DNA from: Acidobacteriota bacterium
Lineage (GTDB): Bacteria > Acidobacteriota > Blastocatellia > UBA7656
Length of the DNA: 64,000 nt
Direction: 5' to 3'
Assembly: GCA_040754075.1 (NCBI GenBank)
Contig: JBFMDH010000007.1
Location: 196,201 to 260,200, forward strand
The position numbers and the translations under genes are program-made. Each line of letters starts with the position of its first letter. Within the stretch, counting starts at the first letter, position 1. The notes beneath the pieces were generated by a model. The model did not search any database, had not been told where the DNA came from, and saw only the letters and a list, made by a program, of their open reading frames with translations. Shown one piece after another: positions 1 through 64,000 of the stretch.

Positions 1-2
1 GC

Positions 3-167
3 GGCATCAATCAAGCGACCTTGCAGAGCGTGGATGGGGCGAAACAGTCCGAATCCGCTGCCAGGAACTTGCACGAACTGGGGCAGAAGTTGCGGCAGTT
101 GGTGACGCGCTACAAATTGCCGCAGGAGTTGGATGCCCGACCTTTCGCCAAAGGAGCAACGCTATGA
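3..167 (+). CDS. Methyl-accepting chemotaxis protein, C-terminal end (partial)
   Basis: The frame is open from the left edge of the window to a TGA at 165-167 and encodes the last 54 residues of a protein. The peptide has the Gln/Ala/Ser-rich helical character of the distal MCP signalling domain (QSVDGAKQSESAARNL, then LHELGQKLRQLVTRYK), which normally follows the hairpin tip that binds CheA and CheW. The stop codon overlaps the cheW start by 4 bp (ATGA), so the two are probably translationally coupled. As the receptor of this cluster it would relay ligand or PAS/HAMP input to the CheA-receiver kinase downstream. Only the tail is visible, so sensing domain, membrane topology and length cannot be stated. 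The family call rests on this tail plus context. Confidence 0.75.
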   Translation, partial: GINQATLQSVDGAKQSESAARNLHELGQKLRQLVTRYKLPQELDARPFAKGATL

Positions 168-796
168 AGCAGAATCAAGAATTACCGCAAGGGAACCAGC
201 AAATAGACTGGAGCAAGGTTCATCGCCGCATAGCCGCCGCGCAGCAATCGCTTGATGCGAACCTTTCCGCAAGCGCAGCGCAAAAGAAAAAGATTCTTGA
301 CGAACGCGCCCGCGCACTGGCTATGGAGGCGGAACCCGACGCGCTTGTAGAAGAACTTGAGGTATTGGAATTTGTGCTGGCTTATGAACGCTACGCTGTT
401 GAATCGGCATACATTCGAGAGGTCGTTCCGTTTCAAGGACTGACGCCATTGCCTTGCACACCGCCGTTTGTCGTAGGCATCGTGCAGGCGCGTGGGCAAA
501 TCCTCTCGGTCATCAACATCAAAAAGTTCTTAGGTTTCCCACAAACCGGCATCGCCGATCTGCACAAGATCATCATTCTTCACTTTGAGAACATGGAGTT
601 CGGGGTGTTGGCAGATGACATCATCGGCGCGCGTCGCCTGCCAACCGATCAATTGCAAACGTCTTTGCCTGCATTGATACAGATGCAGGAAGCCTATTTG
701 AAAGGCATTACCAGGGACAGAGTGGTTGTCCTCGACGCCAGGAAGTTGCTGTTGAGCAAAAACCTTCTGGTCAACCAAAAGGCGTCTCAAAAGTAG
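164..796 (+). CDS. cheW: CheW-like chemotaxis coupling protein
   Basis: A 210-residue CheW-family adaptor that should bridge the MCP to the CheA kinase. Residues 1 to about 60 are a charged extension absent from minimal CheW proteins. The CheW beta-barrel domain occupies about residues 65-205, starting at LEFVLAYERYAVES and followed by the conserved proline- and glycine-rich strand region (PFVVGIVQARGQILSVINIKK). An AAGGAG Shine-Dalgarno at 151-156 lies 7 bp before the ATG, which overlaps the stop of the upstream MCP. It sits second in the operon MCP-cheW-cheA-cheB. The N-terminal extension contains no domain I recognise. Length and domain match the family, so the assignment is firm, but which receptor it serves beyond the adjacent one is inference. 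Confidence 0.9.
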   Translation: MKQNQELPQGNQQIDWSKVHRRIAAAQQSLDANLSASAAQKKKILDERARALAMEAEPDALVEELEVLEFVLAYERYAVESAYIREVVPFQGLTPLPCTPPFVVGIVQARGQILSVINIKKFLGFPQTGIADLHKIIILHFENMEFGVLADDIIGARRLPTDQLQTSLPALIQMQEAYLKGITRDRVVVLDARKLLLSKNLLVNQKASQK

Positions 797-871
797 CATT
801 GGGCGGCAAGAGAAACGCTGCCGGAAGAAGCAAGGCTACGCGCAGGTAACCACCGATAGGGATAGAGTAAA

Positions 872-3250
872 ATGAGCAGCAGAGAGGAAGAATTTCTCAA
901 ACGGCTTTGGGCGACCTTCAGAATTGAAGTTGACGATCACCTTCAAGCGATGTCAGCGGGACTGCTGGAATTAGAAAAGACTGCGGACGCGCAAAAGCAG
1001 AAGGAGATTATCGAGGCGGTGTTCCGCGAAGCGCACAGTTTGAAAGGCGCGGCTCGTGCCGTCAACAGCGCGGAGATTGAAGCGGTCTCGGCCTCTTTGG
1101 AAAGCGTGTTCGCTGCTTTGAAAGGGAATGAAATCGCGTTGTCTCCGGCGCTGTATGATCTGCTGCATCAGGGCTTGGACAGCATACGGCAGTTCCTCTC
1201 GAATAACGAGATGGAAGGCAGCAAATCCGTTAAGCCGAAAACCAACGAACTGATGGCGCTGCTTCAGCGGGCAGCAAAAGGCGAGGCGTTGCCCGAAGCG
1301 AAACCTTTGCCCGCTTCACCAGTTGACCGCTCTGCCGCGCAGGCAGAAGAAACGGCTGAAACGCCAGCGCCAACAGATGCAGTGACGAGCGTATGGGGTC
1401 AGCCCGAAAGAGCCGAGACTTCAACTTCTGAAGCGATAGCGTCAACGGGAATGACGGAAACGGCTGCGCTGGCGGAAACCGTGAGAATCTCGACCGCCAG
1501 GTTGGACGCCCTCTTGCCACAGGTGGAAGAGATGCTCTCGGCAAAACTGGCGCTCGGGCAGAGAGCAGCCGAACTTTCAGAAATCAATGTCGCGCTGGCC
1601 TCTTGGAAAAAGCAGTGGTCAAAAATCCCGCCAGTCTTGCGCAAAGTCCACCCGCTGGTTGAACGCAAGACAAACGGAAATTCGTCTACCGAAGCAACCG
1701 AATACTTGCCAACGCTCACCGAGTTTCTCGAATGGAACGCCGCTTTCCACCAGTCGCTGGAAGCAAAACTTGCGGCGCTGACCAAAGCCGTCCGCCACGA
1801 CCACTATGCTCTCAGCAAACAGGTTGATGGGCTGCTTGGCGATGCCAAAAAGATGTTGATGCTTCCCTTCTCTTCGCTTCTGACGGGGTTTCCGAAACTG
1901 GTCAGAGACCTGGCGCGAGACCGAGGCAAAGAGGTGGAATTAGTCATTGAAGGCGCGGAGATAGAGATTGACCGGCGCATCCTGCACGAAATCAAAGACC
2001 CGCTCATTCACCTGGTTAGAAACGCCGTAGATCACGGCATTGAAAATCCCGACAAACGACAAGCGCGCAACAAACCGCTTCGCGCCCGGCTGCGCATAGC
2101 GATCTCTTCAGAAGAAGGCGGCAAAGTTGAAGTCCTGGTTTCCGATGACGGCGCGGGCATAGACTTTGCGGCGGTGCGAGCGGCGGCGCTCAAGAGCGGG
2201 CGCTTTGCCAAAGAAGAACTGCAAGCTTTGAGCGCGCAGGAAACATTGTCGCTCATCTTCGACTCAGGCGTTTCCACCAGCCCGATTATCACAGACCTAT
2301 CGGGGCGCGGACTGGGTCTGGCGATTGTCCGCGAAAAAGTCGAAAAGCTTGGCGGCGGCGTGGCGATTGAAACGCAGCCTGAGGCCGGAACGGTTTTCCG
2401 CCTTCATCTGCCCATCACGCTGGCGACCTTTCGCGGCGTACTCATACGCCTGGGCGACCGTACCTTCGTGGTTCCCACAACCAATGTCGAGAGAGTGGCG
2501 AGAATCCCTTTGGATAATATCAAGACCGTTGAGAACAAGGAGACGATTCAGCTTGACGAAGAGACCATTTCCTTTGCGCGCCTTCAGGAAGTGCTGGAAT
2601 TGCCTGGCAATGGCAGGAGAGCGGAAAACGCTGCCTTCATCCCCGTGATGATTCTGTCCTCTGCTGGCAAGCATATGGCATTTGGCGTTGACGAGATTCT
2701 CAACGAACAGGAAGTGTTGGCAAAAAGCCTGGGCAAACAACTCTTGAGCGTTCGCAATCTTGCGGGAGCAACCGTGCTGGGGTCTGGTCAGGTCGCGCCG
2801 ATTCTGGACGTGGCGGATATGATGAACGTTGCGGCGCGCGCGGTCACTAAATCGCTTGCCGCACCTGTTGAAGAATCCGAGGCGAAGCAGGGAGCCATCT
2901 TGGTTGTGGACGATTCCATAACCACCAGAGCTTTGTTAAAGAACATTCTCGAATCAGCCGGATACCGCACCAGCACGGCAGTTGACGGCATAGACGCTTT
3001 CACCCAACTCAAGACGGAAACCTTTGATCTGGTGGTGAGCGATATTGAGATGCCGCGCATGAATGGCTTTGACTTGACCGAAAAGATTCGCGCCGACAAG
3101 CAGCTTGCCGAAATGCCTGTGGTGCTGGTAACGGCGCTGGAAACGCGTGAGGACCGTGAAAGAGGTATAGACGCGGGCGCGAATGCCTACATCGTGAAAT
3201 CGAGTTTTGATCAGAGCAACCTGCTGGAGGTGATTCAGCGATTGCTCTAG
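872..3250 (+). CDS. cheA: Chemotaxis histidine kinase CheA fused to a receiver domain
   Basis: A 792-residue hybrid CheA. The order is HPt (about 5-115, phospho-acceptor His55 in HSLKGAARA), a low-complexity Ala/Glu/Pro linker (about 130-200), a dimerisation region, the HATPase domain (about 330-510, N box with LIHLVRNAVDHGIE, G boxes with DDGAGI and GRGLGL), a CheW-like domain (about 515-655) and a C-terminal receiver (about 670-790, acceptor Asp724 in VVSDIEMP). No clear P2 CheY-binding domain is visible. In the families where this architecture is known (WspE, FrzE and similar), the kinase feeds a c-di-GMP, developmental or other non-flagellar output, and the attached receiver acts as phosphate sink or output. 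It lies 75 bp after cheW and 23 bp before cheB, so it is probably co-transcribed. The output of this system is not visible in the window. Confidence 0.93.
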   Translation: MSSREEEFLKRLWATFRIEVDDHLQAMSAGLLELEKTADAQKQKEIIEAVFREAHSLKGAARAVNSAEIEAVSASLESVFAALKGNEIALSPALYDLLHQGLDSIRQFLSNNEMEGSKSVKPKTNELMALLQRAAKGEALPEAKPLPASPVDRSAAQAEETAETPAPTDAVTSVWGQPERAETSTSEAIASTGMTETAALAETVRISTARLDALLPQVEEMLSAKLALGQRAAELSEINVALASWKKQWSKIPPVLRKVHPLVERKTNGNSSTEATEYLPTLTEFLEWNAAFHQSLEAKLAALTKAVRHDHYALSKQVDGLLGDAKKMLMLPFSSLLTGFPKLVRDLARDRGKEVELVIEGAEIEIDRRILHEIKDPLIHLVRNAVDHGIENPDKRQARNKPLRARLRIAISSEEGGKVEVLVSDDGAGIDFAAVRAAALKSGRFAKEELQALSAQETLSLIFDSGVSTSPIITDLSGRGLGLAIVREKVEKLGGGVAIETQPEAGTVFRLHLPITLATFRGVLIRLGDRTFVVPTTNVERVARIPLDNIKTVENKETIQLDEETISFARLQEVLELPGNGRRAENAAFIPVMILSSAGKHMAFGVDEILNEQEVLAKSLGKQLLSVRNLAGATVLGSGQVAPILDVADMMNVAARAVTKSLAAPVEESEAKQGAILVVDDSITTRALLKNILESAGYRTSTAVDGIDAFTQLKTETFDLVVSDIEMPRMNGFDLTEKIRADKQLAEMPVVLVTALETREDRERGIDAGANAYIVKSSFDQSNLLEVIQRLL

Positions 3251-3273
3251 TTGCTGCAACCCGGAGGAAATAA

Positions 3274-4332
3274 ATGATCAGCGTTCTCATCGTCGAAGAT
3301 TCACCCGTTCAAAGAGAGGCTCTGGCTTACATCCTGAACTCGGCTCCCGATATAGAAGTAATCGGCTATGCCAGCAACGGCGAAGAAGCTGTCGAGGCGT
3401 CAAAGCAATACCAACCCAAGGTCATCACGATGGACATTCATATGCCCGGAATGGATGGCTTTGAAACCACGCGCAGAATCATGCGCGAGTCGCCCACTCG
3501 CATCGTGATTGTGAGCGCGAGTTGGCAATCTACGGAAGTGGAAAAGTCTTTTCAGGCTATGCAGGCGGGAGCGCTGGCGATCATTGAAAAGCCTCCGGGG
3601 TTGGGGCATCCAGATTATGAAAGAGCGGCTCGCGAATTGGTGCAAATCGTCAGACTGATGTCGGAAGTGCAGGTCATCAGACGCCGAGCGCAAAGACCTG
3701 ACGATGCCAGCACTCCGCTGGTTAGTTCCCAAAGACACACACCGGCTCAGGCGACAAAGAAAATCAAGCTGGTAGCAATTGGCGCTTCAACGGGCGGGCC
3801 GCCTGTGCTACAGACGATTCTGGCAGGGTTGCCGAAGAATTTCGCCGCGCCGGTGCTGATTGTGCAGCACATCGGAACGGGCTTTGCTCAGGGGTTTGTC
3901 AACTGGCTCACGCACGCCACCGATTTTCCAGTTCATCTGGCAAGCGCAGGCGACACGCTGTTACCCGGTCACGCTTATGTGGCTCCCGACGGGTTTCACA
4001 CCGGGTTGAATGCCCAAGGGCGGATATCCCTCAGCAAGGACGCGCCTGAAAATCATCTTCGACCTTCCGTGTCCTACAGCTTCCGTTCTGTGGCGCAGAT
4101 CTGCGGCGGCGAGGTGGTCGGCGTGCTGCTCACCGGCATGGGCAAAGATGGCGCTGAGGAGTTGAAGTTGTTGCGAGAACTAGGGGCTATCACTATTGCG
4201 CAGGATGAAGAAAGCTCTGTGGTTTTTGGTATGCCGGGAGAGGCGGTCAAGCTAGAAGCCGCACAGTATGTACTTTCGCCAAATGAAATCATCGCGCTGC
4301 TCTGTGAGTTGATTGGCAAAACAACCGTCTAA
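3274..4332 (+). CDS. cheB: Chemotaxis response regulator protein-glutamate methylesterase CheB
   Basis: A 352-residue canonical two-domain CheB. An N-terminal receiver (about 2-120, acceptor Asp54 in ITMDIHMPGMDG) regulates a C-terminal methylesterase (about 165-350). The catalytic triad is intact: Ser172 in GASTGGPP, His199 in QHIGTGFAQGF and Asp292 in GMGKDGAEEL. It removes methyl groups from receptor glutamates, and CheA should phosphorylate it to provide adaptation. A GGAGG ribosome-binding site precedes the ATG closely. A CheR methyltransferase partner is not present next to it in the window. One may lie upstream of the truncated MCP, or the CheR domain encoded near 55100 could serve. 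No recognisable terminator follows. A 222-bp gap separates it from the hybrid kinase. Confidence 0.95.
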   Translation: MISVLIVEDSPVQREALAYILNSAPDIEVIGYASNGEEAVEASKQYQPKVITMDIHMPGMDGFETTRRIMRESPTRIVIVSASWQSTEVEKSFQAMQAGALAIIEKPPGLGHPDYERAARELVQIVRLMSEVQVIRRRAQRPDDASTPLVSSQRHTPAQATKKIKLVAIGASTGGPPVLQTILAGLPKNFAAPVLIVQHIGTGFAQGFVNWLTHATDFPVHLASAGDTLLPGHAYVAPDGFHTGLNAQGRISLSKDAPENHLRPSVSYSFRSVAQICGGEVVGVLLTGMGKDGAEELKLLRELGAITIAQDEESSVVFGMPGEAVKLEAAQYVLSPNEIIALLCELIGKTTV

Positions 4333-4554
4333 ATCAGACCGCAAGAGATTGGTGCACTGTTCACAGGGCGCTACATATCAAAGTAACGCAAATTTTTTGG
4401 CGGTTTTGCAGAGTTCGCAATTGATATTTGTACCAACCTCATAAGTTTCGATTTAGCAGCGTCTTGTTATAAGGGCTTTCGCCTGCTTTTTGCGCTGAAA
4501 CCTTAGAAGCGATTTGAACAGCTTCTGATTCCTGACGGGAAACGAGGACTTATC

Positions 4555-6771
4555 ATGAAACCGCATAACGAATTCAAGAAAGATACCGTAGAAATACTAA
4601 TTGCCGAGGATAGCCCCACACAGGCTGAACAATTGAGATACATTCTGGAGAGCCATCACTACAGCGTTGCCATTGCCCGCAACGGCAGAGAAGCGATTGA
4701 TAACATCACCAATCACAAACCGACGATTGTCATCAGTGACATCACCATGCCGGAAATGGATGGTTACGAGCTTTGTCGGCGCATCAAGGCGAATCAACAT
4801 CTCAAGGATATTCCGGTCATCCTGTTGACTGCGCTTTCTGATCCGCTGGATGTGTTGAAGGGTTTGGAATGCGGAGCCGACAACTTTATCACCAAGCCCT
4901 ACGAAGAACGTTACCTGCTCTCACGCATCAACTACCTGCTGGTGAATCGGGAAATGCGCCGCAATCAGTCGCCGCAATTCGGATTGGAAATCTTTTTTGG
5001 CGGCGAAAAGCGACTCATCACCGCTGACCGGGCGCAAATCTTAGACCTCTTCATCTCCACTTATGAAGTGGCGCTGCAAAAAAATGAGGAGATGACAGCG
5101 GCGCAGGCCGATCTACAGAAATTGAATGAACAACTCGAAGAGAAAGTAAAAGAGCGCACCGCCGCGCTTGAGATTGAAATCGCCGAGCGGGCGCGGGCGC
5201 AAGAGGCGCTGCGGCAGGCGGAAGAGAAATATCGCAAAATTTTTGAGAGAGCGGTGGAGGGCATTTTCCAAATCTCGCCGCAAGGCAGATTTATCGCCGC
5301 CAATCCGGCGATGGCGCGAATGCTTGGTTACAACTCGCCCGAAGAGTTGCTCGCCTTACCGACCGGCGTACAAGAGCAGTTTTACATAGAACCTGAATCT
5401 CAGGAGCAAGTGCGGCACTTGCTGACAGAACAGGGAGTCGCACAAGGAGTAGAATTGCAGATTCGCCGCAAGGACGGAACCAGCATATGGGTGGCAGGCA
5501 ACGCCCAAGTGGTGCGTAGCGAGAGCGGAGAAGTCATGTACTTTGAAGGCGCGATTGAGGACGTGACCGAACGCAAGGAACTTCAGGAGCAGCTTCTGCA
5601 TTCGCAAAAGATGGAAGCCATAGGCGTACTCGCTGGTGGCGTGGCTCACGACTTCAATAATTTGTTGACCGTCATCGTCGGCTACGGGCAACTGGCGCTA
5701 CAGCGACTTAGACCTACAGACCCGTTGTACGAAGAACTCAGCATTATTCTGAACGCCGCCGACCGCGCTTCGATGCTAACCAGGCAATTGTTGGCATTCA
5801 GCCGCCGCCAGGTCTTGCAACCGAAAGCGATTGACCTCAACGCCGTGATTGGAGACGTTGAAAAAATGCTGCGACGACTGATCGGCGAGGACATTGATTT
5901 CGTTACCCTACTCGATCCGGAAGTGGGGCAGGTTTATGCCGATCCGGGGCAAATCGGACAGGTGTTGGTAAACCTTGTGGTCAACGCCCGGGCGGCAATG
6001 CCTGATGGCGGCAAGCTCATCATCGAAACGAGTAATGCTTACCTCAACGAAGAATATGCCCAACATCACGCAGAGGTCACTCCCGGTCAATATGTGATGC
6101 TGGCAGTCAGTGACAACGGTATCGGTATGAACGCTGAAACCAAATCCAGAATCTTTGAGCCTTTCTTTACCACCAAACCATCAGGCCAGGGAACCGGTCT
6201 CGGACTGGCAACTATCTACGGCATCGTCAAACAGAGCGAAGGGCATATATGGGTCTATAGCGAACCCAGTCAAGGAACCACTTTCAAAATCTATCTGCCC
6301 CACTTGCCGGAGACGATTGCGGAGGTAGAGCCATCCGAGCAACCCGCTCAAACTTCGGCAGGTCAGGAAACTATTTTAATTGTCGAAGACGATGATTCCT
6401 TGCGGGTGCTGGGGCGCAAAATCCTGACGGCAAGCGGCTACAAGGTGCTGGAAGCCATGAATGGCAATGAAGCGCTGGCACTGGTTGAGGAGTTTAAGGA
6501 ATCCATTGACCTCGTGGTAACCGATGTGGTCATGCCACATATGAGCGGGCGCGAACTGGCTCATCGTATCAATGCGCTAGCTCCCAAAATCAAAATCCTG
6601 CATACTTCAGGTTACACTGATCACGCGATTATGCAGCACGGCGTGCTGGGCAAAGGAACCTTTTTCTTACAGAAACCTTACACCATCGAAAGCCTGACTC
6701 GAAAAGTGCGCGAGGTGTTGGATGATAACGAGGGAACGTCTGCGGTTATTTTCCCGTCTGAACTTTCATAG
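4555..6771 (+). CDS. Hybrid sensor histidine kinase (REC-PAS-HisKA-HATPase-REC)
   Basis: A soluble 738-residue hybrid kinase with no membrane segment. The N-terminal receiver (about 10-130) has acceptor Asp62 in [13 protein letters not shown] coiled coil (about 175-225) leads to a PAS domain (about 225-345), then the dimerisation/phosphoacceptor domain with His365 in [10 protein letters not shown], the HATPase domain (N box with [14 protein letters not shown] boxes DNGIGM and [10 protein letters not shown]) and a C-terminal receiver with Asp657 in VVTDVVMP. The first receiver suggests it is itself controlled by another kinase, possibly the CheA hybrid just upstream; that link is inference from position. 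The H box with N-N-L-L is typical of kinases that pair with separate receivers or HPt proteins. A second kinase with the same core is encoded at 38301-40070. A GAGG motif lies upstream of the ATG. Confidence 0.92.
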
Positions 6772-6915
6772 GCGCGTCTCGCGTTTTGCGGAAGCCCAGG
6801 GGAAACTGCGCCCCCTCACGGTTGAGCTACTGACCGGCTCATCTCCATTAGCAGCAGGTGTGAGTAGGGGCAAGCTGGTGCCGTGCGACAAGCCGACTGT
6901 GCACCTAATGTTTGC

Positions 6916-6945
6916 TTGACATCATACATTGGCAAAGTAAATAAT
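6916..6945 (+). promoter_or_regulatory. Candidate sigma70-type promoter of the first APC permease gene
   Basis: A consensus TTGACA at 6916-6921 is followed after about 16 bp by TAAATA near 6938, which is an imperfect -10. It lies about 50 bp before the ATG at 6997, which supports that start over the longer open frame beginning at 6883 and running through the promoter. Confidence 0.4.
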
Positions 6946-6996
6946 CGCGGCGCTTTTGCGTTCACAACACAAGACCAAAACGAGGACATCCGGCAC

Positions 6997-8934
6997 ATGG
7001 ATACAAAACAGGAGACACAGCAAAAAGCTGCCTTGAGAGAATGGTTCCGCACTAAATCGCTCGACGCAATTTTGGGTGATGCCGAAGAACCTGAACATAA
7101 ATTGAATCGCGCATTGGGTCCCGTGCAACTCACGATGTTCGGTATCGGCGCAATTATCGGCGCAGGCATTTTCGCCACCATCGGCACCGCGGCAGCGGGC
7201 GATGCCAATCGTCCGGGCGCGGGACCTGCCTTGATGGTTTCCTTCATTATCACGGCTATCGTATGCGGATTCACGGCGCTCTGTTATGCCGAATTCGCTT
7301 CGATGGTGCCGATTTCCGGTTCGGCGTACACCTATTCTTACGCGACACTCGGCGAACTCATAGCCTGGGTCATCGGCTGGGATTTAATCATTGAATACGC
7401 AGTCGGCAATATCGCCGTCGCCATCAGTTGGGCAAATTATTTCAAAACCTTGTTGAAGGGATTGCACATTCCCGGACTTGCGCCCGATGGCATCAGCATT
7501 CCCGACTGGCTGTCGATGGATTATCGCACCGCCGCGAAAATTGTTGACGAAAACGGCATTCAAACGGTGTATCGCGATGCGCCTCATCTTTTTGGACAAC
7601 CGATTATTTTAAATGTTCTGGCAATTTTCATCGTCGCCGCCATCACCATTATTCTGGTCTGGGGGGTGAAAGAAAGTTCCAGATTTAATGCCATCATGGT
7701 TGCCATAAAAATCGTCGTGCTGACTTTCTTCATCGTCGTTGGCATGTTTTATATTCAACCCGCGAACTTCACACCCTTTGCCCCGAATCGTTTCGTCGGC
7801 ATCAGCGCCGGCGCGGCGATTGTCTTTTTCTCTTATATCGGATTCGATGCGGTTTCGACGGTTGCCGAAGAGACCAAAAACCCGCAACGCAATTTGCCCA
7901 TCGGCATCATCGCATCGCTGATTATCTGCACAATTTTTTATATCATCGTCGGCGTCGTCTTTTCAGGATTGATTTCCTATCCAGACCTCACCCAAAAACT
8001 CGCTACCGAACAGGCGGAACCGTTGACTATGGCGCTTGAACACGCAATGCCCAAAGGCACATCCAACCTCGCCGTCGGTATCGTCGCTTTCGGCTCGGTC
8101 ATCGCCCACACCGCTGTGTTATTGGTGTTTCAACTCGGACAACCGCGCATCTTCTTTTCGATGGCGCGTGATGGATTGCTGCCCAAAGCCTTTTATAAAG
8201 TCCATCCGAAATTCCGCACCCCGCACGTCGCAACCATTTTGACAGGTTTATTCGTCGGCGTGTTCGCTGCTGTCGCCAGCATCGACGAGATGGTTGATTT
8301 GACCAACATCGGCACACTGTTCGCCTTCATTTTGGTGTGCGCCGGGATTTTGATTTTGCGCGTGAAAGAGCCTGAGCGGAAACGCCCGTTCCGCGCGCCG
8401 GGCGGCATCATGACACCGATTCTCGGCATCATTTCCTGTTTGTATTTGATTTACTTTTTGCCGCCGACTTCGTGGCTTCGCTTTGCCGCGTGGTTGAATT
8501 TCGGGTTTGTGATTTACGTTGCATATGGTTCGGTTAAAAGCCGATTAACGGGTATCGAAACCGCAACCAATCCGGCGGCTCACGATGCGAATACGGCGTA
8601 CACCGGCGCATGGCTTGGCGTTATCGGCACCTTGATGTTGTTATTTATGCGCTGGTTCGATTTGTGGTTGATTGCCAATAAAGACAGTGAACTGCAAGGC
8701 TCGCCATTTGCCGCTTCGTTTAATGGTGATGCGTGGTTGGAAAAATCATTGTTTATGATATTACCGCTTACGTTGAATGCCCTGGTGCTTTGCCCAATCG
8801 TCATTCGTCGCGCTTTGAATGCCAAACGCGATGCGGCACAATCCGGCAAAGTGACGATGGCTTTGGGCATTGCAGGCGGGTTAGCCATCTTGACGATTAT
8901 TTATTTGTTTTTAGTCTTCACACATAAACCATAA
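6997..8934 (+). CDS. APC superfamily amino-acid permease (cationic amino-acid transporter type)
   Basis: A 645-residue inner-membrane permease of the APC superfamily, closest in pattern to the CAT/YfnA group. The conserved TM1 motif FGIGAIIGAGIFATIG, the loop FSYIGFDAVSTVAEE with NPQRNLPIGI, and the cytoplasmic motif GQPRIFFSMARDGLLP are all present. About twelve hydrophobic segments fill residues 45-500. Some 140 further residues carry extra hydrophobic segments, making it longer than the 526-residue paralogue at 17286. Transport is expected to be proton-coupled amino-acid uptake or exchange; the substrate cannot be read from sequence. The ATG at 6997 is preferred because GAGGACATC precedes it and a promoter-like TTGACA lies just upstream. 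The open frame extends 38 codons further, to 6883, without a better start. The small gene at 8954 follows 19 bp later, probably in the same transcript. Confidence 0.88.
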   Translation: MDTKQETQQKAALREWFRTKSLDAILGDAEEPEHKLNRALGPVQLTMFGIGAIIGAGIFATIGTAAAGDANRPGAGPALMVSFIITAIVCGFTALCYAEFASMVPISGSAYTYSYATLGELIAWVIGWDLIIEYAVGNIAVAISWANYFKTLLKGLHIPGLAPDGISIPDWLSMDYRTAAKIVDENGIQTVYRDAPHLFGQPIILNVLAIFIVAAITIILVWGVKESSRFNAIMVAIKIVVLTFFIVVGMFYIQPANFTPFAPNRFVGISAGAAIVFFSYIGFDAVSTVAEETKNPQRNLPIGIIASLIICTIFYIIVGVVFSGLISYPDLTQKLATEQAEPLTMALEHAMPKGTSNLAVGIVAFGSVIAHTAVLLVFQLGQPRIFFSMARDGLLPKAFYKVHPKFRTPHVATILTGLFVGVFAAVASIDEMVDLTNIGTLFAFILVCAGILILRVKEPERKRPFRAPGGIMTPILGIISCLYLIYFLPPTSWLRFAAWLNFGFVIYVAYGSVKSRLTGIETATNPAAHDANTAYTGAWLGVIGTLMLLFMRWFDLWLIANKDSELQGSPFAASFNGDAWLEKSLFMILPLTLNALVLCPIVIRRALNAKRDAAQSGKVTMALGIAGGLAILTIIYLFLVFTHKP

Positions 8935-8953
8935 TTCCAGGAGGTAAAATTTT

Positions 8954-9265
8954 ATGGCTTACACTTATGAAGAACTGAAACCCAAAACCCTTGCCGAGCT
9001 GCGCGATATTGGCAAAGACATTGTGCAGGGTTATTCGCAAATGAACAAAGAGCATTTGCTCAGGGAGATCTGCAAAGCCCTGAACATTGATATGCACGCT
9101 CATCATCAGGTTGTCGGCATCAACAAAACTGACATCAAATCGCATATCAAAGAGTTGAAGGCAAAACGCGATGAAGTCATTGCCGAAGGCAATCACACCG
9201 AACTCAAAAAGGTTCGGCGGGCAATTCATCGCCTGAAAAGACAGATTCACAAATCGACGGTTTAG
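8954..9265 (+). CDS. Small protein with Rho-N/SAP-like N-terminal region
   Basis: A 103-residue basic protein of unknown function. Residues about 7-45 (LKPKTLAELRDIGKDI, then NKEHLLREICKAL) resemble the helix-extended-loop-helix of Rho N-terminal/SAP-like domains, which bind nucleic acid in several families. The second half is a charged helix, probably coiled coil, rich in Lys/Arg (KELKAKRDEV, RAIHRLKRQIHKS). The start is well supported by CAGGAGGTAAAATTTT immediately before the ATG. It lies 19 bp after the APC permease gene, but a functional connection is not evident. The Rho-N resemblance is by eye only. Nucleic-acid binding is an inference and an ordinary coiled-coil protein remains possible. 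Confidence 0.7.
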   Translation: MAYTYEELKPKTLAELRDIGKDIVQGYSQMNKEHLLREICKALNIDMHAHHQVVGINKTDIKSHIKELKAKRDEVIAEGNHTELKKVRRAIHRLKRQIHKSTV

Positions 9266-9378
9266 CTTCGCCAGTATTGAAATCCTTTCAAAAGGATAAT
9301 CGCCAAGTCACCGGATTTGCCAAAGCAGAGGTTGAACAGTTTGGCGCATTTGGCGGCTTGGCGATTCAAAAAATCAAG

Positions 9379-10458
9379 ATGTCGTATTCAGTCCGCAAAA
9401 GCTTGCGAATCGTTTATCTTTTGCTAATCGCGGGCATTTTGCTTGTCAGTCAATCAGCCACCGCAACGCTGTCTTTCGCTCAAACCCCGGCAAAAGCCGA
9501 ATTATCGAAAACCGAATTTGAAATTATCGAAGGCAAATTCCACGACGGACTTGGCACTTTCGCTGAACTGAGTCTCGCTAATGAAATCATCAAAGCCGCG
9601 AAACTCGAACAACAACTTTTTGCCACCGCCCGCGCTGAATTGAAAATGCGCGAGGCGATCAATGCGCTTCCCGCATCGCACGCAAGCCGGTCAGTTTTTC
9701 CCCAAGAGATTGCCAGCATTCAAAAAGCCACGCGGCAAGGCGCAGCACTTTTACTCAATAAAATCGCGCCTTTTCGCCTGCTCCAGGTTCGTCATACGGC
9801 ACACGAATTTGCCGATGCCAAAGCCGGGGATTTGCGACTGGAATTCGCCGACCGCGAAGCTTTGCCGGTATCAGTCAAAACCGATAAATCAAAAAAGGTC
9901 GCGGTCGCCGAAGGTCAAACGCCGCTCTTTGAAGAGAAATGGGCGAAGCGTTATTTCAATGTTTCAAACGACGAATTGCATCAACTGATTGGCGACCTCG
10001 GATTCGAGTCGATGAGCGAGTTGAAAAAATATTATTTGAATGTATCACGCTTGGTTGCAGAAATTCTGATTCGCAAATTGCAACTCACGGATTGCACGCC
10101 GACCGATTTTCGCAAAGCCAGACTCGGCGATTTGCAAGCCATGAAATTTCTTCTCAGGCAATTACGCTTTTACAAAAGCGGCAATGACCGAAGCCAGGTA
10201 ATCATCCTCGACCGCTCGACCGGCGAGGTGAAATGGGAATCGCTTGTCGATGAAATCGGTATTGAAACGCTAACCGCCGATAGAATCTCTTTTTTGCCTG
10301 GGCGTCCGCGTGGCGGCAAGCTTATCGCTTCGGAATTCGGCATCAAAATTGACGGGCGCACGGTTGTGTCTTTTCAAATCAAACACCGGCGCGGCAAATA
10401 TCGCAACACCGCGCAGCAATTTGAATTTTCCGACATCACCACGCGACTCAGGATTTGA
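9379..10458 (+). CDS. Hypothetical protein with PD-(D/E)XK-like nuclease motif, next to a DNA methylase
   Basis: A 359-residue protein, taking the ATG at 9379. From there the first about 35 residues look like a signal peptide or membrane anchor (RIVYLLLIAGILLVSQSATA, then SFAQTPAKA). The frame stays open upstream to a TTG at 9277. The middle contains GDLRLEFADREALPVSVKTDK, a layout like the D...(E/S)XK core of type II restriction endonucleases, followed by VAEGQTPLFEEKWAKRYF. The C-terminus (FGIKIDGRTVVSFQIKHRRG, then EFSDITTRLRI) also reminds me of such enzymes. Its stop overlaps the stop of the convergent D12 methylase gene by 11 bp. A restriction partner for that methylase is therefore plausible, but the apparent signal peptide is hard to reconcile with a cytoplasmic restriction enzyme, so function is unproven. 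Confidence 0.55.
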   Translation: MSYSVRKSLRIVYLLLIAGILLVSQSATATLSFAQTPAKAELSKTEFEIIEGKFHDGLGTFAELSLANEIIKAAKLEQQLFATARAELKMREAINALPASHASRSVFPQEIASIQKATRQGAALLLNKIAPFRLLQVRHTAHEFADAKAGDLRLEFADREALPVSVKTDKSKKVAVAEGQTPLFEEKWAKRYFNVSNDELHQLIGDLGFESMSELKKYYLNVSRLVAEILIRKLQLTDCTPTDFRKARLGDLQAMKFLLRQLRFYKSGNDRSQVIILDRSTGEVKWESLVDEIGIETLTADRISFLPGRPRGGKLIASEFGIKIDGRTVVSFQIKHRRGKYRNTAQQFEFSDITTRLRI

Positions 10459-11563
10459 CCACCCGGACATAATGCAGGTATTCGACGGTTTCACCGCGTT
10501 TATACTGGCGTCCGTTGTCGGCTTTGAAACGATTATATTTTTGCGAAAAGGTTTGCGGCTCGCCGCGCAAACTCAAAAGTTCGCGAATATCTTCGAGGCT
10601 CATAATCCCTTCGTCGTTATAACTCACCAGAATATGTTTGGTTTGCGCTGCGGTTATCAATTCGCGCATCGCCTCAAGGGCTTCAAGCGGTTTGCAATAA
10701 CGACTGCGCGGATAATCGCGCATCCCTGTGACGCCGCGAAGTTGTGGCGCATCATAAGCCGCGATGGTTTCCAAAACGTGATAATTTGCGCCGTATTGAC
10801 GGTGATTATAAGGCGGGTCCAGATAAAGCACATCGCAGGTAATCTGTTTAATCAATTGATTGGCGTCCTGGTTGTAGGCTTTGCAACCCCTAACCCCATT
10901 CGTCAGTTCCAGCGGTTTCAACTTTAGCGGCTTGCGGGCGCTGGCTTTGAATTTTTTGAGATACGCGCCATAGACGCTTGCGGTATTGGCGACCTGATCG
11001 ATGGCTTCAAGCAACGAACAAAGCAGATAAAAGTATTCTCGTTCGTTGATAATTTTTTCCTTGCGCCACCGTTCGAGGGTCTGACGGATGGCGTCAGCGC
11101 GTTCGGCATTGTCCTGGGTGTAATAAAAACGATTGCCGCAAGGCGCATAATTTTCGGTAATAAATCCACGTTGCGGCGCAATCTGGTTGATAAAGGAAAG
11201 AATCGCTTGAACGCTGTCAACAGCGGGGTTGCGATACCCCATCAAGACTTTTGCATATTGTTTTTCCAGGTTTTTAAATGGCGGCGGTTGATTCAATTCA
11301 AGGTAGGCTTTGTTTAAAACATAGGCGTAGTATTGCAAATCATTGGCAATCACCCGCAAACCTTTACGCTTAAAAAATCGTCCGACGGCTGCGGTTCCGG
11401 CAAACAGGTCGCAGACAACTTTTTCTTTGCCATCCTGAATTCGACAAAAAACTTTTTCGATGAAGGGTAAGAGCGAAAATTTGGAGCCGATGTAATTCAC
11501 TGATGGTTTATCTGGTTTGCGATATTGCACGAAGAAGATAGCTTGAAGACGCGAGGGGTTCAA
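10448..11563 (-). CDS. D12-class adenine-specific DNA methyltransferase
   Basis: A 371-residue N6-adenine methyltransferase of the Dam/D12 class. Motif X-like NYIGSKFSLLPFIE is followed by the AdoMet-binding FxGxG-type motif (CDLFAGTAAVGRFFKRKG) near residue 55. The catalytic motif DPPY, in VLYLDPPYNHRQYGANYH, is near residue 235. This is the motif order expected of the alpha group. Its stop overlaps by 11 bp the stop of the convergent gene at 9379, whose product carries a nuclease-like motif, so the two may form a restriction-modification pair. As a solitary methylase it could instead have a regulatory or repair-marking role. Recognition sequence cannot be predicted. The N-terminal about 20 residues precede the conserved region, and a later start within them is possible. 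Confidence 0.85.
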   Translation of the reverse strand: MNPSRLQAIFFVQYRKPDKPSVNYIGSKFSLLPFIEKVFCRIQDGKEKVVCDLFAGTAAVGRFFKRKGLRVIANDLQYYAYVLNKAYLELNQPPPFKNLEKQYAKVLMGYRNPAVDSVQAILSFINQIAPQRGFITENYAPCGNRFYYTQDNAERADAIRQTLERWRKEKIINEREYFYLLCSLLEAIDQVANTASVYGAYLKKFKASARKPLKLKPLELTNGVRGCKAYNQDANQLIKQITCDVLYLDPPYNHRQYGANYHVLETIAAYDAPQLRGVTGMRDYPRSRYCKPLEALEAMRELITAAQTKHILVSYNDEGIMSLEDIRELLSLRGEPQTFSQKYNRFKADNGRQYKRGETVEYLHYVRVVKS

Positions 11564-11716
11564 GCGCGTACAGATGCAAATCTACGCTGAGCAACATCCA
11601 CAGGAGTATTGCTCACCGTAAAAATCATTTTTATTTACGGCTCCTTTGTTGACGGGTTTTCGCGAGACGATTACCATGTTGGCGATTTACAAAGCACAAT
11701 GAAAGGATTCAGCCTC

Positions 11717-12565
11717 ATGGCACAGATAAACACCATTCTGTTTGCAACCGATTTTTCAGAGAATTCCAACCACGCATTTCCTTATGCTACAGCTCTGGCA
11801 AAGGCGTTCAAAGCGAAAATCGTTCTCATGCACGTTGAAGAACCCGGTGAGTCCGACCCGGCAAATCCCGAACACAGCTTTAAATCGTTGGAAGATTATG
11901 ATGGTGAGGTAGAAACCGAGCGCGTCGTGATTCGCGGTCATGCGCCTTACAAACACATCCTGGAATTATCGCGCAAAAAAAATTGCGATTTGATTGTCAT
12001 GGCAACGCATGGGCATTCGGCGCTTTCGCAATTTTTTCTCGGCGGCAGCACTGCCGAAGAGGTTTCGCGGTTTTCAACGATTCCGGTCTTTATCGTCAAG
12101 ACCGGAGAAGATGCAACGCCTGAAAATTACACCGGCAGATTGAAAGAGATTCTCTTTCCCACCGATTTTTCAGAGGCTGCGAAACAGGCGTTTGCGCCTG
12201 CGGCAACCTTTGCGAAAAAATTTGGCGCGCATCTGTTCGTGCTGCATTCCATTGAAGAAGACAGTCAGGATTTTTATGCAGAATTAGGTCTTGCGGGCGA
12301 CAACCTGAAAGCCGATGTCGGAGCCTACCTGCAATCTCACATTGCTTCCCTTCCAGATGCCGATGCAGTCACTTCTTATCACGTCACGGAAGGCAAAGCC
12401 GAAAGCGAAATTCTCCAGTTTATCGAAGCCCAGGGCATTGACCTCGTCGCCATCGCCACGCAGGGGCATTCGGGCATTCAAGAGGATTTGATCGGTTCAA
12501 CCACCGACCGCATCATTCGTCAGGCACCCTGCCCGGTGCTGACGGTTCGCGGATATAACCAATAA
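11717..12565 (+). CDS. Tandem universal stress protein (UspA family)
   Basis: A 282-residue cytoplasmic protein with two consecutive Usp domains. Domain one spans about 1-140 (TILFATDFSENSNHAF at the start, GHSALSQFFLGGSTAEEVSRF at the nucleotide-loop end). Domain two spans about 148-282 (EILFPTDFSEAAKQAF, then GHSGIQEDLIGSTTDRIIRQ). Both have the G-2X-G-9X-G-(S/T)-type phosphate-binding pattern, so ATP binding is likely. The usual role is stress and starvation survival, with no defined reaction. The ATG at 11717 has AAAGGA nine bases upstream and starts at the conserved beta strand; the open frame runs back to 11609. Neighbouring genes encode ion and amino-acid transporters, a common setting for Usp genes. 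Confidence 0.9.
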   Translation: MAQINTILFATDFSENSNHAFPYATALAKAFKAKIVLMHVEEPGESDPANPEHSFKSLEDYDGEVETERVVIRGHAPYKHILELSRKKNCDLIVMATHGHSALSQFFLGGSTAEEVSRFSTIPVFIVKTGEDATPENYTGRLKEILFPTDFSEAAKQAFAPAATFAKKFGAHLFVLHSIEEDSQDFYAELGLAGDNLKADVGAYLQSHIASLPDADAVTSYHVTEGKAESEILQFIEAQGIDLVAIATQGHSGIQEDLIGSTTDRIIRQAPCPVLTVRGYNQ

Positions 12566-12660
12566 GCGGCGCTGAACGAGAACAGGTGGTTTGGCAGATT
12601 TCCAGCATAAACTTTCTGACAAGGCACATTCTTATTCAATCGTTCATTCAAGCGATTTCA

Positions 12661-12690
12661 TTGACGACAGTCAAAGTCCGTGTGTAGTAT
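12661..12690 (+). promoter_or_regulatory. Sigma70-type promoter of the NSS symporter gene
   Basis: TTGACG at 12661-12666, an 18-bp spacer and TAGTAT at 12685-12690, with GTGTG just before the -10. It sits about 160 bp before the transporter ATG, implying a leader of about 150 nt. The -10 block (TGTGTAGTAT) is identical to that upstream of the second APC permease at 16979-16993. Confidence 0.6.
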
Positions 12691-12849
12691 TGCGCGGGTC
12701 AATTCTTAGGCAACACAAACTTAAAGACGTTATTAAATTCAAGGTGAACAATAGCTGTTTAAGTACAGGAGTGTTGTTAAACCATCATCAACCAATAAGC
12801 AATCAGAGAATTGAGATTGGTTAAACCTTTCTACCAGGAGATAACGGCT

Positions 12850-14520
12850 ATGGAGAGTGAAACCAAAACGGCACCAGCCACACGCGAAGGTTGGGGTTCG
12901 CAAATCGGATTGGTGCTGGCAATGGCCGGTAATGCTGTCGGTCTGGGAAATTTTTTGCGCTTCCCGGCGCTTGCCGCCAAAAACGGCGGCGGCACATTTA
13001 TGATTCCTTACTTCATTTCCCTGCTACTGCTTGGGATTCCGCTAATGTGGATTGAATGGGGAGTCGGGCGATACGGTGGCAAATTCGGTTATTCAACCGC
13101 GCCCGGCATGTTTGAAAAATTATGGAAGCATCCGCTGGCAAAATATCTGGGGGCGCTCGGAGTTTTCATTCCTCTGGCGTTTGTCATCTATTACACCTAT
13201 CTGGAATCGTGGACGCTCGGCTATGCCGTTCTGTCTTTCACCAATCAGATTCCGAGTATCGAAGGGCAGACCCCGCAACAAGCTTTCGATACCATGGGAA
13301 ATTATCTGGCGACCTATCAGGGCACCAATAACACCTTGCCGTTTTCCGGCACCGTGATGAGTGTGACGTTTTTTATTCTCACCCTGTTTGCCAACATCTT
13401 TATCATTTCACGCGGTCTTGCGGGTGGTATTGAAAAGATGGCGAAAATCGGTATGCCGCTATTGATCCTCTTTGCGATTATCGTCGGTATCCGGGTGCTG
13501 TCGCTGCCGGGCGCAATGGATGGCGTAGCGTTCGTCTGGAATCCCGATTTTTCAAAAATCACTGATGGCGCGGTCTGGCTTGCCGCCGCCGGTCAAATCT
13601 TTTTCACCTTGTCACTGGGCACTGGTTCGATTGAAACCTATGCCAGTTATGTGAAAGAAGATGAAGACATCGTGCTCACCGGACTTGCGACCTCATCGAT
13701 GAATGAATTCTGCGAAGTCATTCTCGGCGGTTCGATTTCGATTCCGGCAGCCGCAGCCTTTTTCGGTCCCGGCGCGGCAACCGCGATTGCCAACAGCGGC
13801 ACCTTCAATCTCGGATTTCAAACGATGCCGGCGGTCTTTTCGGGATTGCCAGGCGGCTTTCTTTTCGGCGGTCTGTTTTTCACTCTGCTCTTTTTCGCAG
13901 GTATCACCTCGTCGCTTGCGCTGGCGCAACCGGCAATGGCTTTCCTGCAAGATGAACTGAGGATGACCCGTAACAAAGCGGCATTATTGGTTGGCGCGAT
14001 TATGCTGGTTGCGGCGATTCCCATCATCATGTACCTGCAATATGGTTTCCTTGATGAGTTCGATTTCTGGGCGGGGGCGTTTTTCCTGTTAATTTTCTCG
14101 CTGATTGAAACCATTCTGTTTTTCTGGATTTTCGGCAGCAAGCAGGCGTGGTCAGAGATTCGCAAAGGCGAGCAGATGAAACTGCCGCAGTTTTTCTACC
14201 CGATTATGAAGTATGTAGTGCCGATTTTCTTAATCATCATTCTCATCAAAGGCGCGATTGATGATATGTTGCCGCGCATCTTCTTTAAAAAATGGGAAGA
14301 TATGCCGGGTTGGAGCAAAGCCGCCGCCTCGGCTGGCGACCGCCTCGCTTACGAATTCGGATTGGTGGGTCGTCAACTGGTTCCCAATCATGAAGAGGCA
14401 GCCAATTTCTGGTATCACTGGGGCGCGCGTATCGAGATGATTGCGATCTATTTCCTGTTTGTTTATCTGGTTTATTACGCCTGGAAAAAATATCGTCGTC
14501 CGAGTCCGGAGGGGGTATAG
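12850..14520 (+). CDS. Sodium-dependent NSS/SNF-family amino-acid symporter
   Basis: A 556-residue inner-membrane transporter of the neurotransmitter:sodium symporter family (LeuT fold, about 12 membrane segments). The TM1 signature is clear: GNAVGLGNFLRFPALAAKNGGG, with the unwound region that binds Na+ and substrate. The TM6 region around FSLGTGSIETYASYVKEDEDI and the TM8 region are also recognisable. The ATG at 12850 has AGGAG nine bases upstream. The gene is followed after 3 bp by a 51-residue membrane peptide resembling MetS. This suggests a MetPS-like two-component NSS system for methionine or alanine uptake; the substrate is inferred only from that pairing. The C-terminus ends in a hydrophobic segment and a basic tail. 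Confidence 0.9.
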   Translation: MESETKTAPATREGWGSQIGLVLAMAGNAVGLGNFLRFPALAAKNGGGTFMIPYFISLLLLGIPLMWIEWGVGRYGGKFGYSTAPGMFEKLWKHPLAKYLGALGVFIPLAFVIYYTYLESWTLGYAVLSFTNQIPSIEGQTPQQAFDTMGNYLATYQGTNNTLPFSGTVMSVTFFILTLFANIFIISRGLAGGIEKMAKIGMPLLILFAIIVGIRVLSLPGAMDGVAFVWNPDFSKITDGAVWLAAAGQIFFTLSLGTGSIETYASYVKEDEDIVLTGLATSSMNEFCEVILGGSISIPAAAAFFGPGAATAIANSGTFNLGFQTMPAVFSGLPGGFLFGGLFFTLLFFAGITSSLALAQPAMAFLQDELRMTRNKAALLVGAIMLVAAIPIIMYLQYGFLDEFDFWAGAFFLLIFSLIETILFFWIFGSKQAWSEIRKGEQMKLPQFFYPIMKYVVPIFLIIILIKGAIDDMLPRIFFKKWEDMPGWSKAAASAGDRLAYEFGLVGRQLVPNHEEAANFWYHWGARIEMIAIYFLFVYLVYYAWKKYRRPSPEGV

Positions 14521-14523
14521 CTT

Positions 14524-14679
14524 ATGGAAATGTTGACAAATACACCGGGGTTCTTTTTTCAGGAAGTCGCGCGACCACAGATGACCACCGGGGGGTGGGT
14601 CTTTATCGTCTGCGCATGGTTATTTATTTTGACGCTCACCTTTTACACTTTCTCAAAAATCTTGAGGCAGAAAAAATGA
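14524..14679 (+). CDS. MetS-like small NSS transporter subunit (51 aa)
   Basis: A short gene with the ATG 3 bp after the symporter stop, encoding 51 residues: a polar N-terminus, one hydrophobic segment (WVFIVCAWLFILTLTF, about residues 25-40) and a basic end (SKILRQKK). The size, the single membrane span, and the position directly behind an NSS gene match the small MetS subunit that corynebacterial MetP needs for methionine/alanine transport. Many NSS genes of the shorter bacterial type are followed by such a peptide. The spacing leaves little room for its own promoter, so it is probably translated from the symporter message. Sequence identity to characterised MetS cannot be tested here. Confidence 0.7.
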   Translation: MEMLTNTPGFFFQEVARPQMTTGGWVFIVCAWLFILTLTFYTFSKILRQKK

Positions 14680-14808
14680 ACGGGCGTTAATTGGCTGCGC
14701 GATTCGAGAGCATAGTTTTTTCAATCCACAATATGTCGGTATTAAAATAAAAACTGCGGATTGAAAGCACTATGCTCTTTGATTTCATCCCTGCGTCTCA
14801 ATCTCAAA

Positions 14809-15408
14809 ATGGCAAACGCAAAAACCAAATCCCACAAGAAAAGTGAAACGCCTGCGGCACCTGATGATGTGCGCCAGCTTCTGGAATTGATTATCGGCGA
14901 AATCGAAGCTCCGGTTGATATGCAGAAGCTCATCGTCAAAGTGCCACCGACGACCAATTGCATTGCCGAATTGCGCGATTTTTTAAAAGCCAAAGATCGC
15001 GCCCATCGTCGCGAAGCTTTCATCAAAACCGAGCCGATGTGGTTTCGTAAATACGGCTGGTTTATGGCAAGAATCGTCATGGTGTTTGGCATACTGGTGA
15101 TTGTGTATTCGATTATCACGCGCAATACCTCAGCCAACTTTATTTCTGCATTGGTTCTCGGCGCGGCATTTTATTATGGTTTATTGGTTACTTTATCGAA
15201 CTGGCGCTATCGCGATAAAAATAAACGCCGTCAGCGCCTGCTTGACGAAGAGGGCAAAAACTATCAGCGCGAGATTATTGTGATTGCCGCTTCACTCCTG
15301 ACGCAGTTCAAAATCGATGCCAGAAATTACCCGATTGCTAAACCGAAAAGCAGCGCCGGTCTTGAAAACCTTGAAGGCAAATATTTTATTCCTCTGCCTT
15401 CGGAATAG
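14809..15408 (+). CDS. Hypothetical membrane protein
   Basis: A 199-residue protein that I do not recognise. The first 90 residues are soluble and charged, with a Lys-rich start (MANAKTKSHKK) and a segment of DVRQLLELIIGEIEAPVDMQKL. Two adjacent hydrophobic segments follow, near residues 88-105 (RIVMVFGILVIVYSII) and 112-130 (FISALVLGAAFYYGLLVTL), and then a basic cytoplasmic tail. The ATG at 14809 is preferred over an in-frame TTG at 14761, but neither has a strong ribosome-binding site. It stands between the NSS symporter and the CPA2 antiporter genes on the same strand. Nothing in it points to a transport role of its own. Confidence 0.65.
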   Translation: MANAKTKSHKKSETPAAPDDVRQLLELIIGEIEAPVDMQKLIVKVPPTTNCIAELRDFLKAKDRAHRREAFIKTEPMWFRKYGWFMARIVMVFGILVIVYSIITRNTSANFISALVLGAAFYYGLLVTLSNWRYRDKNKRRQRLLDEEGKNYQREIIVIAASLLTQFKIDARNYPIAKPKSSAGLENLEGKYFIPLPSE

Positions 15409-15448
15409 CTTTTTTGTAGTCCGGTTGCGATATAAAAAAACCACGATT

Positions 15449-16867
15449 ATGCGAGCCTTAAATAATAAAAAAATTTTCGGAATGATTTTAGTGGGCGGAT
15501 TGCTCATCACTACACAAACGGTTTTCGCAAGCGGTGAACCCGCAGCGGCAGAAGGCGGTCATGGGTTGAACCCACTGGTGCTTGTGGGGGTGGCGCTGAT
15601 GTTGGTAGTCGCCAAACTGGGCGGCGAAGTATTTGAACGCTTCAAACAACCGGCAGTGCTTGGCGAACTGGTTGGTGGCATCCTCGTCGGCAATCTGACT
15701 TTGCTTGGACTGACTTCCATTGAACAACTCAAAAGCAACGAAGTAATCGGCGCGCTGGCTGAAATCGGCGTCATCATTCTGTTATTTGAAGTCGGCTTGG
15801 AATCGAATTTACAAGAGATGAAGGAGGTTGGCTGGTCGTCTTTGTTTGTCGCTGTGGCAGGCGTCATCGCGCCGTTTTTTTTGGGCTGGGGAGTTGCCGC
15901 CTATTTTCTTCCCAACGAAGCCACGCTCGCACATATTTTTATTGGCGCGACGCTTTGCGCAACCAGTGTCGGCATCACTGCCCGGGTGTTGAAAGATATG
16001 GGTAAATTGCAAACCCGCGAATCGCGCATCATTTTGGGCGCGGCAGTGATTGATGATGTACTGGGGTTGCTGATTCTCGCGGTGGTTGCCGGTTCGATTA
16101 AAGCCAGCGCCAACGGCGGGGCGCTTGCTGTAAGCGATGTGGCGTTGATTGCCGGAAAATCGCTGGTCTTTCTGATTGGTGCGATTGCGGTTGGTCACTA
16201 TCTGATTCCGCAGGTGTTTCGCGGCGCGAGCCGTTTGGAAAGTCGCGGTGTGCTGCTGGCGCTTGCCATCGCTTTCTGTTTTTCAATGGCTTGGGTTGCA
16301 GCGCTCGTGGGACTTGCGCCGATTGTCGGCGCGTTTGCCGCAGGGCTGGTTTTAGATGAAGCCCATTTTGAATCATTCAATCAACAGGGCGAACGCGACC
16401 TCGAAGATTTAATCGCGCCGATCAGCACGGTGCTGGTTCCCATCTTTTTTGTGTTGATGGGACTTAAAGTTGATTTGAAGGCTTTTGCCCGGGTTGAAGT
16501 CCTGGGCTTTGCCGCGTGTCTGACCGTAGCAGCGATTATCGGCAAACAGATTTGTTCACTGGCAACTCTGGAAAAAGGCATCAACCGCTTATCCATAGGG
16601 CTTGGCATGATTCCGCGCGGCGAAGTCGGACTGATTTTCGCGGGCATCGGCGTCACCTTGATGCTTCCCAACGCGGAAGGCGTCGCCGAACCGGTAATTG
16701 GTTCGGCAACCTTTGGCGCAGTGGTGATTATGGTGATTGTCACGACATTGGTCACGCCGCCATTTCTCAAATGGTCGCTCGGCAAGCAGAAAAACTCCCC
16801 TAACCCGACGCCATCCGGGGCTTTGGATGAAGTCATCGAAGATAGCATCGAACGAACTTCGAGATAA
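15449..16867 (+). CDS. CPA2-family (Kef-type) monovalent cation:proton antiporter
   Basis: A 472-residue antiporter. After an N-terminal hydrophobic stretch that may be a cleavable signal (MILVGGLLITTQTVFASG) come about 12 membrane segments typical of the Na+/H+ exchanger domain. Seen are the TM region GELVGGILVGNLTLLGL, EIGVIILLFEVGLESNL, the TM5-like GATLCATSVGITARVL and the ion-binding AAVIDDVLGLLILAVV, which contains the paired aspartates expected for electrogenic exchange, plus GMIPRGEVGLIFAGIG near the end. No TrkA-N regulatory domain follows, so it is the short form. It probably exchanges Na+ or K+ for protons. The ATG at 15449 is chosen because upstream codons back to 15317 read poorly and overlap the previous gene. 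Confidence 0.88.
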   Translation: MRALNNKKIFGMILVGGLLITTQTVFASGEPAAAEGGHGLNPLVLVGVALMLVVAKLGGEVFERFKQPAVLGELVGGILVGNLTLLGLTSIEQLKSNEVIGALAEIGVIILLFEVGLESNLQEMKEVGWSSLFVAVAGVIAPFFLGWGVAAYFLPNEATLAHIFIGATLCATSVGITARVLKDMGKLQTRESRIILGAAVIDDVLGLLILAVVAGSIKASANGGALAVSDVALIAGKSLVFLIGAIAVGHYLIPQVFRGASRLESRGVLLALAIAFCFSMAWVAALVGLAPIVGAFAAGLVLDEAHFESFNQQGERDLEDLIAPISTVLVPIFFVLMGLKVDLKAFARVEVLGFAACLTVAAIIGKQICSLATLEKGINRLSIGLGMIPRGEVGLIFAGIGVTLMLPNAEGVAEPVIGSATFGAVVIMVIVTTLVTPPFLKWSLGKQKNSPNPTPSGALDEVIEDSIERTSR

Positions 16868-17285
16868 CCAAAGCACTGCAATTTTCAACCCCATACCATT
16901 GATTGAACGTCAGCAGAAAAGTTGTAAAAACAACGTCGTAAATTAGCACTTTCTTCCCGCCTTGTTGACTTGGAAAAATTCGCTGTGTAGTATAGCCCAC
17001 GCCAATTTTCAATGCATTTTATTGAATCCAGCTTTGCTATTGATGTTCATGGTTCGGAGTTTTTATTTCATCGGATAGCTGCGTCCGGCATATTTAATCC
17101 CGTGTTAAAAAGGCTGGCAAATTGTTGACTGAACAGCTTCGACTGCACAGCTTCAATCGGTTGTCTAATCGGGAATTCGACAGTGATTGCAGTATTTGGT
17201 TCAGGCAAAGAATAGGGGTGTTTCTTAATATATTTTCATCCTGAATCCCGAATAAAATTTTGAATCCAAAATTGGAGGTCATTGA
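16868..17285. other. Intergenic region of 418 bp with promoter and long leader
   Basis: No convincing ORF was found. It holds a sigma70-type promoter at 16965-16993 and then about 290 nt of leader before the APC gene. Near 17240-17265 there is a short stretch of GAATCC-type repeat fragments (ATCCTGAATCCCGAAT) like the repeat before recR. I saw no known riboswitch. Confidence 0.5.
16965..16993 (+). promoter_or_regulatory. Sigma70-type promoter of the second APC permease gene
   Basis: TTGACT at 16965-16970, a 17-bp spacer and TAGTAT at 16988-16993, preceded by TGTG. The -10 block matches that of the NSS symporter promoter. Confidence 0.6.
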
Positions 17286-18866
17286 ATGGCAAATCAATTG
17301 TTTGCTAAAAAACCGCTTGATGTATTGCTTGAGGAGATGAAAGGCGAGCATCGGCTCCGTCGCGTACTTGGTCCAGTACAATTGACTGCGCTTGGCGTCG
17401 GCGCGATTATCGGCGCTGGTATCTTTGTTGCAACCGGCGCGGCGGCTCATAACGTCGCCGGTCCGTCATTAATGTTGTCTTATGTGGTTGCCGGTATTAC
17501 TTGCGTGTTTGCGGCATTGTGTTATGCCGAATTCGCTTCGATGGCTCCGGTTGCCGGTTCGGCGTTTACTTATGCTTACGCCACGCTGGGAGAACTGTTC
17601 GCCTGGATTATCGGTTGGGATTTGGTCCTCGAATACGCCGTCGGTTCGGCGACTGTGGCAAACGGCTGGTCGAGTTTTTTCCAGAGTCTGTTGCCGAAAA
17701 TAGGCATACATTTGCCGGAGGTGATAAGTCGCGCGCCGATTATTTATGATGCCGAAGCTGGGCATTTTGTCAGAACCGGCGGCATTGTCAATCTTCCTGC
17801 GGTTATCATCGTACTCATCGTCACCGCCATTCTGGTTAAAGGCATCCAGGAAAGCGCCTCGTTTAACGCTACGATGGTCGCCATCAAAATCGCTGCGGTC
17901 TTATTCGTTATTCTGGTCGGCGCATTTTTCATCAATTCCGACAATTGGAAACCATTCGCGCCTTATGGATTCGGCGGGCTGAATATTTTCGGCAAAACCG
18001 TTTGGGGCGAAACCGTCGGCGGCAGACCTGTTGGAATGCTGGCGGGAGCCGCAATTATCTTTTTCGCCTATATCGGTTTCGATTCGGTCTCAACCCATGC
18101 TGAAGAAGCAAAACGACCGAACCGCGATGTTCCTATCGGTATCGTCGCCTCTTTGCTCATTTGCACAGTGCTTTATGTATTGGTCGTCGCGGTTCTAACC
18201 GGCATGGTGAAGTACACCCAGATTGATACGGGAGCCGGTGTTTCAATGGCATTTCAATCAATCGGAATGCAATGGGCTGAGGTCATCATCGCCATTGCCG
18301 GTGTTGCCGGTATCACTTCGGTGCTGCTGGTTATGATGTTATCCGCGCCGCGCGTTTTTCTGGCGATGGCGCGGGACGGATTGGTTCCGGCATCGTTTTT
18401 CGCAGATATTCATGAGCGATTCCGCACCCCCTGGAAAAGCACGATTCTCATCGGCATTTTTGTGTCAATCGGCGCGGGGTTGCTGCCCATTGACGCTTTG
18501 CTTGAAATGACCAATATCGGAACTCTCTTTGCTTTCGCGGTGGTTTGCGCAGCCGTGTTGATTATGCGAAGAACGAATCCTGATGCCGAACGACCATTCC
18601 GTTGCCCGATGGTTCCGGTCGTTCCCATTGCAGGCATCATTATGTGTCTGGTGTTGATGTTTTCGCTGCCGTGGCCGAACTGGCTGCGCTTGATTGTCTG
18701 GATGGCAATCGGTTTGGTTATCTATTTCCTCTACAGTCGGCATCACAGTTTCATGAAAAGTTATCTCGCGCATGAAATCTCCGCGCACGGGGTTTCCCCC
18801 GCCGGGCAACCGATTGATGATATTGTCACCAAAGACGAAACTCATCCCGACGCCAAATCTGAATAA
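17286..18866 (+). CDS. APC superfamily amino-acid permease
   Basis: A 526-residue amino-acid permease, paralogous to the 6997 gene product. The N-terminus RRVLGPVQLTALGVGAIIGAGIF, the loop FAYIGFDSVSTHAEEAKRPNRDVPIGI and SAPRVFLAMARDGLVP line up with the corresponding blocks there. About 12 membrane segments are predicted and the extra C-terminal membrane region of the longer paralogue is absent. Amino-acid uptake or exchange at the inner membrane is expected, with substrate unknown. The start is secure, with TTGGAGGTC just before the ATG. A sigma70-like promoter lies about 290 bp upstream and a rho-independent terminator follows at 18877, so it appears to be a single-gene transcript. Confidence 0.9.
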   Translation: MANQLFAKKPLDVLLEEMKGEHRLRRVLGPVQLTALGVGAIIGAGIFVATGAAAHNVAGPSLMLSYVVAGITCVFAALCYAEFASMAPVAGSAFTYAYATLGELFAWIIGWDLVLEYAVGSATVANGWSSFFQSLLPKIGIHLPEVISRAPIIYDAEAGHFVRTGGIVNLPAVIIVLIVTAILVKGIQESASFNATMVAIKIAAVLFVILVGAFFINSDNWKPFAPYGFGGLNIFGKTVWGETVGGRPVGMLAGAAIIFFAYIGFDSVSTHAEEAKRPNRDVPIGIVASLLICTVLYVLVVAVLTGMVKYTQIDTGAGVSMAFQSIGMQWAEVIIAIAGVAGITSVLLVMMLSAPRVFLAMARDGLVPASFFADIHERFRTPWKSTILIGIFVSIGAGLLPIDALLEMTNIGTLFAFAVVCAAVLIMRRTNPDAERPFRCPMVPVVPIAGIIMCLVLMFSLPWPNWLRLIVWMAIGLVIYFLYSRHHSFMKSYLAHEISAHGVSPAGQPIDDIVTKDETHPDAKSE

Positions 18867-18876
18867 CCAGTTGATA

Positions 18877-18909
18877 AAAGGCAACGAGAGATAAAGGCTC
18901 GTTGCCTTT
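18877..18909 (+). terminator. Rho-independent terminator after the APC permease gene
   Basis: A perfect 12-bp stem (AAAGGCAACGAG at 18877-18888 with its complement at 18898-18909) and a 9-nt loop, with A-rich and T-rich ends, starts 10 bp after the stop codon. Confidence 0.75.
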
Positions 18910-18962
18910 CCTAAAACCTTTCTCGCCTGTCAGGCAAAAACTTACAGAAATTGAACCGGCGG

Positions 18963-18992
18963 TTGACGCGCCTTTGTTTTGGCGGCTACAAT
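18963..18992 (+). promoter_or_regulatory. Promoter of tRNA-Leu
   Basis: TTGACG at 18963-18968, an 18-bp spacer and TACAAT at 18987-18992. It lies 33 bp before the tRNA 5' end. Confidence 0.65.
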
Positions 18993-19025
18993 GACGCTTT
19001 CTTTGAAACACCTCATTCAAGACAA

Positions 19026-19113
19026 GGGGAAGTGGCGGAACAGGTAGACGCGATGGTCTCAAAAACCATTGGGATAATCTCCCGTGTGGGTTCGAGTCCC
19101 ACCCTCCCCACCA
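19026..19113 (+). tRNA. tRNA-Leu (CAA)
   Basis: A class II tRNA with long variable arm. The D arm contains GCGGAACAGGTAGACGC, and the anticodon loop CTCAAAA sits between ATGGT and ACCAT, giving anticodon CAA, which reads UUG. The T arm is GTGGG-TTCGAGT-CCCAC. The acceptor stem begins GGGGAAG and ends CCTCCCC, with one A-C mismatch at position 6-67. CCA is encoded at 19111-19113. Confidence 0.95.
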
Positions 19114-19190
19114 TCAAACACCGTAGGCAGTCGGCAGCATTTGACTCCTCCGATTTTTATCGGCTACCGACTACCGACGACCCACAACCG
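19114..19190. repeat. TAGTCGG-type heptamer repeat hairpin
   Basis: Between tRNA-Leu and the next gene lie GTAGGCAGTCGGCAG and, inverted after a short loop, CGGCTACCGACTACCGAC. These are degenerate copies of a TAGTCGG heptamer arranged so the arms can pair. The same family occupies the hisB-hisH gap at 46643-46714. Confidence 0.55.
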
Positions 19191-19194
19191 CCCT

Positions 19195-20079
19195 ATGAAG
19201 AAGTCCGAAATCAGTTTCGATTCCATTCCGGGTTCAGCGCGTTCGGAAATCAGTTTAACCATTTGCCTGAAATGCGCCTTTGATTTTTTTACTAAACAAC
19301 TCAATCTCACGCCGCGCACAGCCTACTCGGAACTGAAAAAACACCTTCCCGAAGAGACCGATTTCACCGGCGCATCAACTGCCCGCCCGCACTTTTTCAA
19401 AACCGCTGAGACCAAAAAATGCCCTTATTGCAAAGCCGCGAAAAAATGGTTTGCAGACTTTCGCGCCATTCGCATTGACGCTCACCCTTCGTTTGAAAAA
19501 GAGCGCAAAAAATTGTGGACGGCATTAAAAAAAGCGTCGGAGCGATTCGCCCTGTGGCACCCCGAACGCACTACCATGCAAATTTTTTCCGAATGGCTTG
19601 AACGCCTGAACCGGCGCATTGATTTCGCGAATAATCAATGGCTTCTCGACATTGGTATTGAAACCGTTAAACGCTATGCCCCGTCAAACAGTTGGGATGA
19701 GGTTTTAGCGGAAGGGGTGCATCGCCTGCAGCTTTCTCATCAGGTAGATGACGAATGGCATTATGAACGGCAATGGCTTTATGTTTCGCCCAGGCTTTAC
19801 GGCAATGCCTTGATGGTGCAACATCTACTGTCGCGTTCACACTATCATGGCGGGCGCACCTTTGAAGGTCATTTAACGTTGCATGAATTCGTCAATCGCC
19901 TGCGAAAAACCGGCTATCTCGCCGTTCAAGACATCACCACGCACGACGCCCAGGAAGCTTTTGAACAGGCGATTGCGCGATTGGTTGAAACCGGCCCGGT
20001 TGCTGTATATTATGCCGTTGACCGCAATGATTATCTGGCGCGGCTCAAAGAACTTTACGAAAAACAATTCAAGAATTAG
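19195..20079 (+). CDS. Hypothetical protein with CxxC motifs
   Basis: A 294-residue soluble protein that I do not recognise. Two cysteine pairs, CLKC near residue 25 and CPYC near residue 77, could bind zinc together. The remainder is predominantly helical and Trp/Tyr-rich (SNSWDEVLAEGVHRLQLSHQ, then DDEWHYERQWLYVSPRLYG), with a basic Lys/Glu C-terminus. The ATG at 19195 is favoured because the frame upstream runs into the heptamer repeat and the tRNA-Leu gene. The start codon has no strong Shine-Dalgarno. The secreted protein gene at 20089 follows after 9 bp, so the two may be co-transcribed, though nothing links their functions. Confidence 0.7.
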   Translation: MKKSEISFDSIPGSARSEISLTICLKCAFDFFTKQLNLTPRTAYSELKKHLPEETDFTGASTARPHFFKTAETKKCPYCKAAKKWFADFRAIRIDAHPSFEKERKKLWTALKKASERFALWHPERTTMQIFSEWLERLNRRIDFANNQWLLDIGIETVKRYAPSNSWDEVLAEGVHRLQLSHQVDDEWHYERQWLYVSPRLYGNALMVQHLLSRSHYHGGRTFEGHLTLHEFVNRLRKTGYLAVQDITTHDAQEAFEQAIARLVETGPVAVYYAVDRNDYLARLKELYEKQFKN

Positions 20080-20088
20080 AAAGTCGAT

Positions 20089-20493
20089 ATGAAAATCAAA
20101 TCACTCATTTTTGCAATCATTTTTTCAATTTCCGTATCCGTGCTGGCAATCGCACAGGAAGGGCAACCGGGGTTTGTCATTTTACTCAAAAACGGCAGCG
20201 CCGTTCGCGGTCGCACCTTGACGCGCGAAACCTCAGGGCAATTGCGGCTGGCGATGACCGAAACGGCAAGCGGCGAACCCAAAAGTTACGCCATCATTGA
20301 TGTCGAAGATACGGAATCCATCCGCGCTTCATCAAGCGATACCGATTCGATTCTCATCAAATTACATGGCGGCAGCGAACTCCGCTGCAAAGAGTTTTCC
20401 CTGAACGGCAATTCGGTGATTGTAAAACTAGGCACCCAAAGCCGCATCGAAGTCCGTTGGGAAGACATTACTTCCATCAGTTTCAACGGATGA
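20089..20493 (+). CDS. Secreted hypothetical protein with LKNG motif
   Basis: A 134-residue exported protein. A signal peptide is clear (KIKSLIFAIIFSISVSVLAIAQ, cleavage near residue 22). The mature part starts VILLKNGSAVRGRTL and is mostly beta strand. This LKNG-x-x-x-G pattern also opens the DUF481 protein at 26224 (LKNGDRISGSIL), so the two probably share a small beta-rich N-terminal module, here duplicated (LIKLHGGSELRCKEF). Function is unknown. It lies 9 bp after the CxxC protein gene. The downstream Uma2-like gene converges on it. Confidence 0.7.
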   Translation: MKIKSLIFAIIFSISVSVLAIAQEGQPGFVILLKNGSAVRGRTLTRETSGQLRLAMTETASGEPKSYAIIDVEDTESIRASSSDTDSILIKLHGGSELRCKEFSLNGNSVIVKLGTQSRIEVRWEDITSISFNG

Positions 20494-20526
20494 TAATTTG
20501 CAGAGGCTTGCAAGAATGCCGAATGC

Positions 20527-21039
20527 TTACTCAAAAACTTCATGCGCCGGACAGTGAAATTGCGGTAACAGCGGCGTGGTCAGCATATCATTTAAGGTGA
20601 GAAGCTTTGCTTGATTAAATTTCGGCGAACGATAAATTTCGCTGGTTGTTGTTTCAGGGTCAACCAACCAGTATTCCTGCACACTGTATTTGCGATAAAG
20701 CTGGCGTTTGATTTGCCGGTCGCGTTTGGCATTTTCCGTACCGGGCGAAAGAATTTCAATAATCAATTCAGGAGCGCCACATAACTTTTCATCTTGAGAT
20801 ATTTCCGCCAATCGCTCATAGCTGATAAAAACCAAATCGGGAATCACCGCGTCGAACACACTAAAAATAACGCCCGGTGTGGGATAAATTTTTCCTTCAG
20901 GAAATTTTTTCAAGTGATTCCCGAAAGCCAAAATCAAATTAGAGGTTATCCCCTGATGATTCAGTCTCGGCGCTCTTGTCACAAGTAATTCCCCTTCTAT
21001 TAACTCGTAGCGATTGCCGTCATCCGGCAAAGCATCCAA
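20527..21039 (-). CDS. Uma2-family (DUF820) putative endonuclease
   Basis: A 170-residue protein of the Uma2 family, which has a PD-(D/E)XK nuclease fold. GNRYELIEGELLV opens the domain, IPDLVFIS supplies the metal-binding Asp, and ELIIEILSPGTENAKRDRQIKR carries the conserved E-x-L-S-P block followed by YRKYSVQEYWLVDP. Members are abundant in cyanobacteria, Chloroflexi and Acidobacteriota, and their role is unclear. The start is unusual. Conserved family residues (LTVDDLDALPDD) continue upstream of the TTG at 21039, but no ATG or GTG lies between there and the in-frame stop at 21082-21084. The gene therefore either uses TTG or a rare start, or has lost its true start. Neighbours give no hint. 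Confidence 0.75.
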   Translation of the reverse strand: MDALPDDGNRYELIEGELLVTRAPRLNHQGITSNLILAFGNHLKKFPEGKIYPTPGVIFSVFDAVIPDLVFISYERLAEISQDEKLCGAPELIIEILSPGTENAKRDRQIKRQLYRKYSVQEYWLVDPETTTSEIYRSPKFNQAKLLTLNDMLTTPLLPQFHCPAHEVFE

Positions 21040-21141
21040 ATCATCTACAGTTAATCGCGGGTAAATTTTTGCGACCGTATCTTAATACTCCCAACCTGAA
21101 CCTATCACAAAAGCGAGTGTGACAAAAGCTGTCGAGCCAGG

Positions 21142-22629
21142 CTATTCCTTGCATAATCCACTTAAAGTTTCATTCAATTCATCCCATGCCAGCTTGATGG
21201 TTTCGTGTGATGTGCGGATATTGCCAATCGCTAATCGCAAGGTAAATTTGCCATTCAATTTAGTGTGCGATAGAAAAATTTTGCCGCGTTCATTGACCCG
21301 CGCCATGAGTCTTTCATTCAAGGATTCTAATCCGGCTTCATCACCCTGCAACTCAGGCGGGCAGGCACGGAAACAAACCAGACTGAACGGCACCGGCGCA
21401 AGCAGTTCAAATTTATCGCTATCTTTTACCCACGCAGCGAATTCCTGCGCATATTGCAAATGCTGGCGAATTCTTTGCACGACGCCTTCAACGCCGAAAT
21501 AGCGCAGCACAAACCAGAGTTTGATGGCGCGAAAACGCCGACCGAGTTGCGGGCCATAATCCATGAAGTTTTTAACTTCGTCTTCGCCTTGCGCGGTTCG
21601 CAAATATTCCGGCACCAGCGAAAATGCCTGCTTTAAAATATTCATTCGTCGGCAAAACAACACGCTTAAATCCACCGGCGTGAATAGCCATTTATGCGGA
21701 TTGACGACAAATGAATCGGCACGTTCGCAACCTTCGAGAATCCATTTCATTTCGGGAACAATCGCGGCGCTTCCGGCATACGAAGCATCGACGTGCATCC
21801 AGAGGTTTTCTTTTTCGCAAATCTCGGCAACCGCCGCCACCGGGTCAACACTGGTTATTGAAGTCGTGCCAATCGTCGGCACCACACAAAACGGTCGCCA
21901 ACCTGCCTGGCGGTCTTCTTCAATTGCCGCAGCGAGCGCCTCGGGCAACATTCTGAACTCCGCATCGCAGGCGATTTTTCTGACACTGCGATGTCCGAGT
22001 CCCAAAGTGATTGCCGCTTTATCAATCGATGAATGCCCGTGTTCCGAGCAATACAAACGCAGTTTCGCATTTGCGCCATAGAGTCCGTCTTCGCGCACAT
22101 TCAAATCGGTCACGGCTTCACGCGCGGCGGCAATTGCACACAGGGTTGAAATCGAAGCCGTATCATAAACCACGCCGGAAAAACTACCGGGTAAGCCAAT
22201 CATCTGACGCAACCAGTTGGTGGTTACTTCTTCGAGTTCAGTTGCCGCAGGCGAAGAGCGCCACAACATGGCGTTGACGTTGAATGCGGCAGCAAACATT
22301 TCGCCGAGAATGCCGGGCATAGAACCCGTGACGGAAAAGTAAGCGAAAAATCCCGGATGATTCCAATGTGTCACCCCTTGAACCAGGTGTTTATCAATAT
22401 CCGCAAGAATATCAGCCATCGGTTCGCCGGTGGTTGGCGCGGCTTGCGGCAGGGCATTTTTTAAAAAATTCGGTTCGACCTGCGCGAGCACCGGATAGTT
22501 TTCGGGATGCGCCAAATAGTGGGCAATCCAATCAACCACCTGATGACCGTATTGGCGAAATTCTTCGGGATTCATATCTCCGAAAAAATCGCTTTGAGGT
22601 GCAGAGTTTTCAAGCATTTCTTTACTCAT
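21142..22629 (-). CDS. PLP-dependent group II decarboxylase (aromatic-L-amino-acid decarboxylase-like)
   Basis: A 495-residue cytosolic enzyme of the group II PLP decarboxylases (AADC, tyrosine, glutamate and histidine decarboxylase relatives). The active-site Lys313 is in NPHKWLFTPVDLSVLFC, the Asp that pairs with the PLP nitrogen is in WMHVDASYAGSA, and WNHPGFFAYFSVTGSMPGIL is the N-terminal substrate-side motif typical of aromatic decarboxylases. It should release CO2 from an aromatic or branched amino acid to give an amine. The exact substrate cannot be chosen. Length matches the family. It begins just after a terminator-like hairpin that ends the mqnC transcript on the same strand, so it must use its own promoter, which I could not locate. 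Confidence 0.9.
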   Translation of the reverse strand: MSKEMLENSAPQSDFFGDMNPEEFRQYGHQVVDWIAHYLAHPENYPVLAQVEPNFLKNALPQAAPTTGEPMADILADIDKHLVQGVTHWNHPGFFAYFSVTGSMPGILGEMFAAAFNVNAMLWRSSPAATELEEVTTNWLRQMIGLPGSFSGVVYDTASISTLCAIAAAREAVTDLNVREDGLYGANAKLRLYCSEHGHSSIDKAAITLGLGHRSVRKIACDAEFRMLPEALAAAIEEDRQAGWRPFCVVPTIGTTSITSVDPVAAVAEICEKENLWMHVDASYAGSAAIVPEMKWILEGCERADSFVVNPHKWLFTPVDLSVLFCRRMNILKQAFSLVPEYLRTAQGEDEVKNFMDYGPQLGRRFRAIKLWFVLRYFGVEGVVQRIRQHLQYAQEFAAWVKDSDKFELLAPVPFSLVCFRACPPELQGDEAGLESLNERLMARVNERGKIFLSHTKLNGKFTLRLAIGNIRTSHETIKLAWDELNETLSGLCKE

Positions 22630-22645
22630 TGTTCACCAATAAAAA

Positions 22646-22678
22646 TGAGGACGGTGAAGCGAAAACCTTCAGTCCTCA
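22646..22678 (-). terminator. Candidate terminator of the mqnC operon
   Basis: On the minus strand TGAGGACTGAAG pairs with CTTCACCGTCCTCA across a short loop, with a two-base bulge, and is followed by ATTTTTATT. It lies 26 bp after the stop at 22704. Confidence 0.5.
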
Positions 22679-22703
22679 AAAGCTGAAATCTGATGTATTG
22701 ACA

Positions 22704-23201
22704 TCAACGGCTGCGTTGCAAAAATTGCAATAGGTTATCATCCGGCTCGCTGCCACTGATGATATTGGCAATCTTCCAGAGGTTTTTATTTTTTACGAGT
22801 TCAACATCGACCGGGCGTTCGTCGATGACCTTGCCCTGCTCTTTCCAGATGAAGATGACTTGAATCGTGGCTTTGGCGGCTGATTCGTTGGTATTGCCTA
22901 TGCGAAAAGTGGTCGGGTATTCCTGCGAATTGGTAAACGGGTCGCCGTTCATCTCCGGCGCTTCATCCGCTTTTGTCGGTTTGCTGACTTCGGCAACCAG
23001 TAATTTATAGAGCGTGTCATCCAACCACTTGCGCCTTTGTAAAAGCCCGCGTTTTGAATAATCGAATTTATGCGCGAAATGATAAGCATAAAACGCTTTC
23101 ACGGTTGCCGTCGCACCGGCTTGAACGGGGTTTGATTTTCCTGAAATCGCAAATGAGAAAAATATTACCAGTAGCAAAGCCCGAATCGTTTTGTGTGTCA
23201 T
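22704..23201 (-). CDS. Secreted hypothetical protein (DUF3828-like)
   Basis: A 165-residue exported protein. MTHKTIRALLLVIFFSFAIS forms a signal peptide. The rest looks like a small cystatin/NTF2-type alpha+beta domain: AFYAYHFAHKFDYSKRGLLQRR, then a helix, then strands ending with RPVDVELVKNKNLWKIANII. The VxLxKxxxxWKI pattern is common in DUF3828-type proteins, so that family is suggested but not certain. An in-frame upstream start at 23234 would overlap the preceding gene and disrupt the signal peptide, so 23201 is preferred. It forms the third gene of a minus-strand set after mqnC and the two-helix membrane protein. Confidence 0.65.
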   Translation of the reverse strand: MTHKTIRALLLVIFFSFAISGKSNPVQAGATATVKAFYAYHFAHKFDYSKRGLLQRRKWLDDTLYKLLVAEVSKPTKADEAPEMNGDPFTNSQEYPTTFRIGNTNESAAKATIQVIFIWKEQGKVIDERPVDVELVKNKNLWKIANIISGSEPDDNLLQFLQRSR

Positions 23202-23214
23202 TCTTTTTTCCAAT

Positions 23215-23475
23215 TCATTTAACGCGCGAATCATTCACAGCCCAGAAAAGTAACGCCAAAAACCAACCTCCGCCAATGCCGAAAGTAACGATAAAAAAAA
23301 TAAAAAGCGCAAAATCATCGCCAGTTATTCCTTTACCCGATTTAATAGCAGGCAATATCTGATTGACCATAAGCCAGCCAGTGGCAACCATCACCATGAA
23401 ACCTATTCTTAAAATCAAAAACCGGATGAAGCCGCGCGCGTTGATTTTTTTCCAATCCTGATTGTTATAAATCAC
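23215..23475 (-). CDS. Small two-helix membrane protein
   Basis: An 86-residue protein with two hydrophobic segments (about residues 20-41, FLILRIGFMVMVATGWLMV, and 55-78, FALFIFFIVTFGIGGGWFLAL) joined by a short Lys/Gly loop. I do not recognise a family. It starts 9 bp after the mqnC stop and ends 13 bp before the following secreted protein, so the three genes are probably one operon. No catalytic motif is visible. Confidence 0.65.
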   Translation of the reverse strand: MIYNNQDWKKINARGFIRFLILRIGFMVMVATGWLMVNQILPAIKSGKGITGDDFALFIFFIVTFGIGGGWFLALLFWAVNDSRVK

Positions 23476-23484
23476 AATCTCACC

Positions 23485-24588
23485 TTATGCGGTTTCTACT
23501 TTTTCAATCCGCGTGTAATCGGCTTTGCGTTTGACAGGCGTAAAACCTTCTTCAATCACCACGTCGCGTAACATCTTTTCGGTCGCTTCGTGATGCGCCC
23601 CGGCTTTGGAAATCACGTTCTCTTCAATCATCGTGCTGCCGATGTCGTTGGCTCCATAATGCAACCCCATTCGTCCGACATCCAAGCCTTGCGTGAGCCA
23701 CGACACCTGTTCATTGGGGATGCTACTTAAATAAAGCCTGCCGATTGCCAACCACCGCAAGTATTCATCCGGCTTGACGCGCTCCGGGTAGAGTTTGCCA
23801 ATCGCCGTGTTATCGGGTTGCAAGGTCCACGGAATGAACGAAACGAATCCCGGATTGCGCTCCTGCAAGGCGCGGAGTTTTTCCAGATGCAGTAAACGGT
23901 GATCACGGTTTTCGCCCATCCCGAACATCATCGTCGCCGTGGTCGCAATCTTCAACAAATGCGCCGCGTCCATCACATTCAACCACTCTTCGCTGTTGCA
24001 ATGGGTGCGACGTTTGCGGCGAATCTCATCAACCAGGATTTCACCGCCGCCGCCGGGAATCGAATCGAGTCCCGCGTCTTTGAGTTCGCGCAACACGCCT
24101 TCGAGTCCAAGTCCGGTGATTTTCGCGAGGTTGTCAATTTCCGGCGGCGAAAAACAATGCAGGTGAATGCCGTAACGTTGCTTGAGTTCGCTGAGCAATC
24201 CGGTGTACCAACTGAGCGGCAGGTCTGGATGCAAGCCGCCCTGCATCAACACGCCGCTGCCGCCAAGCGCGATCATCTCTTCGACCTTTTCAAAAATGGT
24301 CTGGTAATCGTGAACGTAGCCTTCCGATGAGCCGGGTTTGCGATAAAAGGCGCAGAAATTACACACCGACACGCAGACATTTGAATAATTAATATTGCGG
24401 TCAACCACATAGGTGACGACATTATCGGGATGATATTGTTGGCGCAGCGCGTCGGCAAGTTTCCCAAGCGCTTCGGTAGGCGCAAAATCGTCAACGATTC
24501 GCCATTCTTCCATCGTTAATCGTTCGCCCGCTGCAATGCGGTTTAACAGTTTTTCAGTTTCAAGGGTTTCGGTAGTTGTTGCACTCAT
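23485..24588 (-). CDS. mqnC: Cyclic dehypoxanthinyl futalosine synthase MqnC
   Basis: A 367-residue radical SAM enzyme of the futalosine route to menaquinone, forming the cyclic product from dehypoxanthine futalosine. The [4Fe-4S] cluster cysteines are Cys72, Cys76 and Cys79 in CVSVCNFC, just after the strongly conserved [29 protein letters not shown] and [11 protein letters not shown] are diagnostic blocks; MqnE, the aminofutalosine synthase, differs there. The start at 24588 is chosen over 24615 because TTGAGGAAATCT directly precedes it. No other menaquinone gene is in the window. Presence of MqnC implies a futalosine-type respiratory quinone pathway. Confidence 0.92.
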
Positions 24589-24721
24589 AGATTTCCTCAA
24601 CGGGATTATATCCAAAAGCCGGAGGTCGGCAAATCGCTGTTCAAATTTTGTTGGACTTGTTGAGAAGCCGTGTGTTAATGATGATTCGCGGGATACTGAT
24701 TAGAACTTGAGATAATTACGA

Positions 24722-25654
24722 ATGGTTGAATCATACACGCAGGTACACAATGTTTCGCTCATCGTCCAGCCCGGCGACAGTTTTTTTCCGCTGGTTGATG
24801 CCATTGACAGCGCGACGCGCTCAATTAAAATGACCATTTTCAGAATGGATGATCCGATTGTCAAAGATGCTTTGAAAAGCGCCGTCACACGCGGCATCAA
24901 GGTGCAGACGCTGGTCGCCATCGATTCCAAAGGGTGGATTAAACGCAATAAAAAATTGTCCGACGATCTCGGCAAACTCGGCGTTGAAGTCAAAGCCCAG
25001 CGCGCCGAAAAAAAGATTAAACGTTATCACTACAAAATGATGATCGTTGATGAACAAACCTCGTTGATTTTGACCTTCAACCCAACCCAGAAAAACCTGC
25101 ATTATGCGCGGGATTTCGGCGTGTTGATAAAAGATCAAGGGGTTGCGGCGGAACTCACGCGGCTTTTCGATGCGGACTGGCATGGCGAGAAATTCAAGCC
25201 TGCCGATTCCCCGCTGGTCATCAGTCCGCATAATACCCGCGCTCGATTGATTGACCTGTTACGCTCTGCCGAACATACGATTCGCATACTCGATGCCAAG
25301 GTCGAAGACCAGCAGGCGCTCGGCGTGTTAATCAAACAGGCGGCAAACGGCATTGATGTAAAAATCATCAGCCGCGATAACGATTACAACCGCCTGATGC
25401 CCAATTTTCGCGTGCGGAAATTGGCGAGATATAAACTGCACGCCAAATGTATCGTGGTCGATGGCAAACGCTTTTTTGTCGGCAGTCAGAATTTACGCGA
25501 AGTCAGTATGGATTCGCGTCGCGAGGTGGGCATCATCATCGAAGACCACGCCATCGCCCAGAAAATCGAACGAGTTTTTGATGAAGATTGGGCAAACGCC
25601 ACAGAACGTTTAGCTCCCACGATGGTGAAAGGATTTGACCTGTCAACGTTGTAA
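24722..25654 (+). CDS. Phospholipase D superfamily protein (two HKD motifs)
   Basis: A 310-residue cytosolic protein with two PLD half-domains. The first HxK(x)4D motif is HYKMMIVD near residue 106, the second HAKCIVVD near residue 241, followed by FFVGSQNLRE, where the conserved Asn/Ser block lies. The first motif is followed by LTFNPTQKN rather than the canonical G-S-x-N, so it is slightly divergent. Such proteins include cardiolipin synthases, phospholipases and Nuc-type nucleases. No membrane anchor is seen here, which argues against a typical cardiolipin synthase. The small Cys-containing ORF at 25662 follows after 7 bp. Confidence 0.85.
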   Translation: MVESYTQVHNVSLIVQPGDSFFPLVDAIDSATRSIKMTIFRMDDPIVKDALKSAVTRGIKVQTLVAIDSKGWIKRNKKLSDDLGKLGVEVKAQRAEKKIKRYHYKMMIVDEQTSLILTFNPTQKNLHYARDFGVLIKDQGVAAELTRLFDADWHGEKFKPADSPLVISPHNTRARLIDLLRSAEHTIRILDAKVEDQQALGVLIKQAANGIDVKIISRDNDYNRLMPNFRVRKLARYKLHAKCIVVDGKRFFVGSQNLREVSMDSRREVGIIIEDHAIAQKIERVFDEDWANATERLAPTMVKGFDLSTL

Positions 25655-25661
25655 AATCAAG

Positions 25662-25778
25662 ATGGTCGAACAGAAGCGCAGTTTTCATAAACAGCGCAAA
25701 TGGATTTGTCCGCAATGCGGCAAAGCGCGTATGCAAACGCAAAAGCCTTTGAAAATCAAAAGCAGTAAAGGAATTTAA
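25662..25778 (+). CDS. Possible 38-residue zinc-ribbon-like peptide
   Basis: A short ORF with ATG 7 bp after the PLD gene and stop 4 bp before the next gene. It encodes a very basic peptide (RSFHKQRKWICPQCGKARMQ, ending QKPLKIKSSKGI). One CPQC knuckle and many Lys/Arg residues recall half of a zinc ribbon or a small ribosomal-type protein. The exact fit between two genes favours it being real, but the ribosome-binding site is weak and no homologue is known to me. Confidence 0.35.
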   Translation: MVEQKRSFHKQRKWICPQCGKARMQTQKPLKIKSSKGI

Positions 25779-25782
25779 ATTT

Positions 25783-26079
25783 ATGACTAAACCCTCAACC
25801 GTAAAATATCGCATCGGTGATGAAATCTCTTATGCGCAAGGTTCAGGCGTGCTCTACGGCGAAATCGTGCGCTTGATTGGCGAAGGCGAATCCGGCGCAG
25901 TCGAAATTCAATTTGAAAACGGACGCAAAGAGATCAAACCCATTAAAGACAAGGCGCTTCATTTGTTGCGTCGCGCATCGGGGGCGAGCGAAGAGGAAGA
26001 GCGCAATAAAAATCGCTCGCGGTTGCGCGATTATGATATTGATGAAGTCATCCGCAGCGAACGTCGCCGCCGCTGGTAA
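25783..26079 (+). CDS. Hypothetical small beta-rich protein
   Basis: A 98-residue soluble protein with an N-terminal SH3-like beta region (VKYRIGDEISYAQGSGVLYGEIVRL, then EIQFENGRKEIKPI) and a highly charged C-terminal helix (EEEERNKNRSRLRDYD, RSERRRRW). AAAGGAATTTAAATTT upstream of the ATG supports the start. The arrangement resembles small DNA- or RNA-associated KOW/Tudor-like proteins, but this is an impression only. It follows the PLD gene and the putative zinc peptide, with probable co-transcription. Confidence 0.6.
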   Translation: MTKPSTVKYRIGDEISYAQGSGVLYGEIVRLIGEGESGAVEIQFENGRKEIKPIKDKALHLLRRASGASEEEERNKNRSRLRDYDIDEVIRSERRRRW

Positions 26080-26223
26080 TGTGCGCGACCTGCAAAATCA
26101 ATCTTTAACTGGAAATTTTCCGCTCCCAAATTCATTATTACGTTCGGACAAAAACTGACGTCAGTACGAAGTTCGCAGGCAATCAAAATAAATAAACAAT
26201 TTTCCCATTACAGGTTTGATGGA

Positions 26224-27303
26224 ATGAGACCTTATTACAGATTTATCTTGACGCTCACAGTTATTTTATTCGGTTCATTTTCGGTTTTTGCCGATAGCAT
26301 TTATTTGAAAAACGGCGACCGCATCAGCGGCTCAATTCTCAGAGCCGACAATAAATCTCTGGTCATTAAAACCGAGTTTGCCGGAGCCATCACCATTCAA
26401 ATGGATGCCATTGATAAAGTCGTCACCGACAAAACCCTGCACATCACCTCAAAAGAGGGACAGGCATTTGCCGGGAAGGTGCAATTTCAAGGTCAGAATT
26501 TTCAGATACAGACCGCTTATTCGGGCGCTTTTACCTTAACCAGAGATAAAATTTCAACCATTCGCTCCGAAGAAGAACAGGCGAATTATCTAAACGAACT
26601 CTATCGTCAAGCACATCCGCGTTTCACCGATTTATGGTCGGGGTCAACCGATTTCGGCATCAGTTTGTCGCGCGGCAATGCCGATGTGACGACGTTTACC
26701 ACCGGACTCAATGCCTCACGCAAGACTGCCGATAATAAACTCACGACCTATTTCAATATGTTGAAATCGCGCGGCAAATTTAACGGACAAGCGAAAATCG
26801 CGGCTGACTCAAACCGCACAGGTATTCGCTATGAAAGCAATCTCACCCCACGAATTTTTTCTTTCGCATCGGCTGATGCTGAAAACAATAAATTACAACG
26901 GCTCAATTTGCGTGTCGTTTCATCAGGCGGGTTCGGATTGAAGGTTTTAAAAAATGGGGCAACCAATTTCGATATGTTTTTAGGCGGCGCTTTCAATCAG
27001 GAACGTTTTGAAAACGGCATTCGTCGCAAATCCGCCGAATTGAATATCAGTGAAGAATCCTTCCATAAAATTGCCAGTCGCACTTCGTTCAAACAAAAGG
27101 CGACCATCTTTCCGAATTTAAAAGACGGCGGCGAATATCGTTTCGCCTTCGATTCAACGATTGTCACGTCATTAACCCGCGTCATCAGTTGGCAGGTGAC
27201 GCTCAGCAATCGCTACATCAGCAATCCACCGCTGGTTACGTTGAAAAAAAATGATGTGTTGATGACCACGGGATTGCGGGTGAATTTGATTAAGGGGAAA
27301 TAA
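26224..27303 (+). CDS. DUF481-family outer-membrane protein (YdiY-like)
   Basis: A 359-residue exported protein. A signal peptide (RFILTLTVILFGSFSVFA, cleavage near residue 24) precedes SIYLKNGDRISGSILRADNKS, a short beta module repeated once (IHITSKEGQAFAGKV), and then the DUF481 barrel from about residue 135 (WSGSTDFGISLSRGNADVTT). Alternating amphipathic strands fill the remainder. DUF481 proteins are predicted salt-induced outer-membrane barrels of unknown transport role. The gene stands alone, with a convergent gene downstream and a hairpin between them. The LKNG module is shared with the secreted protein at 20089. Confidence 0.85.
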   Translation: MRPYYRFILTLTVILFGSFSVFADSIYLKNGDRISGSILRADNKSLVIKTEFAGAITIQMDAIDKVVTDKTLHITSKEGQAFAGKVQFQGQNFQIQTAYSGAFTLTRDKISTIRSEEEQANYLNELYRQAHPRFTDLWSGSTDFGISLSRGNADVTTFTTGLNASRKTADNKLTTYFNMLKSRGKFNGQAKIAADSNRTGIRYESNLTPRIFSFASADAENNKLQRLNLRVVSSGGFGLKVLKNGATNFDMFLGGAFNQERFENGIRRKSAELNISEESFHKIASRTSFKQKATIFPNLKDGGEYRFAFDSTIVTSLTRVISWQVTLSNRYISNPPLVTLKKNDVLMTTGLRVNLIKGK

Positions 27304-27329
27304 ATTTTTAATCAGGCAGGTCGATGAGG

Positions 27330-27362
27330 GTTAATGATGTCGATAAATGACTCATCATTAAC
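27330..27362. terminator. Inverted repeat between convergent genes, possible bidirectional terminator
   Basis: GTTAATGATG at 27330-27339 is perfectly complementary to 27353-27362, with a 13-nt loop. It lies between the stops of the DUF481 and DUF2752 genes. There is no long T run, so terminator strength is uncertain. Confidence 0.4.
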
Positions 27363-27402
27363 GCCCAAACGTCAGATGGTTCATCAGTAGATTGAAAAAA
27401 TT

Positions 27403-27924
27403 TCAGCCCCGAGATTTTTCAATCAGAAGGTAAACGATACGCCCGACGCCATAAACCGCAAAAGCAATTGCCAACCAACGAATGGGTTTTAAATAGGTGG
27501 CAAGTTTATCGAGGCTTAATGCCCAGTCAAATCGTTTGATCAAGATAAAAATCGCTTTCAACCAGACGAAAATCAGAAAGATAAACAGTGGAATCCCCAT
27601 CCAGTTCCACTGCAAGGCGCTTTGAACGTTGCCCTTCCCCAGTTCACAAAACGAATGGGTCAGCCCGCAGCCCGGACAAGGGTAGCCGGTTAAATTTTTA
27701 AATCCGCAGATCGAAAAATAATCGCCGTTTGGCGTTGCCGGTGCCGGTTTATAAAATACGCTCAAGAGAAAAACCAGGGTCAGTCCGACGAAAATCGTCG
27801 TCGCCAATTTCCGGTTCCATAAATCACCTTGCGGTTGGTAATTTTGCGGCTCACTTGATAATGGCAGGTTTGAAATCTCGCCGCTGAGGTTTTCCTGAGC
27901 AATCGGGTTGACCGGTATATCCAT
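27403..27924 (-). CDS. DUF2752 family membrane protein
   Basis: A 173-residue membrane protein with three hydrophobic segments (about 35-55, 100-125 and 145-165). The family signature is GYPCPGCGLTHSFCELGKG, in which a Cys-rich loop sits at the membrane surface, followed by WNWMGIPLFIF. DUF2752 proteins are widespread and of unknown function; the conserved cysteines suggest metal or redox chemistry. No operon partner is evident, and the flanking genes are an outer-membrane protein (convergent) and an alpha/beta-hydrolase-fold protein 88 bp upstream on the same strand. Confidence 0.8.
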   Translation of the reverse strand: MDIPVNPIAQENLSGEISNLPLSSEPQNYQPQGDLWNRKLATTIFVGLTLVFLLSVFYKPAPATPNGDYFSICGFKNLTGYPCPGCGLTHSFCELGKGNVQSALQWNWMGIPLFIFLIFVWLKAIFILIKRFDWALSLDKLATYLKPIRWLAIAFAVYGVGRIVYLLIEKSRG

Positions 27925-28012
27925 AACTTAAACTCTCACTTATCCTTTAATTATTTGGCAAACCTGAATAGACCTTGCTATCCGTAAGGTTCTATAAATC
28001 TCCGTAAGCGCA

Positions 28013-28855
28013 TCAGTTTCGCCGAATCATTTTTACGCTCGCGGCAACCGCGCTTTCGGCAAAACTTTCAATCAATCTGGCAAATTGCTGCGGATATTCG
28101 AGCATCGGCAGGAATCCGCAATCTCTGAGGGTTGCAAGTTTTGCATCATCAGCCAAGTCAAATAGTGTGCGCGCATGGGCGAGAGCCTTTTTGTCTTCGT
28201 CACCACAAACCAGGAGTATCGGCAGTTGATTGCCTTTGACAAATTTTTCGAGTGGTGAAGTTTCATAACCTTCTGACGCCGAAAGCGCCGTTTCATATGC
28301 GGCGCGCGGACTGAGTTCGGCAAAATCATTAAACAACTGGTCGCGATACTGCGGCGGAGCCTGACGAAATCTGAAAGCCACAAAATTGCGCACCACCGGA
28401 AACGAAGCAATGTCGCGAAGCATCAACGATGCCGGGGTAAACACCGCCAAACTTTTAATCGTGTCTTTTGAAAAACTGGCGCGCGGGCTGACAAAAACCA
28501 TCGCAGCAACATCCTGCGGATGTTTGGTGGCGCAGGCTTCGGCAATCAGCGCGCCCATTTCGTGCGCCACAAATATCGCATCGAAAATATTTTCAGCTTG
28601 CAAAATGGCATGTAAATCATCGACGTGGTCTTCGATATTGAATCGCGCCTCAATCGAAGCCGGTTGCGAACGCGCCATTCCGCGAAGGTCGTAAATCAAA
28701 CAACGATGATTTGCCGCAAGGCTTGCGACTGCCGGTCGCCAGACATCCGCAGACATCGCCCATCCGCTGATGAACACCAGCGGTGCGCCATTGCCTGTCA
28801 CTTCGTAATAAAGATTGCCGGTCGCGGAATTTAAAATCATCTGGTCATTCATCAC
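28013..28855 (-). CDS. Alpha/beta-hydrolase-fold protein lacking the catalytic Ser and His
   Basis: A 280-residue protein with the full alpha/beta-hydrolase layout: LVFISGWAMSADVW (oxyanion strand), CLIYDLRGMARS, the nucleophile-elbow region, a cap (about 130-200), ILLVCGDED (acid) and the terminal helix. Catalytic positions are altered. The elbow normally G-H-S-M-G-G reads AHEMGA, with Glu99 where the nucleophilic Ser should be. The loop that normally carries G-H-x-P reads GFLPMLEYP, with Phe248 in place of His. The usual H-G of the oxyanion loop reads S-G. The frame is intact and codon use looks normal. It is either a non-catalytic binding or structural member of the fold, or it uses unusual chemistry. 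Esterase activity should not be assumed. Confidence 0.85.
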   Translation of the reverse strand: MMNDQMILNSATGNLYYEVTGNGAPLVFISGWAMSADVWRPAVASLAANHRCLIYDLRGMARSQPASIEARFNIEDHVDDLHAILQAENIFDAIFVAHEMGALIAEACATKHPQDVAAMVFVSPRASFSKDTIKSLAVFTPASLMLRDIASFPVVRNFVAFRFRQAPPQYRDQLFNDFAELSPRAAYETALSASEGYETSPLEKFVKGNQLPILLVCGDEDKKALAHARTLFDLADDAKLATLRDCGFLPMLEYPQQFARLIESFAESAVAASVKMIRRN

Positions 28856-28973
28856 CCGGTGTCGATTGTGAACCCTTGAAACATTAAGCTGCCAAAATTC
28901 GTTTGGTCAAGCAATCCCTTTAGTGAAAAACTAAGCAGGCACAGAAAATTAAATGGTCACAGGAGAGATGGCG

Positions 28974-29639
28974 ATGACCCGCACATTTAAAATTATCGGA
29001 TGGGTGTTGATGGCAACCCTGGCCACCGCCGTCACACTGGTTTCTTTGAGATACTTTTTCTTCACGCCTGAAAAGGTTACTGACGCGAATTTTTCAGTGC
29101 ATTTTTCTGAGCACATCTTCATGTTTTTAACCCATGTTTTCGGCGGCACTATCGCTTTACTCCTTGGCCCGTTGCAATTTTGGGGGAAATTCAGAAACCG
29201 GCGATTGAGCGCCCATCGCTGGCTGGGGCGGATTTATTTAATGGGAATTTTGATTGGCGGCAGCGGCGGGCTGTATATGGCATTTGTCTCTTACGGCGGT
29301 TTGCCAACCCATATCGGTTTCGGAATGCTTGCTTCACTCTGGTTGACGACGGGGTTTCTCGCTTATCGAACGATTCGTCGCGGCGATACTCAAGCGCATC
29401 GCATATGGATGATTCGCAATTACAGTTTAACTTTTGCCGCAGTTACTTTGAGATTATGGATTCCGACTTTTATGGCATTGGGCTTCAGTTTTCTGGAAAC
29501 CTACACGACTGTCGCGTGGATTGCCTGGGTTCCGAATTTATTAATTGCCGAAATCTATATCAACCGTCGCCAACCTCAAAGTGTAAAAGACCTTTCAATG
29601 AGAATCGCGAAAGAGCCATCGGTGACGGTCGAGATTTAA
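28974..29639 (+). CDS. DUF2306 family membrane protein
   Basis: A 221-residue membrane protein with about six hydrophobic segments. The DUF2306 pattern is present: HVFGGTIALLLGPLQFWG, RRLSAHRWLGRIYLMGIL, then AHRIWMIRNYSLTFAAVTLRLW, with conserved histidines that in cytochrome-like families bind haem. The family role is not established. The ATG at 28974 is preferred because AGGAGAG lies six bases upstream; two other in-frame ATGs occur at 28953 and 28968. It is divergent from the hydrolase-fold gene, with a 118-bp shared upstream region. Confidence 0.8.
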   Translation: MTRTFKIIGWVLMATLATAVTLVSLRYFFFTPEKVTDANFSVHFSEHIFMFLTHVFGGTIALLLGPLQFWGKFRNRRLSAHRWLGRIYLMGILIGGSGGLYMAFVSYGGLPTHIGFGMLASLWLTTGFLAYRTIRRGDTQAHRIWMIRNYSLTFAAVTLRLWIPTFMALGFSFLETYTTVAWIAWVPNLLIAEIYINRRQPQSVKDLSMRIAKEPSVTVEI

Positions 29640-29650
29640 ACGCGATATTC

Positions 29651-29680
29651 TTGACAGCGTTTAAGCCAAATGGCTAACAT
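29651..29680 (+). promoter_or_regulatory. Promoter of tadA
   Basis: A consensus TTGACA at 29651-29656, an 18-bp spacer and TAACAT at 29675-29680, only 20 bp before the ATG at 29701. The tadA leader is therefore very short or leaderless. Confidence 0.55.
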
Positions 29681-29700
29681 TCGGGTTCTTTTTTTTCGCT

Positions 29701-30180
29701 ATGACGGTAAGCGATGAAGCATATATGAAAGTGGCGCTTGCCGAAGCCCTACAGGCAGCGGCGGAAGATGAAGTGCCGATTGGCGCAATCGTCGTCATTG
29801 ATGGTGAAATCAAGGGGCGTGGTCATAACCGGGTAATTCAAAACCATGACCCGTCAGCACACGCCGAAATCGAAGCCCTGCGGGATGCGGCGCGCGCCAC
29901 TGGCAATTACCGGTTAGTCGGCGCAACGCTCTTTTCAACCATTGAACCCTGCGCGATGTGCGCCGGCGCGATTGTCCAGGCGCGCGTCAATCGCCTGGTT
30001 TATGGTGCGATTGATGAAAAAGCCGGGGCGGTTGAAACGCATTTCAACATCTGCACCACAGATTTTTTGAATCATCGGGTCAGCCTGCAAGGGAATGTTC
30101 TTGAGGATGAATGTCGTCAGGTGATACAATCCTTCTTTCGCCAAAAGCGGGAAAAGCTGTCAGGGCAACCAACTGAGTGA
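29701..30180 (+). CDS. tadA: tRNA-specific adenosine(34) deaminase TadA
   Basis: A 159-residue zinc deaminase that converts A34 to inosine in the wobble position of tRNA-Arg(ACG). The zinc and proton-shuttle motif HAE is at His54/Glu56 (SAHAEIEAL), and the PCxxC zinc ligands are Cys84 and Cys87 ([10 protein letters not shown]). FFRQKR near the C-terminus is the usual terminal helix. Length matches the family. A promoter lies directly upstream, leaving little room for a Shine-Dalgarno. Downstream follow two tRNA-Ser genes, SRP RNA and dnaX, the same order seen in Bacillus around its tadA. Confidence 0.95.
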
Positions 30181-30213
30181 AATGGCTCTTTGTTAATTAA
30201 AAATTTTGCATGC

Positions 30214-30303
<90 letters not shown>

Positions 30304-30306
30304 CGT

Positions 30307-30391
30307 CAATTGCGAATTGCAGATTGCGGATTGCGGATTGAAAGATGTTGAATGGTTTTAATCCGCAATCCGCATTTTACAATCCGCAATG
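30307..30391. repeat. ATTGCGG heptamer repeat hairpin between two tRNA-Ser genes
   Basis: The left arm has tandem ATTGCGG units (GATTGCGGATTGCGGATTG), the right arm the complementary CCGCAAT units, with about 20 nt between. It fills the whole gap between the tRNAs. The same heptamer lies inside hisF and in the hisD-hisC linker. Confidence 0.7.
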
Positions 30392-30392
30392 G

Positions 30393-30482
<90 letters not shown>

Positions 30483-30487
30483 CTCAT

Positions 30488-30603
30488 TGAAGGCAAAAGG
30501 CAAAAGTGGCAAGGCAAAAGGCAAAAAGAGGTTTGCTTCTTTAATTGGTTAAAGAGTAATCATACTTTTACCTTTTGATTTTTGCCTTTTGCCCTTTGCC
30601 TTC
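30488..30603. repeat. AAAAGGC heptamer repeat arms
   Basis: Tandem AAAAGGC-type units (GAAGGCAAAAGGCAAAAG and repeats) on the left and complementary GCCTTTT units (TTTTGCCTTTTGCCC) on the right flank about 50 bp between tRNA-Ser(GGA) and the SRP RNA gene. They could form a long hairpin. Confidence 0.6.
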
Positions 30604-30609
30604 ATACTA

Positions 30610-30740
30610 AAGGTTTGATTCATCTGGCTTCGGACACCGTGCAATCTCGTGGGCGCAAACCCCGCCAGGCCGGGAACGGAGCAACGGTAGCGCTTCACGG
30701 ATGTGCCGCGGTTACTCCGAAGCCTGATGAGTCAAACCTT
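30610..30740 (+). ncRNA. ffs: Signal recognition particle RNA (4.5S type)
   Basis: The helix-8 core is recognisable: CCAGGCCGGGAACGGAGCAA has the conserved AGG, the GNRA tetraloop (GGGA) and the GGAGCA internal-loop strand that bind Ffh, followed downstream by GTGCCGCGG. The closing stem pairs 30626-30634 (GGCTTCGGA) with 30716-30724 exactly, and an outer stem pairs 30610-30624 with 30726-30740, ending in a T run, so the outer stem probably doubles as terminator. The mature RNA is likely 30626-30724 or slightly longer; exact ends are not certain. Placement between tadA/tRNA-Ser and dnaX matches Bacillus scr. Confidence 0.88.
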
Positions 30741-30948
30741 TTTGCTTTTAAGCGTTCGGCAAATCCGCCTGCTCAGCCCAGTCCGAAGATAAATTTGAGA
30801 ATTTAGCGGTTGTTCATTCAGTTTTGGGGATAATTTCTGAAAACCGAGGTCAATCATGAGGCGGTAAATCCTTCCCTTTTTCTTGCAAGCCAACACATCA
30901 AACCTTAGACTACAGATTCATCTCGAATAACAATCGTTGCGGGAACTT

Positions 30949-32874
30949 ATGTCTGATTCGCAGGTCATCGCCAGAAAATTTCGCCCACAAACTTTCGACC
31001 AGATGGTTGGGCAAGAAGCCATTCGTCGCACCATCGAAAATTCCATTCAATCCGGTCGCATTCATCACGCTTATCTGTTTTCCGGCGCGCGCGGCGTAGG
31101 CAAAACCACCACGGCGCGCATCCTTGCCAAAGCCTTGAACTGCGTCAACGGTCCGACGATTGACCCCTGTGGCGTCTGTCCTTCGTGCGTGGAAATCGCC
31201 GGTTCGCGTTCGATTGACGTGATGGAGATTGACGCTGCCTCAAACACCGGCGTTGATAATGTGCGCGATGTCATCATCAACACGGTACAGATTTCTCCGG
31301 CGCGTGACCGCAATAAAATTTTCATCATCGACGAAGTTCATATGCTCTCGAATGCGGCATTCAACGCGCTGTTGAAAACCCTTGAAGAGCCGCCGCCGCG
31401 CGTTATTTTCATTATGGCAACCACGGAACTCCACAAGGTTCCCGAAACCATTCTCTCGCGGTGTCAGGTCTTTGAATTTCGCACCATCACGCTGAAAAAA
31501 ATTTACGACCAACTGAAAAACATCGCTCAGGAAATGGGCGTCGAAATCAGCGAGAAAGCTTTGCTGGCGATTGCCCGCGCCGGTGAAGGCTCGATGCGCG
31601 ATGCGCAATCGGCGCTTGATCAAGTCATCAGTTTTGCGGGCAAACAGATAAAAGATGAAGATGTTTCGCTTGCCCTCGGCTTAGTCGATATTGAAACGCT
31701 GCATGAGACCATGCTGGCTGTAGGCGAACAAGAGGCGCGAAAATTACTCAACCTGGTTGATGACATGGTCACTCGTGGCTATGACCTGAGAAACTTTTCT
31801 CGTGAACTGATGAGCTATATTCGCGGCTTGCTGGTCGTCAAAGTCACAGGCTTTGACGCGGAACTCGTGCAAATGCCCGCAAGCGAAGGTGAAACGCTTA
31901 CACGCATTGCCGAACGATTTTCCGAGCAGGATTTGATTCGCTTCTTTTCGATTCTCACCAAAACCGAACAAGACATTCGCACCGCTTCGCAACCGCGATT
32001 CCAACTGGAAATCGGTTTGATGAAGATGCTGCAATCGCGTCGGCTCTTTTTACTCGAAGATGCAATAAAACAACTCGAAGACCTGTCGGCGCGTCTGGGC
32101 GGGCAAGGTTCAAGCGGCATCGGTTCCGCGTCGGGTGGCAAGAGTTTCAGCCCGCCTGCGCCGTCGCGTTCTGCCTCGCCGAGCAAACCATCATCGGGAA
32201 GCAAACCGCCGACCAGCTTTGCCAATACGCTTTCGCCACCGGCACAAACCGCAAGCAATTTGTCGGCGGCGCGTCCGCAAACCGCAATCAGCGAAAGCGA
32301 TTCGCCATTTGCAAATCCTCGAACAACTGAGCCGGTAACTTCGAGCAAACCAACAGCCGTTCAACCACGCGCCGCATCGCTGCCGCCCTGGGAAGATTCC
32401 GCGCCCGAAATTAATGATGCATACGAAGATGAATCGGAATCGCTTGCGCAGGATTTTGCGCCGGTAGAAAACGGCAATGAACAAAATGCCATTACTCGAT
32501 TCAAACATCTGCTCGAAGAGAAAAAGAAGATGATGTTATTGTCGGTTATCAACCTGGCAGAACGCATCAAGGTTTCCGGCGATACGCTTACGATTGTTTA
32601 TAAACCATCGGACGGTATCTATAAAAATCAGGTGACCTCACGCGACAACAAAAAATTGATTGAAGAGATTTGGCGAGAGATATTGGGCAGGCAGGTAACG
32701 CTCGTGGTTTCAGTCGGAGAACCCTCAACAAAGCCTTCGACCGAATTCACCGCACAACCGAAAACCTCTGCGCCGGCTACCCCTTCTGCGGAAGAGCATC
32801 CGAAACTTCGCGCGATTGCTGATAAATTCAAAGGCAAGATTGTTGAAATCGTTCCCATTGAAAATAAAAGTTGA
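30949..32874 (+). CDS. dnaX: DNA polymerase III subunits gamma/tau
   Basis: A 641-residue clamp-loader ATPase. The N-terminal AAA+ module has Walker A GARGVGKTTTARILA near residue 46, the zinc knuckle (CVNGPTIDPCGVCPSC), Walker B IIDEVHML with sensor region NAALLKTLEEPP-like FNALLKTLEEPPP, and the ATTELHKVPETILSRCQ block. Domain III follows to about residue 370. A Pro/Ser-rich linker (about 385-500) leads to a small C-terminal domain, as expected of tau. It loads the beta clamp during replication. The ATG at 30949 begins the usual short leader (VIARKFRPQTFDQMVGQ); an in-frame TTG lies four codons earlier. YbaB and RecR genes follow, the standard dnaX operon. Confidence 0.96.
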   Translation: MSDSQVIARKFRPQTFDQMVGQEAIRRTIENSIQSGRIHHAYLFSGARGVGKTTTARILAKALNCVNGPTIDPCGVCPSCVEIAGSRSIDVMEIDAASNTGVDNVRDVIINTVQISPARDRNKIFIIDEVHMLSNAAFNALLKTLEEPPPRVIFIMATTELHKVPETILSRCQVFEFRTITLKKIYDQLKNIAQEMGVEISEKALLAIARAGEGSMRDAQSALDQVISFAGKQIKDEDVSLALGLVDIETLHETMLAVGEQEARKLLNLVDDMVTRGYDLRNFSRELMSYIRGLLVVKVTGFDAELVQMPASEGETLTRIAERFSEQDLIRFFSILTKTEQDIRTASQPRFQLEIGLMKMLQSRRLFLLEDAIKQLEDLSARLGGQGSSGIGSASGGKSFSPPAPSRSASPSKPSSGSKPPTSFANTLSPPAQTASNLSAARPQTAISESDSPFANPRTTEPVTSSKPTAVQPRAASLPPWEDSAPEINDAYEDESESLAQDFAPVENGNEQNAITRFKHLLEEKKKMMLLSVINLAERIKVSGDTLTIVYKPSDGIYKNQVTSRDNKKLIEEIWREILGRQVTLVVSVGEPSTKPSTEFTAQPKTSAPATPSAEEHPKLRAIADKFKGKIVEIVPIENKS

Positions 32875-32937
32875 TGCGCGACCGGTTAATCGTCAAAATA
32901 ATTATTCACAAAAAATAAATGAAAGGTTCTTAAACTT

Positions 32938-33267
32938 ATGAAATTCCCCGGCGGATTTGATTTAGGCAACATCGGTGAAATGATGAAGCAAGCCAAGCAG
33001 ATGCAGGAAGACATGAAACGCGAAATGGCGCAGGTGCGTGTCGAAGCGAGCGTCGGCGGCGGCATCGTTTCCGTTTCCATGAACGGCGCCAAAGAGGTGC
33101 TTGATGTCAAACTCGACCCCGAAGCTGTAAAAAACGGCGACGCTGAAATGCTCCAGGATTTAATTCTGGCAGCGGTCAACGAAGCCGGTCGCAAAGTTGA
33201 TGAAGCGATGAAAGGAAAACTCAGTTCAAAACTCGGCGGCATGGGGTTGCCGGACGGACTATTTTAA
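32938..33267 (+). CDS. ybaB: YbaB/EbfC family nucleoid-associated protein
   Basis: A 109-residue DNA-binding protein of the YbaB/EbfC family. The long N-terminal helix ([20 protein letters not shown]), the strand pair [25 protein letters not shown] and the C-terminal helix [18 protein letters not shown] are typical; these form a tweezer-like dimer. The position between dnaX and recR is conserved in most bacteria, which links it to recombination or nucleoid structure. Length is normal. Confidence 0.95.
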
Positions 33268-33270
33268 CAA

Positions 33271-33345
33271 GAATTCGGGATTGGGGGTTCAGTTTGAGCC
33301 ACAAACTTTTCCTGAATCCTCAATCCCGAATCCTGAATCCTGAAT
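33271..33345. repeat. GAATCCT heptamer repeat hairpin immediately before recR
   Basis: The left arm GAATTCGGGATTGGGGGTTC and right arm units CCTGAATCC, repeated to the base before the recR ATG, can pair. The array replaces the usual Shine-Dalgarno region of recR. Confidence 0.6.
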
Positions 33346-33945
33346 ATGCTTGATTACGCTGAACCGGTTACCAAGTTAATCGATGAGTTGAAGCGCTTGC
33401 CCGGCGTCGGTCACAAATCGGCGCAACGTATCGCCTTTTATATTCTGCGCGCTGACCGCATTGAAACCGATAAATTGATTGCCGCAATCAATGAAGTCAA
33501 AGAGCGCATCGTTTTCTGTTCGGTATGCAACAACCTCACAGACATCGACCCCTGTCGCTATTGTTCAAGCCCGACGCGCGATAAATCAACGATTCTCGTC
33601 GTCGAAGAACCCTACAATATTGTGACCTTTGAAAAAACCCGCGAATATAAAGGGCTTTATCACGTGTTGCATGGCGCATTGTCGCCGATTCGCGGCATTC
33701 ACCCGGATGATTTGAAGATTAAAAATCTGCTGGAACGATTGCGCTCCGATGAAGTGAAAGAAATCATTCTGGCGACCAATCCGAATACCGAGGGTGAAGC
33801 GACAGCCAATTATTTGTCGCGGTTGATTAAGCCGCTTGGTGTGCGCATCACGCGCATTGCAATGGGGGTTCCGGTGGGTTCCGACCTCGAATATGCCGAT
33901 GAAGTGACCATGCACAAAGCGCTCGCTAATCGCCATGAAATGTAG
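33346..33945 (+). CDS. recR: Recombination mediator protein RecR
   Basis: A 199-residue RecR, which works with RecF and RecO to load RecA on gapped DNA. The helix-hairpin-helix [17 protein letters not shown] (about 18-35), the four-Cys zinc finger ([16 protein letters not shown], about 57-72) and the Toprim domain ([16 protein letters not shown] onward, with [15 protein letters not shown]) are all in place. Length is standard. The ATG is directly abutted by a heptamer repeat array with no recognisable Shine-Dalgarno, which may affect expression. A strong bidirectional-looking terminator follows. Confidence 0.96.
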
Positions 33946-33968
33946 CCTGTCTTCGCTTATCAACCATA

Positions 33969-34006
33969 AAAGCGCCGCCGGGTTATTGATAACCTGGCGG
34001 CGCTTT
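33969..34006. terminator. Strong terminator between recR and a convergent lipoprotein gene
   Basis: AAGCGCCGCC pairs with GGCGGCGCTT around an inner palindrome GGTTATTGATAACC. Flanking A and T tracts suit termination in both directions. Confidence 0.85.
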
Positions 34007-34030
34007 CCGGTTTAGAACCAGGCAGCGGAG

Positions 34031-34594
34031 TTATTTAGTCTCTTTAGCAAAGAGGTCTTTGTTCTCATCCTGAATTTTTTTGGCTTTGGCTTCCAGGTCG
34101 TCGGCATCTTTTTTGACGGCATCTGACTTTGAAACGACATCCTTCACTTTCGCTTGATAATCGGCTTTGCTTTCGGTATCAAGCAATGCCTTCGGTTCGC
34201 CAATCACCACATCAACATACTCGGCGCGTTTTTTCATTTCAGCGCCTTTGGCTTCGAGATACTCTTTGTATTTATCCTGAAGTTTGAATTTGCTGGCTTC
34301 AATGAATTTTTCACCGCTCTCTTTATATTTATCTCTGGCTTTTTCAAGTGTAGCGATGGCTTCTTTAGCCTGGGCGCGTGCCGCTTCCAGGTCCTGGTCT
34401 TCCTCTATACTGGCAACCGCCTGTTCCATTTTTACTAAAAGCTGTCCGCCTTTCGTCAGGTTTTCATTGGCATCTTTGATTGCGGCATTGGCGACATCAA
34501 CAACTTTATTGGCTTTGTCGGTTTCATAAAATGTGCAACCAACCAACAGACAAACACCAATCATCGTCACTAAAAACGGTAGTTTTCTTTTCAC
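34031..34594 (-). CDS. Coiled-coil lipoprotein, hypothetical
   Basis: A 187-residue lipoprotein starting with GTG. The signal FLVTMIGVCLLVGC ends in lipobox LVGC, so Cys20 should be lipidated. The mature part is almost entirely Lys/Glu/Ala-rich helix (EEDQDLEAARAQAKEAIATL and similar) with heptad-like spacing, predicted coiled coil. AAGGAG lies about 11 bp upstream of the start codon. Function unknown; proteins of this kind often span the periplasm or stabilise the envelope. Convergent with recR. Confidence 0.75.
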   Translation of the reverse strand: MKRKLPFLVTMIGVCLLVGCTFYETDKANKVVDVANAAIKDANENLTKGGQLLVKMEQAVASIEEDQDLEAARAQAKEAIATLEKARDKYKESGEKFIEASKFKLQDKYKEYLEAKGAEMKKRAEYVDVVIGEPKALLDTESKADYQAKVKDVVSKSDAVKKDADDLEAKAKKIQDENKDLFAKETK

Positions 34595-34920
34595 GACTGG
34601 GCATCTCCTTATTTTTAAAGTATGGGTTTATTTTGCGGCGAAGCATCATACTCTGCCAGATGAGATTCAACAAGGTGATTTTGATAGTCAAAGGGGGCGT
34701 AGATTTTTGCTTGGTGATTTGCGCCTTTGCAAGCTAAAAGTCATAATAGCGTCTCTGAATTTAGCTGAATCAATCGCTGCACTGGCATCATCCGATTAGC
34801 GTTCGGTTCAATTCTAAAAGCTCTTCACCATCCCGTTGAGCCAATCCCTAATCAACCTCATCAAAAGATTAGGATAAGCCTATTGAAAGGCATCACAAGC
34901 AATCGAAAAGGAGAAAACTC
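34595..34920. other. 326-bp divergent intergenic region
   Basis: It lies between the divergent lipoprotein and DUF937 genes. Apart from the two ribosome-binding sites at its ends I see no ORF, repeat or recognisable regulatory element. Confidence 0.4.
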
Positions 34921-35505
34921 ATGTTTTTGCAAAATATTTTAAACGAACAACTGAGCGGCGACACCATCGGTCAGATGAGTCAGACGCTGGGCGCCGACGA
35001 AAGCGCCGTCGGCAATGCCATTCAGGCAGCCTTACCGATGTTAATCGGGGCGCTTGCGCGCAACAGCGCCAATGAAGAAGGCGCGAATTCCCTGCACACG
35101 GCTTTATCCAATGACCATGATGGCGGCATCCTCGACAATATCCTCGGGGTTATCGCCGGTGGCGGCACGGATTCTTCGGCAGGCATTCTCGGACACATTT
35201 TCGGCGGCAGGCAACAATCGGTCGAACAGGGCATCAGCCAATCAAGCGGTCTGGATGCCGCAACCGTCGCCAGGTTGTTAATGATGCTTGCGCCAATCGT
35301 CATGGGCGCGCTTGGCAAGACGCAACGTCAACAAGGATTGGATGCACAAGGAGTCGCCGGTTTGCTTGACCAGGAAAGGCAGCAACAGGAGAGTTCGTCC
35401 CCTTTGATGGGCATGTTAGGTCAGTTGCTCGACCGTGACCACGATGGTTCCGCCGTAGATGATATTTTCGGAATGGTCGGTGGACTGTTAAAAAATCGCG
35501 GCTAG
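34921..35505 (+). CDS. DUF937 family protein
   Basis: A 194-residue protein of the DUF937 (YidB-like) family. GDTIGQMSQTLGADESAVGNAIQAALPMLIGALARNA-type repeats of small residues open the protein, and Gly/Asp-rich repeats (DHDGGILDNILG, then DRDHDGSAVDDIF) recur twice. Function is unknown; some members are secreted or associated with toxin-like regions, but no such context exists here. AAAGGAG directly before the ATG supports the start. A weak terminator hairpin lies at 35538-35564. Confidence 0.82.
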   Translation: MFLQNILNEQLSGDTIGQMSQTLGADESAVGNAIQAALPMLIGALARNSANEEGANSLHTALSNDHDGGILDNILGVIAGGGTDSSAGILGHIFGGRQQSVEQGISQSSGLDAATVARLLMMLAPIVMGALGKTQRQQGLDAQGVAGLLDQERQQQESSSPLMGMLGQLLDRDHDGSAVDDIFGMVGGLLKNRG

Positions 35506-35537
35506 TTTTTTATTTCAACAGGGAGACGAGAAAATAC

Positions 35538-35564
35538 AAGGGCTTGCAAAAACGCAGGCTTTTT
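35538..35564 (+). terminator. Weak candidate terminator after the DUF937 gene
   Basis: GCTTGC, an AAAAAC loop and GCAGGC (one G-T pair) are followed by TTTTT. Confidence 0.4.
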
Positions 35565-35632
35565 CCCTATGCGAAGTTGTGATTTTAATCTGGGGTTTCT
35601 CTCTCCCTCATCTTTTCTCTCAAAGCTTTTTT

Positions 35633-37171
35633 CTATTCGGGAGCCTCATTCAATCGTTCATACAACAACCGCTTCGCACCTGAACGCCAGTTTTCATTAA
35701 TGCCGATGCGATAGAGCGGAACCTCTTTTGAAATCGACTCGGCAATCAATTTTGTGGTGGCGTGGAATCGAAATAACGGCGCAACCAGATAAAGCAAGGG
35801 CGGCGCATCCTGTATTGCTAACCCTTTGAAGTAACCGCGCCGTTCAAAATCGCCGCGCCGCCTGTGCCAGTCAATGCGAATCCAGTAATCCAACCCTTGA
35901 AATGGAAATTCCGCATCTTCACTTATTTTCAGTTCAATCACCACCAATCGCCCTGTGCGGGTTGCGGTGAGTAAATCGATATATGAACGTTGTTCGCCGC
36001 GATAGGCAGGCACCTGCGAGTAGACAAATCGCCCATCCAGCGTCGGGTCAATCGCCGTGACCGCTTGGCGAAGGAGGGATTCCAGCCAGCGCTCGCCTTG
36101 CAGTCGAAACCGTAAATCATCAAACGCTCTGGCATCAGCGGTGCGCATGTGCGAAATCCCGGCGATTAACTCAAGCAATTCAGGGTAATTTTTATCCGAA
36201 AGTTTTTTCCTCGGCAACGATATGCCAAATTCGACTTTCAGTTTTTGCGGGGCAATCCGGGCAAAGGTTAATCCATGAATTGCGAGATATACCCAGCCAT
36301 TGCGCCGACGGGTGTCGATAGGTTGTAAAGTTTGCTCTTGAAGATTCGCCAAAAAGTTTTGCACCCCTTCGTTGAGCGGTTTACCGTGCGACCAATCGGC
36401 GCTTTGCGAAGCGCGTTTGAGGTTATCGAATAAGTCCGCCTGGGCAAATGAGGAAATGGGTTTGATCATTCGTTGTGATTCACCGATTTCAAAAAGCGAA
36501 ATCGGGATGCCTGCGATTTGCACGTAAACCAATCGTGAAGCAATCGTGAAGGCACGCCCCGCGGGAACCAATAACATCAACCGGTTGATGAGGTTTCCGG
36601 TTTGCCGTAAATGATCGAGCCAGATCAACCCGGCGCTCAGGGTTGCATCAACGTGAGAAGATGATTCGTTACTACCAATGGCGACGGCTGCATATCGCTG
36701 ATGGTTTTCTCTAATGAGCAACCGCGTGTGAATGCTTGAAAAATGCCGCGGGTCATTTCGCTGGGTGATCGTCTTGATAACTTTGAATTCGGGGAAATTC
36801 GCTTCAATTAAATCGCCAATCGATTGTGCAAATTCCTGTCGGGTTCCGGCAATTTCTCCCTGTTGATGGTGGCGTTGCATTTCAACTAAACACTCGACCC
36901 GACCCAGTTGTTTTGCGCATTGGAATCGTAAGGCATTTGGCGAGATTTCAGCGGACAAGATACGCCAGGAACGCGACCAGCCATCTCCCCAACTTGACAG
37001 GATTAACTTTCCAAAAAGCAGTTCAATCTGAGCCTGAGAATTTTTCATTTCTGCGATGAACCGCTGATTTTCATATAATTCAAAATCGCCTTCCAGGAGA
37101 AATTTTTCAACATCATATCTGATTTGCGCGAGGTCTTGAGTGGTGGTTTGAGGATACGGTTTTTCCATCAT
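35633..37171 (-). CDS. Large hypothetical protein with C-terminal PD-(D/E)XK-like domain
   Basis: A 512-residue soluble protein that I do not recognise as a whole. Near residue 400 it has SYIDLLTATRTGRLVVIELK, the Asp...E-x-K arrangement of PD-(D/E)XK nuclease cores, followed by YWIRIDWHRR. The first 300 residues are mixed alpha/beta without a helicase or ATPase motif. It could be a DNA-processing enzyme or a nuclease-fold protein without activity. It is transcribed away from tRNA-Ala with about 70 bp between. No methylase or defence gene is adjacent. Confidence 0.6.
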   Translation of the reverse strand: MMEKPYPQTTTQDLAQIRYDVEKFLLEGDFELYENQRFIAEMKNSQAQIELLFGKLILSSWGDGWSRSWRILSAEISPNALRFQCAKQLGRVECLVEMQRHHQQGEIAGTRQEFAQSIGDLIEANFPEFKVIKTITQRNDPRHFSSIHTRLLIRENHQRYAAVAIGSNESSSHVDATLSAGLIWLDHLRQTGNLINRLMLLVPAGRAFTIASRLVYVQIAGIPISLFEIGESQRMIKPISSFAQADLFDNLKRASQSADWSHGKPLNEGVQNFLANLQEQTLQPIDTRRRNGWVYLAIHGLTFARIAPQKLKVEFGISLPRKKLSDKNYPELLELIAGISHMRTADARAFDDLRFRLQGERWLESLLRQAVTAIDPTLDGRFVYSQVPAYRGEQRSYIDLLTATRTGRLVVIELKISEDAEFPFQGLDYWIRIDWHRRRGDFERRGYFKGLAIQDAPPLLYLVAPLFRFHATTKLIAESISKEVPLYRIGINENWRSGAKRLLYERLNEAPE

Positions 37172-37190
37172 GAAGATTTCAGGGTTATAG

Positions 37191-37220
37191 TTGACGCTGA
37201 GAAAGTCAATTTGTTACTAT
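37191..37220 (+). promoter_or_regulatory. Promoter of tRNA-Ala
   Basis: TTGACG at 37191-37196, an 18-bp spacer and TACTAT at 37215-37220, ending 24 bp before the tRNA. Confidence 0.65.
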
Positions 37221-37244
37221 CACGGTGCATTTGATAAATCAACT

Positions 37245-37317
37245 GGGGCTATAGCTCAGCTGGGAGAGCGCATGACTGGCAGTCATGAGGTCATCGGTTC
37301 GATCCCGATTAGCTCCA
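37245..37317 (+). tRNA. tRNA-Ala (GGC)
   Basis: Acceptor GGGGCTA pairs with TAGCTCC. The D arm is GCTCAGCTGGGAGAGC, the anticodon loop CTGGCAG between CATGA and TCATG gives GGC, and the T arm is ATCGG-TTCGATC-CCGAT. CCA is not encoded. Confidence 0.96.
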
Positions 37318-37332
37318 CTTTAATAATCAACA

Positions 37333-37363
37333 AGTAAAGGCTACCGAATCGGTAGCCTTTACT
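37333..37363. terminator. Terminator after tRNA-Ala
   Basis: A perfect 15-bp stem starting AGTAAAGGCTACCGA with a one-base loop, followed by GTTTTAAT. Confidence 0.75.
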
Positions 37364-37450
37364 GTTTTAATAAGCCTCATACTGATTTTTTTTCTGAACG
37401 ATCTTTTTAATCATTGCCGGTCGCTGAGATAATGAGTAAAAACGGATGCT

Positions 37451-37577
37451 TATAGCCGTTTGCAAAACGATTTACTCATGTTGAGGAAGCAGTCTTTGAC
37501 CGCGTTTCCCGTCATACGCAGTCAAAGACCGCTTCCTCAACAGCGGCTGAGTAAACTCAATCGCAAACCGCTCTAAT
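37451..37577. repeat. Palindromic repeat element, copy A (MITE-like)
   Basis: The left part TATAGCCGTTTGC with TTTACTCATGTTGAGGAAGC and GTCTTTGACCGCG is mirrored after an 11-bp loop by GCAGTCAAAGACCGC, TTCCTCAA, GAGTAAACTC and GCAAACCGCTCTA. The whole could fold into one long imperfect hairpin. A shorter related copy is at 43494-43587. Confidence 0.7.
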
Positions 37578-37597
37578 AGCGGCACGGTTCTCAAGCC

Positions 37598-37954
37598 CTA
37601 TCTGGTGTATTTATCGGCACCTAAAAAATGCAGTGACACATAGGGTTCATCACCGATTACCCAGCTGTCATGGGCAATCGGCGGAATATAAAAAACGGTT
37701 CCGGGTTCAAGTTCATGCACTTCGCCATTTTGCATCGCAGCCGTGGCTTTGCCGTAGAGCACCATTCCAAGATGCTCTACTTCACAAAACGGCGTACCCG
37801 CTATAGGACTGACATCTATTGACCATTTCCATCCCGGCTCATAGGTTGCCTTACCAATCGTCATGCCACCGATATGGATAATTTCAAATCGGCCTTTCTC
37901 AAAGTGGCGCACTTCATCCGGGTGTTCAAATTTTTTTAATATTACCTCAAGCAT
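37598..37954 (-). CDS. Small cupin-domain protein
   Basis: A 118-residue single cupin. The beta-barrel contains EVEHLGMVLYGKATAAMQNGE, ELEPGTVFYIPPIAHDSWV and the end strand YVSLHFLGAD, matching the two cupin motifs; His in VEHLG and His in AHDSW could bind a metal, though the first motif is not canonical. Enzyme activity is not predictable; small cupins are often sugar isomerases, dioxygenases or binding proteins. AAAGGAGAGG just upstream of the ATG gives a strong start. The adjacent repeat element ends 21 bp past its stop. Confidence 0.8.
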   Translation of the reverse strand: MLEVILKKFEHPDEVRHFEKGRFEIIHIGGMTIGKATYEPGWKWSIDVSPIAGTPFCEVEHLGMVLYGKATAAMQNGEVHELEPGTVFYIPPIAHDSWVIGDEPYVSLHFLGADKYTR

Positions 37955-38300
37955 GGGAAGCCTCTCCTTTATCGCAATCCTTGTTCGTGAATCCAGGTTG
38001 GATTATGCCTGACGCATTTTAGGTTTATCCAAACAATTTCCAGTTTTCTCCAGGGTTAGGCATCTCGCGGACGTTTCCCTTTTATCGAAGGTTAGATTTT
38101 GGAATTGAATTTTTCGGCGTGAATCACGGCAAATAATTGCAAGGTTAAACAGGGGGAAACCGTTTTGCTTTGGTCTGGCAAACTGTCATTAGAAAATTGC
38201 CCGCAATGCAGGGATTGATAAAACCTAAATGAGATTTATCAACTGCACCGCTAAAAGCTTGGGGTTTAAAGTCAGCCGAGACATTTTTTATGCGCCCGGC
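37955..38300. other. 346-bp intergenic region
   Basis: Between the cupin gene and the end of the hybrid kinase, both on the minus strand. No ORF, hairpin with T run or repeat was recognised here. Confidence 0.4.
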
Positions 38301-40070
38301 TTATGACGCAATCGAATTGGTTTTCCCCTTCAAAACGTCACGCACTTTGCGCATCAATTCGCCGGGCAAAAACGGTTTCTGCAAAAATGCCAACCCCTCT
38401 TTCAACACCCGGTTCAATACCACTGCGTCATCCGTGTAACCGGAAACATAAAGCACTTTGATATCCGGTCGGGTTTTGACGACCTCATCGGCTAAATACC
38501 TGCCGTTCATGTAAGGCATGACGACATCGGTTAATAACAGGTTGATGGTTCCGGGATGGGTTTTAGCGATATGTAACGCTTCGACCGTATGATTGGCAAC
38601 CAGCATGGTATAACCGCTGGCTTCCAGAATTTCGCGGGTCAATTCCCTAACCGCAACATCATCTTCCACAAGTAAAATCGTCCCCGAACCATTTTGCGGC
38701 GTCGAACGGATTGCCGCCTGCCGCTCCTGTTCTCTTTGAATCGCGGCAACCGGAAAGAAAATCTTAAATACGGTTCCCTGACCGCATTCACTATCGACTT
38801 CGATAAATCCGTTTACCTGTTTGACGATTCCATAAACTGTCGATAGCCCAAGCCCTGTGCCTTTGCCTAAATCTTTGGTGGTAAAAAACGGCTCAAAAAT
38901 GCGCTTCAATGTCGCTTTTTCCATGCCCATGCCGGTATCAGCAATCTCTAAAACCACATACCTGCCAGCCTCAACCTGAAACGATTCCTTCACATAATTT
39001 TCCGTAATCATCAGGTCGTAAGTTTTAATCGTCAAATGACCGCCTTCGGGCATAGCATCACGCGCATTGACTGCCAGGTTCATAATCACCTGTTCAATCT
39101 GTCCGGGGTCAGCAAAAATGTTCACCAGATTTTCTTTGGGATTGATATGCAATTCAACATCTTCGCCAATCAATCTGCGCAACATCTTTCCCATCTCAGC
39201 AAGCAACGTATTGATGTCGATGACTTTGGGTTGGACGATCTGTTTTCGGCTGAACATCAGCAGTTGTCTGGTGAGTGAAGTCGCGCGTTGACCGGCTTTT
39301 TCAATCTCAACGATGTGTTTTCGATTCGGGTCGCTGCTATCAACCCGGCTCAATATCAACTGACTGTAGCCGATCACCGTGGTCAGCAGGTTGTTAAAAT
39401 CATGCGCTACGCCGCCTGCCAGCACCCCCAAGGCTTCCATCTTTTGCGATTGCCGGAACTGGTCTTCCAATGACCGGCGTTCACTAATATCTTCGGCTAT
39501 AGTCTGGAGGATTTCCTCGTTATCATCAGGCGAATAAAACGCCATTGCGCTCAGTCGTACAGTCAAGGTTTTCCCGTTGGGGTTCTGCCAATCAACTTCA
39601 AAGCCTTGTACTTTTTGTTGTGATTGACAGATTTCGAGCAATCGTTTGTGGTCGTCCGGGTTGCAATAAATATCCTGCAATTTCACCTTCATTAAGGCTT
39701 CACCGGATTCATATCCCAACATATCAACCAACGCAGGATTAACGGAAATAAACCTGCCATCAAAGGTTGTTAGAAAAATACCGTAAAGCGCATTCTCATA
39801 AATCGAACGGTAGCGCTCTTCGGCTTGCGCCAGCGCCTTTTGCGTCGCTTGTTGTTTGGCATTAGCCTGTTTGAGAACTAAAAACAGGACGAGTCCGGTG
39901 ATGCCGACAAACAACAGCCCCTTGCTAATTTCAATCATTTTATTCGACCAGATTTCATTCGCTAAAACGCCGTGAACCATGTCGGAGAGAATAATCCATA
40001 AACCTCCAATCATTAGATAAATGATTAGTATTTTCGCTGGCGAAAAAGAATTTTTAATGTATCCAGTCAT
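38301..40070 (-). CDS. Membrane hybrid sensor histidine kinase (PAS-HisKA-HATPase-REC)
   Basis: A 589-residue kinase. Two membrane segments (about 13-33 and 47-67) enclose a short external loop of about 15 residues, so sensing is more likely through the membrane or the PAS domain (about 82-200) than by a large periplasmic domain. His223 in [13 protein letters not shown] is the phosphoacceptor, the N box is VIMNLAVNARDAMPEGG, the G boxes DTGMGM and GKGTGLGLSTVYG, and the C-terminal receiver has Asp515 in LLTDVVMPYMNG. The kinase core closely matches the hybrid kinase at 4555, suggesting a paralogous family. No cognate regulator is adjacent. Confidence 0.92.
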   Translation of the reverse strand: MTGYIKNSFSPAKILIIYLMIGGLWIILSDMVHGVLANEIWSNKMIEISKGLLFVGITGLVLFLVLKQANAKQQATQKALAQAEERYRSIYENALYGIFLTTFDGRFISVNPALVDMLGYESGEALMKVKLQDIYCNPDDHKRLLEICQSQQKVQGFEVDWQNPNGKTLTVRLSAMAFYSPDDNEEILQTIAEDISERRSLEDQFRQSQKMEALGVLAGGVAHDFNNLLTTVIGYSQLILSRVDSSDPNRKHIVEIEKAGQRATSLTRQLLMFSRKQIVQPKVIDINTLLAEMGKMLRRLIGEDVELHINPKENLVNIFADPGQIEQVIMNLAVNARDAMPEGGHLTIKTYDLMITENYVKESFQVEAGRYVVLEIADTGMGMEKATLKRIFEPFFTTKDLGKGTGLGLSTVYGIVKQVNGFIEVDSECGQGTVFKIFFPVAAIQREQERQAAIRSTPQNGSGTILLVEDDVAVRELTREILEASGYTMLVANHTVEALHIAKTHPGTINLLLTDVVMPYMNGRYLADEVVKTRPDIKVLYVSGYTDDAVVLNRVLKEGLAFLQKPFLPGELMRKVRDVLKGKTNSIAS

Positions 40071-40398
40071 ACCGGTATCCCACTTTTAAGTTTGGAGGCG
40101 TGAGGCTAGGCAAGTACACAACACCCATCAACTTACGAAAAAATTGAAATGGAAGCCTGTGGGGAGTTATTCGTTTTATAATTTATCAGCGGAAATGCAG
40201 ATTGCTTGTTCGATGTTTAGTGATGAGCGGAGGTCGATCCATCATTAGACCAGCAACAGATTAACAACCAAAGAAACCAACTTTATTAATCTGCATTCCA
40301 AAAACCTATTCAAACACAACTGTGAAATAGAAAATCTTAAAATTTCACAATTGGTTCTCGATTTCCCCAAATATCTAGGTTCTTTTTAATCCTTCCGA
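40071..40398. other. 328-bp intergenic region
   Basis: AT-rich stretch upstream of the hybrid kinase and downstream of the secreted protein gene. No gene or clear hairpin terminator was recognised. Confidence 0.4.
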
Positions 40399-41622
40399 TT
40401 AAAAATTGCAAGACTGATTACAGAAAAACGGCTGGCTGGGAGTTTCCCCTGGATTGACAATCACAATCGCTCCCGGCAATCCATTACACATACGCCCTTT
40501 GGCAATAATGGTTGAAAAACCTCCTACAACAGTATCCGGGTCTTTGAATTTTAATTTTTTGGGACTCACACCGCCGACGGTTATCTGCGCGTTAGCCTGA
40601 AAGCGGATTCCTTTGATAATCAAACTCAAGGCTCCGGTTTCACTGCGTTCCAAACGGCACTGGTTAATGATGGCTACAGGTGGTGCGGAATCTCCTTCAC
40701 CGGGAGTTGTCTGGGTATTTCCACAGGTAAACGTAACCTGCACACCCTGTTCATTGCCGAGCGGACAGTTGGCAGGAGTTCCCGGAGGCAAACTCGTCAA
40801 ATTGCGGCTTGTTCCATTTGGTCCCGTCACATAAATCAAAAATTTCTTTCCGGCATTGGCGTTGCCAAAAGCGAATAACCCATCAATCAAATTTGGCGTC
40901 AGCACCACGAAGCGTTTGGCTTGAATAATATTACCCGGATTGCCGACTTCAACGGCGTACACGTCCGTGACATTGATCGTCGTTCCGGTTGAATAGCTTA
41001 CCTCGCCCGCGCTATCCGTCGAAGCCACAAACGGCAGACTGAAACACGAACCGGGAATCTGAATATTCTGTTCAATCGCGCAATCGCCGCCAGAAGGTGT
41101 AGCCGATACCACAACCGGCGCGCGTATGCCGACATCTATCGGACAAGTGGTCTTTTGCGTGTAATCACCAAAGATATTGTCATCACTCGCATTCACTTTT
41201 TTAACCAGCGTGAGGCTGACCACGCCGCCGCAACAGGCAAACGGGAAAGCCGTTCCCGGCAATTGCGGACTGAGCGCAGGAATCGTCACCTGGGTGAGCA
41301 GACTGTTGACGTGGTTTATATCTTTGAGCGCAATGGTAAAATCCTCTATGCCATCGCCGTTGCTGTCGCAGGAAATAAATCCGCCATTGGGAAAAAACGG
41401 ACAGCTCACGATGTTCAACTTTACATCGCAAAGCGCATTGATAATGCCACGAGTTGAATCCGGTGAAACCGCTGGCTGATTGGGCGCGACATTGACGGTT
41501 CCCGCCGGAAGAATGATTAAGGATGAATCCGGCGCAACCGTTTGTCCATAACTTTGTAAAGTGGAAATACCGAGAACTGAAAAAACCAAACCGAATAGGA
41601 TGATAGCGACTTTACTTCTCAT
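40399..41622 (-). CDS. Secreted hypothetical protein
   Basis: A 407-residue exported protein with a signal peptide (KVAIILFGLVFSVLGISTLQ, cleavage near residue 27). The mature part is Pro/Gly/Asn-rich and beta-strand in character, with several Cys residues (for example NALCDVKLNIVSCPFFPNGG and FACCGG) that may form disulfides. The last 90 residues (IKGIRFQANAQITVGGVSPKKLKF) look like an IPT/TIG-like immunoglobulin fold. The ATG at 41622 has GGAG nine bases upstream and starts the signal peptide; an in-frame TTG lies five codons earlier. A surface or matrix protein is plausible, but function is unknown. Confidence 0.72.
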   Translation of the reverse strand: MRSKVAIILFGLVFSVLGISTLQSYGQTVAPDSSLIILPAGTVNVAPNQPAVSPDSTRGIINALCDVKLNIVSCPFFPNGGFISCDSNGDGIEDFTIALKDINHVNSLLTQVTIPALSPQLPGTAFPFACCGGVVSLTLVKKVNASDDNIFGDYTQKTTCPIDVGIRAPVVVSATPSGGDCAIEQNIQIPGSCFSLPFVASTDSAGEVSYSTGTTINVTDVYAVEVGNPGNIIQAKRFVVLTPNLIDGLFAFGNANAGKKFLIYVTGPNGTSRNLTSLPPGTPANCPLGNEQGVQVTFTCGNTQTTPGEGDSAPPVAIINQCRLERSETGALSLIIKGIRFQANAQITVGGVSPKKLKFKDPDTVVGGFSTIIAKGRMCNGLPGAIVIVNPGETPSQPFFCNQSCNF

Positions 41623-41720
41623 ATTATGAATCTCCAAATTTTCGGTGAGCCGCGCGCATAGACTATGCCATAAAATTCCTCGGTTTGCGATAATTCATTT
41701 CCATCTAAAAACGGAATATT

Positions 41721-42230
41721 ATGAAATCATCAACTCAACTCATCGACGCCCTGCGCGATAAAACCCTTGAACAAATCGAACGTCTCGATTCGCTCATTGT
41801 CAAAATCCCTGACGACAAACCGGAATGGCAGCCTGTCGATTCGACATTGCCCTTGACCGATTTACTCGGTCATTTGCTCGAATGCCTGGCTGGTTTTTGT
41901 GCTGTGCTGTATGCCCTCCGCCCGCGCCAGTTATCGCACTTTCCACATTTAAGAGCGCTTCCGGTCAATCAACCGCGCAAAGCAACCGACGCGCGACAGT
42001 TAATGGAAATCTATCGTCAACACCTCGAACAAGGTTTTGCATTGCTCACCGATGATGATTTATCCATCAAAGTATCCACGGTTTTTGTTCCCGCAGGCGA
42101 AAGCGTTTTGACCTTACTGCTCGGCAATCTCGAACATCTGCTCAACCACAAGTACCAACTGTTTTTCTATTTGAAAATGCTTGGCGTAGCGGTTGCTTCT
42201 CAAGACCTTTATCAATTTCGCGGGGAATGA
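41721..42230 (+). CDS. DinB-family protein
   Basis: A 169-residue four-helix-bundle protein resembling the DinB/YfiT superfamily. LLGHLLECLAGF and NLEHLLNHKYQLFFYLKMLG carry histidines at positions where the family binds a divalent metal. Members include thiol-dependent S-transferases and many of unknown role. The ORF lies between the divergent secreted protein gene and the convergent hisI. It is an independent transcript and has no evident link to histidine synthesis. Confidence 0.75.
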   Translation: MKSSTQLIDALRDKTLEQIERLDSLIVKIPDDKPEWQPVDSTLPLTDLLGHLLECLAGFCAVLYALRPRQLSHFPHLRALPVNQPRKATDARQLMEIYRQHLEQGFALLTDDDLSIKVSTVFVPAGESVLTLLLGNLEHLLNHKYQLFFYLKMLGVAVASQDLYQFRGE

Positions 42231-42238
42231 ACCGATGG

Positions 42239-42568
42239 CTATTTCAACTTTGTAAAAAAACAACTGGGTTCGCCGGTGTGACAGGCTGGACCCGCAGGTT
42301 CGACCTGGATTAACAACGTATCGCCATCGCAATCAATGCGAATTGCAACGACGCGCTGGGTGTTGCCGGAGGTTGCGCCTTTGTGCCAGAGTTCACCACG
42401 CGAACGGCTCCAAAACCAGGTCTCTGCGGTTTCAAGAGTTTTGGCAAGCGACGCGGCATTCATATAAGCCATCATTAAAACCTCGCCGCTCGCGGCGTCC
42501 TGCACGATTGCCGGCACCAAGCCGCGCTCGTCAAATTGCACTGCGGTTATCAGATCATCAGTCATCAT
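42239..42568 (-). CDS. hisI: Phosphoribosyl-AMP cyclohydrolase HisI
   Basis: A 109-residue enzyme that opens the adenine ring of phosphoribosyl-AMP in histidine synthesis. The zinc ligands and catalytic residues are in [34 protein letters not shown] and [13 protein letters not shown]. It is the single-domain HisI type; the HisE pyrophosphohydrolase domain usually fused behind it is absent and no separate hisE is in the window. It lies alone, separated from hisF by the plus-strand DUF2911 gene. Two in-frame ATGs (42568, 42565) are possible starts. Confidence 0.94.
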
Positions 42569-42775
42569 CTATCACTCACCCTCCGGGCGATTTGTAAAAA
42601 GATGTTAAAAATCCAGGTTGTGCAACCTTCTATCTTTAGTAACCGTTTCCTACACCGTAAAATTCATGTCGTTTTTTGAGTTTGACAGCGGAACCTGATG
42701 CAGCTTGTATTAACCATTTCCTGCAAGCAAACTTATTGCCCGAATATCTAAACAGAAAATAGGAGGATTGCGAAA

Positions 42776-43375
42776 TTGAAATTTCTCAACTTAGTGTTTG
42801 CAGTCGTTTTATGCGCCGCTGCCGCCTTCGCGCAAAGCGGTAAACCCGAGGTGCAGGCTTTTGGCGGCTTGCTCCCCGATGAACGCGGCAACACCCGTGT
42901 GCTTTACTGGCACTCGGTTAAAAATGTTCCCCTCGGACAGTTTGCCATTGATTACGGTCGCCCGCTCTGGAAAAAAGCCTATGACCTGGGATTTGACGCC
43001 ACCACCAAAGGCAAAACCTGGCGTTTCGGTAACAATTTCTGGACAACCCTCGACACCGCGCTGCCTTTGAAAATCAACGGCAAAGATGTCGCGCCAGGAT
43101 TTTATTATCTGGGACTGAGTCGTTCAGCCGATGGCGCAACCTGGAATCTGGTCTTCATTGACCCGGCAAAAGCCCGCCAAGCCGGACTCGATGCGTTTAT
43201 GATTGATAAAGCGCCGGTTGAATTTTCGGTGCCGATTAAATTTGAAAAAGTAACTGATTCAATCGAAAAACTGACCGTCGTCTTACTCGCCTCAAAAGAC
43301 AACATCAAAGACGTGACATTGAAAATCAACTGGGGAACCTTACAACTCACTGCCCCGATTCAAGTCATTATGTAG
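42776..43375 (+). CDS. DUF2911 family secreted protein
   Basis: A 199-residue exported protein of the DUF2911 family. It begins with TTG, supported by a strong AGGAGG nine bases upstream, and a signal peptide (FLNLVFAVVLCAAAAFAQ). The mature domain includes IDYGRPLWKKAYDLG, FWTTLDTALPLKINGKDVAPGFYYLGLSRS and NWGTLQLTAPI, typical of these beta-rich proteins common in Bacteroidota and Acidobacteriota. The reaction or ligand is unknown. It is a single gene with a terminator at 43415-43455. Confidence 0.82.
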   Translation: MKFLNLVFAVVLCAAAAFAQSGKPEVQAFGGLLPDERGNTRVLYWHSVKNVPLGQFAIDYGRPLWKKAYDLGFDATTKGKTWRFGNNFWTTLDTALPLKINGKDVAPGFYYLGLSRSADGATWNLVFIDPAKARQAGLDAFMIDKAPVEFSVPIKFEKVTDSIEKLTVVLLASKDNIKDVTLKINWGTLQLTAPIQVIM

Positions 43376-43414
43376 TTGGCAACTGAAGGCAGGTTGGAGC
43401 TTTTGCTAAAAACA

Positions 43415-43455
43415 AAAGGCAAATGGTGAACGATAGGCTCTCACCATTTGCCTTT
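43415..43455 (+). terminator. Terminator after the DUF2911 gene
   Basis: A perfect 15-bp stem (43415-43429 with 43441-43455), starting AAAGGCAAATGGTGA, with an 11-nt loop. Confidence 0.7.
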
Positions 43456-43493
43456 ATCATCTGAATCATCTACCCGACCATCAATAAATCACT

Positions 43494-43587
43494 GTAGCGG
43501 TTTGCAAATAAGTTTACTCAGTCTTCGTTGAGAGAGCGGTCAAAGACTGCTTGGTCAACCTCAGTAAATCGTTTATAAACCGCTATA
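43494..43587. repeat. Palindromic repeat element, copy B (MITE-like)
   Basis: It starts GTAGCGGTTTGCAAA and ends TTTATAAACCGCTATA, with inner blocks GTTTACTCAG, GCGGTCAAAGACTGC and CTCAGTAAATCG shared with copy A at 37451-37577. It lies just beyond the hisF stop. Confidence 0.7.
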
Positions 43588-43619
43588 GGGTTATCAACGG
43601 CTGCCCGATGAATAATCAA

Positions 43620-44543
<924 letters not shown>

Positions 44544-44549
44544 AGTTGG

Positions 44550-45194
44550 TTATTCGGACTTTCTTGCAAAGAGATAGGCGCGGCGGCTTTGATATTCGAC
44601 ATCCGGGTAGGGGTCGCGTTCGATGACCTCTTCGATTTGAAATCCCGCAGATGAAAGATAGCCACTCACTTCATCAGCCGTGAACAGATAGAAATCGAGA
44701 TTGATTGGATTCCCCCACAATTCTTCGACGTGCAACATCTCGTCGCCAACATGAAACGCCAGCAACAATCGTCCGCCGGGTTTTAACACACGATGCATTT
44801 CAAATAAAGCTTGCTGGACATCTCCACGCGATAAATTGACGATGGAATAAAATGCCACAAGTCCTGCAAAAGTATGGTCTGCAATCTCAAGCGCCAGCAT
44901 ATCGCCGGTTTGAAAATCGATTGCGGGATTTAATTTTCGCGCCTGCTCGATCATCGCGGGCGACAGGTCGATACCACAGACGGTCACGCTTTGTTCAGAT
45001 AAATACTTCGCGACGTGCCCCGGGCCGCATCCCAAATCACAGATCAGCCCTGAACCTTTTACCTCCTCGGCAAAGCGGTTCAGCAATTCGCGGTCGAGCG
45101 GTTTGTTGTCGAGTTCTTTGAATAAATGTTCGACATAAGTTTCGGCAAGGATGTCGTAACTGGTCTGTACAGCGTCGTGTTCTGGTTTATCCAT
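44550..45194 (-). CDS. Class I SAM-dependent methyltransferase within the his operon
   Basis: A 214-residue Rossmann methyltransferase. Motif I is LICDLGCGPGHVAKYL, the acidic residue of motif II is in VCGIDLSPAMIEQAR, then QTGDMLALEI, and FEMHRVLKPGGRLLLAFHVGDE is motif post-III, as in UbiE/type 11 methyltransferases. The substrate is unknown. It is inserted between hisA (13 bp upstream) and hisF (6 bp downstream) on the same strand, so it should be co-transcribed. No step of histidine synthesis needs a methyltransferase, so it may act on a histidine-derived compound or simply ride in the operon. Confidence 0.85.
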   Translation of the reverse strand: MDKPEHDAVQTSYDILAETYVEHLFKELDNKPLDRELLNRFAEEVKGSGLICDLGCGPGHVAKYLSEQSVTVCGIDLSPAMIEQARKLNPAIDFQTGDMLALEIADHTFAGLVAFYSIVNLSRGDVQQALFEMHRVLKPGGRLLLAFHVGDEMLHVEELWGNPINLDFYLFTADEVSGYLSSAGFQIEEVIERDPYPDVEYQSRRAYLFARKSE

Positions 45195-45207
45195 TGTTTG
45201 TGCCCTT

Positions 45208-45951
45208 CTACTCTATTGCCTCGGAAGCGGCTGCCAGCGCCGCTTTCAGGGTGAAGCGGTTTTCGTAAAGCGCTTTACCGATAATCACCGAATCAACCCC
45301 ATCGCTTTCAACTTCGCGCAACCGGCGAATGTCATCCAGTGTAGCAACCCCGCCCGAAGCCGTCACCTGCGCGCCGGAAACTCTCGCCAGTTCTGCGGTC
45401 AGTTCGACATTCACGCCCGCTAATTTCCCATCGCGCGTGATGTCTGTGTAAATGATGCGCTCGACGCCTTCATCAGCCATCTGTTTAGCAAGTGACATGG
45501 CGTCAACTGAGGTGGCTTCTGTCCACCCGCGAGTCGCCACTTCTCTACCCCGCGCATCAATGCCAACAACAATCGCATCGCCGAATTGTTTAACCGCCTG
45601 GCGCAAGATCTCAGGGTGTTCTACGGCAAGGGTTCCCAAAATAACAAACCGCGCCTTGAGGTTGGCAATCAGGTTTTCAATATCGGCAAGTGACCGCACG
45701 CCGCCGCCGACTTCGACAGGCACAGAAATTTCTTTAGTGATTTGTTGAATGATTTTTTGATTGTCAGAAGTCGCGCCCAAAAACGCGCCATCAAGGTCAA
45801 CGATGTGAATCAAGGTCGCGCCATCGCGTTCATAATTTCTCGCCACCTCGACCGGGTCGCGGTCATAAACTTTGGCGCTCGCTTCACGCCCTTCAACCAG
45901 ACGAACACATCGTCCGTTTTTTAAATCTATTGCAGGTATGATTTTCATCAT
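45208..45951 (-). CDS. hisA: ProFAR isomerase HisA
   Basis: A 247-residue (beta/alpha)8 isomerase that converts ProFAR to PRFAR. IPAIDLKNGRCVRL carries the first catalytic Asp, LIHIVDLDGAF and VGGGVRSL the phosphate-site loops, IIYTDITRDGKLAGVN the second catalytic Asp, and TASGGVATLDDI the terminal phosphate loop. Length is standard and there is no insertion, unlike its structural homologue HisF. It starts 3 bp after the hisH stop. In-frame ATGs at 45951 and 45948 are equivalent. Confidence 0.95.
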   Translation of the reverse strand: MMKIIPAIDLKNGRCVRLVEGREASAKVYDRDPVEVARNYERDGATLIHIVDLDGAFLGATSDNQKIIQQITKEISVPVEVGGGVRSLADIENLIANLKARFVILGTLAVEHPEILRQAVKQFGDAIVVGIDARGREVATRGWTEATSVDAMSLAKQMADEGVERIIYTDITRDGKLAGVNVELTAELARVSGAQVTASGGVATLDDIRRLREVESDGVDSVIIGKALYENRFTLKAALAAASEAIE

Positions 45952-45954
45952 TAT

Positions 45955-46641
45955 TTAATCATCAAGGCGACTCAGGAGGTCATCATATTTATTCATAACA
46001 TCGAGAGATATTTCCAAAATTTTTGAGTCGATACTGGTAGGAGACATTGTTGCAAAGTTTTTAAGCAACCGCAGACCGGCGTCCTGACTTTTTTCAGGAT
46101 GAAATTGTACGCCGCACACCAAGCCGCTTGCGCAAATCGACGGGTAGCGAATGCCGTATTCGGTCTTTGCCAAAACAATCGCTTCATCATCGGTTTCGAT
46201 GTGATAGGAATGCACAAAATAAAAATAAGTGCCTGCGGTCAAGCCTTCGAGCAATGGATGCGGGCGCAAATCTTCAATCTGATTCCAACCGATTTGCGGC
46301 ACGTGCAAGCCTTCGGGAAAACGCACCACACGCCCGCGCATCAAACCCAGACCTTCATGCACACCGAATTCATGCCCTTCATCGAACATCAATTGCAAAC
46401 CGACACATAAACCAATCAACGGCTTTTGTTGCCGGGCGGCATCCAAGACCAACTCGTCAAGCCCCGAAGCACGCAACCGATTGGCACACTCGCCAAATGC
46501 GCCGACACCGGGCAGCACCAGTTTTTCGGCTTCGCGAATCAATCCTTTATCGCTGGTCACACGGGCATCTGCGCCGACCGCCTGAAAAGCTTTTTCGACG
46601 CTTCGCAAATTACCAACTCCGTAATCAATTATCGCTATCAT
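45955..46641 (-). CDS. hisH: Imidazole glycerol phosphate synthase glutaminase subunit HisH
   Basis: A 228-residue class I glutamine amidotransferase that supplies ammonia to HisF. The triad is visible: Cys79 in PLIGLCVGLQLMF and His/Glu in GVQFHPEKSQ. GVGNLRSVEKAF and GVGAFGEC are conserved N-terminal blocks. Some 25 residues beyond the usual end (SKILEISLDVMNKYDDLLS) form an extra helix. It follows hisB after 73 bp filled by a TAGTCGG repeat array, which comes right up to its ATG, and has no evident Shine-Dalgarno. Confidence 0.94.
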   Translation of the reverse strand: MIAIIDYGVGNLRSVEKAFQAVGADARVTSDKGLIREAEKLVLPGVGAFGECANRLRASGLDELVLDAARQQKPLIGLCVGLQLMFDEGHEFGVHEGLGLMRGRVVRFPEGLHVPQIGWNQIEDLRPHPLLEGLTAGTYFYFVHSYHIETDDEAIVLAKTEYGIRYPSICASGLVCGVQFHPEKSQDAGLRLLKNFATMSPTSIDSKILEISLDVMNKYDDLLSRLDD

Positions 46642-46642
46642 A

Positions 46643-46714
46643 ACTGGTAGTCGGCAGCCAGTAGTCGGTAGTCGGCAATAACTCTTACATCAATCAACTG
46701 ACTACCGGCTACTG
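46643..46714. repeat. TAGTCGG heptamer repeat hairpin in the hisB-hisH gap
   Basis: Units GGTAGTCGGCAG and AGTAGTCGGTAGTCGGC on one arm and GACTACCGGCTACTG on the other fill the gap from the hisB stop to the hisH start. The resulting hairpin would lie in the his mRNA. Confidence 0.7.
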
Positions 46715-47305
46715 CTAGAGTGTTCCTTTCGTGGACATCACGCCGCTGATGCGTTCGGAAATTCGCGTCGCTTCGGCAAGCGCGCGGGCGGCGGATTTAA
46801 ACACCGCTTCGATGATGTGATGTTGATTTGCGCCATACAGAACTTCGATGTGCAGGTTGCATTTCAATTCACCGGCAAACGACCGCCAGAAATGCTCGAC
46901 CAGTTCAACCGATAAATCGCCAATGCGTTCGCGGGTGTTTTGTACACGGTAAACAAAAAATGCCCGCCCGCTTAAATCCACCACGGCTCGCGCCAAGGTC
47001 TCGTCCATCGGCACATAAGCCGCGCCATATCGCGCGATGCCTTGTTTATCACCGATGGCTGCCGTAAAGCTTTGTCCCAGAGTGATGCCGATGTCTTCGA
47101 TGGAATGATGGTCGTCGATGTGCAAATCGCCTTCGCAAGTTACCTCAAGGTCAAACAACCCGTGACGCGCAAAGAGTTCAAGCATGTGGTCAAGAAAGCC
47201 GACACCGGTTTTGACATTGGCTTGCCCGCTACCATCGACATTGATTTTCACAACAACATCGGTCTCTTTTGTGGTGCGGCGATTTTCTCCAACTCTAGTC
47301 ATCAT
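46715..47305 (-). CDS. hisB: Imidazoleglycerol-phosphate dehydratase HisB
   Basis: A 196-residue monofunctional IGPD (no HisN-type phosphatase domain). Both manganese-binding motifs are present: FLDHMLELFARHGLFD with LHIDDHHSIEDIGITLG, and ANQHHIIEAVFKSAARAL near the end. The start overlaps by 4 bp (ATGA) the stop of the upstream retropepsin-like remnant, so translation is probably coupled. The last residues are SGVMSTKGTL, the common IGPD terminus. The stop is directly adjacent to the TAGTCGG repeat. Confidence 0.95.
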   Translation of the reverse strand: MMTRVGENRRTTKETDVVVKINVDGSGQANVKTGVGFLDHMLELFARHGLFDLEVTCEGDLHIDDHHSIEDIGITLGQSFTAAIGDKQGIARYGAAYVPMDETLARAVVDLSGRAFFVYRVQNTRERIGDLSVELVEHFWRSFAGELKCNLHIEVLYGANQHHIIEAVFKSAARALAEATRISERISGVMSTKGTL

Positions 47306-47529
47306 TTCACCTTCGATACAGGTTGGTCATCTGCAACTTGTTCCTCTATTATTTCTAAACCCAACTGCTTGACTACAAATGCCGGTAAAACGGAACGTAC
47401 CGCGCTTGTGTCAATCAAAGCATCCGCTTCGTAACTTTGCACTTTTTCAGGCGCGAGTTGTCCACGGCGAACCAGCGTCTCATCCGTTGCATTTGTGAAT
47501 TGTGTTTTCACTCTTACTTCTCCCATCAT
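47302..47529 (-). CDS. Degenerate clan AA (retropepsin-like) aspartic protease
   Basis: A 75-residue protein that keeps only part of a small retropepsin-like family known from bacterial genomes (members about 120-130 residues). The start MGEVRVKTQFTNATDETLVRRGQL and the region ALIDTSAVRSVLPAFVVKQLGLEI match, but the active-site triplet reads DTS rather than DTG. After residue about 66 the sequence jumps to the normal family C-terminus (DDQPVSKVK), so about 50-60 residues of the second half appear deleted in frame. Activity is therefore unlikely. CGGAG eight bases before the ATG at 47529 supports this start; 47562 is an upstream alternative. Its ATGA overlap with hisB suggests it persists as a translational lead-in. 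Confidence 0.65.
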   Translation of the reverse strand: MMGEVRVKTQFTNATDETLVRRGQLAPEKVQSYEADALIDTSAVRSVLPAFVVKQLGLEIIEEQVADDQPVSKVK

Positions 47530-47571
47530 TTTCAAAACTCCGTTTCCTTTAACGAATGACATTTAATCTTA

Positions 47572-50076
47572 CTACAAGCTCGATTTCATCACTTCTTTAA
47601 GCGCAGTAAGCAATCGCTGATTCTCGTCAGGCGTACCCACCGATATTCTTACATAATCCGCGAGCATTGGATATTTGCTCACATCGCGCACCAGAATGTC
47701 ATGTTCCAGAAGCGCTTCAAAAAGTTCTTTCGGTTTTATGGCGGTTTTTACCACGATGAAATTCGCCTGTGATGGAACCGGCGTTAAGCCTTCGATAGTC
47801 GCTAACTCGGCAAACAGGCGTTCACGTTCATTGATAATTTTATCAATCGTCGGTTGAATCAACTCGAAATGTTCGCAGGCAACTTCGGCAGCCGTAGCCG
47901 AAAAGAAATTCAAATTATAAGGCAGCGTCGCTTTATGAATTTCGGTTGCGAGTTCCGGTGAAGTGAGTAAATACCCGACGCGAAGCCCTGCCATCGCCAT
48001 CGCTTTGGAAAAAGTCCTGAGCACAATTAAATTGGGCAATTCTTCAAGCAGCGGCACCACGGTTTTGCCTGAGAACTCCTGATACGCTTCATCGACGACA
48101 ACCAGCCCGTTGAAATTTTTTGCGAGGTACAGTAAATCCGCTTCATCAACCCGCGAACCCGTCGGGTTATTGGGCGAACAGAGAATCATCACATCCACAT
48201 CTTTCGATGCGCGATAAATCGCCTCAATATCGAATTGCAACTGATCATCCAACGGCACACTGATTACTTCGCCGCCCATCACTGTGACGATTTGCCGGTA
48301 AAGCGTAAAGGTCGGTTCGCAAAGCAACACGCGGGTTCCCTGCCTGACCGATACCATCAAAATCGCCTGAATCAATTCATTCGAGCCATTCCCGGCAAGC
48401 GTGCCCTCAGCTTTCCAACCGGCATGTTGGGCAAGCGTTTCCAGCAATTTCGCGGGAACGAAATCGGGATAGCGCGACCAGGCTCTTGCTTGTAATCGCT
48501 GTTCGACTTCGCGTTTGATTTCAGCGGGCATATCATAGGGATTTTCATTTTGATTCAACTTCGTGGTTGCCCGGTACGGCGCAAGCGTATAGGCGGTGAT
48601 GGCGCGCACCGCCGGTTTAATTTTATCAATTGCAGATTGCGGAGTATGCAATTGCGGATTGCGGATTGCGGATTGCGGATTTGCAGATTCGGTTAAGGGC
48701 GATTCTTGTTCTTGATTGGCAAATTGTGACGCTGCGCTTTGCGAACTCTCTGTCGAATCAATCCGCAATCCGCAATCCGCAGGAGGCTTAAGCCTGCCCC
48801 GCAATGTGATGGCTTGCTTGTGCGCCGTGAGTCCTTCGGCATCTGCCATTGCGGCAATCGCTTCGCCGTTTTGTTTAATCGCCGATTCAGTGTACTCGAT
48901 GACCGATTGACGTTTGACGAAATCATAGACCCCGAGCGGCGATGAAAAACGCGCCGTGCCAACGGTTGGTAAAACATGATTGGGTCCTGCGAAATAATCG
49001 CCGACGGGTTCAGATGACCACGCGCCATAAAATATCGCTCCGGCATTTTCGATTAAGGCGGCGGCGCTTTCGTTATCTGCGGTCATCAGTTCAAGATGTT
49101 CGGGCGCAAGTTGATTAATCAGTTCACAACCTTCGGCAAGCGAATCGACCACGAAAATTGCGCCGTAATTGTTGATGGAGGCGGAAGCGATTTCGCATCG
49201 TTCGAGTTCGGCAAGTTGCCGGGCGATTTCCTGTTCGACTTCATGGGCAAGCGCAAGGCTCGTGGTCACGCAGATAGCCGAGGCGGCTTCGTCGTGTTCG
49301 GCTTGCGCCAGTAAATCCGCTGCCACGAATTTCGGATTCGCACTATCGTCAGCAAGCACCACGACTTCGCTTGGTCCCGCGATGGAATCGATGCCAACGC
49401 TGCCGTAAACCAGTTTTTTAGCGATGGCAACATAAACATTGCCGGGACCTGTAATTTTATCGACGCGAGCGATGGATTCAGTACCGTAAGCGAGAGCCGC
49501 AATCGCCTGTGCGCCGCCGACGCGATAGACTTCCGAAATCCCCAGCGCATCAATTACCGCAGCGACATTGGCATTTTCCTCAAAGGTGGCGGGCGGCGTG
49601 GCAATCGCAAGTCGTCGAACCCCCGCGACCTGTGCGGGCACGACGTTCATGACGACAGATGACGGATAAGCGGCGCGACCGCCGGGAACATATAGACCGG
49701 CTGCGGCAATCGGCAAAATGCGTTGACCGAGTTTGGAACCTTCCGGGGTGGTGATGTGCCAATCGTGTTCTTTCTGATGCTGGTGAAAGGTTCTGACGTT
49801 TTCAATCGCCTGTTGAAAAGCGGCAACGGTTTTTGCATAAGCTTTTGCGGCTGCCTGTTTGATGAATTCCGGTTCAACACGCAAGGTCGCAGGCGTCAGT
49901 TCGCGGTTATCGAATTTTTTAGTGAAATAGATTAACGCCTCATCGCCGCCGCTTCGCACCCCGTCAACGATTTCAGTTACGCGAGCCACCAGTTCAGGAT
50001 TCAATTGCAGCGCCCGTGATTGAATGCGCGCCAGTGTCGGATTCGCTTGATTCGATTGGTAATTGACGATTTCCAT
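47572..50076 (-). CDS. hisDC: Fused histidinol dehydrogenase and histidinol-phosphate aminotransferase
   Basis: An 834-residue two-enzyme polypeptide. Residues 1 to about 428 are HisD (NAD-dependent oxidation of histidinol to histidine), with Glu326 and His327 in APEHLEL and GPNHVLPTVGTARFSSPLG. Residues about 487-834 are HisC, the PLP aminotransferase acting two steps earlier, with Lys691 in TFSKAMAMAGLRVGY and ILCSPNNPTGSRVDE. The joining segment, about residues 429-486, is made largely of heptamer-repeat DNA (PADCGLRID, SANPQSAIRNPQ) and resembles neither enzyme. There is no internal stop or frameshift in the given sequence. Separate hisD and hisC genes are usual, so this is an unusual fusion; internal translation starts for HisC cannot be excluded. 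Confidence 0.92.
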   Translation of the reverse strand: MEIVNYQSNQANPTLARIQSRALQLNPELVARVTEIVDGVRSGGDEALIYFTKKFDNRELTPATLRVEPEFIKQAAAKAYAKTVAAFQQAIENVRTFHQHQKEHDWHITTPEGSKLGQRILPIAAAGLYVPGGRAAYPSSVVMNVVPAQVAGVRRLAIATPPATFEENANVAAVIDALGISEVYRVGGAQAIAALAYGTESIARVDKITGPGNVYVAIAKKLVYGSVGIDSIAGPSEVVVLADDSANPKFVAADLLAQAEHDEAASAICVTTSLALAHEVEQEIARQLAELERCEIASASINNYGAIFVVDSLAEGCELINQLAPEHLELMTADNESAAALIENAGAIFYGAWSSEPVGDYFAGPNHVLPTVGTARFSSPLGVYDFVKRQSVIEYTESAIKQNGEAIAAMADAEGLTAHKQAITLRGRLKPPADCGLRIDSTESSQSAASQFANQEQESPLTESANPQSAIRNPQLHTPQSAIDKIKPAVRAITAYTLAPYRATTKLNQNENPYDMPAEIKREVEQRLQARAWSRYPDFVPAKLLETLAQHAGWKAEGTLAGNGSNELIQAILMVSVRQGTRVLLCEPTFTLYRQIVTVMGGEVISVPLDDQLQFDIEAIYRASKDVDVMILCSPNNPTGSRVDEADLLYLAKNFNGLVVVDEAYQEFSGKTVVPLLEELPNLIVLRTFSKAMAMAGLRVGYLLTSPELATEIHKATLPYNLNFFSATAAEVACEHFELIQPTIDKIINERERLFAELATIEGLTPVPSQANFIVVKTAIKPKELFEALLEHDILVRDVSKYPMLADYVRISVGTPDENQRLLTALKEVMKSSL
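48627..48800. repeat. Heptamer repeat block forming the HisD-HisC linker
   Basis: ATTGCGG units on the plus strand near 48640-48690 and CCGCAAT units near 48760-48780 face each other, with the 35-bp core element at 48766-48800 (palindrome AGGCTTAAGCCT). The same 35 bp occur in hisF at 43982-44016 with three mismatches. Confidence 0.8.
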
Positions 50077-50254
50077 GAATTTTCACTCGAATAGAAAATT
50101 GGATTTTAACGAGGCAGGCTCATTTATGCGAGTAAGGATTAGCTGACGGGTTGAATAAAATCACTCCCCCTTTTTTTCATTACAACCCAAAGGCTTTGCT
50201 CAGGAATCATAAAATTGTTCATCAACGAACAATTTATCAGGAGGATTTTTAAGG

Positions 50255-50869
50255 ATGCGTGTGTTGGAGTGTGCCCGAAAGCAATTCAATAAAGAATGGC
50301 AGATAGCCCTGGCAATCCTTTTCAGTTTATTTATCGGTGGCGTTGCCAGTGCCAAACCTGCAAACAATTTTTCAGCGATTCAAATCAAAAATTTCGGACA
50401 AATGGATGAGCGATTTTATCGTGGCGCTCAACCGAAACAGAAAGATTACCAATCGCTTGCCGCCCTCGGAATCAATACCGTCATTGACCTGCGTGATGAC
50501 CCGGTCAGCTACGAAAAAAGCGCCGCTGAATCGCTCGGTTTAAAATATGTCAACATTCCGATGAGCGATAGCCGCTATCCGAGCGAAGCGCAAATCGAAC
50601 AATTTTTGAAACTGGTTAATGACCCGACTACCGGAAAATTCTATGTTCACTGCGCGGGCGGTCGCCATCGCACGGGAGTCATCGGCGCGGTCTATCGTTA
50701 TAATTTTTACAATTGGAATTACGACCAGGTTTACAAAGAGATGAAAGATTACGACTTTTATACACGCTGGGGACACGGCGCGATGAAAGATTATGTGCAG
50801 GATTATTGGCAGCGTATACAGACCGGCGCTGTGCATACGCTTGTAAGTCATAATGAAATTTCTTTCTAA
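50255..50869 (+). CDS. Exported dual-specificity/tyrosine phosphatase-like protein
   Basis: A 204-residue protein with the Cys-x5-Arg phosphatase loop HCAGGRHRTG (Cys133, Arg139). The general acid Asp lies in a loop such as MSDSRYPSE, and the upstream YRGAQPKQKDYQSLAALGINTVIDLRDDP is the typical DSP/PTP-like start. An N-terminal hydrophobic segment (IALAILFSLFIGGVASAKP) indicates export or membrane anchoring. Substrate unknown. A clear AGGAGG motif lies before the ATG. It lies on the plus strand between hisDC and hisG, breaking the his cluster. A large palindrome starts within its last codons. Confidence 0.85.
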   Translation: MRVLECARKQFNKEWQIALAILFSLFIGGVASAKPANNFSAIQIKNFGQMDERFYRGAQPKQKDYQSLAALGINTVIDLRDDPVSYEKSAAESLGLKYVNIPMSDSRYPSEAQIEQFLKLVNDPTTGKFYVHCAGGRHRTGVIGAVYRYNFYNWNYDQVYKEMKDYDFYTRWGHGAMKDYVQDYWQRIQTGAVHTLVSHNEISF

Positions 50870-50970
50870 ACCGGAAACCAAGATATTGGCACACTCAAGG
50901 TTGCGAGAATACCCATAAACAAGGCTTCATCACAATATGGAGTGTGCCAGGCTCCTGCATTCCGGTTTAG
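50866..50970. repeat. Palindromic element downstream of the phosphatase gene
   Basis: Perfect 11-bp terminal arms CTAAACCGGAA (50866-50876) and TTCCGGTTTAG (50960-50970) enclose second perfect 10-bp arms TGGCACACTC (50887-50896) and GAGTGTGCCA (50940-50949). The remaining loop is not obviously paired. It may act as terminator or be a small repeat element; only one copy was seen. Confidence 0.6.
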
Positions 50971-51031
50971 GCGGTGACCGAAGTGGCAATTTGGAAGAAT
51001 AATTTCAGGCGGACTGAAATCGGGGAGCAAA

Positions 51032-51676
51032 TTAAATCGAAGGTTGTAAGCCCTGACGAAGCGTGTTGATTAACCCGGCAACCGCTGCACGTTTCAAATG
51101 ATAACTGGCACGATTGATAATCAACCGGGCAGTCGATTCGGCTATCGTGTCCATCACCACCAGACCATTTTCTTTTAAGGTGCGCCCGGTTTCGACTAAA
51201 TCGACAATGTGGTCGGAAAGTCCGAGCACCGGCGCAAGTTCGATTGAACCCGACAGCGTTATCAATTCCACAGGCACGCCGCGTTGTTGAAAATAATCGG
51301 CGGTAATGCGTGGATACTTGGTGGCAACCCGCGCCGTCGCCAGCAGGTTATAACCCCGTTCGGCGGTTTCTTGTTTTCCGGCTACCACCAGACGACATGC
51401 CCCGAAGCCCAAATCGAGCGGCTCGTGAACGTCGGCTGCCGATTCCATCAATACATCGCGTCCGCAAATGCCTGCGTCGGCGACACCGTATTCAACATAG
51501 ACCGGAACATCTGTGGGTTTGACCAGAATAAAATGATACTGTCCGGTTTCATCGCTGATTAATAATTTGCGTGAATTCAGCGATGCCTCGGAAACCCCGA
51601 TACCCACCCGCGAAAAAACCGCAAGCGCCGTATCCTGTAATCGTCCTTTGGCAAGCGCGATAGTCAGTTGTGTCAT
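51032..51676 (-). CDS. hisG: ATP phosphoribosyltransferase HisG (short form)
   Basis: A 214-residue short-form HisG, which makes phosphoribosyl-ATP, the first step of histidine synthesis. It lacks the C-terminal regulatory domain and so depends on HisZ for activity and feedback. LTIALAKGRLQDTALAVF, VKPTDVPVYVEYGVADAGICGRDVL and VDLVETGRTLKENGL are the expected blocks. hisZ lies immediately upstream (30 bp), confirming the hetero-octameric form. The operon then breaks for the plus-strand phosphatase gene before hisDC. Confidence 0.94.
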   Translation of the reverse strand: MTQLTIALAKGRLQDTALAVFSRVGIGVSEASLNSRKLLISDETGQYHFILVKPTDVPVYVEYGVADAGICGRDVLMESAADVHEPLDLGFGACRLVVAGKQETAERGYNLLATARVATKYPRITADYFQQRGVPVELITLSGSIELAPVLGLSDHIVDLVETGRTLKENGLVVMDTIAESTARLIINRASYHLKRAAVAGLINTLRQGLQPSI

Positions 51677-51706
51677 ATCTGTAAAGCAAGTGACAGTCGA
51701 ATTGGT

Positions 51707-52840
51707 TTATTCCGACTGCTTATTTTTATCTTCCGAATTTCGGATTAAAATTTTTCGCCCTTTTTCGCGGAAGAGATTGGCTTCTTTAAAAGCGGCAATG
51801 ATGTCGCGACCGGCTTCAATACCGGCCACTTCTTCGGTTTGCGAATCCAGTTGGTCGCGCAACTTTCTGCCAAGCAATTGCGCCAGCCAATCCAGACAAA
51901 GCGAAAAGCCAACTGCCGGTTCCGAGCTTCCGAAATTCGCCAGTAAATTGTCGTAACGCCCGCCGCGTCCGAGTTCGGTTCCCAACCCCTGTGCATAAAT
52001 TTTAAAGGTCAGCCCGGTGTAATAATCGAGTTCACCGACATCGCCCAAATCAATATCAATGCGCGAGTCGATATTCAGGGCTTCGGCAATTTTATAAACC
52101 CGTTCGAGGTCATCAAGCGCCGCAACCGATTGTTCATTGGTTACACAGGCTCGCGCTTCGTCAATAATCGTCCCTTTACCGGCAAGCGTCACCAGCTTGC
52201 AAAAGATTTCGCGAACCGAGGGTTCGGCATAAGGCGCAAGAAACCTATCGAGGTGTTCGACCTCTTTGCGGTCTATCATCTCACGCAAACTTTTTCGGTT
52301 CGCCTCATCCAATGCCAGATTTTCGGCAATGCCTTTGAAAAAATCGACGTGGCTCAAAGTGATGGTGAAGCCTTCCAGTCCCAAACGATTCAAGGCTTCG
52401 ATCACCATCACCAGCGCCTCGGTGTCGGCTTCCAGGCGATTCGAGCCGATGTGTTCGAGTCCGATTTGATGAAATTCATATTGGCGACCGCCGCGCGGTT
52501 CATCCCAGCGAAACACTTCACCCGAATAACAGAGTCGTATGGGGCGCGCAGCGTCGCGAAACCGCGTGGCAATGGTGCGCGCCACCAGCGAAGTCAAATC
52601 GGGGCGCAGCGCCAGGAGTTTGCCGTCGCGCCCTGTGAAACGATAGGTCTTTTCGGCTTGCTCTTTGCCCATACCGAGCGCGAACAAATCGGCATAATCG
52701 AATATCGGCAAAATGATTTCCGCATAAGACCAGCCTTCAAACACCGCCATGATTTCGCGTTCGATAAAGCGGCGCAAACGGACTTCGCCGTCGAAGATGT
52801 ATTGCACCCCTGCCGGTATTTTAGAAAGTGATGAAGTCAT
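51707..52840 (-). CDS. hisZ: ATP phosphoribosyltransferase regulatory subunit HisZ
   Basis: A 377-residue protein related to the catalytic core of histidyl-tRNA synthetase. LRPDLTSLVARTIATRF is motif 2-like, YSGEVFRWDEPRGGRQYEFHQIGLEHIGS and GGRYDNLLANFGSSEPAVGFSLCLD are family blocks. It lacks the anticodon-binding domain of HisS, and the short HisG downstream implies the HisZ role: it should assemble with HisG and sense histidine. No attenuator or T-box is visible in the upstream gap. Confidence 0.9.
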   Translation of the reverse strand: MTSSLSKIPAGVQYIFDGEVRLRRFIEREIMAVFEGWSYAEIILPIFDYADLFALGMGKEQAEKTYRFTGRDGKLLALRPDLTSLVARTIATRFRDAARPIRLCYSGEVFRWDEPRGGRQYEFHQIGLEHIGSNRLEADTEALVMVIEALNRLGLEGFTITLSHVDFFKGIAENLALDEANRKSLREMIDRKEVEHLDRFLAPYAEPSVREIFCKLVTLAGKGTIIDEARACVTNEQSVAALDDLERVYKIAEALNIDSRIDIDLGDVGELDYYTGLTFKIYAQGLGTELGRGGRYDNLLANFGSSEPAVGFSLCLDWLAQLLGRKLRDQLDSQTEEVAGIEAGRDIIAAFKEANLFREKGRKILIRNSEDKNKQSE

Positions 52841-53130
52841 AAATGTTTATGAACTTTGTAGCATAACAATCCTGAGCGCAAAGGTACAAATCACTGCATT
52901 CGCTAAAATTTTCCCGCCACGCCATTCACCTACTTCAGGTTCGGATTCATCGACGCAATGATTGCGTTGAATTTAAACACACCCTGCCCATTCAGTTCAC
53001 CAATTTAAACAGGGGCTGAACGATATGAGAAAAATAGCCGCACCAGGCGCGGAACCAGGAAAAAATATAATGATAAATGGGCAGGTTGAGCAGGGTTATT
53101 GTTTGGCAATGACGCTGCCGAAATTTGATT
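52841..53130. other. 290-bp intergenic region upstream of hisZ
   Basis: It should contain the hisZ promoter. I found no T-box, no His-codon leader peptide, no ORF and no repeat. Confidence 0.4.
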
Positions 53131-54168
53131 TTAGGAGTGGAGGTTATTTTTTTCTGTCGCTCCAATAATTTCGCTTTGTTTAAAACCCAGAAGAATTTGT
53201 CTCACCCGATTTGCCTGCTTATGCGCATCTTGTGCCTTTTGCAGTAACGTTTCGGTGTATTTTGTATCAACTCCTTTTTCGCCGCTGAGATGTACGCCGA
53301 GATGGCGCAGCAACATGGCGCTCTCTTCGATGGCACGCATGGCATTCCACATGGCGTCTTCAACTTTTTCGATTAAATCACCGAAAAGACTATGAAGGGT
53401 ATAAGCGTGTCCGGTATGACATCGAAATCGTATGGGGTTATTGCCGCTTAATTGCAGCAAAACGCCATGACACTCCGGGCAGGTGAATGAAGAGAAATTT
53501 CCCAATTTCAGCACTCCGGCGTCTATCGGATTTACCTCTCTGGAAATGCGATTTTCAATTTCCAGCGCTTCAGGAATCGGCGTCTCCTCGCTTGTTTGTC
53601 CGGCGGTCTTCACTAATCGAGCCAACAAGCCAGCCATTTCTGACAGCTTAACGCAATGATCCACCTCGACATTGCTCAGGGCGCTGAGCGGCATTGACGG
53701 CGCATAAGCCTCTTCCGGGTTTTGCACGATAGTGGTGCCGCCCATTTGTTTAATCGCTCGCAACCCTGCCGTCCCATCATCCAACCCCCCGGTCAACACG
53801 ATGCCAATCACGCTTGCGCCAAAGCTTTGCGCAGCGGAACGAAATAAGGGGTCAATCGCCGGACGAAAACGGTTTTCTTTCGGTCCGTGTGAAAGGCTCA
53901 TGGTATTGGGCGATTCAATCAACAGATGATAATCTGCCGGTGCGACATAGACCTGTCCCGGTAAAAATTTTTCCCTGTGTCTGGCACTGATAACCGGCAA
54001 GGCTGCTGCGCGGTCAAGAATTTTTGCCAAAACATTCGGGCTTTGCGTGCTCTGGTGCAGCACGATAAAAATCGTTGCAGGAAAGTTTTGAGGTAAGCCG
54101 CCAAGCAATTGATGCAAGGCTTCGATTCCTCCTGCGCTCGCGCCGATGACCACAATATTTTTGTTCAT
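53131..54168 (-). CDS. Stand-alone CheB-type methylesterase
   Basis: A 345-residue protein containing a CheB methylesterase domain without receiver. The catalytic Ser11 is in IGASAGGIEAL, His in VLHQSTQSP, and Asp in TGGLDDGTAGL. After residue 190 a Cys/His-rich segment follows (FTCPECHGVLLQL, RFRCHTGHAYTLHSL), a likely zinc-binding region, and a helical tail (DAMWNAMRAIEESAMLLRHL). This arrangement is known for CheB-like proteins that lie next to CheB-CheR-kinase hybrids. The ATG at 54168 (with CGGAG upstream) is chosen over the long frame start at 54270. It is divergent from the hybrid at 54420, which has the same methylesterase fold. Confidence 0.88.
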   Translation of the reverse strand: MNKNIVVIGASAGGIEALHQLLGGLPQNFPATIFIVLHQSTQSPNVLAKILDRAAALPVISARHREKFLPGQVYVAPADYHLLIESPNTMSLSHGPKENRFRPAIDPLFRSAAQSFGASVIGIVLTGGLDDGTAGLRAIKQMGGTTIVQNPEEAYAPSMPLSALSNVEVDHCVKLSEMAGLLARLVKTAGQTSEETPIPEALEIENRISREVNPIDAGVLKLGNFSSFTCPECHGVLLQLSGNNPIRFRCHTGHAYTLHSLFGDLIEKVEDAMWNAMRAIEESAMLLRHLGVHLSGEKGVDTKYTETLLQKAQDAHKQANRVRQILLGFKQSEIIGATEKNNLHS

Positions 54169-54419
54169 CAAAACTCCGGGCAGGTCAAAATAATTGGAAG
54201 AGAGTGAGTAGATTGTTCCAATCGTCAGGGGAACCGTTTTCATTCTAATTAAGAATTGTCTCGGATTCAATTGCCGGGATAGTTCCGAAAAGGCTTTTGC
54301 TGTACAGCGTTTCGGGATTGCTTTAAACTGACTTTCATCGTCTTGCCTGAGCTTGAAAACTTCAAGTCGTAAAACAACACCAATGATTCAGGCGATTGTT
54401 TTCATTTAAGGAAATTCAT

Positions 54420-57400
54420 ATGCCGGAAACTTCCAAAAGTAATAATCGCTCGAAACGCAAAAATAACCGCGACCTTTTTGTCGTCGGACTTGGCGCATCG
54501 GCAGGCGGCATTCCCCCCCTGGAAAAATTTTTTGAAAGTCTGCCGCCGGTTCCCGGCATGGCATTCGTGGTTATCCTGCACCTGTCGCCGGAACATGAAA
54601 GTAATCTTGCCGCCGTGTTGCAGCGCAAAACTCAGATGCCGGTGATTGAGATTAAAGCGAAAACCAAAATTAAACCTAATGAGGTTTATGTAATTTCACC
54701 AAACCAATATCTGGTGATGAATGACGGGTACATAGACCTGAAAACCCCTGAAACCGAAAAGGGGAAACGGGCTGCCATTGACCTCTTTTTTCGCACTCTC
54801 GCGGAAGCTTATGACACCCACGCCATCGGTATCGTGCTTTCCGGCACCGGCACAGATGGGACGGTAGGACTTCGCCGGATTAGAGAAAAAGGCGGCATCT
54901 CTATCGTTCAGGAACCCCAGGAGGCACAATACAACAGTATGCCGCGAAGCGCCATTGAGGCGGCGGCGGTCGATTTCATTCTGCCGGTTGAACAAATGGC
55001 GAACACCTTGGGAACTCTCCGTGAAGCTTCGCGAGAGATTAAAATATTTCCTGAAGGGGATAAATTGCCACGCGCCGCAGAAGCCGATGCGCTTCGTGAA
55101 ATTCTGGCTTTCCTGCGCGTCCGCACCGGGCATGATTTCAACCACTATAAAGAATCCACCGTGTTGCGGCGCATCACTCGACGAATGCAGGTCAATACTC
55201 AGGTGACGCTTGCCACTTATCTGCGTTTTGTTCGTGAACACCCCGCAGAAATTCAGGAACTCCTCAGCGATTTGCTGATTACGGTCACCAATTTCTTTCG
55301 CGATGGGGATGCCTTTGAAGCTCTTGAACAAGAGGTCATCCCCAAACTATTTCAGAATAAATCACCCGATGACCCGATTCGCGTATGGGTAGTCGGTTGC
55401 GCCACCGGTGAAGAAGCCTATTCCGTTGCCATTCTGCTGATGGAATATGCCGAACAGCATAACCTTGACCGCAACCTACAGGTTTTCGCCACAGACATCG
55501 ATGAAGAATCAATTAGCAGCGCCCGCGATGCCACTTACCCCGATTCCATTGAAGCGGATGTTTCGGCAGAACGCTTGAAACGCTTTTTTTATAAAGAAGG
55601 TCAGCATTACCGCATTCGCAAAGAGATTCGTGAAATGGTGCTGTTTGCGCCGCATAATGTGTTGCGCGACCCGCCATTTTCAAGGCTCGATTTAATCACC
55701 TGTCGCAACCTGCTTATCTATCTCAATCGCGAAACTCAGGACCGGGTATTAGAGGTATTTCATTTCGCCTTAAATCCCAACGCCTATCTTTTCTTAGGCT
55801 CTTCCGAATCTGCCGATAATCTGCCGGAACTGTTTATTCCGGTGAATAAAAAATTCCGCATCTTTATGCGCAATGTGGTTTCCCACACGCCTTCGCTCGT
55901 TCCGCTGATGCCTTTACAAGGACGCTGGGAAATCAAGATGCCGGAAAGTATTCTGCCAAGACGCGGGCAGACTTTTTCATACGGCGATTTACACCAATAT
56001 ATTATCGAACAAACCTCCCCGCCCAGTGTGCTGGTCAATCCGGTCTATGACATTGTGCATTTGAGCGAAAACGCCGGGCGTTTCCTGCGCTTTACCGGTG
56101 GCGAACCGTCGCGCAATCTGCTCAAAGTGGTGCATCCCGATTTGCGCCTCGATTTGCGTGCCGCGCTGTTTGCTGCCTCACAGGGACAAACCGCAGAAAC
56201 CCGACGGGTTCCGATTGCCCTCGACGGGGTCAATCAGTTCGTCAACATCGTCATCCGTCCGATTACCAAACCGGATGCCATACGCGGATTCAATCTGGTG
56301 ATTTTTGATGTCGATCATGAAGGCGTGGCACTCAAAGAAGAAAAACCGAAAGAGGTTCCCACCAATGAAATGAACACCGTGGTGCGTCAACTCGAAGACG
56401 ACCTGCAACGCACCAAAGAGCAATTGCGAACCACCATCGAACAATACGAAACCTCGAACGAAGAGTTGAAAGCCTCGAACGAAGAATTACAGGCTATCAA
56501 TGAAGAGTTGCGCTCAGCCACCGAAGAACTCGAAACCAGTAAAGAGGAGATGCAATCGGTCAATGAAGAATTGACCACCGTCAATCACGAACTCAAAGAC
56601 AAGGTTGACGAAGTCAGCCGCGCCAATAGCGATTTACAAAACCTGCTCGCTTCAACCGACATCGGCACCATTTTCCTTGACCGCAGACTTTGTATCAGCC
56701 GTTATACACCGCGAGTGATGGATTTATTTAACATCATTCCTTCGGATGTCGGGCGTCCGTTTTTTCATCTCACTCATAAACTGGAAAAGAATATTTTGCC
56801 GGAAAAAGCCGAACAGGTACTGGAAACCCTGATGCGCGTCGAAGAAGAGATTCGCAGTCAGGGTGGACGTTATTACATTGCCAGAATATCGCCTTATCGC
56901 ACCCTGGACGATAAAATCGATGGGGTCGCGTTGACCTTTGTTGACATCACCGAACGCAAAAAAACCGAAGAAGCCTTGCGCGAATCCGAACAACTCTTTC
57001 GCGCTATCGTCAGTCGAGCAAGCGCAGGAATTACGCGCAGCAATTTAAATGGCGAGTTGACTTTCGTTAATCAGCAATTTTGTGAAATGCTTGGCTACAG
57101 CGAAACCGAATTGCTCGGCAAAACCATGTGGCAATTAACCTGTCCAAATCATGTTGAAGAAACTATTCGCTTGTTTAAACAACTGGTCGCTGATGGCACG
57201 TCTTTTCAAATCGAGAAATGTCTGCTGAGCAAGGATGGCGCGGAAATCTGGTGCAACGTCATGGTATCGGCAATTCGTGATTCTCAGGGCAAACCGCAAT
57301 CCGCTGTGGCAGTCATCCACGATATTAATACTCGCCGGAATGCTGAAGAAGCTTTGCGCCTCAGCGAAGAACGCCTGCACCTGATTTTGGATAGCATCAC

Positions 57401-58499
57401 CGACTATGCGATTCTCACGCTCGACAATCAACGCCTTATTAAAAGCTGGAGCACGGGCGCAGTCGCTATTTTTGGTTACACGGATGCGCAAGCTATCGGA
57501 CAATCTGTCGATATGATTTTTACTCCCGAAGACCGGGAAAATAATATTCCGCAAAAGGAGATTGACGAAGCCTTGACCAGAGGACGCGCTGAAGATGAGC
57601 GTTGGCATCTGCGTAAGAATGGTTCGAGGTTTTACGCCAGCGGAGTGATGACGCCGCTTCGTGACAGCGCGAGCGGGGATTTGGTGAAAATTTTGCGCGA
57701 CCTCACCATTCAGAAAAAAGCCGAAGAGGTATTACAACGTTCGCATGATGATTTGGAGGAACGGATTAAAACCCGCACAGGGGAATTGGAAGATAGCAAT
57801 CTGGCGCTGAAAAATGAGGTGCAACAACGCATATCCGCCGAACATCAGGTCAAAGGTTTATTGCGCCGCAATATTAATAGTCAGGAACTTGAACGCCAAC
57901 GCCTTTCTCGTGACCTGCACGACACCCTCGGTCAGCAATTAACCGCTTTGCGTTTAACCATCGAATCGCTGAAAGAACACCTTCAACTGAATCCTGAAAT
58001 TAAAGGGCAAATCAATCAAATTGAGACCATGCTCCGGCGCTTGGATGCCGAGGTCGATTTTCTTGCCTGGGAATTGCGCCCGGGACCGCTTGTCGAATTG
58101 GGATTTGTGACTGCCCTCGAAGGTTTTGTACAGGACTGGTCGAAACATTTTCAAATTCAGGTTGAGTTTCATGCAACCGGACTTACCGGCGTCGAGTTAT
58201 CCACGGAAATCGAAACTCACCTTTACCGCATCGCTCAGGAAGCCTTGAACAATATCGCAAAGCATGCGAATGCCAGCTATGTCAATGTCCTGCTTGAACG
58301 CCGCGACCAATTTGTGGTTCTGGTGATTGAAGATAATGGCATCGGGTTTGATGTCAATGAAAAGAGCACGCTACAGGAAGGGTTGGGACTTTTAAGTATG
58401 CGCGAACGGACAGTGCTCATTGGCGGAGAGTTGGATATTGAATCCACTCTCAATGAAGGAACCACGGTTTTTGTCCGTGTCCCTGTGGCATTGAGTTGA
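54420..58499 (+). CDS. CheB-CheR-PAS-histidine kinase hybrid
   Basis: A 1359-residue cytosolic protein. The order is CheB methylesterase (about 15-200; Ser27, His54, Asp146), CheR (about 225-480; VVGCATGEEAYSVAILL binds SAM), a PAS-like segment (about 525-600), a long coiled coil (about 660-745; NEELKASNEELQAINEEL), three PAS domains (about 750-1105), a HisKA_3 dimerisation domain with His1167 in SRDLHDTLGQQL, and HATPase (about 1240-1355; DNGIGFD, EGLGLLSMRERT). It joins methylation and demethylation domains to a kinase, so it may control itself or receptor adaptation; no MCP is adjacent. The NarL-type regulator 10 bp downstream is the likely phosphoacceptor. The ATG at 54420 has AAGGAAA upstream; a TTG eight codons earlier is an alternative. 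Confidence 0.92.
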   Translation: MPETSKSNNRSKRKNNRDLFVVGLGASAGGIPPLEKFFESLPPVPGMAFVVILHLSPEHESNLAAVLQRKTQMPVIEIKAKTKIKPNEVYVISPNQYLVMNDGYIDLKTPETEKGKRAAIDLFFRTLAEAYDTHAIGIVLSGTGTDGTVGLRRIREKGGISIVQEPQEAQYNSMPRSAIEAAAVDFILPVEQMANTLGTLREASREIKIFPEGDKLPRAAEADALREILAFLRVRTGHDFNHYKESTVLRRITRRMQVNTQVTLATYLRFVREHPAEIQELLSDLLITVTNFFRDGDAFEALEQEVIPKLFQNKSPDDPIRVWVVGCATGEEAYSVAILLMEYAEQHNLDRNLQVFATDIDEESISSARDATYPDSIEADVSAERLKRFFYKEGQHYRIRKEIREMVLFAPHNVLRDPPFSRLDLITCRNLLIYLNRETQDRVLEVFHFALNPNAYLFLGSSESADNLPELFIPVNKKFRIFMRNVVSHTPSLVPLMPLQGRWEIKMPESILPRRGQTFSYGDLHQYIIEQTSPPSVLVNPVYDIVHLSENAGRFLRFTGGEPSRNLLKVVHPDLRLDLRAALFAASQGQTAETRRVPIALDGVNQFVNIVIRPITKPDAIRGFNLVIFDVDHEGVALKEEKPKEVPTNEMNTVVRQLEDDLQRTKEQLRTTIEQYETSNEELKASNEELQAINEELRSATEELETSKEEMQSVNEELTTVNHELKDKVDEVSRANSDLQNLLASTDIGTIFLDRRLCISRYTPRVMDLFNIIPSDVGRPFFHLTHKLEKNILPEKAEQVLETLMRVEEEIRSQGGRYYIARISPYRTLDDKIDGVALTFVDITERKKTEEALRESEQLFRAIVSRASAGITRSNLNGELTFVNQQFCEMLGYSETELLGKTMWQLTCPNHVEETIRLFKQLVADGTSFQIEKCLLSKDGAEIWCNVMVSAIRDSQGKPQSAVAVIHDINTRRNAEEALRLSEERLHLILDSITDYAILTLDNQRLIKSWSTGAVAIFGYTDAQAIGQSVDMIFTPEDRENNIPQKEIDEALTRGRAEDERWHLRKNGSRFYASGVMTPLRDSASGDLVKILRDLTIQKKAEEVLQRSHDDLEERIKTRTGELEDSNLALKNEVQQRISAEHQVKGLLRRNINSQELERQRLSRDLHDTLGQQLTALRLTIESLKEHLQLNPEIKGQINQIETMLRRLDAEVDFLAWELRPGPLVELGFVTALEGFVQDWSKHFQIQVEFHATGLTGVELSTEIETHLYRIAQEALNNIAKHANASYVNVLLERRDQFVVLVIEDNGIGFDVNEKSTLQEGLGLLSMRERTVLIGGELDIESTLNEGTTVFVRVPVALS

Positions 58500-58508
58500 G
58501 GTGACCGG

Positions 58509-59162
58509 ATGGACAAACTTCGTATCGTTATTGCGGAAGACCACGAAATCGTTCGCGAAGGTTTAAAGGCATTGGTCAATGCGCAACCCGACATGCGGGT
58601 CATTGGCGAAGCCAATCATGGATATGAAGCCATTCAAGCGGTAAAAAATTTACAACCGGACATCATTATTATGGATGTCACCATGCCGAAATTGAACGGT
58701 CTGGAAGCCACTAAAAAACTCAAGCAGATTTGCCCGCAGGTTAAAATCCTGACCTTAACCCGACACGCCGAAGCCGGATTCATTCAACAACTCCTGCGCG
58801 CAGGCGCGGAAGGCTATGTGTTAAAACAGAGCGCCTCTGCGGAATTAATTCGCGCGATACGGGCACTCGGCGCGGGAAATAATTATCTCGACCCGGCGAT
58901 TACCGGAAAAGTGATGACCGGTTATGCCGGAAAAGAGGTCAAGATTTCGGTTGACCCCAAAAACGCCATAAGCGACCGCGAAGAAGAGATTATTCGACTG
59001 GTCGCCTGGGGCTATAGCAATAAAGAGATTGCCAATCGCCTTGAAATCAGCGTGAAAACTGTCGAAACCCATAAGACCAATATCATGAAAAAGCTGAACT
59101 TTCGCGGGCGCATCGACATGGTTCGGTATGCATTATTGCGAGGCTGGTTAAAAGATAATTAA
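58509..59162 (+). CDS. NarL/FixJ-type response regulator
   Basis: A 217-residue two-domain regulator. The receiver (about 3-120) has acceptor Asp56 in IIMDVTMPKLNG with EDHEIVREGL at the acidic pocket; Lys in YVLKQSAS completes the site. The LuxR-type HTH (about 150-210) includes SDREEEIIRLVAWGYSNKEIANRLEISVKTVETHKTNI, the signature of DNA-binding NarL proteins. The position 10 bp after the CheB-CheR-kinase gene, and that kinase's HisKA_3 type (which usually pairs with NarL regulators), make a cognate pair very likely. A terminator hairpin follows at 59192. Confidence 0.94.
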   Translation: MDKLRIVIAEDHEIVREGLKALVNAQPDMRVIGEANHGYEAIQAVKNLQPDIIIMDVTMPKLNGLEATKKLKQICPQVKILTLTRHAEAGFIQQLLRAGAEGYVLKQSASAELIRAIRALGAGNNYLDPAITGKVMTGYAGKEVKISVDPKNAISDREEEIIRLVAWGYSNKEIANRLEISVKTVETHKTNIMKKLNFRGRIDMVRYALLRGWLKDN

Positions 59163-59191
59163 TACCGCGATAAGCTGCTTACCTTAATGTA

Positions 59192-59215
59192 TCTCTCAGG
59201 GAAATCCCTGAGAGA
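59192..59215 (+). terminator. Terminator after the NarL-type regulator gene
   Basis: Perfect 11-bp stem TCTCTCAGGGA (59192-59202) with its complement at 59205-59215, a 2-nt loop, then CGGTTTATTT. Confidence 0.65.
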
Positions 59216-59289
59216 CGGTTTATTTCCCTCATAGATTTTTTGTCATCAATGTACGACTATATAGTCTTCTGCCGATCATCATAATCTCC

Positions 59290-59345
59290 AAATTGAAGTA
59301 CATCTACGTATGTAGGGGTAGATATCTAAATGCGTAGCCACCGAC
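59290..59345. promoter_or_regulatory. Clustered TACGTA-type sites, possible NarL-family operators
   Basis: CATCTACGTATGTAGGGG and ATGCGTAGCC lie close together upstream of the single receiver gene. CTACGTATGTAG is nearly palindromic, a layout like operators of some NarL/FixJ regulators. Only the sequence similarity supports this. Confidence 0.3.
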
Positions 59346-59486
59346 GAGCAAGGGATATTTTACTGGGTAAATAAAGAAATTCTACCCCTGCGCCACCTAA
59401 ACCGGAGATTACTAATCATTCATCAGCTAATTGAATTAATGCGTTACCCTGATTTATACAAAACGGAAAGAGATACTAATTCACCC

Positions 59487-59873
59487 ATGACGATAAAAAA
59501 TTTCAAAGGGCGAATCCTTTTTGTCAATCCTGATTTGGAAACCCAGGAGATGGTTGCGTTGATTGTCAAAGATGCCGGATACGAAATCATTTCGGCATTA
59601 AATATTGGCGAAGGGCTGGCGTTGGTCAATCAGGCAAATTTTGATTTAATTCTGCTTGATTGGTTTTTTGAAGATGGGCATGGCATTGATTTATGTCGGC
59701 AAATCCGCACCCAGGATCAACACACGCCGATTTTTTTCTATGCCAGCGAAGGGCGACAATCTGAAATCAAAAAAGCGATTAATGCCGGCGCTCAAGGCTT
59801 TTTTCTTAAACCGGTGGCGGTTGACCATTTCTTAACCACACTCTCGGAATATCTTGAACGGCGGATAATTTAA
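59487..59873 (+). CDS. Single-domain response regulator
   Basis: A 128-residue receiver without output domain. Asp58 in LILLDWFFEDGHG is the likely phosphorylation site and FFLKPVAVDHFL contains the conserved Lys. The acidic pocket at the start (RILFVNPDLETQ) has Asn-Pro-Asp instead of the usual paired acids, so magnesium binding may be weaker. The start at 59487 fits the domain edge; an in-frame ATG at 59439 would add 16 residues, and neither has a strong Shine-Dalgarno. It is convergent with the next receiver, 7 bp away. Confidence 0.82.
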   Translation: MTIKNFKGRILFVNPDLETQEMVALIVKDAGYEIISALNIGEGLALVNQANFDLILLDWFFEDGHGIDLCRQIRTQDQHTPIFFYASEGRQSEIKKAINAGAQGFFLKPVAVDHFLTTLSEYLERRII

Positions 59874-59880
59874 CTGTAGG

Positions 59881-60243
59881 TCAGGAAAGCATCTCGCGAA
59901 TCATTTGGGTGAGTTTTTCTATTTGCAGAGGTTTTTGAATCGCGGCATTGGCTCCGACTTCAAGCGCCTGACTCACCATACCCGTAAGAAACGCCGTCAT
60001 GACGACGATGGGAGTATGTTTCAGGTCTGGTTGCGCGCGAAGCCTTTTGATCATTTCGATACCATCAATAACTGGCATCTGAATGTCAGTAATAATCAAG
60101 TCGGGCTTATCAACCACTGCCAACTCAATGGCGATCTTGCCGTTTTCGGCGCTCAGTACCTCGAACCCTTCGACCTCTAATAGATAGACCAGCAGATCAC
60201 GCGAATCTATCGAATCTTCTACGACTAATATTCTGGTAGCCAT
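59881..60243 (-). CDS. Single-domain response regulator (CheY-like)
   Basis: A 120-residue canonical receiver. ILVVEDSIDSRDLL gives the acidic pair, Asp53 in LIITDIQMPVIDG is the phosphorylation site, VVMTAFLTG has the switch Thr, and IQKPLQIEKL the conserved Lys. With no output domain it may act as a phosphorelay shuttle or bind a target protein. It closes the signalling locus that begins at 53131 and could receive phosphate from either kinase type in this window; its partner is not determined. Confidence 0.9.
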   Translation of the reverse strand: MATRILVVEDSIDSRDLLVYLLEVEGFEVLSAENGKIAIELAVVDKPDLIITDIQMPVIDGIEMIKRLRAQPDLKHTPIVVMTAFLTGMVSQALEVGANAAIQKPLQIEKLTQMIREMLS

Positions 60244-60428
60244 GGTTTAACTTCCCGATTCCCTTGGCTGCGCGTTGCGAAATTATCCACACTTGCGGAA
60301 TTAAAATTAATCGGATTTAACGAGAGCAAGATGAATGCCAGTAAAAAACGGTCTAAAAGCTGACAATAGGGGGCTAAAATTTTTTACTGGGAAATTAAGC
60401 GAGAAAATTTACCGAAAGGGTTGCCTGA

Positions 60429-60454
60429 AAAACATACGTCGCGATGTATGTTTT
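60429..60454 (-). terminator. Terminator after folK
   Basis: On the minus strand AAAACATAC and GTATGTTTTT form a 9-bp stem with an 8-nt loop and end in a T run. Confidence 0.6.
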
Positions 60455-60495
60455 AAAAGCAACGGGGCAGTCAATTTTTTAACCTGAATCGGTGA

Positions 60496-61128
60496 TTATT
60501 GCGCCAATCGTTTAACCGCATAACGGTCATTGAGTGCCGCCAGCAATTCCGCGCAGGTTTTCTTTAGAACCGGATGAACCATTTCAGGAGCGATTTCGCA
60601 TAAAGGCTCAAGGACGAATCGTCGCAAGTGCATACGCGGGTGAGGAATCGCCAGACTTGACCGAACCTCCGGGTAAAAATCTTTAATCGCCGTTGAATCG
60701 AGCGATTGAAAATGGGCATTTCCGAACAACAACAGGTCAATATCAATTTCGCGCGGCCCATTGATAAATTCCCGTTTGCGTCCAAGGCTTTCTTCAATCT
60801 GATGCAATAAGGGCAGGGTCGCATCAGCCAGTATCAATGAAGCCAAATCCACCAGATGATTGCTAAAGCAGAGGTCAATCTGGGTGCGTTGAGATTCACT
60901 TAAATTTTTAAAGAACTGTTCGGTGAGCGCCACTTCGATGACCTGATTTAAAAACCAGCCCTGATTTTGGTAACCGACGGGTTCGGTCTCATATTTCGAG
61001 GAGGCGGCAACCAATCTAAATCCCAGTTGTATAATCCGCTCGAGGGCTTGGCTGAGGTGGGCTTCGCGGTCGCCCAGGTTGGAACCGAGTGCAATAAAAA
61101 TTCTGATGTTTGTTTTATCACTCTGCAT
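60496..61128 (-). CDS. folK: 2-amino-4-hydroxy-6-hydroxymethyldihydropteridine pyrophosphokinase FolK
   Basis: A 210-residue HPPK of folate synthesis that transfers pyrophosphate from ATP to the pterin. IFIALGSNLGDREAHL opens the domain, SSKYETEPVGYQNQGWFLNQVIEV is the substrate loop, and GPREIDIDLLLFGN with IPHPRMHLRRFVLEPL is the family signature with magnesium-binding Asp residues. A segment of about 45 residues between these blocks (TEQFFKNLSESQRTQIDLCF and onward) is longer than usual. The ATG at 61128 is preferred over the longer frame to 61215, which would overlap the divergent gene. Confidence 0.92.
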   Translation of the reverse strand: MQSDKTNIRIFIALGSNLGDREAHLSQALERIIQLGFRLVAASSKYETEPVGYQNQGWFLNQVIEVALTEQFFKNLSESQRTQIDLCFSNHLVDLASLILADATLPLLHQIEESLGRKREFINGPREIDIDLLLFGNAHFQSLDSTAIKDFYPEVRSSLAIPHPRMHLRRFVLEPLCEIAPEMVHPVLKKTCAELLAALNDRYAVKRLAQ

Positions 61129-61161
61129 ATTTTCATCCGTTGCAGCTATATTACTAGGCTT

Positions 61162-62322
61162 ATGACGACAATTACAGTCAATAAACGTGGTGTAGAACGT
61201 ACTCAAAAACGTCACCTGTGGATTTATCGCAGTGACCTCATTGATACGGGTAATGCCGAGTCAGGCGACATCGTTTTAGTGAGCGATACGAAGGGGAAGC
61301 TTCTCGGTCAGGCGCTTTACAGTTCGACTTCACAAATTGCTTTGCGATTTATCAGTTTCGACCAGTTAATCATAAACCGTGATTTCTGGCTTGCAAGACT
61401 AATCAGCGCCGAACGCCTGCGCCAACAGGTCGTCACCGATGCCAATGCTTACCGGTTGGTTTACGGGGAAAGCGATTTTTTGCCGTCGCTCATCATCGAC
61501 CGTTTTGCTGATTGTTTCGTTATGCAAACGCTCTCGCAAGGGATGGAGGCGCTCAAACCTTTGTGGGTTGACCTGTTAATTGAGCGTTACCAGCCACGCG
61601 CGATTATTGAACGCAATGATGCCAGGGTGCGCGAACTCGAAAGCCTGCCGCGTCAGGTGAGTTTACTTTATGGCGAGTCGCCGGATGAGTTAATTATTTA
61701 TGAGAACAGGGTGAAATACGGCGTGAGTTTGCTCGAAGGTCAAAAGACCGGCGCGTTTTTAGACCAGAGAGAAAACCGGCTGGCAACAGAAAATTATGCG
61801 CGAGGTCGCGCCCTCGATTGCTTTACTTTTCAAGGCGGTTTCGCTCTGCATATGGCAAAGCAAGCCGAGCAGGTAATCGCCGTTGATATTTCCGCAGAAG
61901 CAATCAAACAAGCCCGGTGCAATGCCGAATTGAATGAGACTAATAATATTGAGTTCCTTGAAGCCAATGTTTTCGATTTGTTGCACGATCTGGAACGCGC
62001 CGGTGAAAAATTCACCTGCATCAATCTCGACCCACCGGCTTTTGCCAAAAATCGCAAAGCTTTGGAAGGCGCGATGCGCGGTTACAAAGAAATCAATTTG
62101 CGGGCGATGAAAATGATTGAACCCGGCGGCATCTTAATCACCTCGACCTGTTCACATCACATGAGCGAAGAACTGTTTTTAGCAGTGCTCGCCGATGCAG
62201 CGGCAGATGCCGGGCGCAACGCCCAGATACTCGAAAAGCGCGCGCAATCACGCGACCATCCCATTTTGATTGCCATGCCTGAGACCTATTATTTGAAGTG
62301 TGTGATTCTGCGGGTTGATTAA
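61162..62322 (+). CDS. rlmI: RlmI-type 23S rRNA (cytosine-C5)-methyltransferase
   Basis: A 386-residue RlmI/YccW family RNA methyltransferase. The N-terminal PUA domain (about 1-75, KRGVERTQKRHLWIYRSDL) is followed by the RlmI domain (LVYGESDFLPSLIIDRF, EGQKTGAFLDQRENR) and a Rossmann domain: ALDCFTFQGGFALHMA for SAM, NLDPPAFAKNR and ITSTCSHHMSEELF with the catalytic Cys. In E. coli the enzyme makes m5C1962. The ATG at 61162 starts the PUA domain; upstream in-frame codons lie inside divergent folK. The 3' ends of this gene and the protease overlap by 4 bp. Confidence 0.9.
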   Translation: MTTITVNKRGVERTQKRHLWIYRSDLIDTGNAESGDIVLVSDTKGKLLGQALYSSTSQIALRFISFDQLIINRDFWLARLISAERLRQQVVTDANAYRLVYGESDFLPSLIIDRFADCFVMQTLSQGMEALKPLWVDLLIERYQPRAIIERNDARVRELESLPRQVSLLYGESPDELIIYENRVKYGVSLLEGQKTGAFLDQRENRLATENYARGRALDCFTFQGGFALHMAKQAEQVIAVDISAEAIKQARCNAELNETNNIEFLEANVFDLLHDLERAGEKFTCINLDPPAFAKNRKALEGAMRGYKEINLRAMKMIEPGGILITSTCSHHMSEELFLAVLADAAADAGRNAQILEKRAQSRDHPILIAMPETYYLKCVILRVD

Positions 62323-63992
62323 GGTCTGTCGTTTTGATTGGCGTGCGAATTTTCCGCCATCATTTTCGCTTCGGGAAATTTTTCCAAGGCTTTCAAAAGC
62401 TGGACATCTTCGGCGAGATAAACCTGGTCGCCAGCCTCAGGTCCATAAGCGGCGGTGATAATTTCGCGACGCAGTTGCAGGATGATGTAATTTTTCCGCT
62501 CGTTGAATTGCTCTTCGGAAAAATTGAATTGCGAATTGGTGGCGATGAATTGCCGGTAAGCCGCCAGGACTTTTTCATCAACCACAAAATGATTGATGTC
62601 ATCCTGAGTCAAGTGGCTTTTGTTTTGTGATTCGTTGATTTTGTACTCGCGAAGGTTGGCAATTTGTCCGGCAACCAGTTGGCGAACGAACATGAAAATT
62701 CCGTTAAAGATTCGCCCGTTGACCGAATTCTGCGAAAACGATCTCGGCTCTTTGGATTTCACTTCGACATCCGGGGTGATGCCGCCGCCGCCATATACAG
62801 ACCTGCCGCTATCCGTATAAACCGTGTTTGATTTTTGTGCCGTGGTATTTTCCTGAGCCGTCTCTTTCGGGTGATAGTAATAATCGTAAAAGCTGACGTT
62901 GGAATAATCGCGTTGAATCAATCGTCCGGTCGGCGTGTGCCAGCGTTGGGTGGTAAGCGTCAGTCCCGCGCCGTATGAAAGGCGCGTCACACTTTGCACC
63001 AAACCTTTTCCGAAACTGGTTTCGCCGACAATCAAGGCGCGGTCATGGTCTTGCAATGCGCCGGCAACCACTTCGGAAGCCGACGCGGTGTTGCCGTTGA
63101 CCAAAATCACCAGCGGCATGGTTTCCGGTTCATTATTATCGGGCACTTCAAAAACGCGGGTCGGGAAACGCCCTTCGCGTCCGCGCACTTCGAGAATTTT
63201 TTGCCCGCTGCGCAAAAATTTCTTGGCAACTTCAATCGCCTGGTCAAGCAAGCCGCCGGGATTGCCGCGCAAATCCAGCACCAGTTGTTTCATTCCCTCT
63301 TGTTTGAGTTTGGTGATGGCGGCGGTCAACTCTTCTTCGGTTTTCGCGGCGAAACCTCCTGTGAGTCCGATGTAACCGGTGCCCGGTTGTGAAGTCATAA
63401 ATGCCGTGCGCACGGTCGGCAATTTCACTTCATCGCGTTTGATTTTTACGGTAATGGGACTGGCGACACCGGCGCGTTCAACGGTTATCTTAACCTCTTC
63501 GCCTTTTTCGCCGCGCACATTGTGCAAGACTTTATCCTGATTCCAATCTTCTGCGCTTTGTCCGTTGACCGCAATAATCGCATCGCCATAACGCAGACCG
63601 GCTCGATGTCCGGGACCGCCCGGCGTTGCCGACATGATGTAAACCCGGTCGTAGCGTTTGGCGATGGTAACGCCTATACCATAAATGCGGCTTTGTTGTT
63701 CGGTTTGTAATTCGTCGAATTCGGCTTTAGTGAAAAAGCTGGAGTGTGGGTCGAGTTGATGAAGCATTTCCTGAATCGAAGCTTTGCTGAGCAGTTCAAC
63801 ATCCGTTTCCCCGGCATATTCTTCGCGCACGGTTTCGAGCGCTTCTTCAAAACCTTTCTTGACATCATCGGTATTGGAGGTTGCCGAAGAGGAAGTTTTA
63901 GTCATACGAGAGCGCGATTGATAAAGCCCTCCGATAAGTGATGACAAAACCACGATAATGATGGCGGCAAGCGGCAAAACTTTTTGGTTCAT
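62319..63992 (-). CDS. C-terminal processing protease (S41 family, CtpA-like)
   Basis: A 557-residue periplasmic serine protease anchored by an N-terminal membrane segment (LAAIIIVVLSSLIGGLY). A PDZ domain (about 90-175; GIGVTIAKRYDRVYI) precedes the S41 catalytic core, with Ser306 in NTASASEVVAG and Lys329 in TSFGKGLVQS forming the Ser/Lys dyad. LDLRGNPGGLLDQAIEVAKKF is a conserved support segment. About 100 extra residues follow the core, longer than small CtpA forms. It degrades or trims periplasmic proteins at their C-termini. The start codon at 63992 lies 8 bases from the window edge; a TTG directly precedes it. Confidence 0.93.
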   Translation of the reverse strand: MNQKVLPLAAIIIVVLSSLIGGLYQSRSRMTKTSSSATSNTDDVKKGFEEALETVREEYAGETDVELLSKASIQEMLHQLDPHSSFFTKAEFDELQTEQQSRIYGIGVTIAKRYDRVYIMSATPGGPGHRAGLRYGDAIIAVNGQSAEDWNQDKVLHNVRGEKGEEVKITVERAGVASPITVKIKRDEVKLPTVRTAFMTSQPGTGYIGLTGGFAAKTEEELTAAITKLKQEGMKQLVLDLRGNPGGLLDQAIEVAKKFLRSGQKILEVRGREGRFPTRVFEVPDNNEPETMPLVILVNGNTASASEVVAGALQDHDRALIVGETSFGKGLVQSVTRLSYGAGLTLTTQRWHTPTGRLIQRDYSNVSFYDYYYHPKETAQENTTAQKSNTVYTDSGRSVYGGGGITPDVEVKSKEPRSFSQNSVNGRIFNGIFMFVRQLVAGQIANLREYKINESQNKSHLTQDDINHFVVDEKVLAAYRQFIATNSQFNFSEEQFNERKNYIILQLRREIITAAYGPEAGDQVYLAEDVQLLKALEKFPEAKMMAENSHANQNDRP

Positions 63993-64000
63993 CAAATGAC

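Follow-up and report, generated by a model that had tools for sequence, protein, structure and literature searches.

A CheB-CheR-PAS histidine kinase fusion of an Acidobacteriota bacterium carries a Glu-pair helix that is a candidate substrate of its own methyltransferase

RsbM, which we take to be a CheR-type enzyme, forms with the hybrid kinase RsbK the closest described counterpart of the protein presented here. In Bacillus cereus, RsbM methylates the S-helix of RsbK, as described in PMC4574943, and according to PMC1592074 the S-helix family has a sequence signature of its own. The protein under study, encoded in a window of 64,000 nucleotides (the whole stretch of DNA that was analysed), resembles this pair in that a CheR-type enzyme is genetically tied to a sensor kinase, here in the same frame, and in that chemotaxis is not involved; moreover, a signalling helix ahead of the kinase is the target in RsbK and, by analogy, a candidate target in the fusion. 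However, RsbM and RsbK are separate proteins, whereas the fusion holds CheR, CheB and the candidate substrate in one chain; no cognate CheB is reported for the pair in PMC4574943, whereas the fusion has one; and neither the CHASE3-HAMP-GAF sensing part of RsbK nor its receiver has a counterpart in the fusion of the window.

The adaptation of MCPs by CheR and CheB in E. coli and Salmonella shares with the fusion the enzyme folds and conserved motifs, and MCP sites resemble its Glu pairs in their small flanking residues and heptad spacing. In contrast to MCP adaptation, the fusion has a HisKA_3 kinase as output, its CheB lacks a receiver domain, and MCP, CheW and CheA are not adjacent to it, as the first-pass annotation had noted: none was found among the ORFs of 50-64 kb of the window (inspected by eye, with the five genes of the locus profile-scanned). 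CheR-TPR systems such as FrzF, described in PMC3447774 and PMC2535941, likewise have a CheR with an extra domain working outside flagellar chemotaxis, but unlike the fusion they act on an MCP-type receptor; a CheR-TPR gene located just before the window is of this FrzF-like kind, the fusion is not.

The five genes that had been assigned to the locus were all recovered at their positions in the ORF list and by Pfam. A solitary CheB methylesterase at 53131..54270 (-), whose true start is probably an internal ATG, matches PF01339 (1e-55) and aligns to 1CHD; it has no receiver domain and ends in a zinc-ribbon-like C-terminus with a CPEC...RCHTGH motif, in agreement with its description as a divergent CheB with a zinc-type tail. 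The fusion, CheB-CheR-PAS-coil-PAS_10-PAS-PAS-HisKA_3-HATPase, is a single open frame at 54420..58499 (+), 1359 aa long from the ATG at 54420, which is served by an AAGGA-like site, or 1367 aa from an upstream TTG at 54396. As had been proposed, CheB, CheR_N, CheR, PAS, HisKA_3 and HATPase_c domains share this one frame. Its CheB methylesterase domain (54483..55010 (+); PF01339, 3.6e-53) is followed by an all-alpha CheR_N domain with an RR pair that is invariant in the conservation table (55089..55244 (+); PF03705, 7e-14) and by the SAM-binding methyltransferase domain of CheR (55284..55847 (+); PF01739, 2.7e-55; fold match to 5ftw with a TMt of 0.88). Both enzymes appear to be intact, since they align full-length to solved enzymes and conserve motif residues that we take, from general knowledge, to be catalytic; a search of the conservation table of 56 fusions for members that had lost CheR motif residues, which could have served as natural controls with an inactive enzyme, gave no clear case.

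The interval between CheR and the helix is predicted to hold a hidden PAS-like domain (55980..56312 (+)), which is absent from the Pfam list at E 1e-3 and was recognized in an AlphaFold2 model fragment of residues 512-622, with PAS-coil-PAS chains among the fold matches. Behind it an AlphaFold2 monomer model fragment (residues 641-736) predicts a single 96-residue helix, a coiled coil, at 56367..56654 (+). A PAS_10 domain (56634..56951 (+); PF13596, 1.4e-32), two more PAS domains (56979..57740 (+), the boundary of the second being approximate; PF13426, PF00989, TIGR00229) and a kinase module composed of the HisKA_3 dimerisation/phosphoacceptor and HATPase_c domains (57891..58487 (+); PF07730, 5e-13; PF02518, 7.7e-14) complete the protein. 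Adjacent to this kinase, at 58509..59162 (+), lies a gene for a NarL-type response regulator (REC + GerE by Pfam), and two lone receiver domain proteins follow, at 59439..59873 (+) (PF00072, 1.2e-18) and, convergently, at 59881..60243 (-) (PF00072, 1e-27). Among 163 fusions, 20 have a HisKA_3-type kinase and 25 a NarL neighbour; a NarL-type gene is found within 3.5 kb of 16 of the 20 fusions with a HisKA_3-type C-terminus, mostly directly downstream, and this synteny supports the earlier proposal that the NarL-type protein is the probable cognate regulator.

Within the phylum, fusions of CheB and CheR were detected in 67 of 396 genomes, and a further 80 named genomes from many phyla have them as well; the loci were chosen by CheB-CheR alone, so that the helix was no selection criterion. 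In the window, Pfam gave weak matches to eukaryotic coiled coils alone for the helix, which nevertheless contains, at 56430..56579 (+), seven tandem heptads of the form [AST]xx[EQ][EQ]xx[AST], one with EQ and six with EE; their count and the invariance of the Glu pairs make them the proposed methylation substrate. The relaxed site [AST]xxEExx[AST] occurs in tandem heptads in all 158 intact fusions examined. EE-heptad runs of at least 4 are present in 81 of 83 fusions of the phylum, the remaining two being frame-broken, and runs of at least 5 in 77/77 named fusions in which CheR is followed by 250 aa or more. The 56 aligned fusions share four consecutive EE pairs without variation, the Glu pairs of the helix being as invariant as the catalytic residues; heptad position f is A, S or T in 95% of 554 heptads. 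The mean number of motifs per coil was 6.1, versus 0.43 after shuffling, and runs of at least 3 were found in 3 of 4,915 other ORFs of the same loci, all of them fusion pieces or a missed fusion; in view of the shuffles and of these other ORFs we rejected the idea that the motif arises by chance or from the composition of the coil.

The strict MCP consensus comprises ten residues, [ASTG][ASTG]xx[EQ][EQ]xx[ASTG][ASTG], as given in PMC6391922. It has no match in the helix of the window and one match in only 13 of 83 fusions, whereas the genome itself encodes two MCPs that each contain a single strict site; the relaxed form [ASTG]xx[EQ][EQ]xx[ASTG] is found seven times in the window helix and at least 3 times in 82/83 fusions.

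We think it fairly probable that the CheR and CheB domains of the fusion methylate and demethylate its own signalling helix, which would make the protein a cis version of the RsbM-RsbK pair, a soluble kinase with a built-in adaptation module; the fusion would then adjust its own sensitivity, probably, and not that of a receptor. PAS domains would receive the signal in a soluble HisKA_3 histidine kinase, which would phosphorylate the product of the adjacent downstream NarL-type gene and so change transcription. CheR may methylate the heptad Glu pairs on the long helix that links the first PAS domain to PAS_10, either in its own dimer or in a neighbouring one, and the methyl groups could be taken off by the CheB domain, perhaps also by the divergent solitary CheB. 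Such reversible neutralisation of exposed charges would reset the packing of the coiled coil and thereby the gain of the kinase, much as in a chemoreceptor.

Alternatively, the Glu heptads may be a structural signalling helix only, with CheB and CheR acting on another soluble partner or serving as sensing or scaffold domains, a reading that we consider rather unlikely. The polar Asn at a and the Leu at d seen in the heptads are normal for a dimeric coil, and Glu-rich heptads are found in other, unrelated coils, such as that of L346, which has small residues at f. An ordinary coil, though, is expected to conserve its core above the exposed positions b and c, and the 56 aligned fusions show the opposite: mean column entropies are 0.16 and 0.10 bit at b and c versus 0.51 and 0.78 at the core positions a and d, and f is about as conserved as the core. 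Moreover, among the frames found with a DNA pattern blind to CheR, runs in which each of the three f positions is A/S/T were CheR-linked in 8 of 9. In favour of the helix as substrate, un-fused versions bring the same components together: CheR-coil proteins with a CheB gene next door (L199-L202), and kinases with a similar coil whose genes immediately follow a separate CheR gene (L203, L204, L209) or belong to a CheB-CheR-kinase operon (L208). Among six CheR-less PAS_10 relatives, the run is at most 3 in four, which argues against a structural role, whereas in the other two it is still long (6 and 5); L197, one of this pair, retains its five EE pairs even though its genome gave no convincing CheR match, as a structural helix would. 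The association of run length with CheR loss (Fisher p 7e-6) deserves little weight: there are only six CheR-less cases, they share common descent, some are N-terminal truncations, and two have long runs.

Adaptation of MCPs in trans by the fusion, with the array at the start of the window among its targets, seems very doubtful to us, even though three MCP proteins are encoded in this genome, a chemosensory cluster lies 50 kb from the fusion, and the CheR_N domain of the fusion keeps its invariant RR pair. A CHASE3 receptor gene has its 3' end at window positions 1-167; a stretch of N interrupts the middle of this gene in the assembly and obscures its signalling domain. The first full gene of the window encodes CheW (164-796), followed by CheA-REC and CheB. 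The first-pass annotation had seen no CheR for this array and had suggested that the fusion might adapt it. A dedicated CheR gene, with TPR repeats, does lie upstream of the truncated receptor; it occupies C7:193916-195466 of the contig, and 734 bp separate its end from the window. The cluster thus encodes its own CheR-TPR and CheB, and we rejected the fusion as the adaptation enzyme of that array. A genome-wide count, suggested there for CheR genes, gave 4 real CheR domains and 4 CheB domains, and both chemosensory clusters of the genome own a CheR and a CheB; the CheBs of these clusters carry a receiver domain, which the fusion CheB and the solitary CheB lack.

Furthermore, the MCP signalling domain is absent in 11 of the 67 fusion-bearing genomes, and in all 11 the fusions are the sole convincing CheR proteins; CheW is also absent in 9 of them. 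These genomes contributed 13 listed fusion frames, 12 of which keep runs of 6-8, while the remaining one is frame-broken. These genomes support the earlier suggestion that the protein may methylate something other than receptors. We consider it very unlikely that the fusion methylates a separate two-component protein, be it the NarL-type regulator, a lone receiver or a different one: the NarL-type gene is genetically coupled to the fusion, and CheR methylation of the regulator PhoP is reported for Salmonella in PMC8546571, but the helix is kept although most of the 163 fusions have no HisKA_3-type kinase (present in 20) or NarL neighbour (present in 25).

Our searches of the open-access full-text literature found no proposal of self-methylation of CheB-CheR kinases; what is new here is the Glu-pair heptad helix behind CheR as a candidate methylation substrate. 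The fusion family is common, yet it is annotated as chemotaxis enzymes only and the helix is unnamed there; 253 plasmid records match the family at E 1e-60 under the names 'chemotaxis protein CheB' or 'CheR family methyltransferase'. For receptor-less CheB-CheR proteins, the question of the substrate would on this reading reduce to one labelling experiment. The CheB-CheR-PAS fusions of many phyla may form a large class of self-adapting sensors, a generalisation that we regard as evenly balanced, in which each chain would combine a writer and an eraser with a ladder of several methylation sites along its signalling helix, and so give a two-component system a chemotaxis-like memory without a chemoreceptor array. 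If these proteins do methylate themselves, covalent adaptation reaches beyond chemoreceptor arrays and forms part of individual proteins in ordinary two-component systems.

The five genes of the signalling locus lie where the first-pass annotation had placed them, as confirmed by ORF reading and domain searches of the window, and the solitary CheB with its zinc-like tail is present; the length of 1359 aa assigned to the CheB-CheR-PAS-kinase protein (hereafter the fusion) also stands, the best start being the ATG at 54420. In the 1367-aa frame, CheB (aa 30-205), CheR_N (aa 232-283) and CheR (aa 297-484) are followed by a PAS-like domain absent from the Pfam listing, a long helix, PAS_10 (aa 747-852), two more PAS domains, HisKA_3 (aa 1166-1231) and HATPase_c (aa 1273-1364). 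The NarL gene starts 10 bases past the fusion stop codon, and two short receiver-like genes (59439-60243) lie past the NarL gene. Genome G001 has the same layout, with a divergent CheB, the fusion and an overlapping NarL gene, followed by two short ORFs (L050:2171-2930; 131 and 132 aa), which by eye are receiver-like. Short solitary-CheB matches were taken from fusion loci whatever their distance from the fusion, and a zinc-like motif of the same kind was found in 10 of 14, the window's own CheB counted. Elsewhere in the window (47572-50076, minus strand), HisD and HisC, identified by eye, are apparently joined in one 834-aa frame by a low-complexity linker; this includes NPQSAIRNPQ-type repeats and looks like an intergenic repeat turned into coding sequence.

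Fusions of this type are already known, under CheB or CheR annotations. Using the CheB-CheR part alone as query, with the helix left out, matches were obtained in 67 of 396 genomes of the phylum (E 1e-60) and in at least 80 loci of named genomes, including proteobacteria, Bacteroidota, cyanobacteria, Anaerolineae, Firmicutes, Planctomycetes, Verrucomicrobia, Nitrospirae, Gemmatimonadales and Acidobacteria (groups taken from record titles or by our own grouping of named genera); plasmids gave 253 further records. C-termini vary, the HisKA_3 end of the window type occurring in 20 of 163 fusions; a NarL-type gene lies no more than 3.5 kb away in 16 of these 20.

All intact fusions examined, 81 from the phylum and 77 among the named matches listed (158 in total), carry behind the CheR domain a helix with tandem heptads such as TSNEELKASNEELQAINEELRSATEELETSKEEMQSVNEEL; in the window protein this is predicted as a single 96-residue helix (monomer model from 56 sequences; mean pLDDT 84.7, pTM 0.59). 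Runs of four or more EE pairs, spaced seven residues apart, were present in 81/83 phylum fusions, the two others (L094 and L125) being frame-broken. The phylum set comprised 84 loci, three of which fell outside the count: L134, which has the EE run, and L147 and L161, for which no ORF passed the filter. Among the named matches listed, runs of at least five were found in 77/77 fusions that extend 250 aa or more past CheR; the in-frame tails of L223, L231 and L235 are shorter.

We propose that the CheR and CheB domains would methylate and demethylate this helix of their own protein; the main rival is that the EE pairs are structural. In an ordinary coil the conserved part is expected to be the core. 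Four successive EE pairs do not vary across the alignment of 56 fusions, as is also true of CheB and CheR motif residues, and mean column entropy was 0.16 bit at position b and 0.10 at c, against 0.51 at a, 0.69 at f, 0.78 at d, 1.61 at e and 1.83 at g. In the phylum set 95% of 554 heptads have Ser, Thr or Ala at position f, as do 93% of 525 among the named matches listed.

A helix profile matched in 75/396 genomes (E 1e-8), giving 103 rows; by hand count 90 reached at least 60 bits, and by hand comparison 83 of these have CheR in the same frame. The other seven comprise two truncated at a contig end (L194, L195), a broken frame in G214, the short chimeric frame of L193, and three that are truly without CheR (L196, L197, L198). 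Split forms link CheR to the EE helix independently of the fusion: CheR-coil proteins with CheB in the adjoining gene (L199-L202), a CheR gene overlapping the frame of a coil-PAS kinase (L203, L204), a HAMP-GAF-helix-kinase-receiver protein sharing an operon with CheB and CheR (L208), and a CheR frame followed by a coil kinase (L209). One CheR-coil protein (L201:3837-5867) has an unusually long ladder of ten EE heptads in a run. Six CheR-less relatives selected by PAS_10, uncut and not frame-broken, have EE runs of 6 (L196), 5 (L197), 3 (L198), 2 (L207) and 0 (L321, L322); the last two may have lost the whole N-terminus. The structural reading is kept alive by L197, with its run of five in a genome where no convincing CheR was found.

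A DNA-level pattern of four EE heptads, chosen without regard to CheR, hit 120/396 genomes; its match at a true MCP end (L353) serves as a positive control. Thirty loci among the matches listed were followed up, giving 27 open frames. Nine have A, S or T at all three inner f positions; six of these encode CheR, two, at the positions of L203 and L204, immediately follow a CheR gene, and for one no CheR link was found. The other 18 include an RsbK-like kinase in a CheB-CheR operon (L335) and 17 without CheR within the frame itself. Matches in G017 and G009 were short-period GAGGAGTGA- and GAAGAATGA-like repeats with in-frame stop codons, and were rejected as DNA repeats.

The strict methylation-site consensus [ASTG][ASTG]xx[EQ][EQ]xx[ASTG][ASTG] (PMC6391922) was found in 13/83 fusions and not in the window helix, since most heptads have Gln or Glu at position e. 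EExxA[ST] occurs in 28/83, with the window contributing a single site, [EQ][EQ]xx[ASTG][ASTG] in 82/83, and the eight-residue form [ASTG]xx[EQ][EQ]xx[ASTG] at least three times in 82/83. Methylated sites of Myxococcus FrzCD likewise deviate from the E. coli form (PMC2535941).

As for MCPs as substrate, the MCP search took in 69 genomes, two of which (G123 and G147) have no fusion match; among the remaining 67, the MCP signalling domain was absent at E 1e-3 from 11 (G016, G115, G157, G163, G194, G204, G215, G227, G326, G346 and G360). In all 11 the convincing CheR matches are fusions only, and in 9/11 CheW is absent; among the 13 listed fusion frames, 12 show a run length of 6 to 8, the thirteenth (G346) being frame-broken with a run of 3. 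The assemblies are drafts, 91 to 100% complete; barring an MCP overlooked in them, the CheR of these genomes cannot serve one. Adaptation of the array at the window start, said to have CheB and no visible CheR, does not need the fusion, since a CheR with TPR repeats is encoded upstream on the contig, its gene ending 734 bp before the window (order cheW, cheR-TPR, CHASE3 receptor gene, cheW, cheA-REC, cheB), and a second complete cluster on contig C25 has its own CheR and CheB. The CHASE3 receptor gene (L014:9469-10368; 3' end at window 1-167) has an N run at the expected place of the signalling domain. An MCP of the same genome (L017:3606-6116) gave a weak helix-profile match (E about 1e-9), located in a coil that lies well ahead of its signalling domain.

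The nearest experimental precedent is RsbM-RsbK of Bacillus cereus, where methylation by RsbM at the S-helix of RsbK represses the output of this kinase; no cognate CheB was found in that study (PMC4574943). Searches of open-access literature gave no proposal of such cis methylation for the fusion. The fusion lacks the neighbour genes and the CheB receiver of the MCP adaptation system, and is thus not a member of it; it also lacks the RsbK sensor and receiver, and thus falls outside the RsbK group in the strict sense. Self-methylation would make the fusion a cis form of RsbM-RsbK, with writer and eraser both in one protein, and it may work like both the MCP adaptation and the RsbK systems.
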